Assembly: GCA_030431455.1 (NCBI GenBank)
Contig: JAUIJE010000016.1
Location: 62,001 to 126,000 of the forward strand
DNA: 64,000 nucleotides
Direction of reading: 5' to 3'
Source: a bacterium
GTDB taxonomy: Bacteria; Myxococcota; UBA727; JAUIJE01
Position numbers and translations under genes: made by a program. The notes under the pieces were generated by a model. The model saw only the letters and a program-made list of their open reading frames with translations, did no database searches and had not been told where the DNA came from. Below are positions 1 through 64,000 of this stretch, piece after piece; the first letter of the stretch is position 1, and every line of letters starts with the position of its first letter.

Positions 1-297
1 CTCGGCCACGCGGTGGGCAACCTGGTGCGCAACGCCGAGAGCCACGGGGGCGGGCTGACCCGGCTGGTGCTCACCTTCGACGACGACGGGGTCGAGGTCG
101 CGGCGTACGACCGTGGGCCGGGCATCGACCCGCGCATCCGGGAAAAGATGTTCGAAGCGTTCGAGAAGGTGGGCCAGGGCAAGGGCCTCGGCCTCGGGCT
201 CAACCTCGTGGCCCGGGTGGCCGAAGCGCACGGGGGCGAGGTGTTCGCCGACGACACCGAGGACGGGACCCGGGTGGGCTTTACCCTGCGCGCCTGA
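1..297 (+). CDS. Sensor histidine kinase, C-terminal ATPase fragment (5' truncated by window edge)
   Basis: The reading frame is open from base 1 to a TGA at 295-297, giving the last 98 residues of a protein that starts upstream. It carries a GHKL (HATPase_c) fold. The N-box is NLVRNAESH, the G1 box is DRGPGID, and the G2 box is a glycine-rich GKGLGLGLN. These bind ATP for autophosphorylation of a histidine located upstream of the window. No receiver or output domain follows the ATPase, so in this protein the kinase core is C-terminal. The partner regulator and input domains are not visible. Confidence 0.88.
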   Translation, partial: LGHAVGNLVRNAESHGGGLTRLVLTFDDDGVEVAAYDRGPGIDPRIREKMFEAFEKVGQGKGLGLGLNLVARVAEAHGGEVFADDTEDGTRVGFTLRA

Positions 298-309
298 GGC
301 CGGGCGGTC

Positions 310-1641
310 TCAGCGGGCCGCGCGCTTGACGAACGCGGCGATGTCGTCGAGGACCACCGTCGAGATGCTGGTGGGCTGTTCGTACTCCGCGGGGGTGGAC
401 TTGCCTTGGCCCTCGGCGAACAGGTGGTTGAGGTTTTCGTACCGCTTGAACATCGCGCCCTTCTTTTTGGCCAGGGCCGCTTGCCACCGTTTGAAGTCCT
501 CGTCGGTGACCTGGTAGTCGCGGCCCCCTTGCAGGGCGAACACGGGTTTGTCGACGGCCTTGATCGCCTCGGCCGGATCATAACCGCGCAGGTCGAGCCA
601 ATACGACGCGGGAATGCCAAACGGCAGCTTGCCCGGCTCGGCCCCGGCCTTGTCCGCGGGGGTGAGCGCCTTGACCTCGTCGGCTTGGGCGATGAGCTCG
701 GCCTTTTGCGCGGGGGTGAGCGGCGAGTCTTTCAGGCTCGCCACGTAGCTGACCTGCTCGACGATGACCTCGGCGAGCGGGCGTGTGGTCCCGGCGAGGA
801 TGACAAACCCCCGCGCGTCGGGCGCGGCCTGCGCGATGCGGGGGATGAGCATGCCCCCGAGGCTGTGGCCGAGCACGAACACCTTGTCTTTCGCCACGCG
901 CTCGTCGCTCGCGCAGGTTCGCACCGCCGCGGCCGCGTCGGCCACGGTCTCGTCGTCGACGGTGAAGTCGAGCTTGGCCGCGAGCTTTTGGGCGTGGGCC
1001 TTGGTGCGCTTGTCGTAGCGGTAGGTGGCGATGCCCCGCGCGGCCAAGCCTTTGGCCAGGTCCCAAAACGGTTTGTTCGGCCCGATGGTCTCGTCCATGT
1101 CGTGGGGGCCGGAGCCGTGCACGAGGACCACGCACGCGAACGGGCCGTCGCCGTCGGGGAGCGTGAGTTTGCCCGGCAGGGGCCAGCCCTCGGCCCCGGT
1201 CTCGAGCGCGACCTGGCGGGGGCCGGTCTGGGGGGCCTCGACGGGGGGGGGCACGCTGCCGTCTTTGTTGCGGGCCGCGTCGAACCACAGGCCGCTGACC
1301 CGGCTTTGCCCGTCGAGCACCACGCGGATGCCGCCGATGGCGTCCGCGTACTCGACCTCGTATTCGGCCACCCAGTTTTTGTCCTGCAGCGTCATGCTCG
1401 GGGGGCTGACCTTGACGATGCCCCCATGTTTTTGGGTCACGGTCTCGAAGGCTTTTTGCAGCTGGGCCGGCGGCATCGCTTGGGCCATTTTCTCGTCGTA
1501 GCGGGCCGCGGCTTGGGCCCATTCGCCCGCTTGCAGGTCGGCCATGAACGACTCCGCCACCTGCTTGGGGCCGCCGCCTTTGTCCTCGGTACAGCCCGCG
1601 CTCAGCATCAAAAGCCCCACGCCCCAGCACAAAAATCTCAT
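310..1641 (-). CDS. Alpha/beta-hydrolase lipoprotein with DUF3887-like N-terminal domain
   Basis: A 443-residue secreted hydrolase, probably an esterase or peptidase acting at the envelope. The ATG at 1641 starts a lipoprotein signal with lipobox LSAGC (Cys17); longer in-frame starts would run antisense into the aldolase gene and lack a signal. Residues about 25-125 look like the DUF3887 domain that often precedes such hydrolases. The hydrolase follows, with oxyanion region VLVHGSG, nucleophile elbow GHSLGG (Ser260), probable acid Asp385 in GGRDYQ, and His406 in NLNHLF. The triad is complete, so it should be active; the substrate is unknown. It diverges from fbaB, and its stop lies 12 bases from the end of the upstream kinase. 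Confidence 0.88.
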
Positions 1642-1759
1642 GTCCACTCCTCGGGGGCCGAGCCTAGCAGCAATCCCGCGCGGGCCCGCTTCCCCAGTGG
1701 ACAACCCCACGGCACCGGGCCAAACCGGCGGCGTCAGCGACTTCCCGAAAGGACCGATC

Positions 1760-2809
1760 ATGATCGAGCGCATCTCCGAGATCCTGGGCGAACACAAATC
1801 GCTCCTCACCCACGAATGCAAGACCATCGACAAGAGCCGCATCCACGCGCCCGGCCCGGACTTCATCGATCGCGTCCTCAGCCAAAGCGACCGCAGCCCC
1901 CAAGTTCTGCGCAACCTGCAGTGTATGCTCGACCACGGCCGCCTCGGCGGCACCGGCTACACCAGCATCCTCCCCGTCGACCAAGGCATCGAACACACCG
2001 CCGGCGCGTCCTTCGCACCGAACCCCGACTACTTCGATCCCGCCAACATCTTTGAGCTCGCCCTCGCCGGCGGCTGCAACGCAGTGGCCAGCACCTACGG
2101 CGTGCTCGCCATGGTCGCGCGCAAGTACGCGCACAAAATCCCCATGATCCTCAAGATCAACCACAACGAGCTGCTGAGCTACCCCAACAGCTACGACCAA
2201 GTGCCCTTCGGCTCCGTCGAGCAAGCCTTCGACATGGGCTGCGTGGGCATCGGCGCCACCATCTACTGGGGCTCGGACGAGAGCCGCCGCCAGCTCCAGG
2301 AGATCTCCGAGATTTTCGACCAAGCCCACGACATGGGCATGTTCACCGTGCTGTGGTGTTACGCCCGCAACGACGGCTTCAAAAAAGACGGCACCGACTA
2401 CCACAGCGCGGCCGACATCACCGGGCAAGCCAACCACCTCGGGGTCACGATCAAGGCCGACATCATCAAGCAGAAGCTGCCCACCAACAACGGCGGCTTC
2501 CCCGCGATCAAGTTCGCGAAGCACACCGACGCGATGTACAGCGCGCTGTGCTCCGACCACCCCATCGACCTGTGTCGCTACCAGCTCGCCAACTGCTACA
2601 TGGGCCGCGCCGGCCTCATCAACTCGGGCGGCGCGTCGGGATCCAATGACATGCAGGACGCGGTCAAGACCGCGGTGATCAACAAGCGCGCCGGGGGCTC
2701 GGGCCTCATCCTGGGCCGCAAAGCATTCCAACGCCCGCTCACCGAGGGCGTCGAGCTGCTCAACGCGGTCCAGGACGTGTACCTCTGCGGCGACGTCACC
2801 ATCGCCTGA
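1760..2809 (+). CDS. fbaB: Class I fructose-bisphosphate aldolase, DhnA/FbaB type
   Basis: A 349-residue glycolytic and gluconeogenic aldolase that reversibly cleaves fructose 1,6-bisphosphate in the cytoplasm through a Schiff base. The whole length follows the E. coli FbaB pattern: [64 protein letters not shown] and the C-terminal AVQDVYL. The probable Schiff-base lysine is in ADIIKQK, by analogy with archaeal-type class I aldolases. The ATG at 1760 is chosen because homology begins there and AAAGGA lies just upstream; the longer frame overlaps the divergent hydrolase. No linked glycolytic gene is present. Confidence 0.95.
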
Positions 2810-2836
2810 GCCCGCACCCTCCCGTGCGAGGGCGGC

Positions 2837-4981
2837 TCAGCCGCGCACGGGCTCGGGGTGGCTCAACGCCCCCTCGTCGACGGCCCGCAACAGGATGCCT
2901 TGGCCCTGCAGCCGCACGTCGTGCACCAAGGTCTCGTCCTTCCCGGCGAGGTTTTTGAGCGCCACGATGCTGGGCATGTAGTCGAAGCGTTCGGCTTGGC
3001 CCAGGTCGGCGAACAGGCTGGCCCATCCAGCTTCATTGCCGGCGGTGCCCATGTTCTGGACGTGGCCGGCGAGGGCTTTGGCCCCCCGAAGCACGTCCAC
3101 GTCATCGTCGAGGTCGCGTCCGGTGTCGCGCCGGTACTCGCGGCTGAGGCGGGACATCTTCGAACGGGCCATGTGGTTGTCGTCGCGGCCCCCGCCCCGG
3201 CGGGCCTCTTTTTTGGCGTCGGCGTAGTCGTCCGCGAGCTGGAGCACGCCGGGGCGGTTGGGGTCCACCCCGGCGAGGGCGGGATCGAGTTGGCCCATGG
3301 CCTCGGCGTAGGCCTGGCGGACCCGGTTGGCGTCCGACTGCACGATCTTGCGGACGCCGTCGTCGGAGAAGTACACGTCCACGTCGACCTGGGTGTCGTC
3401 ACTCGACGAGAACAGCCGGCCGATCCAGGGCGCGCTCGGCATCACGATGCGCCGCTCGTCGGCGTCGTCCACCCCGAGGGCATCGGCGAACCGCACGAAG
3501 GTGCGCAGCTCTTGGTTGCGCGTCACCTTGTCGTCGTTCTGAAACCGCATGTGGAAGTAGTTGGTCGAGCTGCCCCCCCCGGCGTTCTGGACATTGACGC
3601 CTTCCCAGAGCACGCTCTTTTTTCCGGACACAATGCCGGTGTAGTTTCGTGCATAGCGGGAGGTCCGGACCAGTCGGGTGGTCTGCCCCGGTCCCGAGGT
3701 GGTGGCGTTGGTCTCCGACCGGAGCGCGTTGAACAAGAGGAGCTTTTTCCCCGCGAACCGCACCCGGGCCGAGCCCTCGGTCTCGTCGGTGATCGCGCTG
3801 TAGTTGGATTGGGTGACCCCGCTGTGGGGCTTTTGGGCCAAGCGGTCGGCGGCGTCGGTGTCGAGGCGGATGAGGGCTTCGTAGGCTTTTTGGGCCGAGG
3901 GGTCCTTCAGGTCGAGCACGTAGGTGACCTCGTCCCGGCGCTCTTCGCGGGCGGTGACCCCGGCTTGGGCATGAAACGCGGTGAACCGTTTGACCGCGCT
4001 CTCGAGCACGTCCGCGCCGCGGTCCCCGATGACGTCGAGCAGCGACTTGTCGCCGAGGTCGGCGTCGGTGATGGGGCCCGCGTCCACCGCGGCGGTGGCC
4101 GGATCGAACCCGCCGGAGAGGTCGGCCGCGAGCAGGGCGGGGTTCACGTCGACGTGGGCCCGGGCGCTGAGGTTGGTGTCGCGCCGGCGTTCTTTGACCT
4201 CGGTGAGCTTGACCTGGACTTTGTCCCCGTCGAGCCGGGTGACCTCCACCCCCCAGGTGGCGGTGCGGGTGCGGGCGTGACCGACGCCGAGCCGCGCGTC
4301 GATCCCGACCCCCGAGGTGCTCGCTCCGGTGCCGGCGCCGGCCCCGGCGGACAGCCGGGCGGTGCCTTTGCCGATGAGCTCGACGGTGCTCCCGGGTTCG
4401 AGCCCTTGGGCGTCGGCCGCGGTGAGGGGCAGCTTGAGGTTGTGGCGGGAAAAGACGTCGGTGGCCCGGCCGGGGGAGATCTCCCGCGGCACCACCGCCC
4501 GGTACTCGAGCAGCCCTTGGGCCATGAACCCTGCATTGACATTGACAAGGCCCGACACCGGGATCGACGTCGACAGGTCGGGTCCGCCTTTGATCAGGCC
4601 CCCGGTCTCGGCCCACACAATGTCTTTGCCCGGCCGGGCGAGGCGCGCGGAGGTGGCCGCGCGCAAGGGGTTGTCCTTCACCTGGGGGTCCCGATCGGTG
4701 AACACCCGCTGGCTCAGGCGCACCCCCAGCCGGGTGATGTCGGTGGAGGTCGAGGCCCCGAGGTCCACCCCCGAGCGCAGCTCTTTGAACGTGCGTTCGG
4801 CCACGAAGGCCCGGACGCGCCCGGCCACGCCGCCGGCGGTGCCCCCGGACGCAAACGTGTCGCGCGGCCCAGACCCGCCCGGTGTGGCCGGGGCGCTGGT
4901 GCCCTGGGGGCCGGTGGCCGGGGCGGTCCCGTCGGCGCGGGGCGCGGGGACCGGGCGGGGGCTGCGATCGATCGTGGGCAT
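2837..4981 (-). CDS. Large hypothetical protein, low-complexity N-terminus
   Basis: A 714-residue protein I do not recognise. The ATG at 4981 has an AGGAG ribosome site 6 bases upstream. There is no signal peptide or membrane helix. Residues 1-60 are rich in Pro, Ala, Gly and Thr and look disordered; the remainder is charged, with alternating beta-like stretches and a helical, Arg/Asp-rich C-terminal third. A promoter-like TATACT with direct repeats lies upstream, so it is probably transcribed alone. It converges with fbaB, leaving 27 bases between stops. The disordered start resembles that of the zeta-like protein at 18456-19805; whether both are exported is only a guess. Confidence 0.8.
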   Translation of the reverse strand: MPTIDRSPRPVPAPRADGTAPATGPQGTSAPATPGGSGPRDTFASGGTAGGVAGRVRAFVAERTFKELRSGVDLGASTSTDITRLGVRLSQRVFTDRDPQVKDNPLRAATSARLARPGKDIVWAETGGLIKGGPDLSTSIPVSGLVNVNAGFMAQGLLEYRAVVPREISPGRATDVFSRHNLKLPLTAADAQGLEPGSTVELIGKGTARLSAGAGAGTGASTSGVGIDARLGVGHARTRTATWGVEVTRLDGDKVQVKLTEVKERRRDTNLSARAHVDVNPALLAADLSGGFDPATAAVDAGPITDADLGDKSLLDVIGDRGADVLESAVKRFTAFHAQAGVTAREERRDEVTYVLDLKDPSAQKAYEALIRLDTDAADRLAQKPHSGVTQSNYSAITDETEGSARVRFAGKKLLLFNALRSETNATTSGPGQTTRLVRTSRYARNYTGIVSGKKSVLWEGVNVQNAGGGSSTNYFHMRFQNDDKVTRNQELRTFVRFADALGVDDADERRIVMPSAPWIGRLFSSSDDTQVDVDVYFSDDGVRKIVQSDANRVRQAYAEAMGQLDPALAGVDPNRPGVLQLADDYADAKKEARRGGGRDDNHMARSKMSRLSREYRRDTGRDLDDDVDVLRGAKALAGHVQNMGTAGNEAGWASLFADLGQAERFDYMPSIVALKNLAGKDETLVHDVRLQGQGILLRAVDEGALSHPEPVRG

Positions 4982-5043
4982 GGGCGTCTCCTGGGGGAAG
5001 AGTCTATCGCCCGGCCGGCCGGTTTGGCCCCCTGAGCCACTTA

Positions 5044-5073
5044 AGTATACGATTTTGTTCGGCAATTTGTTCG
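5044..5073 (-). promoter_or_regulatory. Candidate promoter with 8-bp direct repeat
   Basis: In an otherwise GC-rich gap, the minus strand reads a -10-like TATACT (5044-5049). Just upstream sit two copies of CGAACAAA (5066-5073 and 5054-5061) repeated every 12 bases. There is no good -35 hexamer at 17 bases, so an activator bound to the repeats could take its place. It would drive the 714-residue gene starting at 4981. This is a pattern match only. Confidence 0.35.
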
Positions 5074-5090
5074 TTCCGGCGCCGTGCCGA

Positions 5091-6434
5091 TCAGTACCGT
5101 TGCGCGGTGCGGGCGCGGGGCGGTCCGCGGGGGCCCCCGGCCAGAACCTTGTCGGTGGCCACGCCGTCGACCTCGTCCTCGACCAGATAGAGCATGCCGA
5201 TCGCGGTGGCCCCGCTCACCACCGCGGTGAGGGCCACCCCGATGGCCATGGCCACAAACACCGTGGCCAGCGTGACCACCCACTGCAGCAACAACGGCGC
5301 GCGCAGCACCGCGTCACCCCCCGCCTGCGACAAGAGGGTCGACATCGCCACCACGCTGGTCCAGGTCAGCGCCGCCCCCGCCACCGTGGTGGCGAGGGCC
5401 ACGATCCCGGCGCGGGCGAAGCTGGGCGAATAGCCGAGCGCCGCGTCTGTGCCCAGGCTGCCCGCGGCCGCCCCCAGGCCGGCGGTGAGCGGCACCCCGC
5501 ATTGCGTCGCGCCACAGGCCAGGACCCCGATGGACCCGAGGACCAGGCCCGGCGTGCCGGCTGAAAACGCGGTCACGCCCGCCGCGCAACACCCGCCGCA
5601 CACCGCCCCCCCGCCGACCGCGCCGAGGGCGGCCATCACCCCGCCGGTGACGCTGCCGGGATCGCCCACCCGCCGCCCGAGGTGCGGCGGCGGGATCTCC
5701 ACCGGCGGGTCGTCGCCGTCCTCCCGCAGCAGGTTGTGCATCACGTCGTCGAGGACCGCGCGCAATGCAAATACATTGGCGACGGTGGCCTCGGCCCGGC
5801 CCACCACCGCGGCGTCGTCCGCGTCGAGCAGCTGCAAGGACAGCCGCACGGTCTGGTCGAGGCGGGCCAGGGTCCCGGTGATCAGGTGCTGCGCCCCGAG
5901 GGCGCCGGCGATCTCGCTCAGGCAGCTCAGCTCGGCGTCGCACCCGGTTTGTTCGCGGCCCAGGGCCTGCTCGGCCGCGGCCACCATGTCCGCGAGGTCG
6001 TCCCCCGAGGTCACGTCGAGGTCCGGCCGCCGGGCCGCCGCCGCCGCCACCAAACGCGTGGCCAACGTGAGGTCCGCCTCGGTGACGTCCACCCCCCGCA
6101 GCCGGGGCACGAACGCCTCGCGCACCGCCGTCTTCTCGACCGCGGCGGGGGCGGGCCCGCCGGTCGCGGGTGGGTCCTCGACGGGGCGCGCCGGAATGGC
6201 ACTGCACAGAAGCCGGCCCCCCTCCGGCCCCACCGGGGTGCCGAGCAACCGGCCGCGCAGGTAGACCACGCTCACCGGCCCTTGGGCCACGCAGGCCCGC
6301 GCTTCGCTGGTCACCACGTCGCCCCGCGCGAGCACCGCGGCCCGGGCGGCACACAGATCGAGGTCGGGGCGGTCGAGCACCGTGGCCGGGCAGGGCGCGG
6401 CGGCGATGGACAGGGCGACAAGCCACGCGCTCAT
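5091..6434 (-). CDS. FlgO/CsgG-like domain protein with C-terminal membrane helices
   Basis: A 447-residue protein with an N-terminal signal sequence (MSAWLVALSIAAAPCPA). A periplasmic alpha/beta region (about 90-240) contains a LGAQHLITGTLA segment preceded by a CDAELSC pair, as in CsgG/FlgO-type folds that sense or assemble envelope structures. Several hydrophobic, Gly/Ala/Cys-rich segments follow, then an acidic tail. The ATG at 6434 overlaps the stop of the upstream paralogue by ATGA, and GGAGGG sits 6 bases before it. The similar architecture of its neighbour suggests a duplicated pair. The exact role is unknown; the FlgO resemblance is by pattern, not by search. Confidence 0.82.
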   Translation of the reverse strand: MSAWLVALSIAAAPCPATVLDRPDLDLCAARAAVLARGDVVTSEARACVAQGPVSVVYLRGRLLGTPVGPEGGRLLCSAIPARPVEDPPATGGPAPAAVEKTAVREAFVPRLRGVDVTEADLTLATRLVAAAAARRPDLDVTSGDDLADMVAAAEQALGREQTGCDAELSCLSEIAGALGAQHLITGTLARLDQTVRLSLQLLDADDAAVVGRAEATVANVFALRAVLDDVMHNLLREDGDDPPVEIPPPHLGRRVGDPGSVTGGVMAALGAVGGGAVCGGCCAAGVTAFSAGTPGLVLGSIGVLACGATQCGVPLTAGLGAAAGSLGTDAALGYSPSFARAGIVALATTVAGAALTWTSVVAMSTLLSQAGGDAVLRAPLLLQWVVTLATVFVAMAIGVALTAVVSGATAIGMLYLVEDEVDGVATDKVLAGGPRGPPRARTAQRY

Positions 6435-7741
6435 TCCGCGCCCTCCCCCCAGGGCTCGTCGGGCAGAAGCTCAACCGCCCCGATGTAGGCGCCGGCGGTC
6501 AGCGCCGCGCTCGCCGCCACCGCGGGCACCCCCGCGGCGAAAAAGCCGCCCACCACCAGGCCGAGGCCGAGAGGGGATTGCGACAGGGCGCGCGCTTCAG
6601 CCTCCGAGATCGACGTACGGCCCTGGGCCACGAGGTAGGCGAAGGGGGTGTTGAGCCCGACAAAGGTGGCGAAGCCGATCGCGGGCAGCGTGACCACGAA
6701 GGTGGCCACCGCGACGAGGAGAGCCCGGCGCCAGTCCGGGGTCGCCCCCGACGCGAGGTCGACGACCAGCGCGCAGGCCGCGGCCACGCCCGGCATCAGG
6801 GCGACCCCGGCGAGCATCCAGAACGCCGACTGGTGCACGGGGAGGACCGGCACCTTCGGGGTCACGAAATACAGCCCCGCGGTGGTCGAGAGCAGCCCGC
6901 CGGCGGCCAACAACGCCGCGCCCCCCAATGCGCCTGCACCGACCAGGGTGCTGCCGCTGACCGCGGTGCGCCCGAGGTAGGGCGGGGGCACCGCGGGGGC
7001 CTTTGTTCCCGTGAGCTCGGCGGTGAGCACATCCAGCGCGAGGTTGAGCCGCACCGCGGCGGTGGTGAGGTCCCGGTTGACGAAGTTGACCTCGCCGACC
7101 CCGCGTCCGTCTTCGGCCGCGATGAGCCGGATGTCGACGACCAACGCCCGCCGCTCGCCGGGGGCCACGTGTCCGCTCACGATGAAGTCCGCGCCGAGCA
7201 TGCCCGCGAGTTCGGCCAGGCAGCCGGCTTGGTCACAGCCCAGCGCTTGTTTGCGCGCCTCGTTGTCGAGCAGCTCGGCCACGTCGGCGCTGGTCACGAC
7301 GTCGAACGGGCCCGCTCCGTCGAGGTTGGCCGCGGCGAGGTCGGTGAGCACGCGCGCGGGCTCGGCGCTGTCTGCCCCCGCGGTGAACGCCTGGACGAAC
7401 ACCCGGTGGCGGGCGGCCTCCTCGGGGCGGGCCACGTCGAGGGGGGCGAGCCGGCTGGTGCACACCGCGCGGACGTCGCCGTAGCCGGTGCGGCACACGG
7501 TCTGGCCCGCGGTCTCGGCGCAGGCGATGCCCTCTCCCGAAAACCCGAGGGCCTTGCCCGCGTCGAGCTGCAGGGGGGTGTCACCGGGAAATAGGGCACA
7601 GCGGGTGCGCCGGCCGTCCACGTCGAGCACCACCCCCGCGGGGGCGGTGAACACCACCGGGCGCCCCTCGGCCAGGGCCGCCGCTTGGCCGGTGGTTTCG
7701 ACCACCTGCACCTGGCCCATCACCAGCACTGCCACGCTCAT
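6431..7741 (-). CDS. FlgO/CsgG-like domain membrane protein, paralogue of downstream gene
   Basis: A protein of about 436 residues with a signal-like start (MSVAVLVMGQ). Its middle domain holds CDQAGCLAELAGMLGADFIVSGHVA-type sequence, matching the CDAELSC..LGAQ.LITG block of the next gene. A PPPYLGR linker follows, then about five hydrophobic segments and an acidic tail. Both proteins share the order signal, alpha/beta domain, P-P-P/H-L/Y-LGR linker and membrane helices. An in-frame GTG at 7753 would add four residues; neither start has a clear ribosome site. Its stop overlaps the next ATG by four bases, so the two are translationally coupled. Confidence 0.82.
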   Translation of the reverse strand: MSVAVLVMGQVQVVETTGQAAALAEGRPVVFTAPAGVVLDVDGRRTRCALFPGDTPLQLDAGKALGFSGEGIACAETAGQTVCRTGYGDVRAVCTSRLAPLDVARPEEAARHRVFVQAFTAGADSAEPARVLTDLAAANLDGAGPFDVVTSADVAELLDNEARKQALGCDQAGCLAELAGMLGADFIVSGHVAPGERRALVVDIRLIAAEDGRGVGEVNFVNRDLTTAAVRLNLALDVLTAELTGTKAPAVPPPYLGRTAVSGSTLVGAGALGGAALLAAGGLLSTTAGLYFVTPKVPVLPVHQSAFWMLAGVALMPGVAAACALVVDLASGATPDWRRALLVAVATFVVTLPAIGFATFVGLNTPFAYLVAQGRTSISEAEARALSQSPLGLGLVVGGFFAAGVPAVAASAALTAGAYIGAVELLPDEPWGEGAE

Positions 7742-7816
7742 CCAGCCAAACACGCCGGGAGTTGACCACGTTCGGCCCTTGGTCGTCGAGGGTGCGTCGA
7801 CTTGGCCAGGGCTGGG

Positions 7817-9148
7817 TCAGCCGTGGGTCAGGCCGCGCCGCTGGGACTCGGCCCGGGCCTTGAGCCGGTCCAGCCCCAGCGCGCCCGGCGCCCCCGGCGA
7901 GACCCGGACCCGCACGCTCTCGGCGAACGCTTCGGGACCGGCCGCGGCGAGATCGTCGAGCTTTTCCTTCACCGCCCGGTAGGCGTCGCGGAAGCTCTTG
8001 CCCGCGCGGGCCTGGTCGGTGGCCACGTCGGTGGCGAGCATCGCCCCGTCGTGGGCCGCGAGCAGCCGGGCCTCGTCGAACTGCACGTCGGCGAGCAGGC
8101 CCGGCAACAAGCCCGCCACCTGCCGCGCGGTGTGCACCCCGCGCATCATCGGGCCCTTGGTCACCTGGAGGTCACGATGGTAGGCGCTCGGCAATGCTTG
8201 TGCATGAAGCAGGGCCTGGTGGGCCCCCGCGACCTCGGCGAAGCTGGCCCGCATGAGCTCGACCACGTCGGGGTTCTTTTTGTTGGGCATGATCGACGAG
8301 CCCGTGCACCACCGGGCGGGGAGCGTGGCAAAGCCGAACTCGGCGGTCACAAACAGCGAGAGGTCCCACGCGATGCGCCGCACCGACGACATCAGGCACA
8401 GCACCGCGGACAGGGCGTGGGCCTCGATGCGGCCACGCCCGTTCTGGGCGCACAGGCCGTTGAGCACGAGGTCGGAGAAGCCGAGCTCGCGCGCGACCTC
8501 GTCGCGGGCCAAGGGCAAGTTGATGCCGTAGCCCGCGGCGGTGCCGAGGGGCGACCGGTCGAGCCAGCCCGCGGCTTGGGCCAGCGCAGCGCTGTCCTCG
8601 AGCAAACACTCGGCCTGTCCCGCGAACCAAAACCCCACCGTCGAGGGCATGGCCCGCTGCAAATGGGTATAGCCGGGCATGGGCGTGTGCTCGTGGGCCG
8701 CGGCGCGGTTCAGGCAGACCTCCGCCGCCCCCAGGGCCTCGGCGGACAAGGCCAACAGCTGCCGCTTGAGCCACAGGCGGCTCGCGACCAGGACCTGATC
8801 GTTGCGGCTGCGCCCGGTGTGCACCTTCTTTCCCACGTCACCGAGCCGCTCGGTGAGCACCCGCTCGATGGCCGAGTGGCCGTCTTCGTCCTGGGACCCG
8901 AGGGTGAAGCGGCCCTCCGCGTACTCCTCGATCAGGGTGTCCAGGGCCTCGACGAGCTGGCCACCGTCAGCGGGGGCCAAGACCTCCGCCGCCACCAGGC
9001 CGCGCACATGGGCCCGGGTCGCCCGCAGGTCGTCGCCGAGCAGGTCGTGGTCCAGGGTCTGATCGTCCCCCCGGCAAAACCGTACGATGCTCTCGTCGAC
9101 GACCACGCCGTCCGCCGCCCACAATGGTCCTTGATCACGTTTCGTCAT
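7817..9148 (-). CDS. argH: Argininosuccinate lyase
   Basis: A 443-residue cytoplasmic enzyme that splits argininosuccinate into arginine and fumarate, the last step of arginine synthesis. The superfamily signature GSSIMPNKKNP is intact and contains the catalytic serine loop. HTGRSRNDQV near the start and YTHLQRAMPS match the other active-site blocks. The ATG at 9148 has a GGAGG site upstream and overlaps the end of trmO by 14 bases, so it is the third gene of a kinase-trmO-argH operon. The length is normal for the family (about 450-460). No other arg gene lies in the window. Confidence 0.96.
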   Translation of the reverse strand: MTKRDQGPLWAADGVVVDESIVRFCRGDDQTLDHDLLGDDLRATRAHVRGLVAAEVLAPADGGQLVEALDTLIEEYAEGRFTLGSQDEDGHSAIERVLTERLGDVGKKVHTGRSRNDQVLVASRLWLKRQLLALSAEALGAAEVCLNRAAAHEHTPMPGYTHLQRAMPSTVGFWFAGQAECLLEDSAALAQAAGWLDRSPLGTAAGYGINLPLARDEVARELGFSDLVLNGLCAQNGRGRIEAHALSAVLCLMSSVRRIAWDLSLFVTAEFGFATLPARWCTGSSIMPNKKNPDVVELMRASFAEVAGAHQALLHAQALPSAYHRDLQVTKGPMMRGVHTARQVAGLLPGLLADVQFDEARLLAAHDGAMLATDVATDQARAGKSFRDAYRAVKEKLDDLAAAGPEAFAESVRVRVSPGAPGALGLDRLKARAESQRRGLTHG

Positions 9149-9647
9149 CTTGTGCCTCCGCTTGGGCCCCCACGGGGAAGTTCGCCACCGGCCCGGACAG
9201 GGCGTCGACCCACCCCGCCCGGGCGTCGGGGAACGCATCGGTGGCGGGCAGGTAGGGCTTGATGTCCACCACCGGGGTTTGGTCCAGCATGTCCACATCC
9301 GCCACCCGGATGGTGCGCCCGTCGACGGACAAGAGCCGCGCCGCGACCATGCCCACCGGGCTCGGCCGGTGGGGGCCGCGGGTCGCGAACAGGCCGCGCT
9401 TCTGGGTGTCGCGGGGGGGCCGCACCTTGGGCCGCCAACCCTGGTTGCGGTCGAACACGTACAGCACCCAAACCCGGTCAAAGCCGACCAGGTCGTCGGC
9501 GCACGCGGTGTATTCGGGGAACAGCTCGATGCGGGCCTCGACCCCGCGCTGGATGCCCGGCTGACAGGGCGCGTCCCGCCGGTGCTGCAGCGGGGTGTGG
9601 GCGATGCCGACCACGGCCAGGGCGAATGGCTCCCGGGACGCGGTCAT
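9135..9647 (-). CDS. trmO: tRNA (N6-threonylcarbamoyladenosine37-N6)-methyltransferase, TrmO/TsaA family
   Basis: A 170-residue protein of the YaeB/TsaA fold, which methylates t6A37 in tRNA using S-adenosylmethionine. It has the family blocks VGIAHTPLQHR, RVWVLYVFDRNQ, RPSPVGM (usually RPNPIG) and LDQTPVVDIKPYLPATDAFP. It lacks the extra C-terminal domain of the 235-residue E. coli enzyme, as many short homologues do. The ATG at 9647 overlaps the stop of the kinase gene (ATGA) and its own end overlaps argH, so expression is coupled to both neighbours. Confidence 0.88.
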   Translation of the reverse strand: MTASREPFALAVVGIAHTPLQHRRDAPCQPGIQRGVEARIELFPEYTACADDLVGFDRVWVLYVFDRNQGWRPKVRPPRDTQKRGLFATRGPHRPSPVGMVAARLLSVDGRTIRVADVDMLDQTPVVDIKPYLPATDAFPDARAGWVDALSGPVANFPVGAQAEAQDDET

Positions 9648-11185
9648 GCGCCGTCGCCCGCGAGCACCGCCCGCACCGGCGAGGCCGCGAGTTGGGCGGC
9701 CGCGGCTTCGCCCCTCTGCCGGGCCACCGCCTCGAGATGCAGCAACATGTGTTGGGCGTCCTTGTCCTGGGTGGGCAGATGGCCGTACAGCAGCAGGTCC
9801 GTCGCCGCTTCCGCCCCGGTGGCGGGGCGATCTTGGGGCTCGCGGGCGCACAAGCGGCCGAGCAGATGCTCCATGCCCCGTCGACGAGGACCCTCGGGCA
9901 GGTCGTGCAGGACCATGCTCGGCCGGCCGGTCTGGGTCTTGTCCGGGAGGTGCCCGGTGAGCGCCTCGAACAACAACAGCCCGGTGGCGTACAGGTCGGC
10001 GGCGGGGCTCGCCCGGCCCAGGGTGCGCTGCTCGGGGGCCATGTACAGCCGGGTCCCCGCGGCTCTGCCCAATTGGTGCAGGCCGGCGGTGCCAAAGTCG
10101 CACAACATCAGACGACCCTGGTGGAACAGCACGTTGCTGGGCTTGATGTCGAGGTGCACTTCCCCCGCGGCGTGAATGTCCGAGAGGGTGCGCAGCAGCA
10201 CCGCGCCCATTTCGATCACCACGCTGTGGGCGAGCTTGCCCCGGGCCAAGGTCTGCCGGAGCGACCCCCCGTCACACATCATCATCACCAAGAGGTCGCG
10301 CTCGGGGTCGATGTCGAGGATGGGCACGATGTGCGGGTGGTCGAACCGGCCGGCCACCTTGGCTTCCTCCACCAACCGGGCGCGCCGCTCAGTGACATTG
10401 CCGCGGGGGTGAAAGATCTTGAGCGCGACCTCGCGCCCGGTCACCCGGTCGGTGGCGCGAAACACCGTGGCCGCGCCCCCCCGCCCGATCTCGTCGACCA
10501 CCGCGTACCGGGCCCCCGCCGCCTTGGCCCCGAGAAACCGCGTGAGCGCGCTCTTTTTCTCGCGGGCCGCCCCCGCGCGGGCCTCCTTGGTGGCCCGCAG
10601 CCGGCGGGCCCGGGTCTTGGCCTTTTGTGCGGTGACGTCCCAAGCCATCACCTGTTGGTACGCGGCCAAGGCCTCGGTGAGGTCGCCCTCGGCCTCGGCG
10701 ATTTCCCCCAGCGCGGTCCACGCGAAGACCGCGTGACCGGGGTGCTCCACCAGCGCCACCAACAGCTCCCGGGCGGTGGCGGTGTCGCCCCGGTCCACCA
10801 ACCGCTCGGCGAGTTGGCGGCGCAACCCAATGTCTTTGGACACGAGCAAGGCATCGGCGAGCAACTGGTCGCTGGCCCGTCGACGCCCCCCGCGGTCCAA
10901 CGCGGTGAGCTCGGTCTGAAACTCCGCCGACTCGGCGTACCGCCGGCCCCGCTCGTCGAGGGTCAGGCGGTAGCGCACCTTCTGCACCACCTTGTCGAGG
11001 GGGTCTTTGTCGGGGGCTTTTGGCGCGGCGGCCCGCACCGGCGGGGAGAGCTCGTCGAGCGCCGCGCGCAGTTCTTCTTCTTGCTGGGCCTCGTCGTCGT
11101 CGGGCTCCGGCGGGACCGGGCCCGCCTCGGCCGGCTCCTCATCATCTCCGATGAACCGCTTCAACCAGCGGTCGAACACGCCCAT
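9644..11185 (-). CDS. Hanks-type Ser/Thr protein kinase with N-terminal helical repeats, non-RD type
   Basis: A 513-residue cytoplasmic kinase. An acidic N-terminus (about 12-60) is followed by TPR-like helices (about 105-200). The kinase domain has P-loop GRGGAAT (234-240), VALK with Lys256, catalytic loop HLDIKPSN (Asp346) and DFG at 363-365, then APEQ. HRD has become HLD, so this is a non-RD kinase, not normally switched on by activation-loop phosphorylation. No transmembrane sensor is present. It leads an operon with trmO and argH, which is odd company for a signalling kinase. The start ATG at 11185 has no strong ribosome site. Confidence 0.9.
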   Translation of the reverse strand: MGVFDRWLKRFIGDDEEPAEAGPVPPEPDDDEAQQEEELRAALDELSPPVRAAAPKAPDKDPLDKVVQKVRYRLTLDERGRRYAESAEFQTELTALDRGGRRRASDQLLADALLVSKDIGLRRQLAERLVDRGDTATARELLVALVEHPGHAVFAWTALGEIAEAEGDLTEALAAYQQVMAWDVTAQKAKTRARRLRATKEARAGAAREKKSALTRFLGAKAAGARYAVVDEIGRGGAATVFRATDRVTGREVALKIFHPRGNVTERRARLVEEAKVAGRFDHPHIVPILDIDPERDLLVMMMCDGGSLRQTLARGKLAHSVVIEMGAVLLRTLSDIHAAGEVHLDIKPSNVLFHQGRLMLCDFGTAGLHQLGRAAGTRLYMAPEQRTLGRASPAADLYATGLLLFEALTGHLPDKTQTGRPSMVLHDLPEGPRRRGMEHLLGRLCAREPQDRPATGAEAATDLLLYGHLPTQDKDAQHMLLHLEAVARQRGEAAAAQLAASPVRAVLAGDGA

Positions 11186-11242
11186 CCCGCGACGATAACA
11201 GGGCCCCGTCGAGGAACCAGCCCGGAGTGGGCCGATCGCCGC

Positions 11243-11584
11243 TCAGGGATGCTTCATCGCCAGGCGCGCAAAGTAGCTGCGCACCCGATCGATCAGCCGG
11301 CGGGGCGAGTCCTGCCCGTCGTAACTCAACGTCGGCGCGAACGGGAGGTTGAGCTCGGTGCGCAACCGCTCCTGGGCTTCCACCTCGGTGCGCGCGTCCC
11401 CGGGCACAAACGCCACCGTGGGCACGGACTCGTCACGGCCCTCCGGGTCCGACCGCACCGCGGTCCAGGCCTCGTCGGGTTCGACGCCGCGCGGGGGAGC
11501 AGGGTTGTTCCCGTTGTTCACACCCAAAACGGTAGGAAGGTGCGGTGGCGTGTCCACCGTCCGCCGGTGACGGTTTGGCAACAC
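11243..11584 (-). CDS. Small hypothetical protein, paralogue of 11748-11963
   Basis: An open frame of up to 113 residues starting at a GTG (11584). Only the last 65 or so residues are supported, because they align with the neighbouring small protein: VAFVPGD, then an Arg/Glu-rich stretch, L-x-FxPT, and an Arg-rich end. The true start may be an internal GTG such as 11521. There is no signal peptide or helix. The function is unknown. A pair of short duplicated genes in tandem suggests a recent local duplication. Confidence 0.55.
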   Translation of the reverse strand: MLPNRHRRTVDTPPHLPTVLGVNNGNNPAPPRGVEPDEAWTAVRSDPEGRDESVPTVAFVPGDARTEVEAQERLRTELNLPFAPTLSYDGQDSPRRLIDRVRSYFARLAMKHP

Positions 11585-11747
11585 TTGAACTCTTGCGTGA
11601 AAACAGGGAGATAAGTGCCTGTTCTAGAAGCCAAAATTGTCGTGAAGTGTGTGGCGGTGTGAGGCGCGTGGCCACCGCGCACGACACCCCGCGGCCGGCG
11701 CTGGCCACCCCATGTGATCTCGTTGTGGGGCGTGGCCGCCCGGCCGG

Positions 11748-11963
11748 TCAGCCCGCCCGGCGGCGGGCGAGACGAAGGCGCGACCACAGGGTGCGCCGTC
11801 GTCGAGGTTGATCCTCAAACGCCACCGTCGGGGTGAACGACAAGCCAAGCCCCTGCCGCAGCGCGCTGCCCGCCTCGCGTTCGCTGCTGCGATCGCCGGG
11901 CACAAACGCGAGCTGAAACTCGCCGCTCTCTTGCTCTTCGGGGTCGAGGAGGCGTGGATCCAT
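11748..11963 (-). CDS. Small hypothetical protein (71 aa), paralogue of 11243-11584
   Basis: An ATG at 11963 opens a 71-residue basic protein. It shares LAFVPGDRSSEREA, a conserved L-SFTPTVAFED block and an Arg-rich C-terminus with the next gene downstream. I do not recognise the family. The 163-base gap between the two paralogues is comparatively AT-rich in its left half and may hold a promoter, but no convincing -35/-10 pair was found. Unsupported by any known motif; the paralogy is the main argument that both are real genes. Confidence 0.55.
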   Translation of the reverse strand: MDPRLLDPEEQESGEFQLAFVPGDRSSEREAGSALRQGLGLSFTPTVAFEDQPRRRRTLWSRLRLARRRAG

Positions 11964-12134
11964 CCCCTAGATCTAGCCCCGTCGACGCCGCGGTGTGTGA
12001 CATCCCCGCGACAATGTCGGCAGGCCCCCCGGGGCCGGGTCCCCGAACGCCTCGTGTCCACCGACGAGACGCCCGATCGGGCGCTCGTCGTGGCCCTGGC
12101 GAGCGCACGGCATCTTCGATTTTGAGATGCGCTT

Positions 12135-13949
12135 CTAGTGCACGCAGGCGGGGCCGGGGTTGGGGGAGTCTTCGCGGCAGTCGCCGAAGAAGATCTCCGC
12201 CCGGGCCGAGGTCACGCCCTCGGGGGAAAAGCCCCCGGTGTACATCGCCTGGTTGTTCGGCAGGGCCACGAGCGCGCCCTGCAGCCGCGCTTCGAGGAGC
12301 GGGGTGGTCATGGCCTCGGGCACGAAGGTCGCGCCGGAGGGCACGATGCGCTCCGACGTGGCCCCGCCCGCCGAGGTGCGGCCGCCCGCGATCACCACCG
12401 ACCCGTCGTTGAGCCGCGTGGCGGAGTGAAACACGCGACCGGTGCTGCCCACCATTTCAATGTCATTGGCAGGCACGTGGCCGGCGATGGTGGTCCAGAA
12501 CTGCACCGTCGAGATCAACGCCGCGTCCTCGGGCACCGACCCCCCGGGCGCTTCAGACGCGCCGCCGATCAACGCCACCGTGCCCCGGCCCATGGTCACC
12601 TGCTGGTGGCCCACCGGGCACACCGTGAGCAGCCGCTGGGCGTCGGCGATGTTCTGGTAGACGAGGGTGTCGCCCTGCACCACGAACACCTCGACCGAAC
12701 ACACCGGGCCGTCGATGTTCGTCCCGCCCGAGATGATCAGGCGGTCCTCGTCGAGGGACGCGGCGTGCAGCGTGCGGGCGATCTTTGGCTGGTCCTCCAC
12801 GGGGATGTCCACCGCGAACGCGGTGTTGAACTCCGCGTCGTAAATCTCGACCAGCTCGTCGAGCTTGCGGGTGGGGTCTTTGTCCTCAGGACGCTCGGGG
12901 GTGGGGCTGGGGTCTTCGATCACACCGAAGGGCGTGCAGTATTGCCCCGAGCCCGAGCAGCCCCCGACGAGGGCGACCTGGGTCCCGCCGGGGAGCAGGG
13001 TCGCGGTGTGCATCGCGCGCTGGGTCTCGAAGCTGATGGGGTTGGAGTAGGGGTCGGGCTCGCCCTGGAGGTCGCCGTTTTCGTCGAAGGACAGTTCGGC
13101 GGGGTCGAAGATGAACCCGATGGGCAGCGGGTCGAGCGCCTGGCTCCCGTCGCCGCGGCCGATGAAGGTGAAGCCCCCGGCGAACAGCACCCGGCCGTCG
13201 CCGAGCAAGGTGGCGGTGTGGAACGCCCGGGCGTGATCGGGGGGCGGCAAGGGGATGAAGCGCCCGGTCTCGGGGTCGAACAGCTCGGCGGTCTTGAGCA
13301 AGCTGAAACATTTCTCGACGGTGGCGCCCGCGACGGTGAAGTCAAAACATTGGGGCCGGTCGCCGCCCGCGTTGCTGTCCACCCACACCGCCCCCCCGAG
13401 GAGGAGGACCTTCTGGATCGTGGGCAGGTAGGTGGCGGTGTGGCCGTGCCGGCCGGGGATGGCCGCGCCGCCGTCAATGTCGCTGCACTCGGGGGTGCCG
13501 CCTTCGGTGTCGATGGTGACCCGGCCAAAGGAATTGAGCCGGCCGAGGTTGACCACCTGGGTGGACCCCTCGGCGTCGATGAACAGGGGCATGGTGCGGC
13601 CCAGGGCGATGGGGTCGCCGGACACGCCGTCGCCGGGGTAAATCTGCACGTTGAGGATCTTGGGCGACTCGTCGAGCTCGATGGTCAACGACGACGCTTC
13701 GTCGGGCGAGAAGCTGACCGCGTCGCCTTCGGTGGTGGCGGCGTCGAGCTCGGGGGCCACATCGGAGTACGACACCCGGAGGGTCCCGACGCTGGCCAAG
13801 GTGCCGGTCTGGTCACACGGCTCGGTGAGCACGAGGGACACGTCGGCGGTGCGGGTGCAGGCCACCTGGGCAAACGCGCCCGCCGACACCAGAAGCAACA
13901 GGGCCCGCGGGGCCGTGAACACGTGAGGCATGATCAAATCTTTCTGCAT
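12135..13949 (-). CDS. Kelch-repeat lipoprotein
   Basis: A 604-residue surface lipoprotein. The signal ends in a lipobox-like AQVAC. A beta-rich domain (about 30-150) is followed by Kelch repeats recognisable as GR-x-GHTAT, FHTATLL-x-DGRVLFAGG, MHTATLLPGG, LHAASL and FHSATRL-x-DGSVVIAGG, enough for a beta-propeller of galactose-oxidase-like shape without its copper ligands being evident. The ATG at 13949 has GGAG 7 bases upstream. It starts three bases after the stop of the PEGA gene, so the two form an operon. It probably binds a ligand or matrix component outside the cell; the substrate is not predictable. Confidence 0.88.
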   Translation of the reverse strand: MQKDLIMPHVFTAPRALLLLVSAGAFAQVACTRTADVSLVLTEPCDQTGTLASVGTLRVSYSDVAPELDAATTEGDAVSFSPDEASSLTIELDESPKILNVQIYPGDGVSGDPIALGRTMPLFIDAEGSTQVVNLGRLNSFGRVTIDTEGGTPECSDIDGGAAIPGRHGHTATYLPTIQKVLLLGGAVWVDSNAGGDRPQCFDFTVAGATVEKCFSLLKTAELFDPETGRFIPLPPPDHARAFHTATLLGDGRVLFAGGFTFIGRGDGSQALDPLPIGFIFDPAELSFDENGDLQGEPDPYSNPISFETQRAMHTATLLPGGTQVALVGGCSGSGQYCTPFGVIEDPSPTPERPEDKDPTRKLDELVEIYDAEFNTAFAVDIPVEDQPKIARTLHAASLDEDRLIISGGTNIDGPVCSVEVFVVQGDTLVYQNIADAQRLLTVCPVGHQQVTMGRGTVALIGGASEAPGGSVPEDAALISTVQFWTTIAGHVPANDIEMVGSTGRVFHSATRLNDGSVVIAGGRTSAGGATSERIVPSGATFVPEAMTTPLLEARLQGALVALPNNQAMYTGGFSPEGVTSARAEIFFGDCREDSPNPGPACVH

Positions 13950-13952
13950 CGC

Positions 13953-15527
13953 TTACTCCGGCAGAACCACCGAGACCTGGGCGCTGGTGGGCGGAACCAA
14001 GAAGTAGTACGCGGCCCCGCCGCCGACGACGGCGCCCACCGCCACCACCGCCACCACCGCGGCCCCGACCCCGGCCCCGGCGATGAGCACGGGGGTGGTC
14101 AAGAAGCCTTCTTCGTCTTCGTCTTCGGTGGTGGTGTTGCCCAGCTTGGGCTTCTTTTCGCTGCGCAGGCCGCTTCGTTTGCCGCGGCTGCCCCCGCTGG
14201 CGATGCGGCGGCCGTCCTCATCCCCGCCCCCCTCGATGCTGCGCTTCTTTTTGCCGCCCCGCTTTTTGGCTTTGGTGGCGAGGCGCTTGCCGGTGTCGTA
14301 GCGGATGGTGGTCTCCGGAATCTCGACTTCTTGGTTGCTCACCACGTCGGGGAGCAAGGGCTCGTCGTCGACCCGGGAGAACTTCTGGTTGCCATGAACC
14401 TTCACGATCTCTTCGCGGGCCTTCAGGGTCTCGATGGTGAGGTTGAGCAGGTCCCCGTCGAAGTGGAGAATGTCGATGTGGCGGACCATCTTGCTGGCGG
14501 CGTCCACGTAGATGAGCGCGGTGGGGATTTCGGTCTTGGTCTTGTTCACCGCGCCGACGATGGCGCCATCGAGCCCCGCTTCCTTGGCGGCTTCAGCGAC
14601 ATTGGCGGCGGCCGCGTCGTCAAACCGATTTTGGGCCAGGAGGTCCAACGGACCGGCGCCGGTGCTCTTGAAAAAACCAGGGCTGACTTTGCTCTGCTGT
14701 TCGAAATCGACCTCGACCACCTCGCCGAACAGCCCGACGTCCTTTTGGTAGACCCGCACCACGTGGCTGCCCACGGGCAAGCCTTTGACCAGCAGGGGGG
14801 CGGTGCCGAGCTCGCGGCCGTCGACGAAGACCGTGGCCCCGCGGGCGGTGGCGTCGATGAGCACATCGCCCTTGTCTCCGCCGACCACGGCCGCGACCAC
14901 GTCGTCAAAGGTGCGCAAGAACTGCGGCGGGTACACGCTGGCGTCGAGGGTGTGCTCCGGGTTGAGCCGGGCCGCCTGGGTCAGCGACGCGATGGTCTCG
15001 TCTTCCAAGCCTTGGCGCGCGTAGACCTCGGCGAGACCGATGTGGGCCGCGACGTAGTCGTCGACCTTGGTCAGCGCCGGCGCGGCCGCGGGGAACATCT
15101 CGATGGCCTTCTTGAACGACTTCTCCGCGCGTCCGAAGTTGAGCGCAGCGAGCAGCTTTTGGGCGCGCTTGAGCTGCTTTTTGGCCGCGGCGCGCTCCTT
15201 TTTGCCCTGGTCCTCGTCGACGCCACCGCTGGCTTTGCCCGCGGTGAGGGCCAAGGGCTCGACCGCGAACACCGCGTCCTCGAACTCCCCGAGCAGGCTG
15301 TCGCTGACCCGCTCCGCCAACGCCTTGTTGGCGTCTCCGACCGCGACCAACTTGACCAGGCCGACCTTCTTCTTGTCGACGGGGTTGAGGTCTTCCTCGT
15401 CGTCGTCAGCGGGGGCGAGAATGTCGTCGTCGACGTCGTCCTGGGCCCCGGCCGCGGGCGCGAACAGCGCGGTCATCATCGCCACGGTGCAGAGCTTGCG
15501 CGGGGGGAAGAATGAGAGGCGCACCAT
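13953..15527 (-). CDS. PEGA-domain/TPR envelope protein with C-terminal membrane helix
   Basis: A 524-residue exported protein. The ATG at 15527 is preceded by a strong AAGGAG. It has a signal peptide (about 1-28, ending AGAQ), an acidic patch, helical TPR-like repeats around 120-200, and a PEGA domain near 215-290 (DVLIDATARGATVFVDGRE..GTAPLLVKGLPVG). A Lys/Arg-rich basic stretch and a Gly/Ala/Val transmembrane segment near the C-terminus follow. PEGA domains are usually surface modules in this phylum. It is the first gene of an operon with the Kelch lipoprotein and diverges from a sensor kinase. The open frame upstream of 15527 is antisense noise. Confidence 0.88.
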   Translation of the reverse strand: MVRLSFFPPRKLCTVAMMTALFAPAAGAQDDVDDDILAPADDDEEDLNPVDKKKVGLVKLVAVGDANKALAERVSDSLLGEFEDAVFAVEPLALTAGKASGGVDEDQGKKERAAAKKQLKRAQKLLAALNFGRAEKSFKKAIEMFPAAAPALTKVDDYVAAHIGLAEVYARQGLEDETIASLTQAARLNPEHTLDASVYPPQFLRTFDDVVAAVVGGDKGDVLIDATARGATVFVDGRELGTAPLLVKGLPVGSHVVRVYQKDVGLFGEVVEVDFEQQSKVSPGFFKSTGAGPLDLLAQNRFDDAAAANVAEAAKEAGLDGAIVGAVNKTKTEIPTALIYVDAASKMVRHIDILHFDGDLLNLTIETLKAREEIVKVHGNQKFSRVDDEPLLPDVVSNQEVEIPETTIRYDTGKRLATKAKKRGGKKKRSIEGGGDEDGRRIASGGSRGKRSGLRSEKKPKLGNTTTEDEDEEGFLTTPVLIAGAGVGAAVVAVVAVGAVVGGGAAYYFLVPPTSAQVSVVLPE

Positions 15528-15731
15528 CGATCTCCTTGGGCCGGATGCAGAGCTAACGCATTGAAAACAAACAACACCTAGCGCGCATCGAGGCGGCCTG
15601 CAAATCCGCGGGCCGCGGCGCGGTGATCTCGTCGAGCGAACCGACCCCGCGCTTGATGCGTTGTGCCAAAGATGCGGATGCTTGAAAAGGCGATAGATTG
15701 GACCCGCAAGGGCGCGGCGCGAAGGAACAGG

Positions 15732-17669
15732 ATGGGCCTCAAGACCCGCATTTTCGTGGGATTTCTGCTGGTGGTGGCCCTCTTTTTCGGGGGCGCGCTG
15801 TTCGCGGTGGAACGCATGCAGCGGGTGCAGGACGACCTGCGGCTGATCCACCGGGGGTACCTCGCGCTCGCCCGGTACGCCAACGAGCTCAAGACCCTGC
15901 AGGAGGCCAAGGACGAATACGTCGAGCGCGCGTTGGCCGAGGCCGATCCCCGGGTGCGCCGCCGGCTCGTCGGCTACGCCGGCACCTACTACCCCCATGC
16001 CCTGCGCTCCCGGCTCGCCGAGCTGCTTCGCACCTCGGAGGGCCTCAAGCGCCGGGACCCGGACAAGCGCGACCGCGCCTACCTCGACCGCATCATCAAC
16101 CAGATCAAAAAGTCTCAGTCGTTGCACGACGACTACGACGCCGCGACCCAGGCCTTGCTCACCGCGCTCGACGAGGAGGGCGCGGACCTGAGCGTGCTCA
16201 CCGCCGCGTACACCGAGCGGGGCCAGAGCCTGAGCCAAGAGCTGGGCGCGTTGTCGGTGCGGCTCGAGGCCAAGCTGGGCGAGGCGGTGCTGCAGGTCGA
16301 GGGCACCGGCCGCGACACCGCCTACACGTTCATCGGGATCATCCTGTTCGCGGCCCTGGTGGCCGCGGGGGTGGCCCTGACCATCCAGCGGGGGTTGGCC
16401 CCGGTCTCGACCCTGCTCGAGTCCGCGCGCAAGATCCGGCGCGGGTCCCTCGACGTCGAGGTCACGGCCGAGGGGCCCGAAGAAATCCGCGCCCTGGCCG
16501 CGGAGTTCAACCAGATGGCCGGGGCGTTGCGCGACCGGGAGCGCCGGGTGCAGCTGCAGACCGAGGACCTCGCGCGGCTCAAGGCGTTCTCCGAAGACGT
16601 GATCCGCACCGTGCGCGTCGGCATCATCGTGCTCGACGAGACCAACCACGTCCGCACCGTCAACCCCGCCGCCCGGAGCGTGTTTGCCCTCAGCCTGCTC
16701 GACGTCGACGGCAAGGACCTCGCCGGCCTTCCCCAGGTCGACGAGACCCTCGCCGGCCTGCTCCGCGAGGCCGACGCGGTCCGGGAGGCGGGCAAAGAAC
16801 GTTTCTTTCCCGTGCAGCGCATCGGCGGACACATCGTCGACGTGGCCTTGGTCCCAATCAAAAACCGCGCCGGGGCCTCGGGCGAGGACATCATGGTTCT
16901 CGGCGATGACGTCAGCGCCCGCGAGGAGGCCCGGGAGCGCCTTCTCGAATCCGAGCGCCTCGCCGCCATCGGCCGGCTCGCCGCCCAAATCACCCACGAG
17001 ATCCGCAACCCTTTGTCGAGCGTGGGGCTCAACATGGAGCTCCTCGAGGACGACATCCCCCACCTGCCCGTCGACCGACAAGACGAAGCCCGGTCGATTC
17101 TCCGCGCGGTGGGCCAGGAAGTGGACCGGCTCAAACAGATCACCGAGGGCTACCTTCGCTATGCCCGGTTGCCCGCCCAGAACAAAAAAGCCGGCGACGT
17201 GGGCGACCTGCTCGCCGACCTGCTCGCGTTCTGCCAGAGCGAGGCCCACCAGGCCGGGGTCATGCTCGAGCTGCACATCGGCGAGACCCTCCCTGCGGTC
17301 CCGCACGATCGCACCCGGCTGCGGCAGGCTCTGCTCAATTTGCTGCGCAACGCCGAAGAGGCGGCCGGGCGCGGGGGCACGGTCCGTCTCTCCGCCGAAC
17401 GGGCGGACACCGGGGGGGTGCGGGTGTCGGTCGAGGACTCCGGCCCCGGCTTGTCCGCCGACGCCCGCGAGCAACTCTTTCGGCCCTTTTTCACCACCAA
17501 GAAACAAGGCACCGGGCTCGGCCTGTCCTTGACCCAAGAGATCGTCAAAGAACACGGCGGTTCGCTCGACGTGGGCAGCTCCCCGCTCGGGGGGGCGGCG
17601 TTCGCCATTGTCTTGCCCGCGACCGAGGTCGCGGCCCCGGTGTCGGCCGAGGCGGAGCGGCCGGCCTAG
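15732..17669 (+). CDS. Membrane sensor histidine kinase (HAMP, PAS, HisKA, HATPase)
   Basis: A 645-residue kinase. The ATG at 15732 has AAGGA six bases upstream. Transmembrane segments lie at about 6-28 and 197-218, enclosing a helical periplasmic sensor. HAMP (about 219-270), a PAS domain (about 290-400), the HisKA box HEIRNPLSS (His422), the N-box LLNLLRNAEEA and G-boxes DSGPGL and GTGLGLSL follow in order. All catalytic boxes are intact. No response regulator is adjacent. It diverges from the PEGA/Kelch operon, so regulation of that operon is possible but unproven. The architecture resembles NtrB-like or atypical orphan kinases. Confidence 0.93.
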   Translation: MGLKTRIFVGFLLVVALFFGGALFAVERMQRVQDDLRLIHRGYLALARYANELKTLQEAKDEYVERALAEADPRVRRRLVGYAGTYYPHALRSRLAELLRTSEGLKRRDPDKRDRAYLDRIINQIKKSQSLHDDYDAATQALLTALDEEGADLSVLTAAYTERGQSLSQELGALSVRLEAKLGEAVLQVEGTGRDTAYTFIGIILFAALVAAGVALTIQRGLAPVSTLLESARKIRRGSLDVEVTAEGPEEIRALAAEFNQMAGALRDRERRVQLQTEDLARLKAFSEDVIRTVRVGIIVLDETNHVRTVNPAARSVFALSLLDVDGKDLAGLPQVDETLAGLLREADAVREAGKERFFPVQRIGGHIVDVALVPIKNRAGASGEDIMVLGDDVSAREEARERLLESERLAAIGRLAAQITHEIRNPLSSVGLNMELLEDDIPHLPVDRQDEARSILRAVGQEVDRLKQITEGYLRYARLPAQNKKAGDVGDLLADLLAFCQSEAHQAGVMLELHIGETLPAVPHDRTRLRQALLNLLRNAEEAAGRGGTVRLSAERADTGGVRVSVEDSGPGLSADAREQLFRPFFTTKKQGTGLGLSLTQEIVKEHGGSLDVGSSPLGGAAFAIVLPATEVAAPVSAEAERPA

Positions 17670-17699
17670 GCCCGGCCATGTGACGGCAAGGAGGCGGGG

Positions 17700-18284
17700 C
17701 TATTCGGTGCCGCTGGGCGCGATGCTCAGGGTCCAGGTCGCGTCCCGGGGGGTGACCTGGCCGAGGTATTTGCCGCTCACCGTGCACTCGACCTCGGTGG
17801 CGAGCTCGTCGATCTCCCGGGCGACCTCCGCCCGGTACACGTGCGCGCAGGGGGCGTCGGCGGTGCAGCGCAGGGAGACGGTGCGCTCGTCGAGGGCTTC
17901 GGCGGACAGGTCCACCGGGACCTGGGGATCCAGGGTGAGGGCGGCGCGCCCGTCGGGGTCACCGAACTCGAGGCGGTCTTGGTGCACACCGTCGGTGGCG
18001 GGCAGGGCCTGGGTCACGAACGTGATCGCGGGCAGCGCCGCGGGCGGGGTGTCCCGCGCGGCGCAACGCACCGACAGGGTCACGGTGAGCTCTGCTTCCC
18101 GCACGGTCTGGTCGTCGGACGAAAAGGTGAACGTCGCCCCCACGCTGGCCGCGGACGCCACCGTGACGGTGTAGGTCCCGCTGTCGTCGACCACACCGTC
18201 GTCGGTGTCCACCGAGGCCACGCTCCCGATCACAAACAGCGCGAGGCACAAGCCGCCGGCGACGGCGGGCGGTGGTTTAGGCAT
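17700..18284 (-). CDS. Hypothetical exported protein, third gene of the zeta-like cluster
   Basis: A 194-residue protein beginning at the ATG at 18284 with a hydrophobic signal or anchor (about 6-25, GGLCLALFVIGSVASV). The rest is predicted beta-rich, with Asp/Thr/Val alternation and four cysteines (in SVRCAAR, LRCTADAPC and EVECTV) that could form disulphides outside the cell. The family is not recognised. Its start overlaps the 60-residue gene by eight bases, so it is translated with the two genes upstream. Confidence 0.78.
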   Translation of the reverse strand: MPKPPPAVAGGLCLALFVIGSVASVDTDDGVVDDSGTYTVTVASAASVGATFTFSSDDQTVREAELTVTLSVRCAARDTPPAALPAITFVTQALPATDGVHQDRLEFGDPDGRAALTLDPQVPVDLSAEALDERTVSLRCTADAPCAHVYRAEVAREIDELATEVECTVSGKYLGQVTPRDATWTLSIAPSGTE

Positions 18285-18459
18285 CGTCGGGCGCGATGGC
18301 GGGCCCTTTGGGCGAGAACTTCGACGGCTTGACCCCCCGGTCCCGTTCGAACTTCTTCTCCTCGATGTCGGCGGCGTCTTCGCGCGCACGTTCGAGGTTC
18401 TCGCGCATCTTGTCCGCGAGGTCGTCCTTGTCGGGGAGGTTCTTGTTGGCGGCGTTCAT
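18277..18459 (-). CDS. Small charged helical protein (60 aa), coupled to zeta-like gene
   Basis: The ATG at 18459 overlaps the stop of the zeta-like gene (ATGA), and its own end overlaps the next start by eight bases. The product is very hydrophilic: an acidic and basic helix (DLADKMRENLERAREDAADIEEKK) followed by a short tail. I do not recognise it. Its size, charge and position right beside a P-loop kinase-like protein make an antitoxin or chaperone role imaginable, but nothing in the sequence proves it. Confidence 0.7.
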   Translation of the reverse strand: MNAANKNLPDKDDLADKMRENLERAREDAADIEEKKFERDRGVKPSKFSPKGPAIAPDDA

Positions 18460-19805
18460 GCCGTCCCCCAGATGCGCGCGCCCATCAGGGCGGCATCGGT
18501 GATCCAGGCCGGCACAAGGTCACTGGATTTGACGTAGGTCGAGAGGTCTTGTTGCAGCGCGCGCCGGTCCTGGCCCGCGGTGCTCGACAGCTGGGCCTTG
18601 GCCCCCGCGGCGTCGAGCACCTCGGGGGGCGAGCCGTTCTTGAGGGTGATGAACTGGCAGCTCTCGTTGCCGGCTTGGGCCTGTTGGAACGCGAGCACGT
18701 TCTTGGCGCTGTCGATGTAGCTGTTGATCGAGACTTCGAGACTCGGTCCGCGGCCCTTCTTTTTCCAGCGCGGCAAGATGCCGAACGACTCGTTTTTCCA
18801 GGCGAACGCGGGGTCGGCGTCGACGTGCACGAAGGTCACGGTGTGGCCGAACTGCTCGCACAGGGCGAGCACCCAGGGCATCTCGGTGGCGGCTTGTTCG
18901 CCGGCCGAGTCCCAGACCGCGTCGACGCTGGAGGCGACTTGGTTGGCGGCCTCGATGTTGCCGATGGCAAAGCCCTTGCCGGCGCCGGTGCCGCCGGTGG
19001 TCATCATCACCGTCGAGCCCGCGGGCAGCTCGGCGAGGGCCTTGGCGAAGGCGGCTTTGGCCAGGGCGTTGGCCGCCTGGTGCACGACGGTGTTGAACGC
19101 GCCGCGGGCCCGCAGCGAGCGCTCCTTGTGGGCGTCGTCGCTCTCCCCGGGCAGGGGCGGGGGGTTGTAGTCCTTGAACAGGAGCTTCACGTCGTCGGTG
19201 TTGAACACGTTGGGGGCGTCCCCGATCTCCCCGGCCGCGCGCCGCTCGGCGTATTCGTCGACGAGCCCGGCGAGGTGCTGTTCGACCATGTCCGCGGTGC
19301 GGGTCTCCACCGCGCGCTCGGTGGCGGTGAGGTTGGGCAGGCGGGGCACCTCGACCGTGCCCAGGGTGGCCACGCCGTCCTTGACCGTCAGCTCGGCCGA
19401 GACCATGCCCGGCAGCCCGACGAGGGCCGCGTCGGTGACCCCGTCGCCGTCCGCGTCGGCCGCGATGTCCACCACGTACGCGGCGCGGCCCGCGGGCGGC
19501 GCGGTGAGGTCGGCGGAGGCCTTGTCCGCCCCCCCGAACTGCAGCATGCCCAGCCGCGCGAGCGCCCCCCCACCGAAGCCCCCGGGCCCCGGGGCGGTGG
19601 TGCCCTTGGCCGCGAACGCCTCGGCGTCCTGGGACATCAACTGGCCCTGGGCCGCTGATTCCTCTTTCTTTTCAGTGGGTTGCGTCTTGGACGAAGGAGG
19701 CGTAGGCCCCGTCTGCTGGACTGCCGTTTGGTCGACAGGCCCGGTGTCGCCGGTGGGCTTGGGCGTGCGGACCGGCAGATGGGGACGGTGACCGGTTGTT
19801 TTCAT
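18456..19805 (-). CDS. Zeta-toxin-like P-loop protein
   Basis: A 449-residue protein. The ATG at 19805 has GGAGG 8 bases upstream. Residues 1-60 are Pro/Thr/Gln-rich and disordered, followed by a Gly-rich patch and a beta region with an Asp-rich DADGDGVTD, perhaps calcium-binding. The C-terminal half has a Walker A-like GGTGAGKG, a preceding VFNTDDVK, VTFVHVDADPAFAW and an RGPSLEVSINSYIDS block. This order is reminiscent of zeta toxins, which phosphorylate UDP-amino sugars. There is no signal peptide. It leads a three-gene coupled cluster. It could be a toxin, an effector or an unrelated nucleotide-binding protein; the fold assignment needs a profile search. Confidence 0.75.
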   Translation of the reverse strand: MKTTGHRPHLPVRTPKPTGDTGPVDQTAVQQTGPTPPSSKTQPTEKKEESAAQGQLMSQDAEAFAAKGTTAPGPGGFGGGALARLGMLQFGGADKASADLTAPPAGRAAYVVDIAADADGDGVTDAALVGLPGMVSAELTVKDGVATLGTVEVPRLPNLTATERAVETRTADMVEQHLAGLVDEYAERRAAGEIGDAPNVFNTDDVKLLFKDYNPPPLPGESDDAHKERSLRARGAFNTVVHQAANALAKAAFAKALAELPAGSTVMMTTGGTGAGKGFAIGNIEAANQVASSVDAVWDSAGEQAATEMPWVLALCEQFGHTVTFVHVDADPAFAWKNESFGILPRWKKKGRGPSLEVSINSYIDSAKNVLAFQQAQAGNESCQFITLKNGSPPEVLDAAGAKAQLSSTAGQDRRALQQDLSTYVKSSDLVPAWITDAALMGARIWGTA

Positions 19806-19954
19806 CGACTGCCTCCAGGCGTCAGCGTAGCACCCAGGTCTTTCGTCGGGCCGCGCATTCTGGCGGCGCGTGATCCGGATCGCGGCGCGAGGGGCGTTGA
19901 CGCGCCGGGTCTTCATCCCTAGATCACCGAGTCCCCAACTTCTTTGAGGAAGTC

Positions 19955-20155
19955 ATGAAGCCTGAGATTCACCCCACCTACAAGCCGGTCACCGTCACCT
20001 GCGCGTGCGGCGCCACCTACGACACCCAGAGCACCCGCGACAGCTTCGCGGTCGACATCTGCTCGCAGTGCCACCCGTTCTTCACCGGCAAGTCGCGCAT
20101 CGTCGACCGGGAAGGCCGCGTCGAGCGCTTCAAGAACAAGTACAAGCGCAAGTGA
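19955..20155 (+). CDS. rpmE: Ribosomal protein bL31, zinc-binding form
   Basis: A 66-residue large-subunit protein. The CxC..CxxC zinc ligands (CAC near residue 17 and CSQCHP near 37) mark the zinc-containing form, as opposed to the zinc-free paralogue. HPFFTGKSRIVDREGRVERF matches the family core. The ATG at 19955 follows GAGGA. That ribosome site lies in a small hairpin (19938-19942 with 19949-19953) that could temper translation. It is followed by an intrinsic terminator and then the DUF1385 gene, a gene order often seen ahead of prfA. Confidence 0.97.
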   Translation: MKPEIHPTYKPVTVTCACGATYDTQSTRDSFAVDICSQCHPFFTGKSRIVDREGRVERFKNKYKRK

Positions 20156-20233
20156 GCCGCCCGCTTTCCCTCGACCCACGCCGCCGCCGCCCGCGGTGGT
20201 CGTCGAGGAGAGCGCGGATGTTCGTCGAGCATT

Positions 20234-20269
20234 CCCCGGCAGGACACCTCGGTGTTCTCCCGGGGTTTT
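20234..20269 (+). terminator. Rho-independent terminator after rpmE
   Basis: A long imperfect stem: CCCCGG pairs with CCGGGG, an internal mismatch follows, and then AGGACACC pairs with GGTGTTCT with one G-U. The 3' arm runs straight into TTTT. It lies about 80 bases after the rpmE stop and 105 before the DUF1385 start, and would end the rpmE transcript. Confidence 0.6.
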
Positions 20270-20374
20270 CGCGCATCAGCGCGCGCGGCCGCCTGGCGGG
20301 CGCACCACATCGCCCCGGGGTGCACGCCCACGGCGCGGTGGTTACAGTGAACCAAACCGACCTGCGGAGAGGCC

Positions 20375-21571
20375 GTGGCCCACAAAAATAAGTTGCGCAT
20401 CCTGCTGACCATGATGGCGGCCGAAGCCGCCCGTCCCGTCATCGGTGGCCAGGCGGTCATCGAGGGCGTGATGATGCGCTCGCCCAAGAGCTTCGCCGTC
20501 GCGGTGCGACGACCGGACAACAGCATTGTGGTCAAAGAAGAGGCGTGGCTGAGCTTCGCGGCGCGCTTTCCGTTCTTGCGGTGGCCCTTGCTGCGCGGCG
20601 CGACCATGCTCATCGAGTCCATGTACAACGGCCTCGGCGCGCTCAACTTCTCGGCCCAAGAGGCCATGGCCGGCCTCGAGGAGCAGGAGCGCAAAGAAAA
20701 GGCCGAAGCGGCCAAGCAGGCGAGCGCGGATGCGGTTCCGGACAACGCCGTCAGTGGCGAGACCAGCGCGTCGGCCCCGGTGAAGGTGCACGACAAGACC
20801 GAGGCGGTGGAGCCCAAAAAGGAGAGCCAGCTGTCGGTGGTGTTGACCCTGATGGGCAGCTTGCTGTTCGCGGTCTTGTTGTTCAAAGGCGTGCCGCACT
20901 TTTTGACCTGGGGCATCGGTGAGCTGTGGGGGGGCGAGGGGGCCAACGCGCTGCCCGTCGACAGCCCGCTGTTCCACCTCATCGATGGCGGCATCCGCCT
21001 GGCGATGTTCGTGGGCTACATCCTGCTCATCTCGCGGCTTCCCGACGTCAAGCGGCTGTTCATGTACCACGGGGCCGAGCACATGAGCGTGCACACCTAC
21101 GAGGCGTCCGAAGAGCTCACCGTCGACAACACCCGGCCCAAGACCACCGCCCACCCGCGCTGCGGGACCACCCTGATCCTGCTCGTGATCGCGGTGAGCA
21201 TCGTGGTGTTCGTGGCCGTCATCCCCCTCCTCCCCCGCGTGTCCGACAATGACATTGTGCAGACCGCGTTCGCGTTGCTGATCAAGATCCCCCTGATGTT
21301 GCCGGTGGCGGGCGTGGCCTACGAGTTCCAGCGCGCCGCGGCCAAGCGGCCGGACAGCCTCTTGGTCAAGCTGTTCATCGCGCCGGGCATGCTGATGCAA
21401 AAGCTGACCACCCGGCAGCCCACCGACCCCGAGCTCGAGGTGGCCTTGACCGCGCTCCGCAAGACGGTGTGGCGCGAGCAACAAGAGCACGACAACCCCG
21501 CGCCGCGCCGGGGCGAGGCCACCGTCGAGGTGTTCCCCGCGTTCTCGGAAGTGCAAAAGCTCGTCGCCTAA
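20375..21571 (+). CDS. DUF1385 (YqhQ-like) membrane protein
   Basis: A 398-residue membrane protein. The GTG at 20375 is preceded by GGAGAGG. The family signature IGGQAVIEGVMMRSP is near the start, and the central YHGAEHMSVHTYE block and PRCGTT motif are present. Hydrophobic segments lie at roughly 155-180, 210-235, 270-295 and 305-325. A charged, Ala/Glu-rich insertion (about 100-150) separates the N-terminal block from the first helix. The biochemical function of the family is not established to my knowledge. Its place between rpmE and prfA is conserved in many bacteria. Confidence 0.9.
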   Translation: MAHKNKLRILLTMMAAEAARPVIGGQAVIEGVMMRSPKSFAVAVRRPDNSIVVKEEAWLSFAARFPFLRWPLLRGATMLIESMYNGLGALNFSAQEAMAGLEEQERKEKAEAAKQASADAVPDNAVSGETSASAPVKVHDKTEAVEPKKESQLSVVLTLMGSLLFAVLLFKGVPHFLTWGIGELWGGEGANALPVDSPLFHLIDGGIRLAMFVGYILLISRLPDVKRLFMYHGAEHMSVHTYEASEELTVDNTRPKTTAHPRCGTTLILLVIAVSIVVFVAVIPLLPRVSDNDIVQTAFALLIKIPLMLPVAGVAYEFQRAAAKRPDSLLVKLFIAPGMLMQKLTTRQPTDPELEVALTALRKTVWREQQEHDNPAPRRGEATVEVFPAFSEVQKLVA

Positions 21572-21595
21572 GGCGACCGGTCGTCGGCTTCGCGA

Positions 21596-22555
21596 TCAGA
21601 ACCGCATCGGCTTCAAGGGCCGTTCGGCCGGGCGCGTTTGTGAATAGCGCCGGCGGCGGTCGCGCCGCCGCTGTCGTTCGCGATCCCGCGCGGCCGCGAT
21701 GTCGGCCTTCGAATCGGACAAGATCAGATAGGACCCGGCCGGCACCGCGGGGGCCACGGCCATGACCCCCACCGCCACCATCACCGACAGCACCGCGCCG
21801 GCGGCCCACACCTGCGGTTTGCTCAGGGCGTTGCCCAGCCGCTCGGGTTGGTTGGCCACGTCCCAGACCTGGGGGTCGCCGGACAGCACAGAGATGGCGA
21901 TGGCGTTGGCGAACGCGGACAGGCCGAGGGCGACAAAGCCGAGGCCCCACGTCCCGAGATAGGCCGCGGTGACCGTCGCGAAGGTCGAGCCCTCGAGGGG
22001 GGTGACCGCGTCCCCGACAAAATCGATCAGGAGCCCTTCGACCCCGGGGAGCACACAGCACAATCCGCAGAACACCAGCCCGCCGAACAGCGGCCAGCCC
22101 ACCGCCGCGGCCAGCGGGGGCAGCCCGACCACGGGCAGAATCGCGTTCATGATGTGGAAAAACAGCGTCCACACGCTCATGCACCCCAGCGCGCCGGCGC
22201 CGGTGCCGTACAGGGACGCAAAATCCGCAAAACCCACCGCGTCTTCGTCGGGCAGCGGGTCTTCCTCGCGCAACCGGCTCGGGGCGCGCTCCTCGGCGGG
22301 ACGCGGGCGCTCGGTGGGCTCCTCGGTCCGCGGCGGGTCCTCGCGGGCGGGGGGCCGGTCGTCGACCGCGGGCGCCTCCTCGGCCGGGGCGTCGAGCTCC
22401 TCCTGGTCGGGCGCGCCGGCCTCGGGGGTGTCCGCGGGCTCTTCGGCCTCGTCGGGATCTTCGACCAGGGTGTCAGGGGCCTCGGACTGCGCGTGCGCCG
22501 CCACCGCGGACAGGCTCAGGCCAGCGCACACCAACAAGAGCGAAAGCTTCTGCAC
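21596..22555 (-). CDS. Hypothetical membrane protein with acidic Pro-rich exported region
   Basis: A 319-residue protein starting at a GTG (22555). A signal peptide (MQKLSLLLVCAGLSLSAVAAHAQ) is followed by about 80 residues of Glu/Pro/Ala/Asp-rich sequence, likely disordered and periplasmic. Four hydrophobic segments with GLCC and CMSVW cysteines follow, then a very basic Arg-rich C-terminus (RERQRRRDRRRR). Charge polarity suggests the basic tail is cytoplasmic. No family is recognised. It converges with the DUF1385 gene, leaving 24 bases between stops. Confidence 0.78.
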   Translation of the reverse strand: MQKLSLLLVCAGLSLSAVAAHAQSEAPDTLVEDPDEAEEPADTPEAGAPDQEELDAPAEEAPAVDDRPPAREDPPRTEEPTERPRPAEERAPSRLREEDPLPDEDAVGFADFASLYGTGAGALGCMSVWTLFFHIMNAILPVVGLPPLAAAVGWPLFGGLVFCGLCCVLPGVEGLLIDFVGDAVTPLEGSTFATVTAAYLGTWGLGFVALGLSAFANAIAISVLSGDPQVWDVANQPERLGNALSKPQVWAAGAVLSVMVAVGVMAVAPAVPAGSYLILSDSKADIAAARDRERQRRRDRRRRYSQTRPAERPLKPMRF

Positions 22556-22693
22556 CGGGCCCTTTTACCCCGAACGCCCCGCCGCACCAGGGGGCGAACA
22601 TCACATCCGCGCGCATCGACAGATCGACCGAGGGCGGCGGGGAATGTCCGCGCGGGCCGGCGCTTTTGTTATGGTGGGCCAGGAGGAGGTGGG

Positions 22694-22933
22694 ATGAACG
22701 CGCTTTATGGATTGGTTCCGGTTTTGACCCACCTGGCGACCCAGGTGGACTCCAACGCGGGCACCCAGCTCGCCCAGGCGGGAGCGAAGCAAAGGCTGCA
22801 GGAGCCGACGTACTACGACGCGGTGTTTCCCGTGATCGCCTTCAGCCTGGTGATCGTGGTGCCGTCGTGCGTGGCCTTGTGGGTGATCTTCAAGACCCTG
22901 ACCGAGAAGACCAAAGAGGCCGACGAGGTCTGA
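22694..22933 (+). CDS. Small single-pass membrane protein (79 aa)
   Basis: The ATG at 22694 has an excellent AGGAGGAGG site. The product has a short N-terminal hydrophobic region, an amphipathic middle and one strong transmembrane helix (about 44-66, VFPVIAFSLVIVVPSCVALWV) followed by a charged tail. Not recognised. It lies 90 bases before prfA in the same direction and may share its transcript. Confidence 0.72.
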   Translation: MNALYGLVPVLTHLATQVDSNAGTQLAQAGAKQRLQEPTYYDAVFPVIAFSLVIVVPSCVALWVIFKTLTEKTKEADEV

Positions 22934-23023
22934 TCAGCTTTCCCGCGCCGGCGGTGCCAGGGCTTCCGTGGTGGCGTCGGGCGCGGTAGGGCATGCCCTG
23001 GTCGCCAAGGTCAGGACCGCCCC

Positions 23024-24088
23024 ATGTTCGAACGACTCGACGAAGTCAAACGCAGCTACGAACACATCAATGAGCGGCTCGGCACCCCCGGGCTCGCCCA
23101 CGCTGAGTTCACCAAGTTGAACAAAGAGCGGGTGCATCTCGAACCCATCGTGGCCGCCTACAGCTCGTTCACCGAGAAGACGACCGAGCTGGAAGACAAC
23201 AAGAGCCTGCTCGCGGACAGCGACGACGACATCCGCCAGATGGCCAAAGACGAGATCGCCCGACTCAGCGATGAGCTCGAGACCTTGGAGAACGAGCTCA
23301 AGATCCTGCTGCTCCCCAAGGACCCCAACGACGACAAGAACGTGATCCTCGAGATCCGGGCCGGCACCGGGGGCGACGAGGCGGCGTTGTTCGCGGGGGA
23401 CCTGTACCGGATGTACACCGGCTATGCACAATATAAGCGCTGGAAGGTCGACATCGTGTCCGCGTCCGAGGGAACCAAGGGCGGGTTCAAGGAAGTGATC
23501 ATGCAGGTCACCGGCGACGCGGTCTTTTCCCACCTCAAGTATGAGGCGGGCGTGCACCGGGTGCAGCGGGTGCCGGAGACCGAGTCCCAAGGCCGGGTCC
23601 ACACCTCGGCGTGCACCGTGGCGGTGCTCCCCGAGGCCGAAGAGGTCGAGCTCAAGATCGACGACAAAGACCTGCGCATCGACACCATGCGCGCGGGGGG
23701 CCCCGGGGGCCAGAGCGTCAACACCACCGACTCGGCGGTGCGCATCACCCACCTCCCCACCGGGCTGGTGGTGCAATGCCAGGACGAGAAGTCCCAGCTC
23801 AAGAACAAAGCCAAGGCCATGAACGTGCTGCGCGCCCGGTTGCTCGACCGCATGCAAGCCGAGGCCGACGCCGAGCGCGCGGGCGAACGCCGCTCGATGG
23901 TGGGCAGCGGCGACCGCTCGGAAAAAATCCGCACCTACAACTTCCCCCAGGACCGGTGCACCGACCACCGGGTGGGCACCACGGTGCACAACTTGCCCAA
24001 GCTCCTCGGGGGCGAGCTCGAGCCCCTGCTGTCTGAGGTCCGGACCAAGCTTCAAGCCGAGCAGCTCAAGGACCTCGAGGCCGCGTAG
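23024..24088 (+). CDS. prfA: Peptide chain release factor 1
   Basis: A 354-residue RF1 that releases finished peptides at UAA and UAG. The peptidyl-hydrolysis loop GGPGGQSVN is intact and the stop-codon-reading Pro-x-Thr tripeptide is PET in [16 protein letters not shown], the RF1 form (RF2 has SPF). The length is normal. Most bacteria carry the GGQ methylase prmC next to prfA; here the next gene is instead a vWA lipoprotein on the same strand after 133 bases. The ATG at 23024 has AGGA upstream. Confidence 0.97.
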
Positions 24089-24221
24089 CCGCCGAGTACC
24101 CGCCGGTCATTATCGGTGGGGAGGCGAGGCAGCGGGCGCTCGACGAAGCAAACACGGCGCGGATCTGAGATCGTTGGCTGGGCGGGTCCGTTGATACCGG
24201 TCCCGCGAGGGGGGAGGGCCG

Positions 24222-26264
24222 ATGACACACGCCGTTGCTGGCCGGGCCACGTTCCTGGCGCTGCTTTTCACGGCGCCGCTGGGGTGCGCCACGCCGGACG
24301 AGACCGCCCGGCCGCCGCAAGCCGAAGAGGACGCCCCCGAGGAGACCGCCCCGTCGCCCGACGGCGGGGACGACGACCGGTCGCCGCGCGCCATCGCCGG
24401 GGGCGAGGACAAGGAGCGACCGCCCCAGCGACTGGTCTCGGCCGAGAGCACGAAACCGTCGGCATCGTCCAAGAGCCGGCGGCGGCCGACATCGAAAGGC
24501 CGGTCCGCGCGGCGCGCCAAGGGGGAGCGCCCGGTGCGCCGCCCGCTCCCACCCCCGCCGCCCCGGGACGGCACGTTTTTCAGCGCCGGCATGAACCCGC
24601 GGGTCGCCACCGCGGTGGACCCGCTGTCCACCTTTGCCATCGACGTCGACACCGGCAGCTATTTCTACGCCAAGAGCACCGTCGAGCGGGGCCGGCGGGT
24701 TCATCCCGATGCGGTCCGGGTCGAAGAGTGGGTCAACGCCTTTCACTACGACTATCCCGATCCCGACGAGGGCCCTTTTGCCGTGCACATCGCCGCCGGC
24801 CCGAGCCCGTTCGATCCCGCCGCCCACCTGATGCGGGTCGCGGTGCAGGGCAAGCGGCTGCTCCCGCGGCAGCGCCAGCCGGTGCACATCACCTTCCTGG
24901 TCGACGTCTCGGGGTCGATGCGCGCCGACGACAAGCTCCCCCTGGCCAAGCGCGCGATGCACATTCTCGTCGACAACCTGCGCGATGACGACCGGGTGGC
25001 GATCGTGACCTATGCCGGGGCCACCGCTGAGGTCTTGCCGTCGACGCCGGCCCAGGACCGGCGGGCGATTCGCACCGCCATCGACGCGCTGCGGTCGTCG
25101 GGAGGCACGCGGATGGACTCGGGGATGAAGTTGGCGTTTCGCAACGCCGGCAAGCACTTGTCTGACGAAGTGATGTCTCGGGTCGTGGTGCTGTCCGACG
25201 GGGACGCCAACATCGGGCTCACCGTTCACGATGAGATTCTTCGCGAGATCCGGGGCTACGTGTCGGAGGGCGTGACGTTGTCGACGGTGGGCTTTGGCCA
25301 CGGCAACTACAACGACCACCTGATGGAGCAGCTCGCCGACGCTGGCAACGGCAACCACCACTACGTGGACAGCGAAGCGACCGCCCGCAAGCTGTTCGAG
25401 ACCGACCTGGTGCAAAACCTCCAAGTCATCGCCCAAGACGTGAAAGTCCAGGTCGCGTTCAACCCGGAGGTGGTGAGTCACTACCGTTTGCTGGGCTACG
25501 AGAACCGCGACATCGCGGACCGCGACTTTCGCAATGACAAAAAGGACGCGGGGGAGATCGGCGCGGGCCACACCGTGACCGCCCTCTATGAAGTCTCATT
25601 GGTGAAGGGCGCATCCAAACAAGCGTCCCTCGCCACCGTGCGCGTGCGCCACAAAGCGCCCCGGGCCCAGACCGCCACCGAGAAGTCTTGGACGTTCGCG
25701 CGCGATCAGGTGCGCAACGCGTGGGAAGACCTCGACGACGACACCCGCTTTGCTGCGGCGGTGGCGCTGACCGCCGAGTTGCTGCGCCAGTCCCCGCACG
25801 CCGCGGGGCTGACCTGGTCTCAAATTCGCCCCCTCGCGCTCCGGGCCTTGGGGCAGGCTCACGTCGAGGAGCGGCACGCCTTTGTCCTGGCGATGTCGCA
25901 CCTGGACCAAGCACCGCAAACCCGAAAGCCGCGCCCCGGTTGTGACCCGGTCCTCGACTTTGACTGCGACCGCCGTGGACCGCCGCTCAGCTCGCAGCAG
26001 GTGCTGGACGAGATCGGGCGCCACAAGCCGGCGATTCGGGCGTGCACCCGGCGCCCGGGGGCGGGGGGAACGATCCGGATGAAATACGGCATTTCCCCCG
26101 AGGGAAGACCCCTGCGGGTTCGCACCGACCACAGAGGGGCGCCCACGCCGGTGGAGACGTGTTTGGTGGAGGTGTTCTCCGCCATGCGGTACCCGCGATC
26201 GGGCAGCGGCGTCCCGTCCGTCGAGTTGCCCCTCACGATGGCGGCTCCGGGGCCGGCGCAATGA
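24222..26264 (+). CDS. von Willebrand factor A lipoprotein with AgmX/PglI-like C-terminal domain
   Basis: A 680-residue protein. The ATG at 24222 follows GGAGGG. Its lipobox ends at PLGC, and a Pro/Arg/Glu-rich linker runs to about 115. A YfbK-like N-terminal block (STFAIDVDTGSYFYAKS, VRVEEWVNAFHYDY) is followed by the vWA domain with MIDAS DVSGS at Asp228, then GGTRMDSG and LSDGDAN, so metal binding is likely. A C-terminal module (from about 590; QQVLDEIGRHKPAIRACTRR to MRYPRSGSG) resembles the TonB-like AgmX/PglI domain of gliding-motility proteins. It probably acts in envelope protein-protein contacts. Confidence 0.9.
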   Translation: MTHAVAGRATFLALLFTAPLGCATPDETARPPQAEEDAPEETAPSPDGGDDDRSPRAIAGGEDKERPPQRLVSAESTKPSASSKSRRRPTSKGRSARRAKGERPVRRPLPPPPPRDGTFFSAGMNPRVATAVDPLSTFAIDVDTGSYFYAKSTVERGRRVHPDAVRVEEWVNAFHYDYPDPDEGPFAVHIAAGPSPFDPAAHLMRVAVQGKRLLPRQRQPVHITFLVDVSGSMRADDKLPLAKRAMHILVDNLRDDDRVAIVTYAGATAEVLPSTPAQDRRAIRTAIDALRSSGGTRMDSGMKLAFRNAGKHLSDEVMSRVVVLSDGDANIGLTVHDEILREIRGYVSEGVTLSTVGFGHGNYNDHLMEQLADAGNGNHHYVDSEATARKLFETDLVQNLQVIAQDVKVQVAFNPEVVSHYRLLGYENRDIADRDFRNDKKDAGEIGAGHTVTALYEVSLVKGASKQASLATVRVRHKAPRAQTATEKSWTFARDQVRNAWEDLDDDTRFAAAVALTAELLRQSPHAAGLTWSQIRPLALRALGQAHVEERHAFVLAMSHLDQAPQTRKPRPGCDPVLDFDCDRRGPPLSSQQVLDEIGRHKPAIRACTRRPGAGGTIRMKYGISPEGRPLRVRTDHRGAPTPVETCLVEVFSAMRYPRSGSGVPSVELPLTMAAPGPAQ

Positions 26265-26283
26265 TGCTGTGTCGGGTGCGGGC

Positions 26284-26811
26284 TCACCCGTCGCCGTCGT
26301 CGTCGTTGTCGCGGTCCGCGGGGGGGCCGGAAGCGGGGGGCAGCGGCATCCCGGGCACGTAGCCCTCATCGACGCTGAAAAACGTGGACCCCGACAGGTC
26401 GACGTCGAGGGTCTTCTCCTCCGGCCACAGCTCGACCAGCACCCGGATGCGTCCGGTGCGCCCGGGCGACACCTCCTCGGCGCGCAGCGCGATGGGGGCG
26501 CGGGGTGGCCGGCCCGGGGGGGCGGTGAGCCGGATGACCGGGGGTGCCAACCGCTGTTCGGTTTTGTTGCGAATCCAGGCCGTGACCTCGAGGAACGCGC
26601 AGTCCCCCGCACACGACCCCGCCGGCAGCCGGTAGATCTTGTCCACCTCGGGGCGGGCGGCGTAAAAGCGCACCGCTTTTTCGGTCAGGGGGCCGAGCTC
26701 CTCGACGTCGAGCTCCACCGACTGGGGGGGCAAGCGCTGGGCGCTCACCCGGGTCTCGACCTCGTCGCACCCGACGAGCGAAAGCAGCAGCAGTGCCAGG
26801 CCCACACGCAT
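26284..26811 (-). CDS. Hypothetical lipoprotein
   Basis: A 175-residue lipoprotein. The ATG at 26811 opens a short signal, MRVGLALLLLSLVGC, with a good lipobox. The mature part is probably a beta-sandwich (DVEELGPLTEKAVRFYA, LTAPPGRPPR, VLVELWPEEKTLDVDL) and ends in an acidic, Asp-rich tail. One Cys pair (CAGDC) may form a disulphide. Not recognised. It converges with the vWA gene, with 19 bases between stops, and diverges from the GH77 homologue. Confidence 0.78.
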   Translation of the reverse strand: MRVGLALLLLSLVGCDEVETRVSAQRLPPQSVELDVEELGPLTEKAVRFYAARPEVDKIYRLPAGSCAGDCAFLEVTAWIRNKTEQRLAPPVIRLTAPPGRPPRAPIALRAEEVSPGRTGRIRVLVELWPEEKTLDVDLSGSTFFSVDEGYVPGMPLPPASGPPADRDNDDDGDG

Positions 26812-26880
26812 GGCGCACGGTAACAAGCGAGCCCCGCATCGCCCACTTGCTTTGTCCGGTCCCGCGACCGAAAAGACCCC

Positions 26881-28182
26881 ATGCACGAGTTCGCCCCCAA
26901 AGAGACGTTTCCCCGGGCCGCAGGCATTTCCCTGTCCCCGCGGCGGCTCTCCGCGGGCACCCTCGGCGCGGCCGCGGGCGAATTCGTGGACTTTCTGTGC
27001 CACGCGGGGGTCAGCTACTGGCACGTGCTGGACATCGGCCCCCGGGACCCGGGCGGGCTGCCGCTCAGCGTGTTCGCCAAGGACCCGGGCTTGGTCGACC
27101 TCGACCTGCTCGCCCGGGCCGGCCTGGGCGAGCGCGCGGCCGGCGCGGACGAACACCTCGCGGGGGTGCGGGCCGCGGCCGCGCACCTCGTGAGCCAAAA
27201 GGATGCACACGCATTGTTCGCCGGCTTTGCCCAGTTTCGCGAGGGCCGGGTGTGGCTCGACGACTGGGCTTTGTTTGCGGCCCTGCAAGAGCGAGAGGGG
27301 CCGGTCTCGGGCTGGCCCGAGGCCCTGCGGCACCGCAGCGCGTCGGCGTTGGCCCAGGCCCGGGCCCAGCTGGCGGACGAGATGCTCATCCACCAGGCGG
27401 TGCAGTTCTTCGCCGACCTGCAGTGGAACGTGCTGAAGGTGCAGGGCTACGACACCGGGGTGCGGTTCTTGATGGACCTGCGGGCCCGGCTCTCACCTGA
27501 GGGGTGTGACGTGTGGACCACCCCCGGGCAGTTTGTCGTCGAGGACGAGGGGGCGCGGTCGAAGTTCGCGCGGATGTCTGACGACGGGTTCCGCTTCTGG
27601 CGCACGGCCTTCGCTGAAGCATTGGACACGGCCCAGCTGGTGCGGCTGCTCCCGGTGGCGACCCTCGCCGAGGGGGCGGTGTCGTTGGTCGACGCGTTTC
27701 GCAACATCCGGCGCAACATGCCGCTCATCCCCGACGACGCGGACCCGTTCTCCGAGGGGCAGCGCGCGTTCCGCACCACCGTGCGCCTGCCTGACGTGGT
27801 CGAGCTCACCGCCGCGTTCGGCCATGGGGCGGAGCACCGGCACCTGCCCCACCACCACGGGGTCAACACCGTGGTGCTCACCCGGCGGCCCGAGCACACC
27901 GTGCCCGTGGACGAGGGCGCCGCCACCACCCATCTCGCCGCGTACATGCCCCATCACCCGCCCAAGAAAGCCCGGGTGCGGCTGGGGTTGATGAGCGCGG
28001 CCCACACCGCGCTCATCGACGCCCGGGATCTGTTCGCGGACGAGCACGACCGCTTCGACGTCGCCCAGTTCGATCCCGGGCTGGCGGATCGGCTGGGCGA
28101 AGAGATCGCCTTGTTCGATCGGGACGAGCTCAAGCGCATGCGCGAGCAGAGCATGCGCCAGTCGGGCAAAAAGCCCCGATAA
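26881..28182 (+). CDS. GH77 (4-alpha-glucanotransferase-like) homologue, catalytic motifs degenerate
   Basis: A 433-residue protein with MalQ-like landmarks: GISLSPRRLSAGTLG at the N-terminus, EFVDFLCHAG, WLDDWALFAAL, a FADLQWNVL segment and PHHHGVNTVVLT. Known GH77 enzymes have RIDHF(R) with the nucleophile, an AEDLG glutamate and THDND. None is recognisable here: the last aligns to TRRPEH, and the region of the first two reads LDTAQLVRL and ATLAEG. It is also shorter than the usual 500 or so residues. It is probably a non-catalytic carbohydrate-binding or regulatory relative, or a much-changed enzyme. The ATG at 26881 has no clear ribosome site. Confidence 0.82.
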   Translation: MHEFAPKETFPRAAGISLSPRRLSAGTLGAAAGEFVDFLCHAGVSYWHVLDIGPRDPGGLPLSVFAKDPGLVDLDLLARAGLGERAAGADEHLAGVRAAAAHLVSQKDAHALFAGFAQFREGRVWLDDWALFAALQEREGPVSGWPEALRHRSASALAQARAQLADEMLIHQAVQFFADLQWNVLKVQGYDTGVRFLMDLRARLSPEGCDVWTTPGQFVVEDEGARSKFARMSDDGFRFWRTAFAEALDTAQLVRLLPVATLAEGAVSLVDAFRNIRRNMPLIPDDADPFSEGQRAFRTTVRLPDVVELTAAFGHGAEHRHLPHHHGVNTVVLTRRPEHTVPVDEGAATTHLAAYMPHHPPKKARVRLGLMSAAHTALIDARDLFADEHDRFDVAQFDPGLADRLGEEIALFDRDELKRMREQSMRQSGKKPR

Positions 28183-28308
28183 AACGCGCCAGTACCGGCT
28201 GTCTCTGGCCAAGCCAGGCCCGGCGTGATAAAATTTTCCCACATTTGTCTACAACCTATGGCGCGCTGGCGCAGGGTTGGGGCAGCGGTTTCTTTTTTGG
28301 GAGGCCCC

Positions 28309-29190
28309 ATGGGCAAGCGCACCACCCTCGAAAACAAGTTCTACGACCTGTTCAACGAGTACTTCTACAACGCCGAAAAGCACCGGCGGTGGAACGTGTA
28401 CGAGGACATCCCCTGGGACCAAGCCTCGAAGACCCCCGACCCCGAGGTCGCGACCTTGGTCGAGTCCTTCTTCGCGGTGGAGCTGTACCTCCCCGACTAC
28501 GTCCGCCACATCATGCGCATGGTGCGCAAGAGCCGCGGCCGGGCGTGGTTCCAAGCCAACTGGGGCTACGAAGAGGCCAAACACTCCATGGCGTTGGAGA
28601 AATGGTTGCTCACCTCCGGGGCCCGCACCGACGAGCAGCTCCAGGACTGGGAGAGCCAAGTGCTCGACGAGGAGTGGATCCTCCACTACGGCGACGAGCA
28701 GCTCATGAGCCTTTGCTACACCGTGCTGCAAGAGTTCGCCACCGGCCTGACCTACCGCCGGCTCAACACCTTCACCAAAGAGAAGGGCATCAGCGACCCG
28801 GCCCTCGCGGGTGCATTATCATTGTTGCACCGCGACGAGATCGGCCACTTCAACTTCTTCAAGAAGGGCCTGCAGATGTACATGGAGGTCGACCGCGACC
28901 GGGCCCTCGAGGCCATGACCGGGGTGCTGCAGAGCTTCCACATGCCCGCCGCCCACATCATCCCGGGATGGGACGCGCGCGACAAGCTCATCCGCGACTG
29001 GGACGTGATGACCGACCGCATCTTCCTCAAGGACGTGGTCAAGCCGGTGATGAAGAATCTCGGCATCGATCACCAGGAGATGCGCGCGGTGCGCCGCCGG
29101 ATGAAAGAGCAAGCGGAGAAGGATGCGCCCGAGGTCACCGAGATCATCGAGGCCGAGCTCAGCGACGACAAGTACTCGCAGGCCGCCTGA
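28309..29190 (+). CDS. Acyl-ACP desaturase-like diiron protein
   Basis: A 293-residue soluble ferritin-like helical bundle. The iron ligands of the stearoyl-ACP desaturase family are visible: Glu in FFAVELYLP, EEAKHS (E-E-x-x-H), Glu in LQEFATGL and DEIGHF (E-x-x-H). With reduced ferredoxin and oxygen it would introduce a double bond into ACP-bound fatty acids, and so tune membrane fluidity. The ATG at 28309 has GGAGG five bases upstream. It is followed by a perfect intrinsic terminator, so it is the end of its unit. An unusual AT-rich stretch of rare codons lies at 28811-28830. Confidence 0.88.
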   Translation: MGKRTTLENKFYDLFNEYFYNAEKHRRWNVYEDIPWDQASKTPDPEVATLVESFFAVELYLPDYVRHIMRMVRKSRGRAWFQANWGYEEAKHSMALEKWLLTSGARTDEQLQDWESQVLDEEWILHYGDEQLMSLCYTVLQEFATGLTYRRLNTFTKEKGISDPALAGALSLLHRDEIGHFNFFKKGLQMYMEVDRDRALEAMTGVLQSFHMPAAHIIPGWDARDKLIRDWDVMTDRIFLKDVVKPVMKNLGIDHQEMRAVRRRMKEQAEKDAPEVTEIIEAELSDDKYSQAA

Positions 29191-29220
29191 CCGGCACGCG
29201 CTCGCGATTCAGGCTAGAAC

Positions 29221-29247
29221 AAGCCCGCCGCTTTCGGCGGGCTTTTT
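29221..29247 (+). terminator. Rho-independent terminator after the desaturase
   Basis: A perfect 10-bp stem (AAGCCCGCCG with CGGCGGGCTT), a four-base loop CTTT, and a 3' arm ending in TTTTT. It sits 30 bases after the desaturase stop and before the SDR start at 29271. Confidence 0.9.
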
Positions 29248-29270
29248 CGTGGGCAAAAAAAGAGGACGCG

Positions 29271-30032
29271 ATGAACGAGAAGTTTTCGATGGCAGGGCGG
29301 GTGGCGATCGTCACCGGGGCAAGCAAAGGCATTGGGCAGGCGATCGCGGAGTCGTTGGCCGAAGCGGGCGCAGAGGTCGTGGTCAGCTCCCGCAAGCAGG
29401 CCGCGGTGGACGATGTGGCGAAGGCGATCAACGAGCGAGGCGGCAAAGCCCACGCCCGGGCCTGCCACATGGGCGACCTCGCCGAGATCGAGGCCCTGGT
29501 GGCGTTCGCCCTCGAGACCTGCGGGGGCGTGGACGTGGTGGTGAACAACGCCGCGGCCAACCCGGTGTTCGGGCCGGTGCTCGACGTGCCCGAGGGGGCG
29601 TTTGACAAGCTGATGCAGGTCAACGTCAAGGGGCCGTTCTGGTTGGCGCGGTGCTGCCATGAGTCGATGGCCGCGCGCGGGCACGGCAGCGTGATCAACA
29701 TCTCGAGCATCGGGGGGGTGTCGCCCGAGCCGCTCATCGGCATGTACTCGGTGAGCAAGGCGGCGCTGGTCTCGCTCACCAAGGTGATGGCCAAGGAGTG
29801 GGGCGCGGACGGCATCCGGGCCAATGTCATTTGCCCAGGCCTGATCAAGACGAAGTTCTCCCAGGCCTTGTGGCAAAACGAGGACATCCTCGAGCACACC
29901 GTGAGCGGCCAGCCCATCGGCCGGATCGGGGCCCCGGAAGAGGTCGCCCCGTTGGCGCTGTTTTTGGCCTCCGCGGCGTCGAGCTACTGCACCGGGGCGG
30001 TGTACATGGTCGACGGGGGTCACGTGATCTGA
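29271..30032 (+). CDS. Short-chain dehydrogenase/reductase (SDR)
   Basis: A 253-residue classical SDR oxidoreductase. The Rossmann motif is TGASKGIGQAI, the cofactor acid region SSRKQ suggests NADP(H), and the NNAA block and the catalytic set Ser (NISSIGG), Tyr and Lys (YSVSK) are complete. The PG motif ICPGLIKTKF and the C-terminal VYMVDGGHV are typical of FabG-like enzymes. The ATG at 29271 has GAGG upstream. The substrate is not defined by sequence; proximity to the desaturase hints at lipid metabolism, but a terminator separates them. Confidence 0.93.
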   Translation: MNEKFSMAGRVAIVTGASKGIGQAIAESLAEAGAEVVVSSRKQAAVDDVAKAINERGGKAHARACHMGDLAEIEALVAFALETCGGVDVVVNNAAANPVFGPVLDVPEGAFDKLMQVNVKGPFWLARCCHESMAARGHGSVINISSIGGVSPEPLIGMYSVSKAALVSLTKVMAKEWGADGIRANVICPGLIKTKFSQALWQNEDILEHTVSGQPIGRIGAPEEVAPLALFLASAASSYCTGAVYMVDGGHVI

Positions 30033-30068
30033 GCGCAGGCCGGGGGGCGGGACCCGCGAACCCGGGGA

Positions 30069-31636
<1,568 letters not shown>

Positions 31637-31640
<4 letters not shown>

Positions 31641-32062
31641 GTCGAGACCTTCGCACGATGCAGCCACATGTGGACAGGCTCGAGCAGGTGCCGCTCGTCG
31701 ACGATGGGCTTTGACACGTAATCGTCGAACCCGCTGGCCAGGAGCTTCTCCCGGTCCCCGTGCATCGCGTGGGCGGTGAGGGCGATCATCGGGGTGTGCA
31801 CATGGGCCGCGACCGCGCGCAGCCGCTGGAGCAGTTCGACCCCGTCCATGCCGGGCAGGGCGATGTCGAGCAGAAACAGATCCACGTCGCCGATGCGGGA
31901 CAATCCATCGAGGCAGGCCTGGGCGTCGTCGAACACCGCCAACCGGTAGAGGTCACCCAACAGCGCCCGCACGAGCAGCTGGTTGTCCGGATTGTCCTCC
32001 ACAAGCGCGATGGTGGCCAACGGCGCTCCTTGCCCCCCAACCGACTTGTTCCCCGCCTCCAT
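31637..32062 (-). CDS. Single-domain response regulator
   Basis: A 141-residue receiver domain without an output domain. It has the acidic pair in VEDNPDNQ, the phosphoacceptor Asp in LLDIALPGMDG (about residue 65), Thr in ALTAHA and Lys in VSKPIV. It would act by protein interaction, CheY-like, or as a phosphorelay intermediate. The ATG at 32062 is used; its end overlaps the kinase start, so the two are made together. Confidence 0.92.
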
Positions 32063-32109
32063 GCTACCCCAGCCAACGCGCGGCGCGCGCACCTGGGACG
32101 TGCGCCGGG

Positions 32110-32538
32110 TCAAAGGCCGGGGTCGGCGTCGTCGTCCGCGAGCAGCCCGGTCGGCCCCGGCGCGGCCCGAAGCCGCTCGATGTCGCGCTGGCCCACCAAA
32201 CAAAAACAGATGCCGCCCGGCCCGGTGACCAGCCGGCCCGGCGCGTGGGCGTCCCAGGGCAGGGGGGCCACCGCGCACCCCCGTTCGGTGAGGTGGGCGA
32301 TGCCGGCCTCGAGGTCGTCCACCGCAAAGCTGGGCAAAAAGCCGCGCGCGGGCATCGAGCCGCTTACATCGACGTACACCGCGTGCTGGCCGAACCCGAA
32401 GGCGAGGTGCGCGTCGTCTTCGTCGAGCACCGGCAAGCCCAGGGTCTCGTGCAACACCGACAGGGCGTCCTCCCGTGAGGCCGCGAGCGCCCACGTGGGC
32501 ACCACCGAGAAACGCACGGGCCGGCGCCGGTCGGACAC
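32110..32538 (-). CDS. VOC/glyoxalase-like domain protein
   Basis: A 142-residue small protein with a beta-alpha-beta-beta-beta vicinal-oxygen-chelate pattern: LHETLGLPVLDEDDAHLAFGFG, VYVDVSGS, FAVDDLEAGIAHLTERGC and VTGPGGICFCLVGQ. Such proteins are dioxygenases, glyoxalases or binding and resistance proteins. The start is a GTG at 32538 with no visible ribosome site, so it may be leaderless. It lies 47 bases upstream of the response regulator on the same strand. Confidence 0.78.
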   Translation of the reverse strand: MSDRRRPVRFSVVPTWALAASREDALSVLHETLGLPVLDEDDAHLAFGFGQHAVYVDVSGSMPARGFLPSFAVDDLEAGIAHLTERGCAVAPLPWDAHAPGRLVTGPGGICFCLVGQRDIERLRAAPGPTGLLADDDADPGL

Positions 32539-32604
32539 GGTCCGTAACCTAGCAGCCGCGGCCCGAAAAAGGCGGGGCCGGGGCCAGGCTGTTACTTTGG
32601 CCCC

Positions 32605-33459
32605 ATGGACCGCAAAGCCTTGATCGCCATTGCCTTTGGACTGTTCGTGATCCCCGCGCTGGCCTGGTGGGTCGAGGGCCGGGCCCCCGGGGCAGAGCCG
32701 GGCGCGAACCCCGCGGCCACCCCCGCCTGGTTGCAGGGCTTGTGGATGCGGGCCGACATCGAGACCTGGGACGACCAGGTGCGTTTTCACTATTTTCACG
32801 ATTCCAGTCCCATTGGGCTGTACCGCTACGGCAAGCGATGCCTGAACAACACCCACTCGTACGATGTGCGCGTGGACGGCGATCGCGTGACCTTCGTGTA
32901 CCGCAAGACCGGTCGACGCGCGGTGGCCCGGGTGACCCAAGCGAAGTCGGCGTCGGGTGACCCGGAGATCGTGATCGACCCCGACCCCGAGGAGGGCCGC
33001 GCTGTGCGGTACCGCAAGATGCGCCCGCCGGTTGACCCCGCCGGCCCGGTGGCGCGCGAGGGAGGGTTCGATCGCATGTGGATGAACGTCACCGAGTACA
33101 AGACCGGGGGCATGGGCTTTGACATCTACCAGTTCAAGCCGCCGGGCATGGACGGCCGCGGCATCGGCTGGTTCCACACCGGCGACTTTGACGACTGGAG
33201 CACCGAGGCGCTGACCTATACGCGCCGGCTCGCCCCCCACCGGCTCGACGAGAGCAAAGGGGAGCTGGAGTTTTCGTTCACCTGTCGGCGCGAGCGGGAT
33301 CGCACCCGGTTCAAGGTCAAAGAAGGCAAGCGCCGCCGGTTGCAGCTCGACAAGGACCCGCGCAACTTCTGGGCGGCGCAGTCGTACACCGACGGGGGCA
33401 AAGCGTTTTTCGCGGACACGCTCGGCCCGGATCGGTGGTTGGGGCTGTCGACCCCCTGA
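32605..33459 (+). CDS. Hypothetical membrane-anchored protein
   Basis: A 284-residue protein. The ATG at 32605 starts a single N-terminal hydrophobic anchor (about 5-22). The exported part is basic and aromatic-rich (MWMNVTEYKTGG, FDIYQFKPPGMDGRGIGWF), with two cysteines (KRCLNN, FTCRRE). It looks like a beta-rich ligand-binding domain, but I do not recognise it. It stands alone between a divergent VOC gene and convergent bolA. Confidence 0.8.
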   Translation: MDRKALIAIAFGLFVIPALAWWVEGRAPGAEPGANPAATPAWLQGLWMRADIETWDDQVRFHYFHDSSPIGLYRYGKRCLNNTHSYDVRVDGDRVTFVYRKTGRRAVARVTQAKSASGDPEIVIDPDPEEGRAVRYRKMRPPVDPAGPVAREGGFDRMWMNVTEYKTGGMGFDIYQFKPPGMDGRGIGWFHTGDFDDWSTEALTYTRRLAPHRLDESKGELEFSFTCRRERDRTRFKVKEGKRRRLQLDKDPRNFWAAQSYTDGGKAFFADTLGPDRWLGLSTP

Positions 33460-33465
33460 GCGGGG

Positions 33466-33789
33466 TCAGCCGCGGTCGGCCTTGCTGCCGCCGCGACAGG
33501 GAGGCGCGGGGTTTTGGACCTCGCCGCCGGCGGCTTCCCACTCGGCCGGGGTCAGGGTCTTCATCGTCAGGGCGTGCAGGCCGGCCTTGAGCTCGTCGCC
33601 CAGCGCTGCGTAGACCGCCCGGTGTCGCTGCAGGGGGTTTTGGGCCGCGAACGCCTCGGCCACGATGATCAGGTTGAAGTGCGTTTCGCTGTTCGCAGGA
33701 ACATTGTGTTGGTGGCTCTCGTTCACCAGCAGGAGGCGCTCGGGGTCGAGCGCCTCGATGAGCTTGGCTTCCATCTGCTCTTGGAGCAC
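33466..33789 (-). CDS. bolA: BolA family protein
   Basis: A 107-residue protein of the BolA fold, which works with monothiol glutaredoxins in iron-sulphur handling and stress. It has HQHNVPANSETHFNLIIV and RHRAVYAALGDELKAGLHALTM, both diagnostic, with the conserved His pair. The GTG at 33789 has GGAGG six bases upstream; an internal ATG at 33774 is possible. It follows the 1026-residue lipoprotein by 14 bases on the same strand, so it is probably co-transcribed. A basic, Gly-rich tail extends beyond the domain. Confidence 0.92.
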   Translation of the reverse strand: MLQEQMEAKLIEALDPERLLLVNESHQHNVPANSETHFNLIIVAEAFAAQNPLQRHRAVYAALGDELKAGLHALTMKTLTPAEWEAAGGEVQNPAPPCRGGSKADRG

Positions 33790-33803
33790 GGGCTCCTCCG
33801 TGG

Positions 33804-36800
33804 CTACTGCACGTCCCAGTCGATGGTGTAGTCCCCGCCGTCGGGGATGCCGCCCCCGCTGAACTCATCCACCACGATGAAGTAGGTCTGCAGCGGCCCG
33901 CTGTGGGTGTGTTCGATGACCTCGGGGGTTTGGCCGAAGTTGTCGTCGCCGGCGACGCACGCGTCGGTGCCGGAGATCGGGCAGCGGTCGGACAACCACA
34001 AGGCGCTGTCGAGCCCCGGGCCGGTGGGGGTGAGGGTCACGCTCAGGGTCTGCCCGTCGGACAGGTCGATGGCGTAGACGCGGTCCCAGCCATTGGCGCT
34101 GTAGTTGGTGCAGTCGCCGTAGTCCTCGGGGTTGTAGGTGTTCTCCAAGGTGTCGTCGAGCGAGTCGCTGATGCTGCCGCTGGGGGTCAACAACGGGATC
34201 GCGATCTCACAGGTCGCGCCCTCGCCGGGGAAGAAGTAGCTCGCTTGCAGGGTGTAGGCCCCGTTGTTGGCCGCGTAGGCGTCGACCACGATGGTGACCG
34301 GGACGCCGGTGGTGACCGGCACCCGGATGCGCTCGGGCTCGTCATCGCAGGTGAGGTCGTCGGTGGCGCCACAGTCGGACCAGGCGTAGAGCACCGCGTC
34401 GAAGTCCGCGGCGGTGAGGCGGAAGTCGACCAGGCCGTCGGCCGCGGGGGTGAAGGTATAGAACACGTCGCGGCCGTCGGTGGCCGAGCTCGACTGGCAT
34501 CCGTCGGTGAACGCGCTGGCGTCATCGTTGGCGCCCCGGGTGTCGCCTTGCACCACCACCGGGGAGCCGTCGGTGGGCACGGTGAGCACGGCCGCGCCCG
34601 CGCAGGTGTCGTTGGGCGGCGCCTTCAAGTAAAAGACATTGAGGCTGAAGGCCCCCGCGCCGGTGCTTTGGCCGTCGACGACCAAGCTGTAGGTCTGGCC
34701 GGTGACCACGTCGAATTCGATTTCGCTGGCTGCGCAGTCGATGAGGTTCGTGCAGGTGTCGTCCATCGCGTAGACCCGGCCGGTCCACCCCACGGTGTTG
34801 AGTTGGGCCACGATGCGCGCGTCTTCGGCGGCGACGAATGAGTACACCACGTCCTGGTGGGCCGCGGCCGCGGATTGGCATTGGGGGTCCTGCGCATTGA
34901 CATTGAGGTCATCGAGCGCGGACCGGGTGTCGCCTTGGACGGTCAGCGTGGTCCCGTCGGTGGGCAAGGTCGCGGTGAGATCGGTGGCGGTGGCGCAGGT
35001 GTCGTTGGGGGGCGGAAGCAAGAACGCGGCGCGCAGGTTGAACACCCCCGCGTCGTCGTCGTAAGCGTCGACCGCGATGTGGTAGGTCTCGCCCGTGGTC
35101 ACCGGGAGGCTCAGCTCCGGCGTGCCCGAGACCGAGGCCGAGCCGTTGCACGCGGCCTGGGTCAGGTCGCCGCAGCCGCCGGTGTAGGCGACCAGGGCCC
35201 CGGCCCACGATTCGGTGTCGAGGTCGAACACCACCGTGCCGTCCGACGGGGCGGTGAAGGTGTAGAACATGTCCTGGCCCTCAGCGGTGGAGGGGGTGCA
35301 GGTGCCGCGGACCTTGTCGGTGGCGGTCTCGTTGGTGTCGTCGAAGAACACGGGGGTCCCGTCGGTGGGCAGCACGATCGGTGTGGCCGCGGCGCAGGTG
35401 TCGTTGGGCGGGGCCACGTACAGGCACACCTGGTTGTCACAGTATTGGCCGAGCAGGCTCGCGTTCGGCTCACACTGCTCGCTCGGTTCTTGTTGGCCAT
35501 TGCCGCACACGCCTTCGATGTACTCGGCGATGAGGTGATAGCTGATGATGCCGGCGGAGGTCTTGGTCACCTTGACCAGCAGGGTCTCATCGCCGAACAA
35601 CACATCGCCGCCCAGCTCGATGAGCAGCGCTTCCCGGCAGGGGCTGGCGGTGTAGGAGGCGGCCGCGGGGGTCTCCACGTCATTGATCGCGTAGATGTCG
35701 GCCCGCACGTTGGTCGCGCCGGAGCAGTTGTTGGCGTCGACATCGACGCCCCCTTGGCGAACGCGCACCGCGCCGGGCAACAGGCCGCCGGGAAGCTGCA
35801 GGCGCCACCAGTCGACGTCACCGGCCTCGAGGGTGCCGCGGGCCACGTCGTCGAGCGGAAGCAGCTGGATGCCGGGATCGTAGGGGCCGTCGTTGCCCCC
35901 GTCTTCGTCCTCGCGGGTCGAGCCGTCGTCGAACAGACAGTCGGCCCCACAGAAGGCGGTGCCGTCACACTCTTCGCCCGGCTCGACGAGGTCGTTGCCG
36001 CACTCCGGTTCGCCGCACTGGCTCAGGTCGGCGGCGGAGATGAGACCGGGGCAGGGCCCTTGGTTGCAGCTGCCCGGGCCGTCGCACACATCGCAGTCGT
36101 TGGGCGAGGTCGACCCGTTGCAGTCGGGGTCCGGGATGCCGCAGCCGCAGTCACAGGTGTTGGAGAAGTCGTCGTGGCGAGAGCCCGCGCAGTTCCAGCC
36201 GTGGTCGCACCAGGCGATGTTGTCGGGGTCGATGTCGTCACAGCCAAACGAGAACGAACACCCCGAGGAGCTGCAGAACGAACAGTCGTCGATGGTGAAG
36301 TCGGGACCGCAGTCGGGGTCGAGCAACCCACAACCACAATCGCACGTCCCGTCGCCGATCCAGCTGGGGGAACAAATCCACACCCCGGGCCCGCCGATGT
36401 CCCCATCGCCGTCGCCGTCCCCGTCGCCATCCCCGTCCCCGTCGCCGTCGCCGTCCCCGTCCCCGTCCCCGTCGCCGTTGGCCGGGCGGGGGCCGCAGTC
36501 GGTGCAATCGGTGCCGTAGTCGCAAATCGAGAAGTCGGAGTCCGGGCCGCCGTCGTCGCAGAAGCCGTCATCGGAATCGACGCACTCGTCGGTGCAAATG
36601 AAATCGCCGTCGCCATCGCCGTCCCCATCTCCGTCGCCGTCTCCATCGCCGTCTCCATCCCCATCGCCGTCTCCATCCCCATCGCCGTCGCCGTCTCCAT
36701 CCCCATCGCCGTCTCCATCCCCGTCGCCGTCCCCATCCCCGTCGCCGTCTCCATCGCCCGCGTCGGGCCCGTCTTCCCCGGCATCTTCGCCGTCACCGCC

Positions 36801-36884
36801 GTCGGGCGAGCCAGTCCCATTCGGACAGCCCACGACGGACAACACACCCCAACACAGCAAACCGATCGACAAGACGCGTTTCAT
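33804..36884 (-). CDS. Giant DG-repeat lipoprotein with Cys-rich and PPC-like repeats
   Basis: A 1026-residue surface lipoprotein with a signal ending SVVGC (Cys20). Two Asp-Gly repeat linkers (encoded by 36603-36758 and 36399-36476) flank a Cys-bearing segment. Cys-rich modules follow (WIGDGTCDCGCG, ECGNDLVEPGEECDG), then from about residue 490 four repeats of roughly 120-135 residues. Three of these start PPNDTC, near 491, 625 and 757; the fourth, near 887, starts GATCE. They resemble bacterial PPC beta-sandwich domains. DG runs could bind calcium and act as stiff spacers. It is probably a cell-surface adhesin or scaffold; no enzyme motif was seen. Downstream bolA is tightly linked. Confidence 0.9.
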   Translation of the reverse strand: MKRVLSIGLLCWGVLSVVGCPNGTGSPDGGDGEDAGEDGPDAGDGDGDGDGDGDGDGDGDGDGDGDGDGDGDGDGDGDGDGDGDGDGDGDGDGDFICTDECVDSDDGFCDDGGPDSDFSICDYGTDCTDCGPRPANGDGDGDGDGDGDGDGDGDGDGDGDGDIGGPGVWICSPSWIGDGTCDCGCGLLDPDCGPDFTIDDCSFCSSSGCSFSFGCDDIDPDNIAWCDHGWNCAGSRHDDFSNTCDCGCGIPDPDCNGSTSPNDCDVCDGPGSCNQGPCPGLISAADLSQCGEPECGNDLVEPGEECDGTAFCGADCLFDDGSTREDEDGGNDGPYDPGIQLLPLDDVARGTLEAGDVDWWRLQLPGGLLPGAVRVRQGGVDVDANNCSGATNVRADIYAINDVETPAAASYTASPCREALLIELGGDVLFGDETLLVKVTKTSAGIISYHLIAEYIEGVCGNGQQEPSEQCEPNASLLGQYCDNQVCLYVAPPNDTCAAATPIVLPTDGTPVFFDDTNETATDKVRGTCTPSTAEGQDMFYTFTAPSDGTVVFDLDTESWAGALVAYTGGCGDLTQAACNGSASVSGTPELSLPVTTGETYHIAVDAYDDDAGVFNLRAAFLLPPPNDTCATATDLTATLPTDGTTLTVQGDTRSALDDLNVNAQDPQCQSAAAAHQDVVYSFVAAEDARIVAQLNTVGWTGRVYAMDDTCTNLIDCAASEIEFDVVTGQTYSLVVDGQSTGAGAFSLNVFYLKAPPNDTCAGAAVLTVPTDGSPVVVQGDTRGANDDASAFTDGCQSSSATDGRDVFYTFTPAADGLVDFRLTAADFDAVLYAWSDCGATDDLTCDDEPERIRVPVTTGVPVTIVVDAYAANNGAYTLQASYFFPGEGATCEIAIPLLTPSGSISDSLDDTLENTYNPEDYGDCTNYSANGWDRVYAIDLSDGQTLSVTLTPTGPGLDSALWLSDRCPISGTDACVAGDDNFGQTPEVIEHTHSGPLQTYFIVVDEFSGGGIPDGGDYTIDWDVQ
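36399..36476 (-). repeat. Asp-Gly coding tandem repeat, second tract
   Basis: A 6-bp unit (GGN GAY on the coding strand) repeated about 13 times with synonymous variation at both wobble positions, encoding an uninterrupted (DG)n linker in the giant lipoprotein. Such a tract can slip during replication or mis-assemble from short reads. Confidence 0.92.
36603..36758 (-). repeat. Asp-Gly coding tandem repeat, first tract
   Basis: About 26 copies of the GGN GAY hexamer encode the longer (DG)n linker close to the lipid anchor. Larger 12- and 18-bp sub-repeats (for example the alternation of gtctccatc and gccgtc blocks) show that it grew by segmental duplication as well as by single units. Confidence 0.92.
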
Positions 36885-37015
36885 TGAGCCCTCGCTCTTT
36901 CCTTCGTGTCACTTGCCACCCGCGAACACGGGCGTAAAGCGGGGCGCGGTCTTGATCCCCGCCGAAACGGGCGCTAAGAGACGATTTTTCAACCTCTTTC
37001 GGCTGGGGCCGTCAC

Positions 37016-37849
37016 GTGTCCGGGTTGCGCCGCCGCCTGCTCCTTGTGTACGCCGCCCTCGTCGTGGTCGGCACGGCCGTGCTGTTCTTGGCCGTGCCCG
37101 CGCTGCGGACCGCCTGGTTGGTGCCCCTGCTGGTGCAGGCCGCGGTGCTGGGCGTGGGCGTGGCCACCATCTTCTTCGCCACCGTCGCCCCGAGCACGCC
37201 GGTCAAGGATCTGGCCGCGGCCTTGCGCGCGCTGTCCATCGGCCAACGCTCGGTGCGGTTGGACCCCGACGGGTTTGGCCTGCTTGCCGACGCCGCCCGG
37301 GCGGCCAACGAGCTCGCGGCCGCGTTGTCCGAAGGCCACGACCCCAACCTCGGGGAGGTCAAGCGGCGCCGCCGGCCTGGTTCGCGGCCCCCCGAAAAGG
37401 CCCAGGACGCGGCCCCGGCCGCCCCGTCCGTCGACGCCGAGGGCCGTGAAGTCGTCGAGCGCCTCGACGCGGAGGGGCTCGGGGCGGTGCGGAAGATCAA
37501 AAAAAGCCCGCCGGCCACCGACGCGCCCGCCGACGGGCCCGCGCCCACCGAGGATGCGCACACCGCGGACGACGAGGACGCCGGTGTCGTGTCCGGTGAG
37601 ACCGAGAACGACACCATGATCGACGACGCGGCTGTGGAACCGCAGCCCTGGGAGGAGTTTCGCGGGCTCTACGACGCCTACGCGCAAGCGCAGGAAGCGG
37701 AGGACGGGGTGCCCCCGTTCGAAGAGTTCGCCGAGGCCCTGGCCGCACAGCGGGCGGCGCTCATCGAGCAGCACAAATGCCGGGACGTGCGCTTCGACCT
37801 GAAGTCTCAAAATGGTGAGGTCTCGTTCCAGCCCCGGTTGGTCCGCTAA
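37016..37849 (+). CDS. MXAN_5187-like membrane protein
   Basis: A 277-residue protein starting at a GTG (37016). Two transmembrane helices (about 8-29 and 35-57) are followed by a HAMP-like helical stretch (VKDLAAALRALSIGQRSVRLD), a long Pro/Ala/Asp-rich linker (about 115-200) and a C-terminal domain (EEFRGLYDAYAQAQ to CRDVRFDLKSQNGEVSFQPRLV) of the MXAN_5187 type found in myxobacteria. The domain's role is unknown. The HAMP-like part suggests signal transmission. It lies 50 bases upstream of the FIST gene on the same strand. Confidence 0.8.
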   Translation: MSGLRRRLLLVYAALVVVGTAVLFLAVPALRTAWLVPLLVQAAVLGVGVATIFFATVAPSTPVKDLAAALRALSIGQRSVRLDPDGFGLLADAARAANELAAALSEGHDPNLGEVKRRRRPGSRPPEKAQDAAPAAPSVDAEGREVVERLDAEGLGAVRKIKKSPPATDAPADGPAPTEDAHTADDEDAGVVSGETENDTMIDDAAVEPQPWEEFRGLYDAYAQAQEAEDGVPPFEEFAEALAAQRAALIEQHKCRDVRFDLKSQNGEVSFQPRLVR

Positions 37850-37899
37850 AATTCCTTCGTGTTGCCGCGGCGTGTGCCGATGTCGACCCGGAGGAGCCG

Positions 37900-39057
37900 A
37901 TGATGACGCAAGTGTGGACGGGGCAGGCGGCGGGGTCGGAGGACGACCCCATTCCGGTGGTGCCCGACGACGCCCAGGTGCGGTTGGCCTTTGTGTTCGC
38001 GTCCCCCGCGTTCGACATCCGGCCGGTCCTGCAACAGATCGAGGCCCAGCACCCGGCGGCCAAGGTGGTGTTCTCGACCACCGCGGGGGAGTTCACCGAG
38101 GCGCGCGACACCAAAGGGGGCGCGAGCGTCGCCCTCATCGCCGGCGACATGGTCGTCGAGCAGACCGTGCAGCGCGGGCTGTCCGGTGACCTGTACGACG
38201 TCGTCGAGCGCACCGGGACCGCGCTGGACAATCACCACCCCAGCCACCCGCACCGCACGTGTGTGGTGTTGCTCGACCCTTTGCCCGGCACCGGCGAAGA
38301 ACTGGTCTTGAGCCTGGCCGCGCGGTTCGGTCCCGAAGTCCGGCTCGTCGGGGGCGCGGCGGGCGACGACCTCGCCATGGCCTCGACCCAGGTGGGCGAC
38401 GGTCCGCGCATCGTCGACGACGCCTTGGTGGCGACGATGATCCATACCCGCACGCCCCTCGCGGTGGGGGTGGCCCACGGGCATCGCCCGCTCTCGACGC
38501 CGCTCAACGTCACCCGGGCTGAAGACAACATCGTGTACGAGATCGATGGGCGCCCCGCGTTCGATGTCTGGGCCGAGAACACGCAGGAACATTCCGGGGT
38601 CGATCCCCGCACCCTCGACGTGTCCGGTCGCGCCGCCTACCTGCTGCGCTACGAGGCGGGCCTCCAGCTCGGGCCGGACACGTACAAGATCCGCGCGCCC
38701 CTCGACGCGACCGCCGAGGGGGGGCTGTCGTTCGCCACCGGCATCCCCGAGGGGGCGACGTTGCGCATCACCGAGAGCGACCCCGAGAGCCAGCGCGCCG
38801 CGGCCAAGACCGCGGCCGAGGACGCGATGCAAAAACTCGGCGCCGCCCGCGCCGCGGGCGCGGTGGTGTTCGACTGCATCTGCCGCAACCTGATTTTGCA
38901 GGACCGCTTTCAGGACGCGGTCCGCGACGTGTCCCACGCGCTGGGCGACGCCCCCCTCGCCGGGTTCGAAACCTACGGAGAAATCGCGCTCGACCACGGC
39001 GACATGTCCGGCTTCCACAACACCACCACCGTCATCCTCGCGTTTCCTGAACAATGA
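37900..39057 (+). CDS. FIST-domain sensory protein
   Basis: A 385-residue protein with FIST_N (about 25-235: LAFVFASPAFD, VFSTTAGEF, LVGGAAGDD) and FIST_C (about 240-380: YLLRYEAG, GAVVFDCICRNLIL, ETYGEIALDHG). FIST domains bind small ligands, probably amino acids, and work with chemotaxis-like or cyclic-di-GMP systems. No GGDEF, kinase or receiver is fused. GGAGG precedes the ATGATG at 37900. The stop overlaps the next small gene (ATGA), so that 86-residue protein is a candidate partner. Confidence 0.9.
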   Translation: MMTQVWTGQAAGSEDDPIPVVPDDAQVRLAFVFASPAFDIRPVLQQIEAQHPAAKVVFSTTAGEFTEARDTKGGASVALIAGDMVVEQTVQRGLSGDLYDVVERTGTALDNHHPSHPHRTCVVLLDPLPGTGEELVLSLAARFGPEVRLVGGAAGDDLAMASTQVGDGPRIVDDALVATMIHTRTPLAVGVAHGHRPLSTPLNVTRAEDNIVYEIDGRPAFDVWAENTQEHSGVDPRTLDVSGRAAYLLRYEAGLQLGPDTYKIRAPLDATAEGGLSFATGIPEGATLRITESDPESQRAAAKTAAEDAMQKLGAARAAGAVVFDCICRNLILQDRFQDAVRDVSHALGDAPLAGFETYGEIALDHGDMSGFHNTTTVILAFPEQ

Positions 39058-39314
39058 CCCTGCACACCGTCATCGCCGAGCGCCAGATCGAGGTCCACAC
39101 CGTCGCTGGCTACCTCGCGGGGGCGGCGGGGGCCGAGCGGGCGGTGGAGTTGGTGCACACCGCCTGCGCGGCGCGCGGCTACGACCCGCAGTCGCTCAGC
39201 GTGGCCCAGGCGATGGACGTGTTCGAGGAGATCGCAAGCCAGCCCGGGCTGGTGGGCATCGCCGCGCGGTTCGCCCGGTCCCGCATGATCCTGGACCAGA
39301 CCGGGCGCCGATAG
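39054..39314 (+). CDS. Small hypothetical protein (86 aa) coupled to FIST gene
   Basis: An ATG at 39054 overlaps the FIST stop by four bases. The product is a helical, mixed-charge soluble protein (AGYLAGAAGAERAVELVHTAC, SVAQAMDVFEEIA) with no signal and no known motif. Coupling implies equimolar translation with the FIST sensor, so it may be its output partner. This is inference from position only. Confidence 0.75.
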   Translation: MTLHTVIAERQIEVHTVAGYLAGAAGAERAVELVHTACAARGYDPQSLSVAQAMDVFEEIASQPGLVGIAARFARSRMILDQTGRR

Positions 39315-39405
39315 CCTAACCATCTGATAATAAACAAGATATTCCGCTGTCGGGACATGTCGTACCCGCACGCACCAGCGGTGCGGGCGCGCCGATAACC
39401 CTCAC

Positions 39406-40086
39406 GTGATCCGGCTCGTGTGCCTGGGCTTGTTGATGCTGACCGCCGCCTGCGCGAGCGGGATCGAGAGCCCGGGCGACGGCCGGCGCGACGGGGACAG
39501 CGACGACGACACCCTGCCGATCTCGCTCCCCGTCGACGAGGACGGCAACCCCATCGACGAGCCCGAGCCCAGCGCGACCGGCGAGCCCGAGCCCAGCGCG
39601 CCCGGCGAGCCCGAGCCCACCGCGCCCGAGCCCGAGCCCACCGCGCCCGAGCCCGAGCCCAGCCCCGAGCCCGAACCGCCGCCTCCGCCCCCGCCCGGGA
39701 CCCAGTGCACGGTGTGGCAAGACTGCGGCCCGCACTACGCCAACCCCAACTCGGGCTACGACTGCGTCGATGCCCAATGCCAATGCGACGTCACCGGCCA
39801 GTGGGCCTCGACCTGCTATTCCCTGGGGGGCCTGTTCGTCGCCGAGGACTGCCTCTGCGTGTTCAACACCATTCCGTACCCGTCGAGCGACGCGGGCGAG
39901 AGCTGCTATTGGCACTACGAAGAGGGCGACTGCGACCCCGACCAGTGGATCGACACCTCCCACTACGAGTACGACTGCTACACCGATTCATACGGTGACA
40001 ATGTCTGTGACCCCATCTGGGTCGAGAGCGGCTACTACGAAACCAGCGCCTGCATCGACCCCTATTGGGAAGAGCGCTGCATCTAG
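39406..40086 (+). CDS. Cys-rich lipoprotein with Glu-Pro linker
   Basis: A 226-residue lipoprotein from a GTG (39406), lipobox TAAC. Residues about 50-95 form an acidic PEPSAPGEPEP-type repeat linker ending in a polyproline run. The C-terminal half has about 13 cysteines and many Tyr, Asp and Trp residues (CQCDVTG, DCLCVF, ESCYWHYEEGDC), suggesting a disulphide-knit surface domain. Not recognised. The upstream gap holds an AT-rich stretch (39324-39346) and a hairpin at 39365-39387. Directly after its stop begins the dispersed repeat element A. Confidence 0.82.
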   Translation: MIRLVCLGLLMLTAACASGIESPGDGRRDGDSDDDTLPISLPVDEDGNPIDEPEPSATGEPEPSAPGEPEPTAPEPEPTAPEPEPSPEPEPPPPPPPGTQCTVWQDCGPHYANPNSGYDCVDAQCQCDVTGQWASTCYSLGGLFVAEDCLCVFNTIPYPSSDAGESCYWHYEEGDCDPDQWIDTSHYEYDCYTDSYGDNVCDPIWVESGYYETSACIDPYWEERCI

Positions 40087-40351
40087 CCTCTAGCGGGGGG
40101 AGTTCCTCCCCCCGCCCCACTCGCGCAGGCGAGCGCTCGTGGGGCCCCACCCCCGAGTCCGCGCTCCAAGGGCCTTCGGCCCGTCGCAGCGGGGTTGCAT
40201 CCGTTGGATGCAACGTGCTGACGAAACGAAGTCGAGCGCCACCGCAGAGGACGTCCTAGCCTCAACGCGTTTGCATCCGGAGGATGCCAACGCCGGCCCG
40301 AATGCGCATGGCCAAGCTTTCGGCTCGGCTGAAGCTGCCGCTTCGCGGCAG
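40087..40351. repeat. Dispersed intergenic hairpin element, copy A
   Basis: A 265-base convergent gap between the Cys-rich lipoprotein and gyrB. Its first 130 or so bases align with 53339-53480: GGGGAGTTCCTCCCC at the start, then CACCCCCGAG, then CGGCCCGTCGC, then the palindrome GTTGCATCC-GTT-GGATGCAAC (40194-40214). A second, shorter GCATCC-GGA-GGATGC (40273-40287) and a perfect CTGCCGC-TTC-GCGGCAG hairpin (40335-40351) follow; the latter may also serve gyrB termination. No open frame in it is convincing. Confidence 0.7.
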
Positions 40352-40366
40352 ACAGCCCCTCAAGAA

Positions 40367-42937
<2,571 letters not shown>

Positions 42938-42997
42938 TCACAAAGAGGGAACGGCCGCGCTAGACCCATTTTTAGCGCAAGAATTCTGGGGGTTTAG

Positions 42998-43951
42998 GTG
43001 ACCAAACACGGAGCCCAACCAGGGGGTTGGGTGTGGCTGCTCGGGGCCGCGGACGACCCCCACCTCGACGCTGTGCAGGCGGTGTTGCAGCGCGCCGGGG
43101 TCGAGGTGGTGCGCACCTGCGGCCGAGACCGGTTTCGCCTCGTCTACGACCCTGTTCACGTGCGCCATTGCCGCATCGAGAACCGCTCGCTCGCCCGCTG
43201 CGCCGGCGCCTACGTGCGCAGGCTCCCCCCGCGCCTGCGCCTGGCCAAGGCCAGCGAGCGGCCGACCCTCGACGAGCTGTACGGCCACCAGCTCGAGGCC
43301 GACGCCTGGCGCGACACCGTGTGGGCCTTGCTGCGGCACGTCCACGAGGCGGGCAGGATGGTGCTCAACCCGCCGGGGGCGGGCATCATCGCCACCCCCA
43401 AGCTCGACATCCTCCGCCGGGCCCACCGCCACGGCCTTCGCATTCCAGAGACATTGGTGACGTCGAGCGTGCCCGAGGGCACCACCTTTGTGCAGGACTG
43501 TGAGCAGGCGGTGGCCAAGCCGGTGCGGGGCGGGGCGCTGGCCACCCTGATGCTCCCCGGCGACGAGCGGCTCGCCCGCCTCCCCCGGGCGCCCGTGACC
43601 TTGCAGCAGCGCATCTTCGGGCCCGACGTGCGCGTGGTGATGCTCGAGGGGCGGGTGCTGTGCGCGTCCCGCCTCACCGGGCTGTCCGGCGCGGAGGTCG
43701 ATTTCCGCGCCGACCCCGCGTTCTCCGCGGGCCGGGCCGTGCACGTGCCCGAGGCCGTCGACGACGCCACCGTGGCGCGCCTGGCGGCGCTGAGCGCGGA
43801 TGTGGGGGCGCGCCTGTGCGGCGTCGACCTCAAGGCGTCCGAGGACGGCTATGTGTTCTTGGAGCTCAACCTCGCGCCCGCCTACCGCGAACAGGAGCGC
43901 GCCCTGGGGGTGGACGTGACCGGCGCCATCGCCGCCGCTTTGGTGGCGTAG
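42998..43951 (+). CDS. ATP-grasp family ligase (RimK/MvdD-like)
   Basis: A 317-residue protein from a GTG (42998). An N-terminal pre-ATP-grasp domain (VWLLGAADDPHLDAVQAVL, VRHCRIENRSLARC) is followed by the ATP-grasp fold: TPKLDILRRAHRHGLRIPET, AVAKPVRGGALATLM, TLQQRIFGPDVRVVML, and the metal-binding end CGVDLKASEDGYVFLELNLAPAY. These ligases join a carboxylate and an amine with ATP, for example glutamate addition, glutathione-like synthesis or peptide macrocyclisation. No precursor peptide or partner ligase is adjacent, so the substrate is unknown. It diverges from gyrB. Confidence 0.85.
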   Translation: MTKHGAQPGGWVWLLGAADDPHLDAVQAVLQRAGVEVVRTCGRDRFRLVYDPVHVRHCRIENRSLARCAGAYVRRLPPRLRLAKASERPTLDELYGHQLEADAWRDTVWALLRHVHEAGRMVLNPPGAGIIATPKLDILRRAHRHGLRIPETLVTSSVPEGTTFVQDCEQAVAKPVRGGALATLMLPGDERLARLPRAPVTLQQRIFGPDVRVVMLEGRVLCASRLTGLSGAEVDFRADPAFSAGRAVHVPEAVDDATVARLAALSADVGARLCGVDLKASEDGYVFLELNLAPAYREQERALGVDVTGAIAAALVA

Positions 43952-43955
43952 AACG

Positions 43956-44735
43956 CTACAGCAGGTCGAGGCAGGCGGTGGGGCAGGTCTGGGCCCCGGC
44001 CATGCCCACACACGCGGCGAACGATTGCGCGGTCTGCTCGTCGGTGTTGGCGCAGGTCTGCTGGCACATGAACGCCTCCTGGTCGGTGGCGAAACAGTCC
44101 GCCTGGGCCATGAACGAACACGCCATGCCGCATTGTTCCGCCCAGGTCCCGCAGTCCGCGGGGCAGTCGCCGGGCCCTTCGGTGCCGTTGCATTGGCCGT
44201 CGCCGCATTCCGGCGGGTTGCCGTGGGGGTCTTGGCAGGTGCCGATGGGGCTCGCGGTCAGGCCGAACCCGCACCCGGTCCCGCACCCACAATGTGACTG
44301 GCTGAGGCAGCCGGTCTCGCAGCTGCCGGCGGCGGGGTCGAGGCAATAGGTCCCCGCCGCGCAGGTCGTGTCCCCGCAGGGGGTGGTCCCGTCCTCGTCG
44401 GGGCACGCGGTGCAGTCGGCGGCACAGTTGGCGGGCCCTTCGCCGAGGTCGCAGGTGCCGTTGCCGCAGGTGGGGGTTCGATCCGGTTCGCACCGGCCCA
44501 CGGTGGTCTCGCTCACCCCGTCACAGTGCTCGTCATCGCGGCATTGGGCGTCGACAAAGCAGCCCTCGTCGCAGGTGTCGTCTTGGCAGTGCGTGCCCAC
44601 CGTGCAGGTCCGCCCGTCCTCACACAATGAGCCGCCCTCGGGGAGCGTCGGGCCTGCGTCCACCCCGGCGTCCCCGGTGCCCCCGTCGGCGCAGCCCAGG
44701 ACGAGAACGAACACCAAGAACAAGCCGCGCTTCAT
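43956..44735 (-). CDS. Cys-rich lipoprotein
   Basis: A 259-residue lipoprotein starting at the ATG at 44735, lipobox LVLGC. The mature protein has over 30 cysteines. Two copies of a CGNGTCDLGEGPANCAADC-type module can be seen (CGDGQCNGTEGPGDCPADC is the other), plus EGF-like CxxGCFVDAQC blocks, and a helical, four-cysteine C-terminus. Typical of surface lipoproteins of this phylum; function unknown. It converges with the ATP-grasp gene, and the stops are separated by four bases. Confidence 0.85.
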   Translation of the reverse strand: MKRGLFLVFVLVLGCADGGTGDAGVDAGPTLPEGGSLCEDGRTCTVGTHCQDDTCDEGCFVDAQCRDDEHCDGVSETTVGRCEPDRTPTCGNGTCDLGEGPANCAADCTACPDEDGTTPCGDTTCAAGTYCLDPAAGSCETGCLSQSHCGCGTGCGFGLTASPIGTCQDPHGNPPECGDGQCNGTEGPGDCPADCGTWAEQCGMACSFMAQADCFATDQEAFMCQQTCANTDEQTAQSFAACVGMAGAQTCPTACLDLL

Positions 44736-44750
44736 CACGACGGTGTGCCC

Positions 44751-44777
44751 AAAAACAAAAGGCCCCGCAATGGGGCC
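44751..44777 (-). terminator. Rho-independent terminator after the Hsp70 gene
   Basis: On the minus strand GGCCCC-ATTGC-GGGGCC is followed by TTTTGTTTTT. It lies 28 bases after the Hsp70 stop and just before the Cys-rich lipoprotein start. Confidence 0.88.
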
Positions 44778-44805
44778 CGATGTCGCGGTGCCAGCGGCGG
44801 CGCGG

Positions 44806-46335
44806 TCAGACCGCTTCGGTGGACTGCACCCGCACGGTGGTCTCCATCGACTTGCCGGTGTCCTTGTCGTGGGCGGTCACGGTGAGGATGCCCTCGACGT
44901 TGCAGTCGAACACGATCTGCACGTTGACCGACCCTTTGGGCCCGGGCCGCAGACCCGAGAACTCGAACTCGCCGAGGAGGTCGTTCTCTTTGGCCCGGCG
45001 GCTGTCGCCCTGGTAGATGCGGACCTGAACTTCCTCTTGGTTGTCGTAGCTCGTGGTGGTGTCCAGTGACTTTGCGTTGGGCACCGAGGCGTTGCGCTTG
45101 AACACCTCGACCATGTCCCCGCTGGCCGACTCGATGCCGATGGCCATGGGGATGACGTCCAACAGCTGCACCTTTTGGTCCACCGCGTCGGTGTCCAATG
45201 AGTGTGCATACAGCGCCGCGCCCACCGCCACCGCCTCGTCGGGGTGCACGCTCTTGGCCGGGGGCTTGCCGAAGTACTCGGTGACCGCCTTCTGGACCGC
45301 GGGCCAGCGGGTCTGGCCCCCGACGAGAAGAATCTCGTCGAGCTGGTGCACGCCGAGGCCGGCGTCCTTGACCACCATGTCCGCGATTTCGACGGTGCGC
45401 TTGACCAGTGGCTCGGTCAGCTCCTGGAACTTGTCCCGGGTGATGACCATGTTGATGTCGAGCGGCGTGCCCTCGGGGGTCATGGTCACGAACGGAATCG
45501 AAAACGGCGCCTCGGTCCGCGCCGAGAGATCGATCTTGGTGCGCTCGGCGAGGTCTTTGATCCGCTGCATCGCGATGGGGTCGGTGGTGAGGTCGACGCC
45601 GTGCTTTTGCTGGAAGTCCTCGATGACGTAGCGGATGAGGGCGTTGTCCCAGTCGATCCCCCCGAGGAAGATGTCGCCCCCGGTGGCTTTGACCTCAAAG
45701 GTCCGGCCCCGGATTTCGATCACCGAGACGTCGAAGGTCCCGCCCCCGAGGTCGTAGATCGCCACCGTTTGGTTGAGGTTCTGTCGGATGCCGTAGGCCA
45801 TCGCCGCCGCGGTTGGCTCGTTGATGATCCGAATGATCTCGAGGTCGATGAGCTTGCCGGCTTCCTTCACCGCTTGGCGTTGGCGGTCGTTGAAGTACGC
45901 GGGCACGGTGACCACCGCTTTGGCGATCGGCTTTTGCAGGTAGTCCGCGGCCACGGTGCGGATGGTGTTGAGGATCTTCGCCGAGACCTGGCTGAGGTTG
46001 TACTGCGCCTCGTCGATGGGGATGATCACGTTGCCCTGATCGCCCGGCTTCATCTCGTAGGCGAAGTATTCGCCCATCTTCTTCACGAACCCCGATTGGT
46101 AGTCGCGGCCGATCAGACGCTTGGCGCCATAAATCGTGCGACGGGGGTTGAGCAGCCATTGGCGCTTGGCTTCGTGGCCAACGAGTTCATTGCCTTTTTC
46201 GTCGATGGCAAAAATGGACGGGATGGTGGTCTCGCCGCCCCGGTAGGGAATCATCTTCACGTTGCCGTCGTCCTCGACGATGGCGCACGCGGAGTTGGTG
46301 GTCCCGAGATCGATCCCGACGATTTCTCCGGGCAT
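44806..46335 (-). CDS. dnaK: Hsp70 chaperone lacking the C-terminal lid
   Basis: A 509-residue Hsp70. The ATPase domain is complete: [26 protein letters not shown], the [10 protein letters not shown] phosphate-2 loop and the [14 protein letters not shown] adenosine motif. The substrate-binding beta domain follows and ends at [21 protein letters not shown]. The alpha-helical lid, normally about 110-130 more residues, is absent. It is therefore a truncated-type paralogue rather than the housekeeping DnaK, and may hold clients loosely or serve a dedicated partner. The ATG at 46335 has GAGGAG upstream. grpE and dnaJ are not adjacent. Two tandem hairpins lie in its leader. Confidence 0.92.
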
Positions 46336-46360
46336 GTTTTGGCTCCTCAGCTGCCACAGA

Positions 46361-46396
46361 GCACCTTTTGCGGTGCGGATCGTGGTGGAACGATCC
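46361..46396 (-). promoter_or_regulatory. Tandem hairpins in the Hsp70 upstream region
   Basis: Two adjacent inverted repeats: GCACC-(6)-GGTGC at 46361-46376 and GGATCGT-(6)-ACGATCC at 46377-46396. They lie 26 to 61 bases upstream of the start. They do not match the CIRCE/HrcA operator. They could be an operator or an RNA thermometer-like leader. Confidence 0.45.
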
Positions 46397-46439
46397 ATGC
46401 TTCGGATACCAAAAACCCTCGGAAAGCGGAAGAAAACGC

Positions 46440-46847
46440 ATGCAGCCTGACGGAATCGATCCGCGCACGGAGCGACACGCGCTCTGGTTGGCGGCGTTGG
46501 TCCTCGGGGTGCTGGTGGTGGCCTGGGTGCTCGGCCGCGACGGGGTGGCGGGGTTGGGGCTGTTTTGTCCGCTGCGTGCGCTGGTGGACGTGCCGTGTCC
46601 GGCGTGCGGGAGCACCCGGGTGGTGGTGTTGCTGTCCGAGGGGCGTTTCGTCGACGCCTTGGCCCTCGCGCCCCTGCCCGCGCTGGTGCTCGCGGCGATC
46701 GTGGTCCGGGCGGCGTGGGCGGCGTGGCGGCTTCTGACAGGTCGTGCGGGACCGCGGCCGGTGGTGCGTCCCTTCGTGTGGTGGACCGCGGCGGCGTTGT
46801 TGTGGGCGTACGCGTTGTGGCGATCGGCCCTGACCGGTGCGCCCTGA
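46440..46847 (+). CDS. DUF2752 membrane protein
   Basis: A 135-residue protein with about three hydrophobic helices and the DUF2752 signature CPLRALVDVPCPACGSTR. The paired cysteines (CPAC) suggest metal binding or redox use. The function of the family is not known to me. It overlaps nothing and runs 23 bases ahead of plsY on the same strand. The ATG at 46440 is used; a longer frame from 46368 would overlap the Hsp70 promoter region. Confidence 0.85.
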   Translation: MQPDGIDPRTERHALWLAALVLGVLVVAWVLGRDGVAGLGLFCPLRALVDVPCPACGSTRVVVLLSEGRFVDALALAPLPALVLAAIVVRAAWAAWRLLTGRAGPRPVVRPFVWWTAAALLWAYALWRSALTGAP

Positions 46848-46870
46848 CGGGATGTGCTATCGGAGGCCCC

Positions 46871-47500
46871 ATGCAGAGCTTCGTCGACGCGATGGCCCCC
46901 TTGCTCCGGGCCGGCCCGGTGGGGGTCATGGTCGCGGCTTACCTCGTGGGGTCGATTCCGTTCGGTCTCATGCTGGCCAAACGGTTCGCCGCCACCGACG
47001 TGCGGGAGGGCGGCAGCGGCAACATCGGGGCCACCAACGTGGCCCGGCTGGTGGGCAAGAAGCTCGGGTTTGTCACCCTCGGCCTCGACGCGCTGAAGGG
47101 GGCGGTGCCGGTCCTGGCGGTGCATTTTTTGTGGCCCGTCCCCGACGAGGTCGCGCAGCTGGAGGCGGTGGCGGGGTTCTTCTCCGTCGTGGGCCATTGT
47201 TTCCCGGTGTGGTTGCGATTCCGGGGCGGCAAAGGCGTGGCCACCGGCATCGGCGCGTTGTTGAGCCAGCGGCCGGTGGTCGGCCTGATCGGGGTGGCGT
47301 GTTTTGCCGTCGTCTACGCGCTGTTCAAGCGGGTGTCGTTGGCGGTGTTGGTGGCGGCGCCGTTGGTGTTGGCGGCGTTTTTCTGGATCCACGAGGTGGA
47401 CGCCACCGTGCCGGTGTTGGTCGGGATGCAGGGCGTCATCATCATCCGCCACAAGGACAACATGGTTCGGCTGCTCAAACGCACCGAGCTGAAGGTCTGA
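46871..47500 (+). CDS. plsY: Glycerol-3-phosphate acyltransferase PlsY
   Basis: A 209-residue membrane enzyme that transfers an acyl group from acyl-phosphate to glycerol-3-phosphate, the first step of phospholipid synthesis. The three PlsY motifs are present: YLVGSIPFG, GGSGNIGATNVAR, and HCFPVWLRFRGGKGVATG. Five hydrophobic segments are visible. The ATG at 46871 has GGAGG four bases upstream. The partner plsX is not in the window. Confidence 0.96.
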   Translation: MQSFVDAMAPLLRAGPVGVMVAAYLVGSIPFGLMLAKRFAATDVREGGSGNIGATNVARLVGKKLGFVTLGLDALKGAVPVLAVHFLWPVPDEVAQLEAVAGFFSVVGHCFPVWLRFRGGKGVATGIGALLSQRPVVGLIGVACFAVVYALFKRVSLAVLVAAPLVLAAFFWIHEVDATVPVLVGMQGVIIIRHKDNMVRLLKRTELKV

Positions 47501-47525
47501 CCACCACCCGCGCCACGCGTCAGGT

Positions 47526-47623
47526 CGCACATCTTCCCACATGTGCGTGATGATACTGCATGTCGGATGAGGTGGTCGCCGCTCCCATCGGTCACCTGAC
47601 CTGAGCGTGCGTTCGTACGCACG
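47526..47623. promoter_or_regulatory. Two strong inverted repeats between plsY and the protease
   Basis: CGCACAT-(8)-ATGTGCG at 47526-47547 and CGTGCGT-TCGT-ACGCACG at 47606-47623. Both have perfect 7-bp arms. The first lies 25 bases after plsY and lacks a T-run; the second lies 70 bases before the protease start. They may be terminator-like and operator elements, respectively. Confidence 0.4.
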
Positions 47624-47692
47624 TTCTCCCACAACGGGCGATAAAAGAATTGAACGCTTTTGCCTGATCATTGATCTCGCTCGGAGGTTTTC

Positions 47693-49456
47693 ATGCGCCA
47701 CTTCCTCGCTCTTCCCTGCGCGGCCCTGCTCCTCAGCGCCTGCGTGAACGAAGTCGGAAGTGAAGAAGGCATCGACCTCGGCGAACGCGCCCACCAAGAC
47801 CTCGCCGTCGTCGACGGCCAGCCCGCCACCGCCGGCGAAATCTACTCCACCGTGGCCCTGTCCGACGGGTTCAGCCCGTTCTGCACCGGGACCCTCATCG
47901 CGCCGCAGGTGGTGGTGTCCGCCGCCCACTGCGTGGTCGAGGGCTTCGGCACCATTTCGCCCAACAGCGTGGAGATCATCGCCGGGGTGCTCAACGCCAA
48001 CAACGCCCCCAACAACACCCGCTACGGCGTCAGCCAAGTCATCGCCCACAACCAGTACAACAACAATGGGCCCTACGACAACGACGGGGTGGGGGCAGAC
48101 AATGACATTTCGTTGCTTATCTTGAGCCAACCGGTGGTGGGCATGCAGCCGGCGCAGATTCTGCCCGCGGCGGAGTTCGACAACGTCTTGACGTTCGGGA
48201 CGCCGGTCGTCGTCACCGGCTACGGCCAGACCCAGGTCAACGGGGGCACCAGCGGGGTGCTCTACATCGGACAGACCCCGTACGATCACCGTTCGTCGTC
48301 GGAGTTCATGGCCGGGGCCAACAACTCCACCGATTCTTGTTTCGGGGACAGCGGCGGCCCGGTGTACGTCTTCAGCGGGGGGCAGCGGTTCCTCATCGGC
48401 GCCACCTCCCGGGGCATTTGGTCCTCGAACAGCGCGTGTGGGGACGGCGGCATCTACACCCTGGTGTCGGCCTACACGAGCTGGATCGAATCGAACGCCG
48501 GGGGCTTGCTCGACGACCTGCCCCCCGACGGAGGCGGCAACCCGCCCCCCACCGGCAGCTGCGTGGGCAGCTGTGGCCAGCAGACCGCGGCGGGATGCTG
48601 GTGCGACGACCAATGCGAAGCCAACAACGATTGTTGCGCCGACTACCAACAAGAATGTGTGGGCAACCCCGATCCCCCGACGGGGGAGTGGCTGTGCCCG
48701 CCCGCGTGGATCGGCGATGGCGAATGTGACTGCGGCTGCGGCGCGGTGGACACCGACTGCACCGCCGGCACCGTCGCGGAATGTGAATGGAACCACTGCC
48801 AGAACGGCACCGAGCTCGACCCCGCAAGCCCCGATCAATGTGTGGTGCCGGGCCAGCCCGAACCCGAGCCTCAGCCGGAGCCCGAGCCCACCGGGGGCTG
48901 GACCTGCGATCCGGCCTACCAGGGCGACGGGGAATGTGACTGCGGCTGTGGCGTGCAGGACAGCGATTGTCCGCTCGGGACCCTCGACGAATGCCAGTAC
49001 AACCTGTGCCCCGAAGGGGTCCTCCCCGACGCCAACAGCCCCTGGTTGTGTGAAGGCGCCACCGGCGACGGCGATGGGGATGGCGACGGCGATGGGGATG
49101 GCGACGGCGACGGCGACGGGGACGGCGATGGAGACGGGGACGGCGATGGTGACGGGGATGGCGACGGCGACGGCGACGGTGACGTCGGGGGCGACGGCGA
49201 CGGCGATGGGGATGGCGACGTGATCGGGGGCGACGGCGATGGGGATGGCGACGGCACCGGCAACAACGGCGGCGACGGCGACATCATCCTCAACAACGAT
49301 CCCGGCACCGGCAACGTGACCTCCGACGACTTGCGCGACGACCCCACCGAGGTGAACGGGGGGTGCTCGGCGACGCACACCGGCGGCGGCAGCCCCGTGG
49401 GCGCGGGGCTCGCGTTGTTGCTGCTCGGGCTGGTGTCTCGGCGGCGCCGGGCGTGA
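47693..49456 (+). CDS. Trypsin-like serine protease lipoprotein with SMB, Cys modules, DG linker and MYXO-CTERM-like tail
   Basis: A 587-residue surface protease. The signal ends at LSAC (Cys17). The S1 protease domain (about 41-270) has His79 (AAHC), Asp138 (NDISLL) and Ser220 (GDSGGP); Asp214 six residues before the serine predicts trypsin-like cleavage after Arg/Lys. A somatomedin-B-like knot (SCVGSC..CWCDDQC..CC), two [10 protein letters not shown] modules and a long (DG)n linker follow. The end, [11 protein letters not shown], a hydrophobic helix and SRRRR, is a MYXO-CTERM-type sorting signal. It has both a lipobox and a C-terminal anchor, so surface tethering is strongly implied. GGAGG precedes the ATG. 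Confidence 0.93.
49064..49261 (+). repeat. Asp-Gly coding tandem repeat in the protease
   Basis: The GGN GAY hexamer is repeated with synonymous drift, broken by short VGG and VIGG interruptions, giving a (DG)n linker between the Cys modules and the C-terminal anchor. Same codon pattern as the tracts in the giant lipoprotein, on the opposite strand. Confidence 0.92.
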
Positions 49457-49501
49457 CCCACCTGGATTGACGGGACCGCTCAGGCGCGCACACTGGGGGG
49501 C

Positions 49502-49825
49502 GTGAGCGACCAAAACCTCCCCGCGTCCGAGAGCGCGATCGCGCAGCTCAAGGCCGCCCGCGATCGCGGGCGGTCGGCGGGCAAGACCTATCGCGAATAC
49601 ATGCGCACCAGCACCCGCGGCCTCGAGGTCGGGGTGGGCGTGGCCGTCGGGGCCGCGGTGGGCGCGTGGTTGGACAACCGATATGGCACCGGGCCGTGGT
49701 GCGCCCTGGGCGGCGTGCTGCTCGGGGTGGCCCACGCGGTGAAGGTTTTGGTCGAGATCGTGGCCGAAGAGAAGAAGCGCTCCGCGGCGCAAAAAGCAGC
49801 CACGGAGGCAGCCCATGACGGATGA
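49502..49825 (+). CDS. AtpZ/AtpI-like F0 accessory membrane protein
   Basis: A 107-residue protein from a GTG (49502). Two hydrophobic helices with small-residue packing (VGVGVAVGAAVGAWLD, CALGGVLLGVAHAVKVL) match the AtpZ/gene-1 family found at the head of ATP synthase operons, implicated in c-ring assembly or Mg2+/Ca2+ transport. A charged N-terminus and a Lys/Ala-rich C-terminus flank them. It overlaps the next gene by 11 bases. Confidence 0.85.
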   Translation: MSDQNLPASESAIAQLKAARDRGRSAGKTYREYMRTSTRGLEVGVGVAVGAAVGAWLDNRYGTGPWCALGGVLLGVAHAVKVLVEIVAEEKKRSAAQKAATEAAHDG

Positions 49826-50231
49826 AGCAGGCACCCGCGCGGGCGGCATCGCCCGTGACATCCGGTTGCTCACCGGCGTGGCGGTGGTGGTCTCGGCGGT
49901 GCTGGTCGTCGGGTCGCTGCTGCTGGCCCTGTTCGGGGTGCCGGGCATGTGGCCGTTCACCAAAGGCTTGACGCTTGGGTGTGTGGCCTCGACGGTGAAC
50001 TTGCGGGTGTTGTCCGCGGCCACCGCGGCGATGTTCCAACAGCAGAACGGCTCGGCCTTGCTCGGTTTCTTGATCAGCTTCGTGATCTTGGTGTGCGCGG
50101 CGGTGTTTGTCCTCGGCCAGCCCGCGGGGTTTGCGCTGGGCTTCGCCGCCGGCATCACGATGCCGGGCTTGGTGGGCCTCGGCTACGCCGCCGTCGACAA
50201 GCGGTCGCGCGGCCCCGACGACGCCGGCTGA
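49815..50231 (+). CDS. ATP synthase subunit I-like protein
   Basis: A 138-residue protein with four hydrophobic helices (LLTGVAVVVSAVLVVGSLLLAL, TLGCVASTVNLRVL, LGFLISFVILVCAAVFVLG, FALGFAAGITMPGLVGLGYAA), as in AtpI-type c-ring assembly factors. The NLRVLS segment after helix two is a conserved-looking feature. The start at the ATG at 49815 overlaps the previous gene. Located 174 bases upstream of atpB. Confidence 0.82.
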   Translation: MTDEAGTRAGGIARDIRLLTGVAVVVSAVLVVGSLLLALFGVPGMWPFTKGLTLGCVASTVNLRVLSAATAAMFQQQNGSALLGFLISFVILVCAAVFVLGQPAGFALGFAAGITMPGLVGLGYAAVDKRSRGPDDAG

Positions 50232-50405
50232 GCGCGGTTTGACGACGACGACGTGACATCACGCCGCGCCTTGTGCGGCGAAATGACGCTTTGTTGCGCG
50301 GGTGTTTTCACGACGTGCACAGCAGTGCGCCAAAAGCCCCTTGCCCATCGGGACCAAAGGTTGCATGAGTCCCAGCGCAATCACTCGATCGCAGCGAGGA
50401 CGGAC

Positions 50406-51185
50406 GTGGATCACCACACCACATGGTTCAGCTTTCTGCCCGGTTACCAGAACCTTCTGGACTACCTGAACGGGTATTACTCGGGCTCCATTCTCATGCC
50501 CGCGGGCGCGCACGAGTACGAGTCCGTGCACCACATCTTCGCCGCGGGCTTGGTGTTCCTGTTCTTGGTGATCATGGCGCTGCTCGCCCGGGCGCGCCTG
50601 AGCGACATCGAGAACGCGGTCATTCCCGACAAGAAGCTCACCCCGCTGCTCATGTTTGAGCTCATCCTCGAGCTGGTGATGGGCATGATGGAGTCGGTGC
50701 TCGGCAAAGAGTACAAGCGCTACGTCCCGATGATCGGCACCTGCGCGCTGTTCATCCTGTTCTCGAATTTGCTCGGGCTCGTGCCTGGTTTCGTGCCCCC
50801 CACCGACAACCTCAACACCACCTTCGCGGTCGCCTCGGTGGTGTTCGTGTGGTTCAACTTTCACGGGTTCCGCCAGGCCGGTCACCACCACATCACCCAC
50901 ATGCTCAACCCGGTGGGGGCCTGGTGGGGCTGGTTCCTCGCCCCGCTGCTCGGCGTGGTCGAGGTGTTCGGCGTGCTCATCCGTCCTGTGACATTGGCGC
51001 TGCGTCTCGCCGCCAACATGATCGGCGACCACGCGGTGCTGTTCGCGTTCGCGGGCATTTTTCCGCTCCTGGTGCCGCTGCCCTTCTACGCCCTCGGTCT
51101 GTTGGTGTGCCTCATCCAGACCGCGGTCTTCTGCATCTTGTCGACGGTGTACATCGCTTTGCACACCCCGGAAGAACATCACTGA
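50406..51185 (+). CDS. atpB: ATP synthase F0 subunit a
   Basis: A 259-residue membrane stator subunit that forms the proton half-channels. The essential arginine is in [13 protein letters not shown] (about residue 200). [21 protein letters not shown] and the N-terminal [13 protein letters not shown] block are typical. The start is the GTG at 50406 (GAGG upstream), because homology begins there; longer frames read through intergenic sequence. atpE follows after 53 bases. A small hairpin (50262-50280) lies in the gap before it. Confidence 0.95.
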
Positions 51186-51238
51186 CCTCGATTCCTGACC
51201 CTTGTCCCCGGGGGGCGACCCCCAGAAAGAGAAGAAAG

Positions 51239-51541
51239 ATGAAATCCCTGTTCACCCGTTTTCTCGTGTTCTCCTGCACCCTCCTCGTCGCTGGCGCCGC
51301 GTTTGCGCAAGACGGCGCCGCGATGGGCACCGAGTCGTACAAAGCGCTGGCCGCCGGCATCGGCATCGGTCTCGCCGTCCTCGGTGGGGGCATGGGCCAA
51401 GGCCGTGCCGCTGCGGCCGCCTTCGAAGGCCTGTCCCGCAACCCCAATGCGCGCGACGCGGTGTTCGTGCCGTTCATTCTCGGCCTCGCCCTCATCGAGT
51501 CGCTCGTGATTCTGGCCCTCGTCGGCCTGAAGTTCATCTGA
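51239..51541 (+). CDS. atpE: ATP synthase F0 subunit c with signal-like N-terminal extension
   Basis: A 100-residue rotor subunit. The first 24 residues form a signal-peptide-like extension (ending AAFA) before the usual hairpin. Helix one has [12 protein letters not shown] and Gln54 in MGQG; the polar loop has RNPNARD; helix two carries the ion-binding Glu87 in ALIESLV. Gln plus Glu-Ser is also part of the known sodium-binding set, but the other sodium ligands (Thr and Tyr after the Glu) are not conserved. So proton use is at least as likely. AGAAAG precedes the ATG. The F1 genes are not here. Confidence 0.95.
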
Positions 51542-51566
51542 GCTGACCGACCAGAAGGGTCGAAAG

Positions 51567-51607
51567 CGCTGCCGCCCTGGCCTTGGCCGGGGTGAGCAGC
51601 GTTTTTT
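51567..51607 (+). terminator. Rho-independent terminator after atpE
   Basis: CGCTGC pairs with GCAGCG around a GC-rich inner stem (TGGCC/GGCC), followed by TTTTTT. It ends 12 bases before the prmA ATG, so prmA probably has its own promoter or depends on read-through. Confidence 0.8.
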
Positions 51608-51618
51608 GTGAGGCGAAC

Positions 51619-52530
51619 ATGAAGTCGTGGCGTCAGGTGGTCATCGACGTGCAGCCGCAGTTCGCGGATGCGTTCTCGTCGCTGTTGACCGATCAGGGAG
51701 CGCTCGGTTTGGAGATCATCGACGACACGACCCGGGCGATGCCGGGGGCGATGGCGCGGCTCAACGCGCGCACGACGTTGGTGGCCCCGTTCGAACCGCG
51801 CGAGGGGCTCGAGCGCGACATCTCCGCGGAGGTGGCACGGCTGATGCGGGCCCTCGACGGCGCGCCCGACGTGGAGATCGCTTGGTCGACCCTCGACGAG
51901 GAGGACTGGAACGCGACGTTCAAGCAGGGGTGGGCGCCGTTTTTTCTCGCCGAGGACGTCGTGGTCGTGCCCTCGTGGGCCGAGCAGTGGCCGCCCGCCG
52001 GGACCGAGCTGTTCATCGATCCAGGCGCGGCGTTCGGCACCGGGACCCACGAGACCACGCAGTTGTGTGCGCGCCTGTTGCTCGATCACCTCGCCGCCCA
52101 CGGCGCGCCCCCCGCGGTGCTCGACGTGGGCACCGGGAGCGGCATCTTGTCCTTGCTCGCGCTCAAGCGCGGCGTGCCCCGGGCCGCGGGCACCGAGATC
52201 GATCCCGTGGCCCTCGACGCCGCCCGCGCGAACATGGACGCCAACGGGGTGGGCGAACGGTTCGTCGGGTGGATCGGCAACCCCGACGAGACCGGCGAAC
52301 GCTTTGCATTGGCGTTGGCCAACATCTTGATCGACCCCTTGCTGCACCTCGCGCCCGCGATCGCCCGGGCGGTGAGGCCGGGGGGCATCTTGATCGCGTC
52401 CGGGATCCTGGTGTCCCAGGCCGAGGCGCTGGAAAAGGCCTACGTCGCCCAGGGTTTTGTGCGTGTGTCACGTGAGACATTGGGCGAGTGGGCGGGCGTA
52501 AAACTTCAAAGGGCCGCGTCGGACACGTAG
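51619..52530 (+). CDS. prmA: Ribosomal protein L11 methyltransferase
   Basis: A 303-residue SAM-dependent enzyme that trimethylates ribosomal protein L11. The N-terminal substrate-recognition domain (WRQVVIDVQ, DEEDWNATFKQGWAPFFL) is followed by the class I methyltransferase with FGTGTHETTQ, VLDVGTGSGILSL and NILIDPLL, all typical of PrmA. The ATG at 51619 is preceded by GAGG. The gene lies immediately after a strong terminator. Confidence 0.94.
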   Translation: MKSWRQVVIDVQPQFADAFSSLLTDQGALGLEIIDDTTRAMPGAMARLNARTTLVAPFEPREGLERDISAEVARLMRALDGAPDVEIAWSTLDEEDWNATFKQGWAPFFLAEDVVVVPSWAEQWPPAGTELFIDPGAAFGTGTHETTQLCARLLLDHLAAHGAPPAVLDVGTGSGILSLLALKRGVPRAAGTEIDPVALDAARANMDANGVGERFVGWIGNPDETGERFALALANILIDPLLHLAPAIARAVRPGGILIASGILVSQAEALEKAYVAQGFVRVSRETLGEWAGVKLQRAASDT

Positions 52531-52612
52531 AACCGCCTCAAGCCAAGACGCTGGCCGGCGCGCATGTCGTGTGATGTTCGCTTTCGGCTAGACTGCTTGG
52601 CAGGAGGCGAGG

Positions 52613-53338
52613 TTGACCGACGTGCAGACGCTGATCGATGGCAGTGACTTTGACGTCCACTACCAGCCCGTGCTCGACCTCCGCACCAACAAAGCCTTCG
52701 CCTACGAGGCGCTGGTGCGCGCGCACCCGCCGGAGTTCAAAAACCCCCTCGTGCTCATCGACGCCGCCCTCCGCGAAGGGTTGATGGGGGTGCTGGGGCG
52801 GGCCATCCGGCGCAAAGCGGTCGACGACTGCCGCGACTTGCCACTGTTTCTCAACATTCACCCCAACGAGTTCGAGGAGGGGTGGCTGGTCCGGCCCGAT
52901 GACCCGATCTTCGAACACGAACACCCGGTGTACCTCGAGATCACCGAAGGGGTGCCGCTGTCGCACTTCTCGCTCTGCCACGAGGTGCTGCAAGAGCTGC
53001 GCGGCAAGGGCATGTGCTTGGCCGTCGACGACCTCGGGGCGGGTTACTCCAACCTCAAGTACATCGCGGACCTCAACCCCGAGATGGTCAAGCTCGACCG
53101 GGACCTCATCACCGGGCTCACCATCGGCTCCCGCCTGCACACGCTGGTCACCAAGATCGTCGATCTGTGCACAGCCCTCGGGGCCAAGGTCGTGGCCGAG
53201 GGCATCGAGACCGACGAGGAGCTCGCCGCGGTGCGCGCCACCGGCTGTCACTATGGCCAGGGCTACCTCATCGCCCGGCCCGCGTTCCCCCCGCCGCGCC
53301 CGCGCTTGGTGGGGCTCGAGCCACCGACGCTGCACTAG
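52613..53338 (+). CDS. Cyclic-di-GMP phosphodiesterase (EAL domain only)
   Basis: A 241-residue stand-alone EAL protein from a TTG start (52613) with a strong AGGAGG. The catalytic residues are kept: EALVR, NIHPNE, LEITEGV, VDDLGAGYSNL (the DDFG-type loop), KLDRDLI, AEGIET and GQGYLI. It should cleave c-di-GMP to pGpG. There is no GGDEF or sensor domain. No terminator is seen; the stop is followed directly by repeat element B. Confidence 0.93.
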   Translation: MTDVQTLIDGSDFDVHYQPVLDLRTNKAFAYEALVRAHPPEFKNPLVLIDAALREGLMGVLGRAIRRKAVDDCRDLPLFLNIHPNEFEEGWLVRPDDPIFEHEHPVYLEITEGVPLSHFSLCHEVLQELRGKGMCLAVDDLGAGYSNLKYIADLNPEMVKLDRDLITGLTIGSRLHTLVTKIVDLCTALGAKVVAEGIETDEELAAVRATGCHYGQGYLIARPAFPPPRPRLVGLEPPTLH

Positions 53339-53480
53339 CCTTTGAGAGGGGAGTTCCTCCCCCCTCGGCCCTCACGCTTCGCAAGCTCAGCGAATCGGGC
53401 CTCACCCCCGAGGCGGTGCTACAGGGGCCTCCGGCCCGTCGCGCCGTGGTTGCATCCTGCGGATGCAACGGGCTGAGGAG
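53339..53480. repeat. Dispersed intergenic hairpin element, copy B
   Basis: This stretch begins right after the EAL stop and aligns over about 130 bases with copy A (40087 on): the TAG stop followed by CCT, GGGGAGTTCCTCCCC, CACCCCCGAG, CGGCCCGTCGC and the palindrome GTTGCATCC-TGC-GGATGCAAC (53449-53469). The three-base loop differs but both arms are conserved, as expected if the fold matters. It overlaps the 3' end of the LysR remnant. Confidence 0.7.
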
Positions 53481-53761
53481 GCGGTTGGGGTGGGCGGCGC
53501 GGCGCTTTGGTCGCGGGCGACGTCGGGGACGGTGTCGACCAGGCGGAGGATGTCGAGGGCCACGGGGAGCAGGCGCGCGCCGGCGTCGGACAGGGCCATG
53601 CCGTCGCGCCGGCGCTCGAACAGGGACGTGCCCAGTTCGTCCTCGAGGCGCAGGATGTGGCGGCTCACCGGCGGTTGGGTCAGGCACAGGCGCCGGGCCG
53701 CGCGGCCCACGTGGCGCTCTTCGGCCACGGTCACGAACGAACGAAGTTGGTCGAGGCTCAT
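53402..53761 (-). pseudogene. Truncated LysR-type regulator (DNA-binding domain only)
   Basis: The ATG at 53761 opens a perfect LysR helix-turn-helix (MSLDQLRSFVTVAEERHVG, LCLTQPPVSRHILRLEDELG) and the start of the linker helix. From about residue 90 the frame runs into repeat element B and stops at 119, whereas full members have about 300 residues. The whole effector-binding domain is missing. It is therefore probably a remnant, though a short DNA-binding protein cannot be excluded. It diverges from map. Confidence 0.65.
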
Positions 53762-53879
53762 GGCCCCACAATAGCGCGCGGGGCGCGCAGCGCGACGATG
53801 CCAAAAAAGCATCGCCCACGGGGCGCGCGATGTCGCATGGACATTGGCGGGGCCGCGGTGAGGGACCCACAGTGCGGGC

Positions 53880-54704
53880 ATGTCATTGCCCATGGAGATC
53901 CTCAGCCCGCGCCAAATCGGGCCCCTGTTGGCCGCGGGCCGGGCCGCCGCCGACGTGCTCGACGCGGTGGCCGCCCACATCGCCCCCGGGGTGAGCACCG
54001 CCGCCCTCGACGAGGTCGCCCGCGCGGCCATGGCCGGGGTGGGGGCACGCTCCGCGGCCGAGGGGTACGGCCCCCCGCACCAGGTCCCGTTTCCCGGCGC
54101 GGTGTGCACCAGCATTGGGCGGGTGGTGTGCCATGGCGTGCCGCGCCGGGACGAGTGGTTGCGGGACGGGGACGTGATCAACGTCGACGTGGCCGTGGAC
54201 AAGGACGGCTACTTCGGCGACACCTCGCGCACCTTTGGCGTCGGCGACGTCGACGACGAGGCCGCGCGGTTGATGGCGGTGACCGAGGCGGCGATGTGGC
54301 GCGGCATCCGCGCCCTCGTGACCGGGGCGCGGCTCTCGGCGGTGGGCCAAGCGATCGAACCGTTCGTGACCGCGGCCGGCTTCGCGGTCGTGCCCGACTA
54401 CGGCGGGCACGGCATCGGCCGGGCCATGCACACCGCCCCCCACGTCAGCCACGTGGTGGGGCGGCGGCGGGGGCCGCGGCTGGTCGCGGGCATGGCCCTG
54501 ACCGTGGAACCGATCGTGTGCACGGGGCGGCCGGCCGCGCGCACCCGGCGCGACGGCTGGACGGTGGTGACCGTCGACGGGGGCCGGACCGCGCAGTTCG
54601 AGCACACGGTGCTGCTCACCGACCAAGGCCCCCGGGTGACCACCCTCGGCGCGGCCGAACGGGCCCGCGGTCTCGACGAGGGCGGCCCGCTTCCGGGCCC
54701 CTAG
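53880..54704 (+). CDS. map: Methionine aminopeptidase, type I-like
   Basis: A 274-residue metallopeptidase that removes the initiator methionine. The five metal ligands are present: Asp in VDVAVDKDG, Asp in FGDTSRTF, His in GGHGIGRAMH, Glu in TVEPIV and Glu in QFEHTVL. The substrate-side His in PPHQVPFPG is also kept. It is a diverged copy and may be a second, specialised Map. Its TAG stop overlaps the pdxA stop at a shared CTAG (54701-54704). ATG 53880 or the in-frame ATG at 53892 could be the start. Confidence 0.9.
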   Translation: MSLPMEILSPRQIGPLLAAGRAAADVLDAVAAHIAPGVSTAALDEVARAAMAGVGARSAAEGYGPPHQVPFPGAVCTSIGRVVCHGVPRRDEWLRDGDVINVDVAVDKDGYFGDTSRTFGVGDVDDEAARLMAVTEAAMWRGIRALVTGARLSAVGQAIEPFVTAAGFAVVPDYGGHGIGRAMHTAPHVSHVVGRRRGPRLVAGMALTVEPIVCTGRPAARTRRDGWTVVTVDGGRTAQFEHTVLLTDQGPRVTTLGAAERARGLDEGGPLPGP

Positions 54705-55633
54705 GGGGTTAAGCGCAGGGCCCAGTCCAAGGCCGCGCGCATGCTCGCCGGGTCGGCTTGGCCCGTGCCCACCAATGCATCTGCAGTGCCGTGGTCGGGG
54801 CTGGTGCGCACCACATCGAGGCCCCAGGTGATGTTCACCCCGGCGCCTTTTGTGAGCAGCTTGTACGGGGCCAAGCCTTGGTCGTGGTAGAGGGCGAGCA
54901 CCGCGTCGGGGCTTGGCGCCCCCCGGGCCACGTCGGCGAAAAAGCCGTCCGCGGGCAGCGGTCCGCGCAGGGTCAGCCCGGGCCGCGACTTCTGCAGCAC
55001 GGGACCGACCACGGTCTGCTCCTCGTCTCCGAGCAGGCCGCCCTCGCCGGCGTGGGGGTTGAGCCCGAGTACGGCGATGGTGACGTCCCGCCGCCCCGCG
55101 ATGTGTTGGGTGGCGTCGCCCAACAGATCGAGAATCTCGTCGAGGCGCTGGGCGGTGAGGGCCGCGGGCACGTCCCGCAGCGGCACGTGAATGGTGGCAA
55201 GCCCGAGCACGAACGGCCCCCCCGCGAACAGCATCAACGGGCGGGGCCCGCGGGCCAGGTGCGCGAACAGAAACTCGGTGTGGCCGGGGTAGGGCCCGCC
55301 CTCGACCTCCTGGAGCGCGGCCTTGTGGATGGGGCCGGTGACCAGGGCGTCGACTTCGCCGGCCTGCGCCGCCCCCACCGCGAGCAACAACGCGTCCCGC
55401 TCGAGGGCGAGGCCGCTTCGGCCCGCGGGGGGCACCAAGCGCACGTGGTGCGGGCCCACGCGCAAGCCATCGGCGGTGAGGGCCATGTCCACCCCCGAGG
55501 GGGCCCTTCGCAATGTGTCTGCATGGCCAAAGAACACGAACCGGGTGTCATCGTCCGGGGGGAGCGCGGCCAGGCCTTTGGCCAGGACCTCGGGGCCGAT
55601 GCCGCCCCCGGGGGTCAGGCCCACGGTGCGCAT
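54701..55633 (-). CDS. pdxA: 4-hydroxythreonine-4-phosphate dehydrogenase
   Basis: A 310-residue enzyme of pyridoxal 5'-phosphate synthesis that oxidises and decarboxylates 4-phosphohydroxy-L-threonine with NAD. Metal-binding histidines lie in PGHTEFL, LYHDQGLAP and SPDHGTA; TPGGGIGPEV and TGPIHKAAL are family blocks. The ATG at 55633 follows the cupin stop by three bases, so the two are an operon. pdxJ is not in the window. Confidence 0.94.
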   Translation of the reverse strand: MRTVGLTPGGGIGPEVLAKGLAALPPDDDTRFVFFGHADTLRRAPSGVDMALTADGLRVGPHHVRLVPPAGRSGLALERDALLLAVGAAQAGEVDALVTGPIHKAALQEVEGGPYPGHTEFLFAHLARGPRPLMLFAGGPFVLGLATIHVPLRDVPAALTAQRLDEILDLLGDATQHIAGRRDVTIAVLGLNPHAGEGGLLGDEEQTVVGPVLQKSRPGLTLRGPLPADGFFADVARGAPSPDAVLALYHDQGLAPYKLLTKGAGVNITWGLDVVRTSPDHGTADALVGTGQADPASMRAALDWALRLTP

Positions 55634-55636
55634 GGG

Positions 55637-55975
55637 TCAGCCGAGCGCGCTTTCACCGTCGCGGAGAATGATCACGCAGGTGTCGTTCTCGAGGACGATG
55701 TGCGGGCCTTGGGCGGTGCCGGCGGCGACCTCCCAGGTGTCGCCCGCGTGCAGCACGCGAAAACCGCCGTCCTGGCCAAAGCGCAACGAGCCGCTCAGCA
55801 CCCGGCCTTTTTCGGCGCTGGGGTGGGTGAGGGCGGGGATGACCACGTCCTTGACCGCTTCGATGACCTCGAGGGTCTTGCCGTCGGCTTGTCCGATGCG
55901 GGCCAAGCGCAAGCCGCGCAGGCTCGGGATTTCGACAAACGCTTCGGGGGCGGGCATCTGAAAGTCGGTGTCCAT
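55637..55975 (-). CDS. Cupin-domain protein
   Basis: A 112-residue single-domain cupin. A beta-barrel pattern with ALTHPSAEKGRVLSGSLRF and VLHAGDTWEVAAGTAQGPHIV carries His/Glu candidates for a metal site, though the classic first motif is only partly kept. The ATG at 55975 has GGAGG upstream. It precedes pdxA by three bases and may be translated with it. Substrate or ligand unknown. Confidence 0.85.
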   Translation of the reverse strand: MDTDFQMPAPEAFVEIPSLRGLRLARIGQADGKTLEVIEAVKDVVIPALTHPSAEKGRVLSGSLRFGQDGGFRVLHAGDTWEVAAGTAQGPHIVLENDTCVIILRDGESALG

Positions 55976-56048
55976 CGCGTCCTCCGGGCGCAGATGTACC
56001 ACACCGGGGCCGCGGCTGACGATGGGGGAACGATGCCGCTGCGCGTCG

Positions 56049-58301
56049 TCAGCCGGCGTTGGCGTCGTGCACGGCGATGACCACACACGAGATGTTGTCG
56101 TAGCCCCCGCCGCGGTTGGCGAGCACCACCAGCTCGAACGCGGCCCGCGCGGGGTCGGCGTACTCGAGGATCACGTCGAGCATCACCTGTTCGGCGGTGT
56201 CCTGGGTGGCTTGGGGACCGGCGGCGAAGTCGGGGATGCCGTCGCTGCAGAGCAGCAGGCGGTCGCCGGGCATGAGTTGCACCCGGAAGATTTCAGGCTC
56301 GAAGGGGTCGGGGCGGCTTTTGCCGTCGGGGCCGATCACCACCCTGCCGACGACGCGGGTCAGGGCGGAGCCCATTTTGACCTGGGCCGCTTCGGCGAAC
56401 GACAAACCCATGCGCAGTGCGTCGGTGGCGCGGTCGTGGTCGATGGCGATGCGCTCGATGACCCGGTCGCGGATCAAGTAGCTGCGGCTGTCCCCGAGGT
56501 TGGCGATGGTCGCTTCGCTGCCCGCGACGTAGGCCGCGGAGATGGTGGTGCTCATCACCTGGTTGGGCTCGTTGGGCATCGGGGCGCAGACTTTGTTGAC
56601 CTCGGCGCTGATGCGTTTGCCCGCGGAGCGCGAAATCTGGCGCAGCACGTCGACGCGTTGGGGGTGGCTGAGCATCAACGCGGGCTGGCCCGCCTTCTCG
56701 AGGGCGGTCCAGCGTTGCAGCGCGGCGGTCTCGACCTGCTCGGACGCGTAAGCCCCATCCCCATACTTGCTGCGGCTGACCCCGTCGGCCACGAGGTAGA
56801 GCCCGACCCGGCCCTCGTCGTCGGTGAGCGACACCGCCCGGTCTTGTTGGGCCGCGCCGCGCCGGGCTTTGCCCAACCCGGTGTGCAGTTCGCCCCAGGC
56901 TTCGAGCACAATGTCTTTGGGCCGGTCCGCGTACCGCACCTCGGCGAGCAGGCGGTTGCGGGCCCGGATGAGCTGATCGCGCAGGCCGCGGGCGTGGCCG
57001 ATGCGTTCGATCGGGGACGGCAACAAACACGGGCGCAGGTAGGGCCAAATCCCGAGCGGGCACTCGGGCCGGAAGACGCGCGGCGAACACAGAAACGCGG
57101 GGTCGAGCCCGGGCTCGACGGGGGCACGCCGGGCGAGCAGCGTGTAGACCATCAGCGCCACCGCGTAGACGTCGGAGTGCGCCCCGGCCCGGTACCGAAT
57201 CTGGTCGCGCACCTCGGGCGCCGAAAAAATGCCCACCGGCCCCGACGGCAACACGTGAGCGGGATAAAAGCCGTTGATCGCGTAGAGCCGAACTTTGCCG
57301 CCACGCTCGATCACGATCTGGCTCGGCTCGAGGTCGTACACGTACTGGCCGGCGCCGTGCAGGCTCTCGAGCACCTCGGCCAACTCGATGCCGAGCTCGA
57401 GGGTGGCCATCGCGGGCAGGACCCGATCCGCCGACGTGAGGTAGTCGACCACGGTGTTGCCCTTGGGCCGTTCGAACACGCGAACGGAGGCGTTTTCGAA
57501 GCTCACCCGGGCTTGGGGCCGCACGATGCGGGGGTCGGGGAGGTGTTTCCACGGGGGCTCGGGCCGGGGCTCGGCCATCCACACCGCGGTGAACGGGTGC
57601 TCGATGCCCTCGATGCGCGCCCGGTAGAACACGCAGCCGCGTTGGTCGCCCAAGCTCTCTTCGAGGCGGACGATCTGGCCGTCTTCGGCGGTGAGGGTGC
57701 GGCCCGGGGCGGGCGGGATCGCGGTGACGTCCGTGCCCTCGTCGAAGGGGGCCCCCTCGACGGTCTCGCCGGGCTCGTCGGGGCGGCTGTCGTCGCGGCC
57801 GTGTTGGCGGGGGTCGAGGGAGATGTCGACGGTCTGGTCGTTGAGCGGATCGGCGGTGTCGGGCCGCGGGGACCGCGTGTGGGCGTCGGGATTGGCCACG
57901 ACCTCGGGCAGGATCGCGCGCCCGTCGGCGGACAGGCGCCGGGGCCGGGTGATCTCCCGGCTGATGCCGGGGATGGACGGCGGGTCGAAGCCGTCGGTGC
58001 GCAGCCCGTCCTCGGTCTGGTCGTCGAAGGGCTCGCCCTCGTGGGAGAGCATCTCGAGGAGCGAGACCTCTTCGCCTTCGCCCTCTTGCGATTGGGGCAA
58101 CATGTCGCGGGCGCCGAGCGGCGCCCCGTCGGGGACGGACACCGGCGGCGGGGCGGCGGGGCCTTCGCTGTCGGCGCTTTGGATGTCGTCGGGGGACAGA
58201 AGGGGAAGGTCTTCGTCCGCGGAGGTGGCGGGCACCGGGCGCAGGTCAGCCTTCTCTTCGGGCGCTTTGTCCTCCGAACTGCGGTCGTGGGCGGTGCTCA
58301 T
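56049..58301 (-). CDS. Kinase-like (pseudokinase) and PP2C phosphatase fusion protein
   Basis: A 750-residue cytoplasmic protein. Residues 1-230 are acidic, Pro/Glu/Asp-rich and likely disordered. A kinase-fold region (about 235-470) keeps the late subdomains (GIFSAPEVRDQ, HSDVYAVALMVYTLL), but the catalytic loop reads YDLEPSQIV where HRDLKPSN is expected and the DFG position reads AIN, so phosphotransfer is unlikely. A PP2C-like Ser/Thr phosphatase follows (about 485-745) with VADGVS, NLGDSRSY, CSDGIPD and GGYDNIS, the metal-binding acids. The pseudokinase may direct or gate the phosphatase. The ATG at 58301 has GAGG. Confidence 0.88.
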   Translation of the reverse strand: MSTAHDRSSEDKAPEEKADLRPVPATSADEDLPLLSPDDIQSADSEGPAAPPPVSVPDGAPLGARDMLPQSQEGEGEEVSLLEMLSHEGEPFDDQTEDGLRTDGFDPPSIPGISREITRPRRLSADGRAILPEVVANPDAHTRSPRPDTADPLNDQTVDISLDPRQHGRDDSRPDEPGETVEGAPFDEGTDVTAIPPAPGRTLTAEDGQIVRLEESLGDQRGCVFYRARIEGIEHPFTAVWMAEPRPEPPWKHLPDPRIVRPQARVSFENASVRVFERPKGNTVVDYLTSADRVLPAMATLELGIELAEVLESLHGAGQYVYDLEPSQIVIERGGKVRLYAINGFYPAHVLPSGPVGIFSAPEVRDQIRYRAGAHSDVYAVALMVYTLLARRAPVEPGLDPAFLCSPRVFRPECPLGIWPYLRPCLLPSPIERIGHARGLRDQLIRARNRLLAEVRYADRPKDIVLEAWGELHTGLGKARRGAAQQDRAVSLTDDEGRVGLYLVADGVSRSKYGDGAYASEQVETAALQRWTALEKAGQPALMLSHPQRVDVLRQISRSAGKRISAEVNKVCAPMPNEPNQVMSTTISAAYVAGSEATIANLGDSRSYLIRDRVIERIAIDHDRATDALRMGLSFAEAAQVKMGSALTRVVGRVVIGPDGKSRPDPFEPEIFRVQLMPGDRLLLCSDGIPDFAAGPQATQDTAEQVMLDVILEYADPARAAFELVVLANRGGGYDNISCVVIAVHDANAG

Positions 58302-58482
58302 GGGCCTCGGTGCGTCCCTGGGGGTTCGGTCGACCCTACCAGGGTGCTGGCCAATCGCCCAGCACAGGGAATGGCGGGACGGCCTGGTTTGTTCGACAAC
58401 CCGCATATGTTACGTCGAGGGCATGTCGACGGGGGCCCTGGCCCACCGCCTCGGAGTCCGACTTTGCTGAAGGAAATGGCCT

Positions 58483-59364
58483 GTGCACCCCGTCCTGTTT
58501 CGCATCTTTGACTTTCCGATCCACACCTACGGGGTGCTGATCGTCACCGGCTTTTTGCTCGCGATGTACGTCGCCTGGCGCGAAGCCAAGCGCCAAGGCG
58601 ACGGCCACGAAGAAGACGTCCTGGACTTCGCGTTTTGGGCGTTGCTCGGGGGCATCATCGGCGCGCGGGTGGTGTTCATCATCGTCAACTGGCGCGAGTA
58701 CGCCGCCGACCCCGTCAACATCCTGCTGTTCTGGAAGGGGGGCCTGGTCTTTTACGGCGCGGCCATCGGCGGGTTCTTGGCGTTCGTCTGGTACGCGCGC
58801 AAACGCGGCTTCGGCCTGGTCACCTCGCTCAAGCTCGCCGACTACGTGATCGTGGGGTTGCCCTTGGCCCACGTGTTCGGCCGCTTCGGCTGCATCGCGG
58901 CCGGGTGCTGCTGGGGCGCGGCGATGTACCACACCGGGCAGGGCGGCGAGGTCATCTCGGACATCCCCCTCGCCGCGCAGTTCCCCGAGGGGTCATTGGC
59001 CTACGCGAGCCTGATCAAATCGGTGGACCCGAGCGTGCAGGAGGCGATGCGCACCCTCGGCACCACCATGCCACTGTTTCCGTCTCAGCTCGTCGAGGCG
59101 TTCGGCGAGTCGCTGGTGTTCTTGGCCCTGCTGCTCGTGCGCTCGCGCAAATGGTTCCACGGCCAGGTTCTGCTCACCTACGGGCTGCTCTACCCGGTGC
59201 TGCGCTTCACCCTCGAGTTCTTCCGCGGCGATGCCGAGCGGGGCCTCGCGGTGTTGTCGACGAGCCAGTTCATTTCCATCGGGGTCGCGGTCGCGTCGCT
59301 CTGGGCGATCGTGGTGCTGCGCAAGCGGGGCATGGCCCAGCTCAACGTGAGCTCGCCGACCTGA
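58483..59364 (+). CDS. lgt: Prolipoprotein diacylglyceryl transferase
   Basis: A 293-residue inner-membrane enzyme that adds diacylglycerol to the lipobox cysteine, the first lipoprotein maturation step. It has the N-terminal HPVLF and FPIHTYGVL, GGLVFYGAAIGG, the signature GRFGCIAAGCCWG (usually GRIGNFINGE; the Cys variant also occurs in the family) and RFTLEFFRGD near the end. About seven hydrophobic segments. The start is GTG 58483 with AAGGA upstream. Its product would process the many lipobox proteins of this window. Confidence 0.95.
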   Translation: MHPVLFRIFDFPIHTYGVLIVTGFLLAMYVAWREAKRQGDGHEEDVLDFAFWALLGGIIGARVVFIIVNWREYAADPVNILLFWKGGLVFYGAAIGGFLAFVWYARKRGFGLVTSLKLADYVIVGLPLAHVFGRFGCIAAGCCWGAAMYHTGQGGEVISDIPLAAQFPEGSLAYASLIKSVDPSVQEAMRTLGTTMPLFPSQLVEAFGESLVFLALLLVRSRKWFHGQVLLTYGLLYPVLRFTLEFFRGDAERGLAVLSTSQFISIGVAVASLWAIVVLRKRGMAQLNVSSPT

Positions 59365-59373
59365 CCGTCCCGG

Positions 59374-60981
59374 TCACCGCCGCGGGCTGACCTCGCGGGC
59401 GCGGTCGTCGGCGGTGCGGTCGAGGGCCCCGTTGGCGGCGTGCAGCCCGCGCAGGTAGCGCATCACAGGGTCGCGCCAGTCCACCGCGGTCTCTTCGGGT
59501 TCGGGGTCGTACCGAATGAACTCGTAGTGGTCACCGCCCCGGTACATGAAGTCGTTGATCACCACCTTGAGCGGCCGGTCGTCCTCGATGACCGCGCCGT
59601 GGCGGTCGATGACCTCGAGGATGGTGGTGCCGGTCTTGTTCTCGTCGTAGGTGAAGCGCACCCCGCCGGCCACCGATTCGGGGTTGCGCAACGCTTCTTT
59701 GAGTTGTTTGCCGGTGAGGTCGACGACCACCAGGTAGTTGTCGAAGGGCATGGCCGAGGCCACGTCGCGCACCCGCACCTTGCCGCCGGGGAGCGATTGG
59801 CGCAGCCCGCCTTTGTTGGTGAGCGCGGCGTCGGCGTAGGGGAACGCCTCGAGCCAGGTGTCGACCACCAGTTGCCCCAGCGGCTCCCCCCGGGCCAAGG
59901 GCCGGACCGAGCGCACCAAAAACTCACTGCCCTTCTTGTCCGCCACTTGGTGGGCCTTCTGGATGATGCCGGCGAGGACGTCATGGGCCGGGGCCGCATC
60001 CCCCGCCGGGCGCTCGACGGGGAGCAGGCGCATCTTGTGGTCGGTCAGGGTCCGCCCGTCGAAGGTGAGGTCGATGGCGCAGTAGCTGCGCAGAAACGCC
60101 CCCGCGTTGCACACCAGGACGTCGTCGGCGACGGACGAGGGGTCGGGCCCGGTGTCGAGGTGGGTCTCGGCGTGGTGGGCATGGCCCGCGCTCATCACAT
60201 GCACATTGTGTTGTCGGGCCAGCGGCACCAACGGCACCACCGCGGACAGCCGGTCATGAACGAGCACCACGGTGGTGTCGACCCCGGCGGCGTCGACCTC
60301 GGGCAGCACCTGGGCGAGGGCTTCTTGGTAGGGCACAAATCGGAGCCCTACGATGTGGCGCCGGTCGGTGGTGCTGGGGGTGTCGATGTTGGCCAGGCCC
60401 ACAATGCCAATGCGCATTCCCGCCCGCTCCTCGACCACGAACGGGGTCACCCAAGGTGGGGGCCGCTCGGTGGCCTCCTCGAGGATGTTGGCCGCGACGA
60501 AGGAGAACTTGGCTTGGCTCTGCCGCATCTCGAGCGCCCGGATGCCAAAATCGAACTCGTGGTTGCCGATGGTGGCGGCGGCGTAGCCGAGGGTGTTGAA
60601 CGCGTCGACCACCGGCTTGCCCTGGGACACGGTGCTCTCGTAGGGCCCGGTCCACATGTCGCCGCCGGACAGGATCAGGTGCTCGGCGGAGACGTGGTGG
60701 TCGTCTTGCCATTGGTGGGCGAGCTGGACCACGCCGCCCACCACCCGTTGCCCGTCGTCGGAGGGCACGGGCTCAAGCCAGCCGTGCTCATCGGTGGTGA
60801 GCAACACCGACAATGTGTGTGGACCGGTCGCGGCCGTCGGCGGGGCCGGGGCCGGGGCGGGAGCGGCCGGGGCCGGGGTCGGGTCTTCGCGCGGGGGCGG
60901 GGGCGTCGACTGGCAGGCGACCAGCCCCGCCAATGCATAGGCAACCAGAACCGCCCACCGGGCGTGTCGTCGTGTGTCCAT
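59374..60981 (-). CDS. 5'-nucleotidase-like lipoprotein (calcineurin-type)
   Basis: A 535-residue secreted hydrolase with lipobox LVAC and a Pro/Ala-rich spacer. The N-terminal metallophosphatase domain has TTDEHGW, GGDMWTG, GNHEFDFG, VLVHDR and SAGHAHH, the two-metal ligand set. The C-terminal 5_nucleotid_C domain has NKGGLRQSL, AMPFDNYLVV and NDFMYRGGD. It resembles UshA/YfkN: it would release phosphate from extracellular nucleotides or related esters. The ATG at 60981 is chosen for the signal; 60993 is also possible. It converges with lgt, leaving 9 bases between stops. Confidence 0.92.
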   Translation of the reverse strand: MDTRRHARWAVLVAYALAGLVACQSTPPPPREDPTPAPAAPAPAPAPPTAATGPHTLSVLLTTDEHGWLEPVPSDDGQRVVGGVVQLAHQWQDDHHVSAEHLILSGGDMWTGPYESTVSQGKPVVDAFNTLGYAAATIGNHEFDFGIRALEMRQSQAKFSFVAANILEEATERPPPWVTPFVVEERAGMRIGIVGLANIDTPSTTDRRHIVGLRFVPYQEALAQVLPEVDAAGVDTTVVLVHDRLSAVVPLVPLARQHNVHVMSAGHAHHAETHLDTGPDPSSVADDVLVCNAGAFLRSYCAIDLTFDGRTLTDHKMRLLPVERPAGDAAPAHDVLAGIIQKAHQVADKKGSEFLVRSVRPLARGEPLGQLVVDTWLEAFPYADAALTNKGGLRQSLPGGKVRVRDVASAMPFDNYLVVVDLTGKQLKEALRNPESVAGGVRFTYDENKTGTTILEVIDRHGAVIEDDRPLKVVINDFMYRGGDHYEFIRYDPEPEETAVDWRDPVMRYLRGLHAANGALDRTADDRAREVSPRR

Positions 60982-61007
60982 CCCCGCGAGCATAACCCAA
61001 ATGGCGG

Positions 61008-61673
61008 TCAGTCCACGGCGCGCGCGAGCACCCCGCGAAACACCGGCACCCCATCGGCGACGCACTTTTTTTCCCGGTGGGAGCGCGCCCGGGTGGGGGG
61101 CTTTTTCGAGAGGCGGCCAGGGCCGGCGACGTTGACCAAGCGGGGATCGTCCTCGAGGACCTCAAGGATCTGTTCGAGCAGGGAGGCCACGTCGGTCTGG
61201 ACCAACACCGTGCCCCCGGGGGCCATGCGGGAGGCGAGCACCGAGGCAAACGCGTCGTTCACCACCCGGCGTTTTTGGTGCTTGGCCTTCCACCACGGGT
61301 CGGGAAAATGGATGTACGCCGCCGACAAGGACCCGGGCGCGAACAGCGCGCCGGTCAGGAGCCAGGCGTTGCCGCACAACGGGCGCACATTTTCGAGGCC
61401 TTCCCGCTGGGCCCGCCCCCGGGCCGCGCGCACCCAACGCATTTTCCATTCGATGCCGACCACGTCGACGTCGGGGGCCTCCGCCGCGCGCTCGAGCAAA
61501 AAATGCGGCCGACCAAACCCGATCTCGAGCTCCAGGGGCGCGCGCCGGCCGAACACCGAAGGCCACGAGACCCGCCCGGGGAACACGGTGGGCAGCATCA
61601 GGGGCACGCCGCGGCGCAGTTCGTGCACATCCTCGTCGTCGAGGTGCCGGGATTGGTGGCGCGGGTCGACCAT
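61008..61673 (-). CDS. trmB: tRNA (guanine-N7-)-methyltransferase
   Basis: A 221-residue SAM-dependent enzyme that makes m7G46 in tRNA. LELEIGFGRPHFLL is the SAM site; GIEWKMRWV, YIHFPDPWWKAKHQKRR and VQTDV are family landmarks, the second with the catalytic Asp. It lies 10 bases after tyrA on the same strand and 26 before the nucleotidase. An N-terminal basic stretch is normal. Confidence 0.95.
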   Translation of the reverse strand: MVDPRHQSRHLDDEDVHELRRGVPLMLPTVFPGRVSWPSVFGRRAPLELEIGFGRPHFLLERAAEAPDVDVVGIEWKMRWVRAARGRAQREGLENVRPLCGNAWLLTGALFAPGSLSAAYIHFPDPWWKAKHQKRRVVNDAFASVLASRMAPGGTVLVQTDVASLLEQILEVLEDDPRLVNVAGPGRLSKKPPTRARSHREKKCVADGVPVFRGVLARAVD

Positions 61674-61683
61674 GAACGCGGTG

Positions 61684-62553
61684 TTAGCTCAACAGCCGCT
61701 CACGGCAAGCGCGGCCTTTGGCGAACAGCTGCTTGACCCGCTCTTTGTCGTCGAGCTCGTCGCTGAGGGCGAGCAGGTGGTCGGCGAACCGGCGCAGGCT
61801 CTCGCGCACCGCGGCCTGGTTGGTGCGCAGGGTGTCTTGCCAGGTCTCCACCGGGGCGCCCGCGATCTGGAGCAACAGCCGCAGCGATCCCCCCGCCGAA
61901 TCCAACGCCCCGTCGTCGAGCACGGTCTCGGCCAACGCGTTGACCACCACGTGCGGCACCTGCGAGGTGAGCGCCACCGCGAGGTCGTGCTCCTGGGCGT
62001 CGAGCTCCACCGGCCGGGCCCCGAGCTCGGCCACGAACGCGCGGACCCGGGCCACCGCGCCCTCGTCGGATTGCGGGTGCGGGCACACGAACCAGGTCGC
62101 CCCCCGAAACAGCCCCGCGTCGGCGTGGGCGAGCCCCCCTTGGGCCTTGCCGGCCATGGGGTGGCCCCCGACGTACAGGGGGAGGTCGGCGGCTTCGGCC
62201 GCCTCCATGACCGCGTTCTTGGTGGAGCCGGTGTCGGTCAGAACCGGGCCTTGGCGCAGGTCGTCTTTGAGCCGGTCGAGGACCTCGATGATCTGCAGCA
62301 CGGGAAGGCAAAACACCACCAGGTCACAGCCGGCGAGGGCGGGCCCGGCCTGCTCCAGCGCCACCCCCTGGTCGATGAGGCCCTGGTCGGTGGCGACGTC
62401 GAGGATGACTTGGCGGTCGACGCCCACGACGTGCAATGATGGAATCGCGGCCCGCGCCGCTTGGGCGATCGAGCCTCCGATGAGGCCAAGGCCCACGACC
62501 CCGAGGCGCTGCACGGGAAGAGTCCGTTCCGGGGCTTCTGGGCGGCCGACCAT
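61684..62553 (-). CDS. tyrA: Prephenate dehydrogenase
   Basis: A 289-residue NAD-dependent enzyme of tyrosine synthesis. Rossmann GVVGLGLIGGSIA, GVDRQ after the second strand, the TDTGSTK block and catalytic His in GGHPMAGK are present, and the helical C-terminal domain (SQVPHVVVNALAE) is typical. It is a stand-alone dehydrogenase without chorismate mutase or ACT domain. The ATG at 62553 diverges from the metallophosphoesterase; the longer frame is antisense. trmB follows closely. Confidence 0.93.
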   Translation of the reverse strand: MVGRPEAPERTLPVQRLGVVGLGLIGGSIAQAARAAIPSLHVVGVDRQVILDVATDQGLIDQGVALEQAGPALAGCDLVVFCLPVLQIIEVLDRLKDDLRQGPVLTDTGSTKNAVMEAAEAADLPLYVGGHPMAGKAQGGLAHADAGLFRGATWFVCPHPQSDEGAVARVRAFVAELGARPVELDAQEHDLAVALTSQVPHVVVNALAETVLDDGALDSAGGSLRLLLQIAGAPVETWQDTLRTNQAAVRESLRRFADHLLALSDELDDKERVKQLFAKGRACRERLLS

Positions 62554-62589
62554 GGGGCATGTATATCGCGATCGCGAAAGAGGATGTCG

Positions 62590-63309
62590 ATGGCCGTCTA
62601 CGGCATAAGCGATTTGCACTTGTCCTTCTCGTCCAACAAACCGATGGACAAGTTCGGTGCACATTGGGCCAACCACGCCGAGAAAATGGCCGCGGCGTGG
62701 GACGAGCGCGTGTCCGACGACGACATCGTGCTGTGCCCCGGCGACCTGTCGTGGGCCATGCGCCTCGACGAAGCCGCCGCCGACCTCGCTTGGATCGGGG
62801 AGCGGCCGGGCCAGCTCAAGGTGCTCGGCCGGGGCAACCACGACTACTGGTGGGGCGGCATTCAGAAGGTGCGGGCCGCGCTCCCCGACCGCATGGTCGC
62901 GTTGCAAAACGACGCCATCGACCTCGGTGACGTCGTGGTCGCGGGGTCCCGCTGTTGGGCCGCGCCCGGGGCCCTCGACTTCACCGAGCAGGACCGCAAA
63001 ATCTACGAGCGCGAGATCCTGCGGCTGCGCATGTCGTTGACCGCCGGGCAAAAGCTCGCCGACGGCCGTCCGCTGGTGGCGTCCATCCACTACCCGCCGT
63101 TCACCGCCAAGGGCGAGCCCACCGCGTTCGCCGCGCTCCTCGAGGAGTTCCAGGTCGCGCTCTGCGTCTACGGCCACCTGCACGGCCGGCGGGCGCACCG
63201 CACGGCGGTGCAAGGCGATGTGGGCGGGACCCGGTACCGGCTGATCGCGTGTGATTACCTGGACTTCCAGCCGGTGGTGGTCTGGCCCCTCGACGCCGAC
63301 GGGACGTGA
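62590..63309 (+). CDS. Calcineurin-like metallophosphoesterase
   Basis: A 239-residue soluble phosphoesterase. The metal motifs are complete: SDLHLSF, CPGDLSWAM, GNHDYWWG, SIHYPPF and YGHLHG. There is no signal peptide, so it acts in the cytoplasm. Similar proteins hydrolyse nucleotides or cyclic nucleotides, but the substrate cannot be told. The start is taken at the ATG at 62590, which has GAGG seven bases upstream; ATG 62584 is adjacent. It stands alone between the divergent tyrA and the PEGA gene. Confidence 0.92.
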   Translation: MAVYGISDLHLSFSSNKPMDKFGAHWANHAEKMAAAWDERVSDDDIVLCPGDLSWAMRLDEAAADLAWIGERPGQLKVLGRGNHDYWWGGIQKVRAALPDRMVALQNDAIDLGDVVVAGSRCWAAPGALDFTEQDRKIYEREILRLRMSLTAGQKLADGRPLVASIHYPPFTAKGEPTAFAALLEEFQVALCVYGHLHGRRAHRTAVQGDVGGTRYRLIACDYLDFQPVVVWPLDADGT

Positions 63310-63358
63310 GGATTGTACGCGGCGCCCGGTATCCGGTAGCTTCGCGGCGGAGGCTTGT

Positions 63359-64000
63359 ATGTCGCTCACCGCACTCACCCTCGGCACGGTCGTAGGCTTG
63401 CTCGCGCAGGCGAGCCCCACCTGGGTGGTCGTCACCGAGCGCGGGCCGGAGGTTCCCGAAGCGTGGAGCACCGCCCTCGAGGCCGAGGTCAACCGCACGG
63501 TCAAGATGGGCAAAAATCCCGACGCGTCCCGCGGCGACCTCATGGTCGCGCTCGGCTGTGCGAGTTGGGACGAGCAGTGCGCGGCGCTGGTGGCCGAGAC
63601 GGTGGGGGCCGACATCGTGCTGTCCCTCGAGGTCGTGCGGCACGGGCCGGGGGCGTGGGTGAGCTACCAGGTCACCACCAAAGGGGCCGAACAGCTTCGG
63701 GCCAAAAGCCGCGTGAAGGTGCCCGACCGCGCCGACGCCGGGCTCAAGATGGCCAAGGCGGTGGTGCACGAAGCGGTCACCGGCGAGCCCGCGACGTTGC
63801 TGGTGGTCGAGACCAACCAGGTCGGGGCCCGGGTGCTCCTCGACGGGGACGCGGTGGGCACCACCCCCTGGGTCGGGGTCGGGGTCCGGGCCGGGGATCA
63901 CGAAATCCGGGTCGAGCCCGAAAGCGGGGCGCCGATTTTCCGCCGGGTGCAGGTCAAAGACGGCGACATCACCAACGTCGCGTTGGTGGTGACGGTGGGC
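63359..64000 (+). CDS. PEGA-domain protein, 3' end beyond the window
   Basis: An ATG at 63359 with GGAGG seven bases upstream opens a frame that runs without a stop to the window edge (214 residues seen). A signal-like start (LTALTLGTVVGLLAQA) is followed by an alpha/beta domain with CASWDEQCAALVAETVGADIVLSLEVV, which recalls the Cys-x-n-Cys, LGA block of the proteins at 5091-7741. A PEGA-like segment (about 145-214: GARVLLDGDAVGTTPWVGVGV) reaches the edge. It is probably an envelope protein; what follows is unknown. Confidence 0.82.
   Translation, partial: MSLTALTLGTVVGLLAQASPTWVVVTERGPEVPEAWSTALEAEVNRTVKMGKNPDASRGDLMVALGCASWDEQCAALVAETVGADIVLSLEVVRHGPGAWVSYQVTTKGAEQLRAKSRVKVPDRADAGLKMAKAVVHEAVTGEPATLLVVETNQVGARVLLDGDAVGTTPWVGVGVRAGDHEIRVEPESGAPIFRRVQVKDGDITNVALVVTVG

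What the first reader, a model, noticed from the sequence alone, without database searches (positions are those of the whole stretch)
17700..19805. Translationally coupled triad: zeta-toxin-like P-loop protein, 60-residue charged helix, exported Cys protein
Three genes overlap (ATGA and 8 bases). The first has a disordered N-terminus, an Asp-rich DADGDGVTD and a C-terminal GGTGAGKG region with zeta-toxin-like following blocks. The second is a tiny highly charged helix, the third a signal-bearing beta-rich protein. Zeta toxins are known with a small antitoxin (epsilon); an arrangement with an exported third partner is not one I know. A toxin-immunity, effector or regulated kinase module is inference.
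Basis: partly seen in the sequence, partly recalled or inferred. Interest (0 to 1): 0.62.

Follow-up and report, generated by a model that had tools for sequence, protein, structure and literature searches.

The report
Phage-type zeta kinase with small partner
Two overlapping genes on a myxobacterium-like chromosome encode a cell-wall-toxin-like kinase and its tiny charged partner; the same gene pair recurs in environmental phages and, in a more distant form, in giant injection-system proteins, so it looks like one toxin-antidote unit found in three settings, while the third gene seems to be a bystander.

Summary
The three ORFs are real (449, 60 and 194 aa, minus strand, 4- and 8-nt overlaps). 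P0001 is a zeta-type kinase. With a 50-sequence alignment its model is confident over residues 101-449, and the best PDB matches are the six gonococcal zeta_1 toxin chains (E about 1e-10, 3.5 A); AvrRxo1 and classical zeta are far weaker. The zeta_1 active-site residues (Asp56, Lys59, Asn75, Lys115, Arg175, Arg181) correspond to D204, K207, N238, K277, R346, R352: the first four invariant in 50 sequences, the two Arg in all 47 that cover them. Relatives: about 60 uncultured tailed-phage loci (often beside or fused with portal, terminase or DarB-like proteins; none in 50,697 GenBank phages); eCIS_core giant proteins; one other stand-alone myxobacterial gene. The 60-aa partner is homologous to short elements directly downstream of several phage kinases (Z 7-9.7), and small charged genes follow five bacterial kinases. 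The third gene is linked nowhere else. Best reading: a chromosomal, phage-type toxin/antidote pair acting on UDP-sugar wall precursors; fold and linkage are shown, substrate and neutralisation inferred. New variant of a known kind.

The parts
18456..19805 (-). P0001, 449-aa zeta_1-type P-loop kinase (candidate toxin)
   Evidence: confident fold for residues 101-449; best PDB match gonococcal zeta_1; active-site residues conserved in 50 homologues.
19545..19805 (-). Disordered Pro/Thr/Lys-rich N-terminal tail of P0001 (residues 1-87)
   Evidence: pLDDT <50 over residues 1-87; not conserved among relatives.
19431..19457 (-). Asp-rich DADGDGVTD (residues 117-125), just before the conserved [AR][LV][VI]G[LVI]P motif
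   Evidence: Conserved in phage relatives (VDADGDGVADAARVGLPG; DxDGDG-like in 26 of 41), absent from the eCIS forms.
19185..19196 (-). D204-x-x-K207: equivalents of zeta_1 catalytic Asp56 and Lys59, upstream of the P-loop
   Evidence: Invariant 50/50; same D-x-x-K-x-L-F spacing as in the zeta_1 chain.
19080..19094 (-). N238-x-x-x-H242: equivalents of zeta_1 Asn75 and His79
   Evidence: Aligned directly by HMMER; invariant 50/50.
18972..18995 (-). Walker A / P-loop GGTGAGKG (residues 271-278; K277 = zeta_1 Lys115)
18750..18770 (-). R346-x5-R352 arginines (zeta_1 Arg175 and Arg181, same spacing of 6)
   Evidence: 47 of 47 sequences that cover the site; spacing from PMC5923241.
18277..18459 (-). 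P0002, 60-aa charged helical partner (candidate antitoxin/immunity protein), ATGA overlap with P0001
   Evidence: homologous to elements downstream of phage kinases: L058 Z=9.7 (45% over 38 aa), L082 Z=7.0, L083 Z=7.9; a profile recruits L068 at 1.9e-5 against decoys.
17700..18284 (-). P0003, 194-aa protein with signal-peptide-like N-terminus; in the operon by position only, probably not part of the module
   Evidence: no linked homologue in the relatives examined; two weak unlinked matches at E 2e-4 and 3e-4.

Best explanation
P0001-P0002 is a stand-alone chromosomal copy of a kinase-plus-partner module. P0001 is a zeta_1-type kinase that binds ATP at its P-loop (K277) and uses D204 as catalytic base, with K207/N238 and R346/R352 holding the substrate; by analogy with gonococcal zeta_1 the substrate is a UDP-activated peptidoglycan precursor (UDP-MurNAc or UDP-GlcNAc), turned into a dead-end phosphate so that wall synthesis stops. 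P0002, made by translational coupling from the ATGA overlap, is a helical peptide that binds and silences the kinase, much as epsilon_1 covers the ATP site of zeta_1. In tailed phages the same pair lies in or beside portal/terminase-linked polyproteins that probably enter the host with the DNA, and in other myxobacteria a more distant form is the C-terminal domain of eCIS-type giant proteins. In the window's genome it is most likely a captured phage-type module acting as an intracellular toxin-antitoxin. P0003 is not part of it. Shown here: ORFs, fold, active-site conservation, homology and linkage of the partner in phages, the phage and eCIS contexts. Inferred: toxicity, substrate, neutralisation, delivery, origin by capture.
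For: AF2 model with a 50-sequence alignment: pTM 0.80, residues 101-449 pLDDT mostly 92-98. Foldseek PDB: six zeta_1 chains at E 3e-11 to 5e-10, probability 1.00, 3.4-3.7 A over 286-302 columns; AvrRxo1 next (3e-4), classical zeta 6e-3 and worse. Profile-to-PDB sequence match to zeta_1 at E 0.0015, aligning Asn75, His79 and Lys115. D204, K207, N238, H242, K277 and D299 invariant in 50/50, R346/R352 in 47/47. Seven of nine members of the first alignment match Pfam Zeta_toxin weakly, best 4e-4. About 60 phage loci; tree split of window plus phage from the eCIS/bacterial forms supported 100/100. Partner homology: Z 7-9.7. A small overlapping or adjacent gene follows the kinase in five bacterial relatives. 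eCIS_core at the N-terminus of two full-length giant forms; eCIS_core in 6 of 7 and sheath in 5 of 6 of the other relatives' genomes searched. Own genome lacks eCIS_core, sheath, T6SS VipB and VirB4, and the flanks are housekeeping genes (L31, DUF1385, RF-1), so no resident prophage or injection system was seen around it.
Against: No activity, toxicity or binding was tested. P0001 alone has no Pfam match. The window branch is long (1.65 changes per column), so its substrate could have changed. P0002 has no detectable homology by direct comparison to the small genes of the eCIS forms (Z=1.1), and the iterated profile that joins them may drift because the sequences are charged. Tight overlaps are also common for other phage ORFs (41 of 89 against 28 of 41), so overlap alone proves little. 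The gene order is toxin first, unlike most epsilon/zeta operons (general knowledge). No coordinates were available to inspect the active site directly.
Confidence: 0.6

Rival explanations
1. An exported antibacterial effector-immunity pair: P0001 is delivered into rivals through its disordered N-terminal tail, and P0002 is the immunity protein.
For: More distant relatives are C-terminal domains of eCIS_core giant proteins; the tail (residues 1-87) is disordered; AvrRxo1 is a delivered zeta-fold effector with a small downstream partner (PMC4938570); zeta-toxin domains occur among T4SS killing effectors (PMC6536674).
Against: G000 and G066, the two genomes with stand-alone forms, lack eCIS_core, contractile sheath, VipB and VirB4. 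No delivery domain in P0001. T3SS and Tad-type killing machines were not tested.
Confidence: 0.15
2. A remnant or domesticated phage module used against phages (superinfection exclusion or abortive infection): kinase release stops wall synthesis on infection.
For: Closest homologues are in tailed phages; zeta-like kinases are known in phage polyvalent proteins (PMC5512222).
Against: No PADLOC match; housekeeping neighbours rather than a defence island; no phage genes seen beside it.
Confidence: 0.1
3. A kinase of the zeta fold with another substrate (NAD, nucleotides or a protein), with P0002 a chaperone or regulatory subunit rather than an antitoxin.
For: AvrRxo1, of related fold, phosphorylates NAD (PMC5491322/PMC5087710) and is the second-best PDB family; the window branch is long.
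Against: Residues that contact UDP-MurNAc in zeta_1 (Lys59, Asn75) are invariant here, 50 of 50; AvrRxo1 superposes badly (12.7 A).
Confidence: 0.1
4. A three-gene unit in which the exported P0003 is a working partner.
For: 8-nt overlap with P0002, same strand and coding-like composition.
Against: No linked P0003 homologue found at the kinase loci examined; only two weak unlinked matches in relatives.
Confidence: 0.05

Closest known systems
ng-epsilon_1/ng-zeta_1 toxin-antitoxin of Neisseria gonorrhoeae (6EPG/6EPH/6EPI; PMC5923241)
   Same: Fold in the same chain order, P-loop towards the C-terminus, catalytic Asp/Lys/Asn before the P-loop, two Arg six apart, a small helical partner.
   Different: About 15% identity; an N-terminal extension with DADGDGVTD; toxin gene comes first; the small-partner profile does not find epsilon_1; activity untested.
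AvrRxo1:Arc1 (Xanthomonas; homologue in Cystobacter; PMC4938570)
   Same: Zeta-fold kinase gene followed by a small partner gene; delivered-effector and TA roles combined; also seen in a myxobacterium.
   Different: Poor superposition (12.7 A); P0002 has no tyrosine, so Arc1's double-tyrosine motif is absent.
Zeta-toxin-like kinases in phage/plasmid polyvalent and MuF-fused proteins (PMC5512222; MuF toxins PMC5576092)
   Same: Zeta-like kinase in portal-associated multidomain phage proteins; small ORFs follow phage toxins.
   Different: That work names the domain only; here a defined zeta_1-type family with a linked partner, fused to or beside the portal, and a chromosomal stand-alone form.
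eCIS-associated toxins with N-terminal DUF4157/eCIS_core (PMC8213781)
   Same: Relatives L021 and L022 have eCIS_core near the N-terminus and this kinase at the C-terminus, separated by a long linker.
   Different: A zeta-type kinase is not mentioned in the two eCIS toxin papers searched; the window form has no eCIS_core.
Classical epsilon/zeta and PezAT
   Same: P-loop kinase fold with a small antitoxin.
   Different: Different order of the catalytic blocks; weaker fold match (E 6e-3, about 12 A).

Membership tests
zeta_1 subclass of zeta toxins | Zeta kinase fold with rewired order (catalytic Asp before the P-loop) | tested here: met
   Foldseek; D204 lies 73 residues before K277, as Asp56 lies 59 before Lys115.
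zeta_1 subclass of zeta toxins | Active-site Asp56, Lys59, Asn75, Lys115, Arg175, Arg181 | tested here: met
   D204, K207, N238, K277, R346, R352; 50/50 or 47/47 conserved. The D/K and R/R equivalences rest on motif and spacing, not on a displayed structural alignment.
zeta_1 subclass of zeta toxins | ATP-dependent 4'-phosphorylation of UDP-sugars; lysis | not testable with these tools
   Needs an enzyme assay.
zeta_1 subclass of zeta toxins | Small cognate antitoxin that binds and neutralises | tested here: inconclusive
   Linked, homologous small partner in phages; binding not testable.
Pfam Zeta_toxin PF06414 | Match above the curated cut-off | tested here: not met
   P0001 no match; relatives weak, best 4e-4.
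AvrRxo1:Arc1 | Arc1-like partner with conserved double tyrosine; AvrRxo1-like fold as best match | tested here: not met
   P0002 contains no Tyr; AvrRxo1 superposes at 12.7 A.
eCIS effector | DUF4157/eCIS_core or an eCIS locus in the genome | tested here: not met
   Not in G000; met by relatives L021/L022.
MuF/polyvalent phage protein | Portal/terminase context or multidomain phage protein | tested here: not met
   Window neighbours are housekeeping; met by phage relatives such as L059, L067, L072, L075.

The most novel reading that the evidence does not exclude
A single zeta_1-type kinase-plus-antidote cassette circulates between phage virion polyproteins, eCIS effectors and bacterial chromosomes, so that one wall-precursor toxin with one type of small inhibitor serves phage entry, bacterial warfare and chromosomal toxin-antitoxin functions, each system loading the kinase already silenced by its partner.
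Probability: 0.3. Interest if true: 0.75.

Novelty: new variant of a known kind. Interest (0 to 1): 0.52.

Why it matters
If right, it joins three fields that treat zeta kinases apart (toxin-antitoxin systems, phage-injected proteins, contractile-injection effectors) with one testable module, describes a family not found in the cultured-phage records searched, and offers a candidate answer to how eCIS producers and phages tolerate such a toxin while making it, a problem that the eCIS toxin survey leaves open (PMC8213781).

Tried and rejected
P0001 alone: no hit in Pfam, NCBIfam or PDB sequences, only a noise-level PHROGs match (E 0.3), and none in GenBank phages by protein search; a phage homologue also finds none there. 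A first viral-contig scan with P0001 alone found nothing; the family profile was needed. Two searches of the phylum found only one other genome with the gene; both score few candidates per genome, so rare divergent copies could be missed. The first 9-sequence model was mediocre (mean pLDDT 62) and was replaced by the 50-sequence one. Direct test of P0002 against the eCIS-form small genes failed; homology was found only through phage elements. Considered and rejected: DADGDGVTD as a defining feature in itself, because it is a local motif present in 26 of 41 phage relatives and absent from the eCIS forms (calcium binding not tested); adenylate kinase, because only local P-loop and lid similarity; P0003 as a partner. 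Co-folding of P0001 with P0002 was not possible with the single-chain tool.

Full report
Observation. The window's minus strand carries three overlapping ORFs at the stated coordinates: 449 aa (18456-19805), 60 aa (18277-18459, ATGA overlap) and 194 aa (17700-18284, 8-nt overlap). Codon-position GC is coding-like and a GGAGG precedes the first gene. The flanks are ordinary: ribosomal protein L31, DUF1385 and RF-1 genes on one side, a histidine kinase on the other.

The kinase. P0001 has no database match on its own (PHROGs only at noise level). Relatives found through one myxobacterial homologue gave a family profile; 7 of 9 members then match Zeta_toxin weakly. The profile found 23 and then 61 viral-contig loci, with 28-43% identity to P0001, the best of them higher than the bacterial forms (29-34%). 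None is found in 50,697 GenBank phage records. With 50 sequences the AF2 model reaches pTM 0.80 and pLDDT mostly 92-98 over residues 101-449; residues 1-87 are disordered. The top six PDB matches are all gonococcal zeta_1 chains, E 3e-11 to 5e-10; AvrRxo1 follows at 3e-4 and classical zeta at 6e-3. Among predicted viral structures the best matches are large proteins of uncultured tailed phages, one already annotated as containing a zeta toxin domain.

Active site. The zeta_1 paper (PMC5923241) names Asp56 (base), Lys59 and Asn75 (UDP-MurNAc contacts), Lys115 (P-loop), Arg175 and Arg181, and notes that two blocks are shuffled relative to classical zeta. HMMER aligns Asn75, His79 and Lys115 with N238, H242 and K277. 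The D-x-x-K-x-L-F motif and the Arg spacing of six match D204/K207 and R346/R352 (my reading of those alignments). D204, K207, N238, H242 and K277 are invariant in 50 of 50; R346 and R352 in 47 of 47 that cover the site.

The partner. Five bacterial relatives have a 61-69 aa charged gene directly after, mostly overlapping, the kinase; these are homologous to one another (L006 leave-one-out E 3e-4, Z 10). P0002 does not match them directly (Z 1.1, p 0.14). It does match the element after phage kinases: L058 Z 9.7 with 45% identity over 38 aa, L082 Z 7.0 and L083 Z 7.9. A profile of P0002, L058 and L082 finds L068's element at 1.9e-5 (19.6 bits; best of 30 shuffled sets 9.9), and two hits that were counted as decoys (L081, L112) lie close to kinases and look like the same element. 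Further iteration also joins the eCIS-form small genes, but with charged sequences that step may be drift. In several phages the element is the N-terminus of the next polyprotein. Tight overlap is only modestly enriched (28 of 41 against 41 of 89 other ORFs), so the sequence homology carries the argument.

Contexts. Phage kinases follow a portal gene (L059, L072), are fused to it (L075), or precede a head protease (L067); upstream ORFs also include terminases and DarB-like proteins. Two giant forms carry eCIS_core near the N-terminus, and most genomes with giant forms carry eCIS_core and a contractile sheath. G000 and G066, the genomes with stand-alone forms, have neither, nor VipB or VirB4. 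The tree separates phage plus window from the eCIS/bacterial forms at 100/100, with a long window branch. It is unrooted, so capture from a phage is an inference.

Known work. Zeta-like kinases in phage polyvalent and MuF-fused proteins are published (PMC5512222); MuF toxins are usually followed by a small ORF (PMC5576092); AvrRxo1:Arc1 is a delivered zeta-fold effector with an antitoxin (PMC4938570). No paper in the library joins zeta toxin with contractile injection and effector, which is a limited search.

Verdict. A zeta_1-type kinase with a conserved linked partner: strongly supported. Toxin and antitoxin functions: likely, untested. P0003: probably a bystander. Novelty lies in the defined family, its partner and its three contexts, not in the fold.

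Noticed in passing
L079 2766-5603: Kinase ORF interrupted by what looks like an intein placed inside the P-loop (GGVAC...HNSGKG), by eye.
   Followed up: no
L063 39-5984 and L065 432-5978: Polyproteins upstream of the kinase domain contain intein-like stretches within SNF2-like helicase regions, by eye.
   Followed up: no
L010 / L023 947-10936: A second zeta domain (PF06414, E 7e-7) follows the first in the same giant protein, followed by an overlapping 92-aa charged ORF.
   Followed up: partly
L008 1617-4004: Kinase ORF with a possible internal start whose N-terminus looks signal-peptide-like (MATPPRSPIAIVALVLIQGVVA), and the small gene in the same frame one codon after the stop; contig labelled Planctomycetaceae.
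   Followed up: partly
L112, L113: Family members on very large viral contigs (407 kb and 363 kb).
   Followed up: no
L004 6128-6814: Giant-form kinase followed by an overlapping Cys-rich zinc-finger-like ORF instead of the usual small gene.
   Followed up: no
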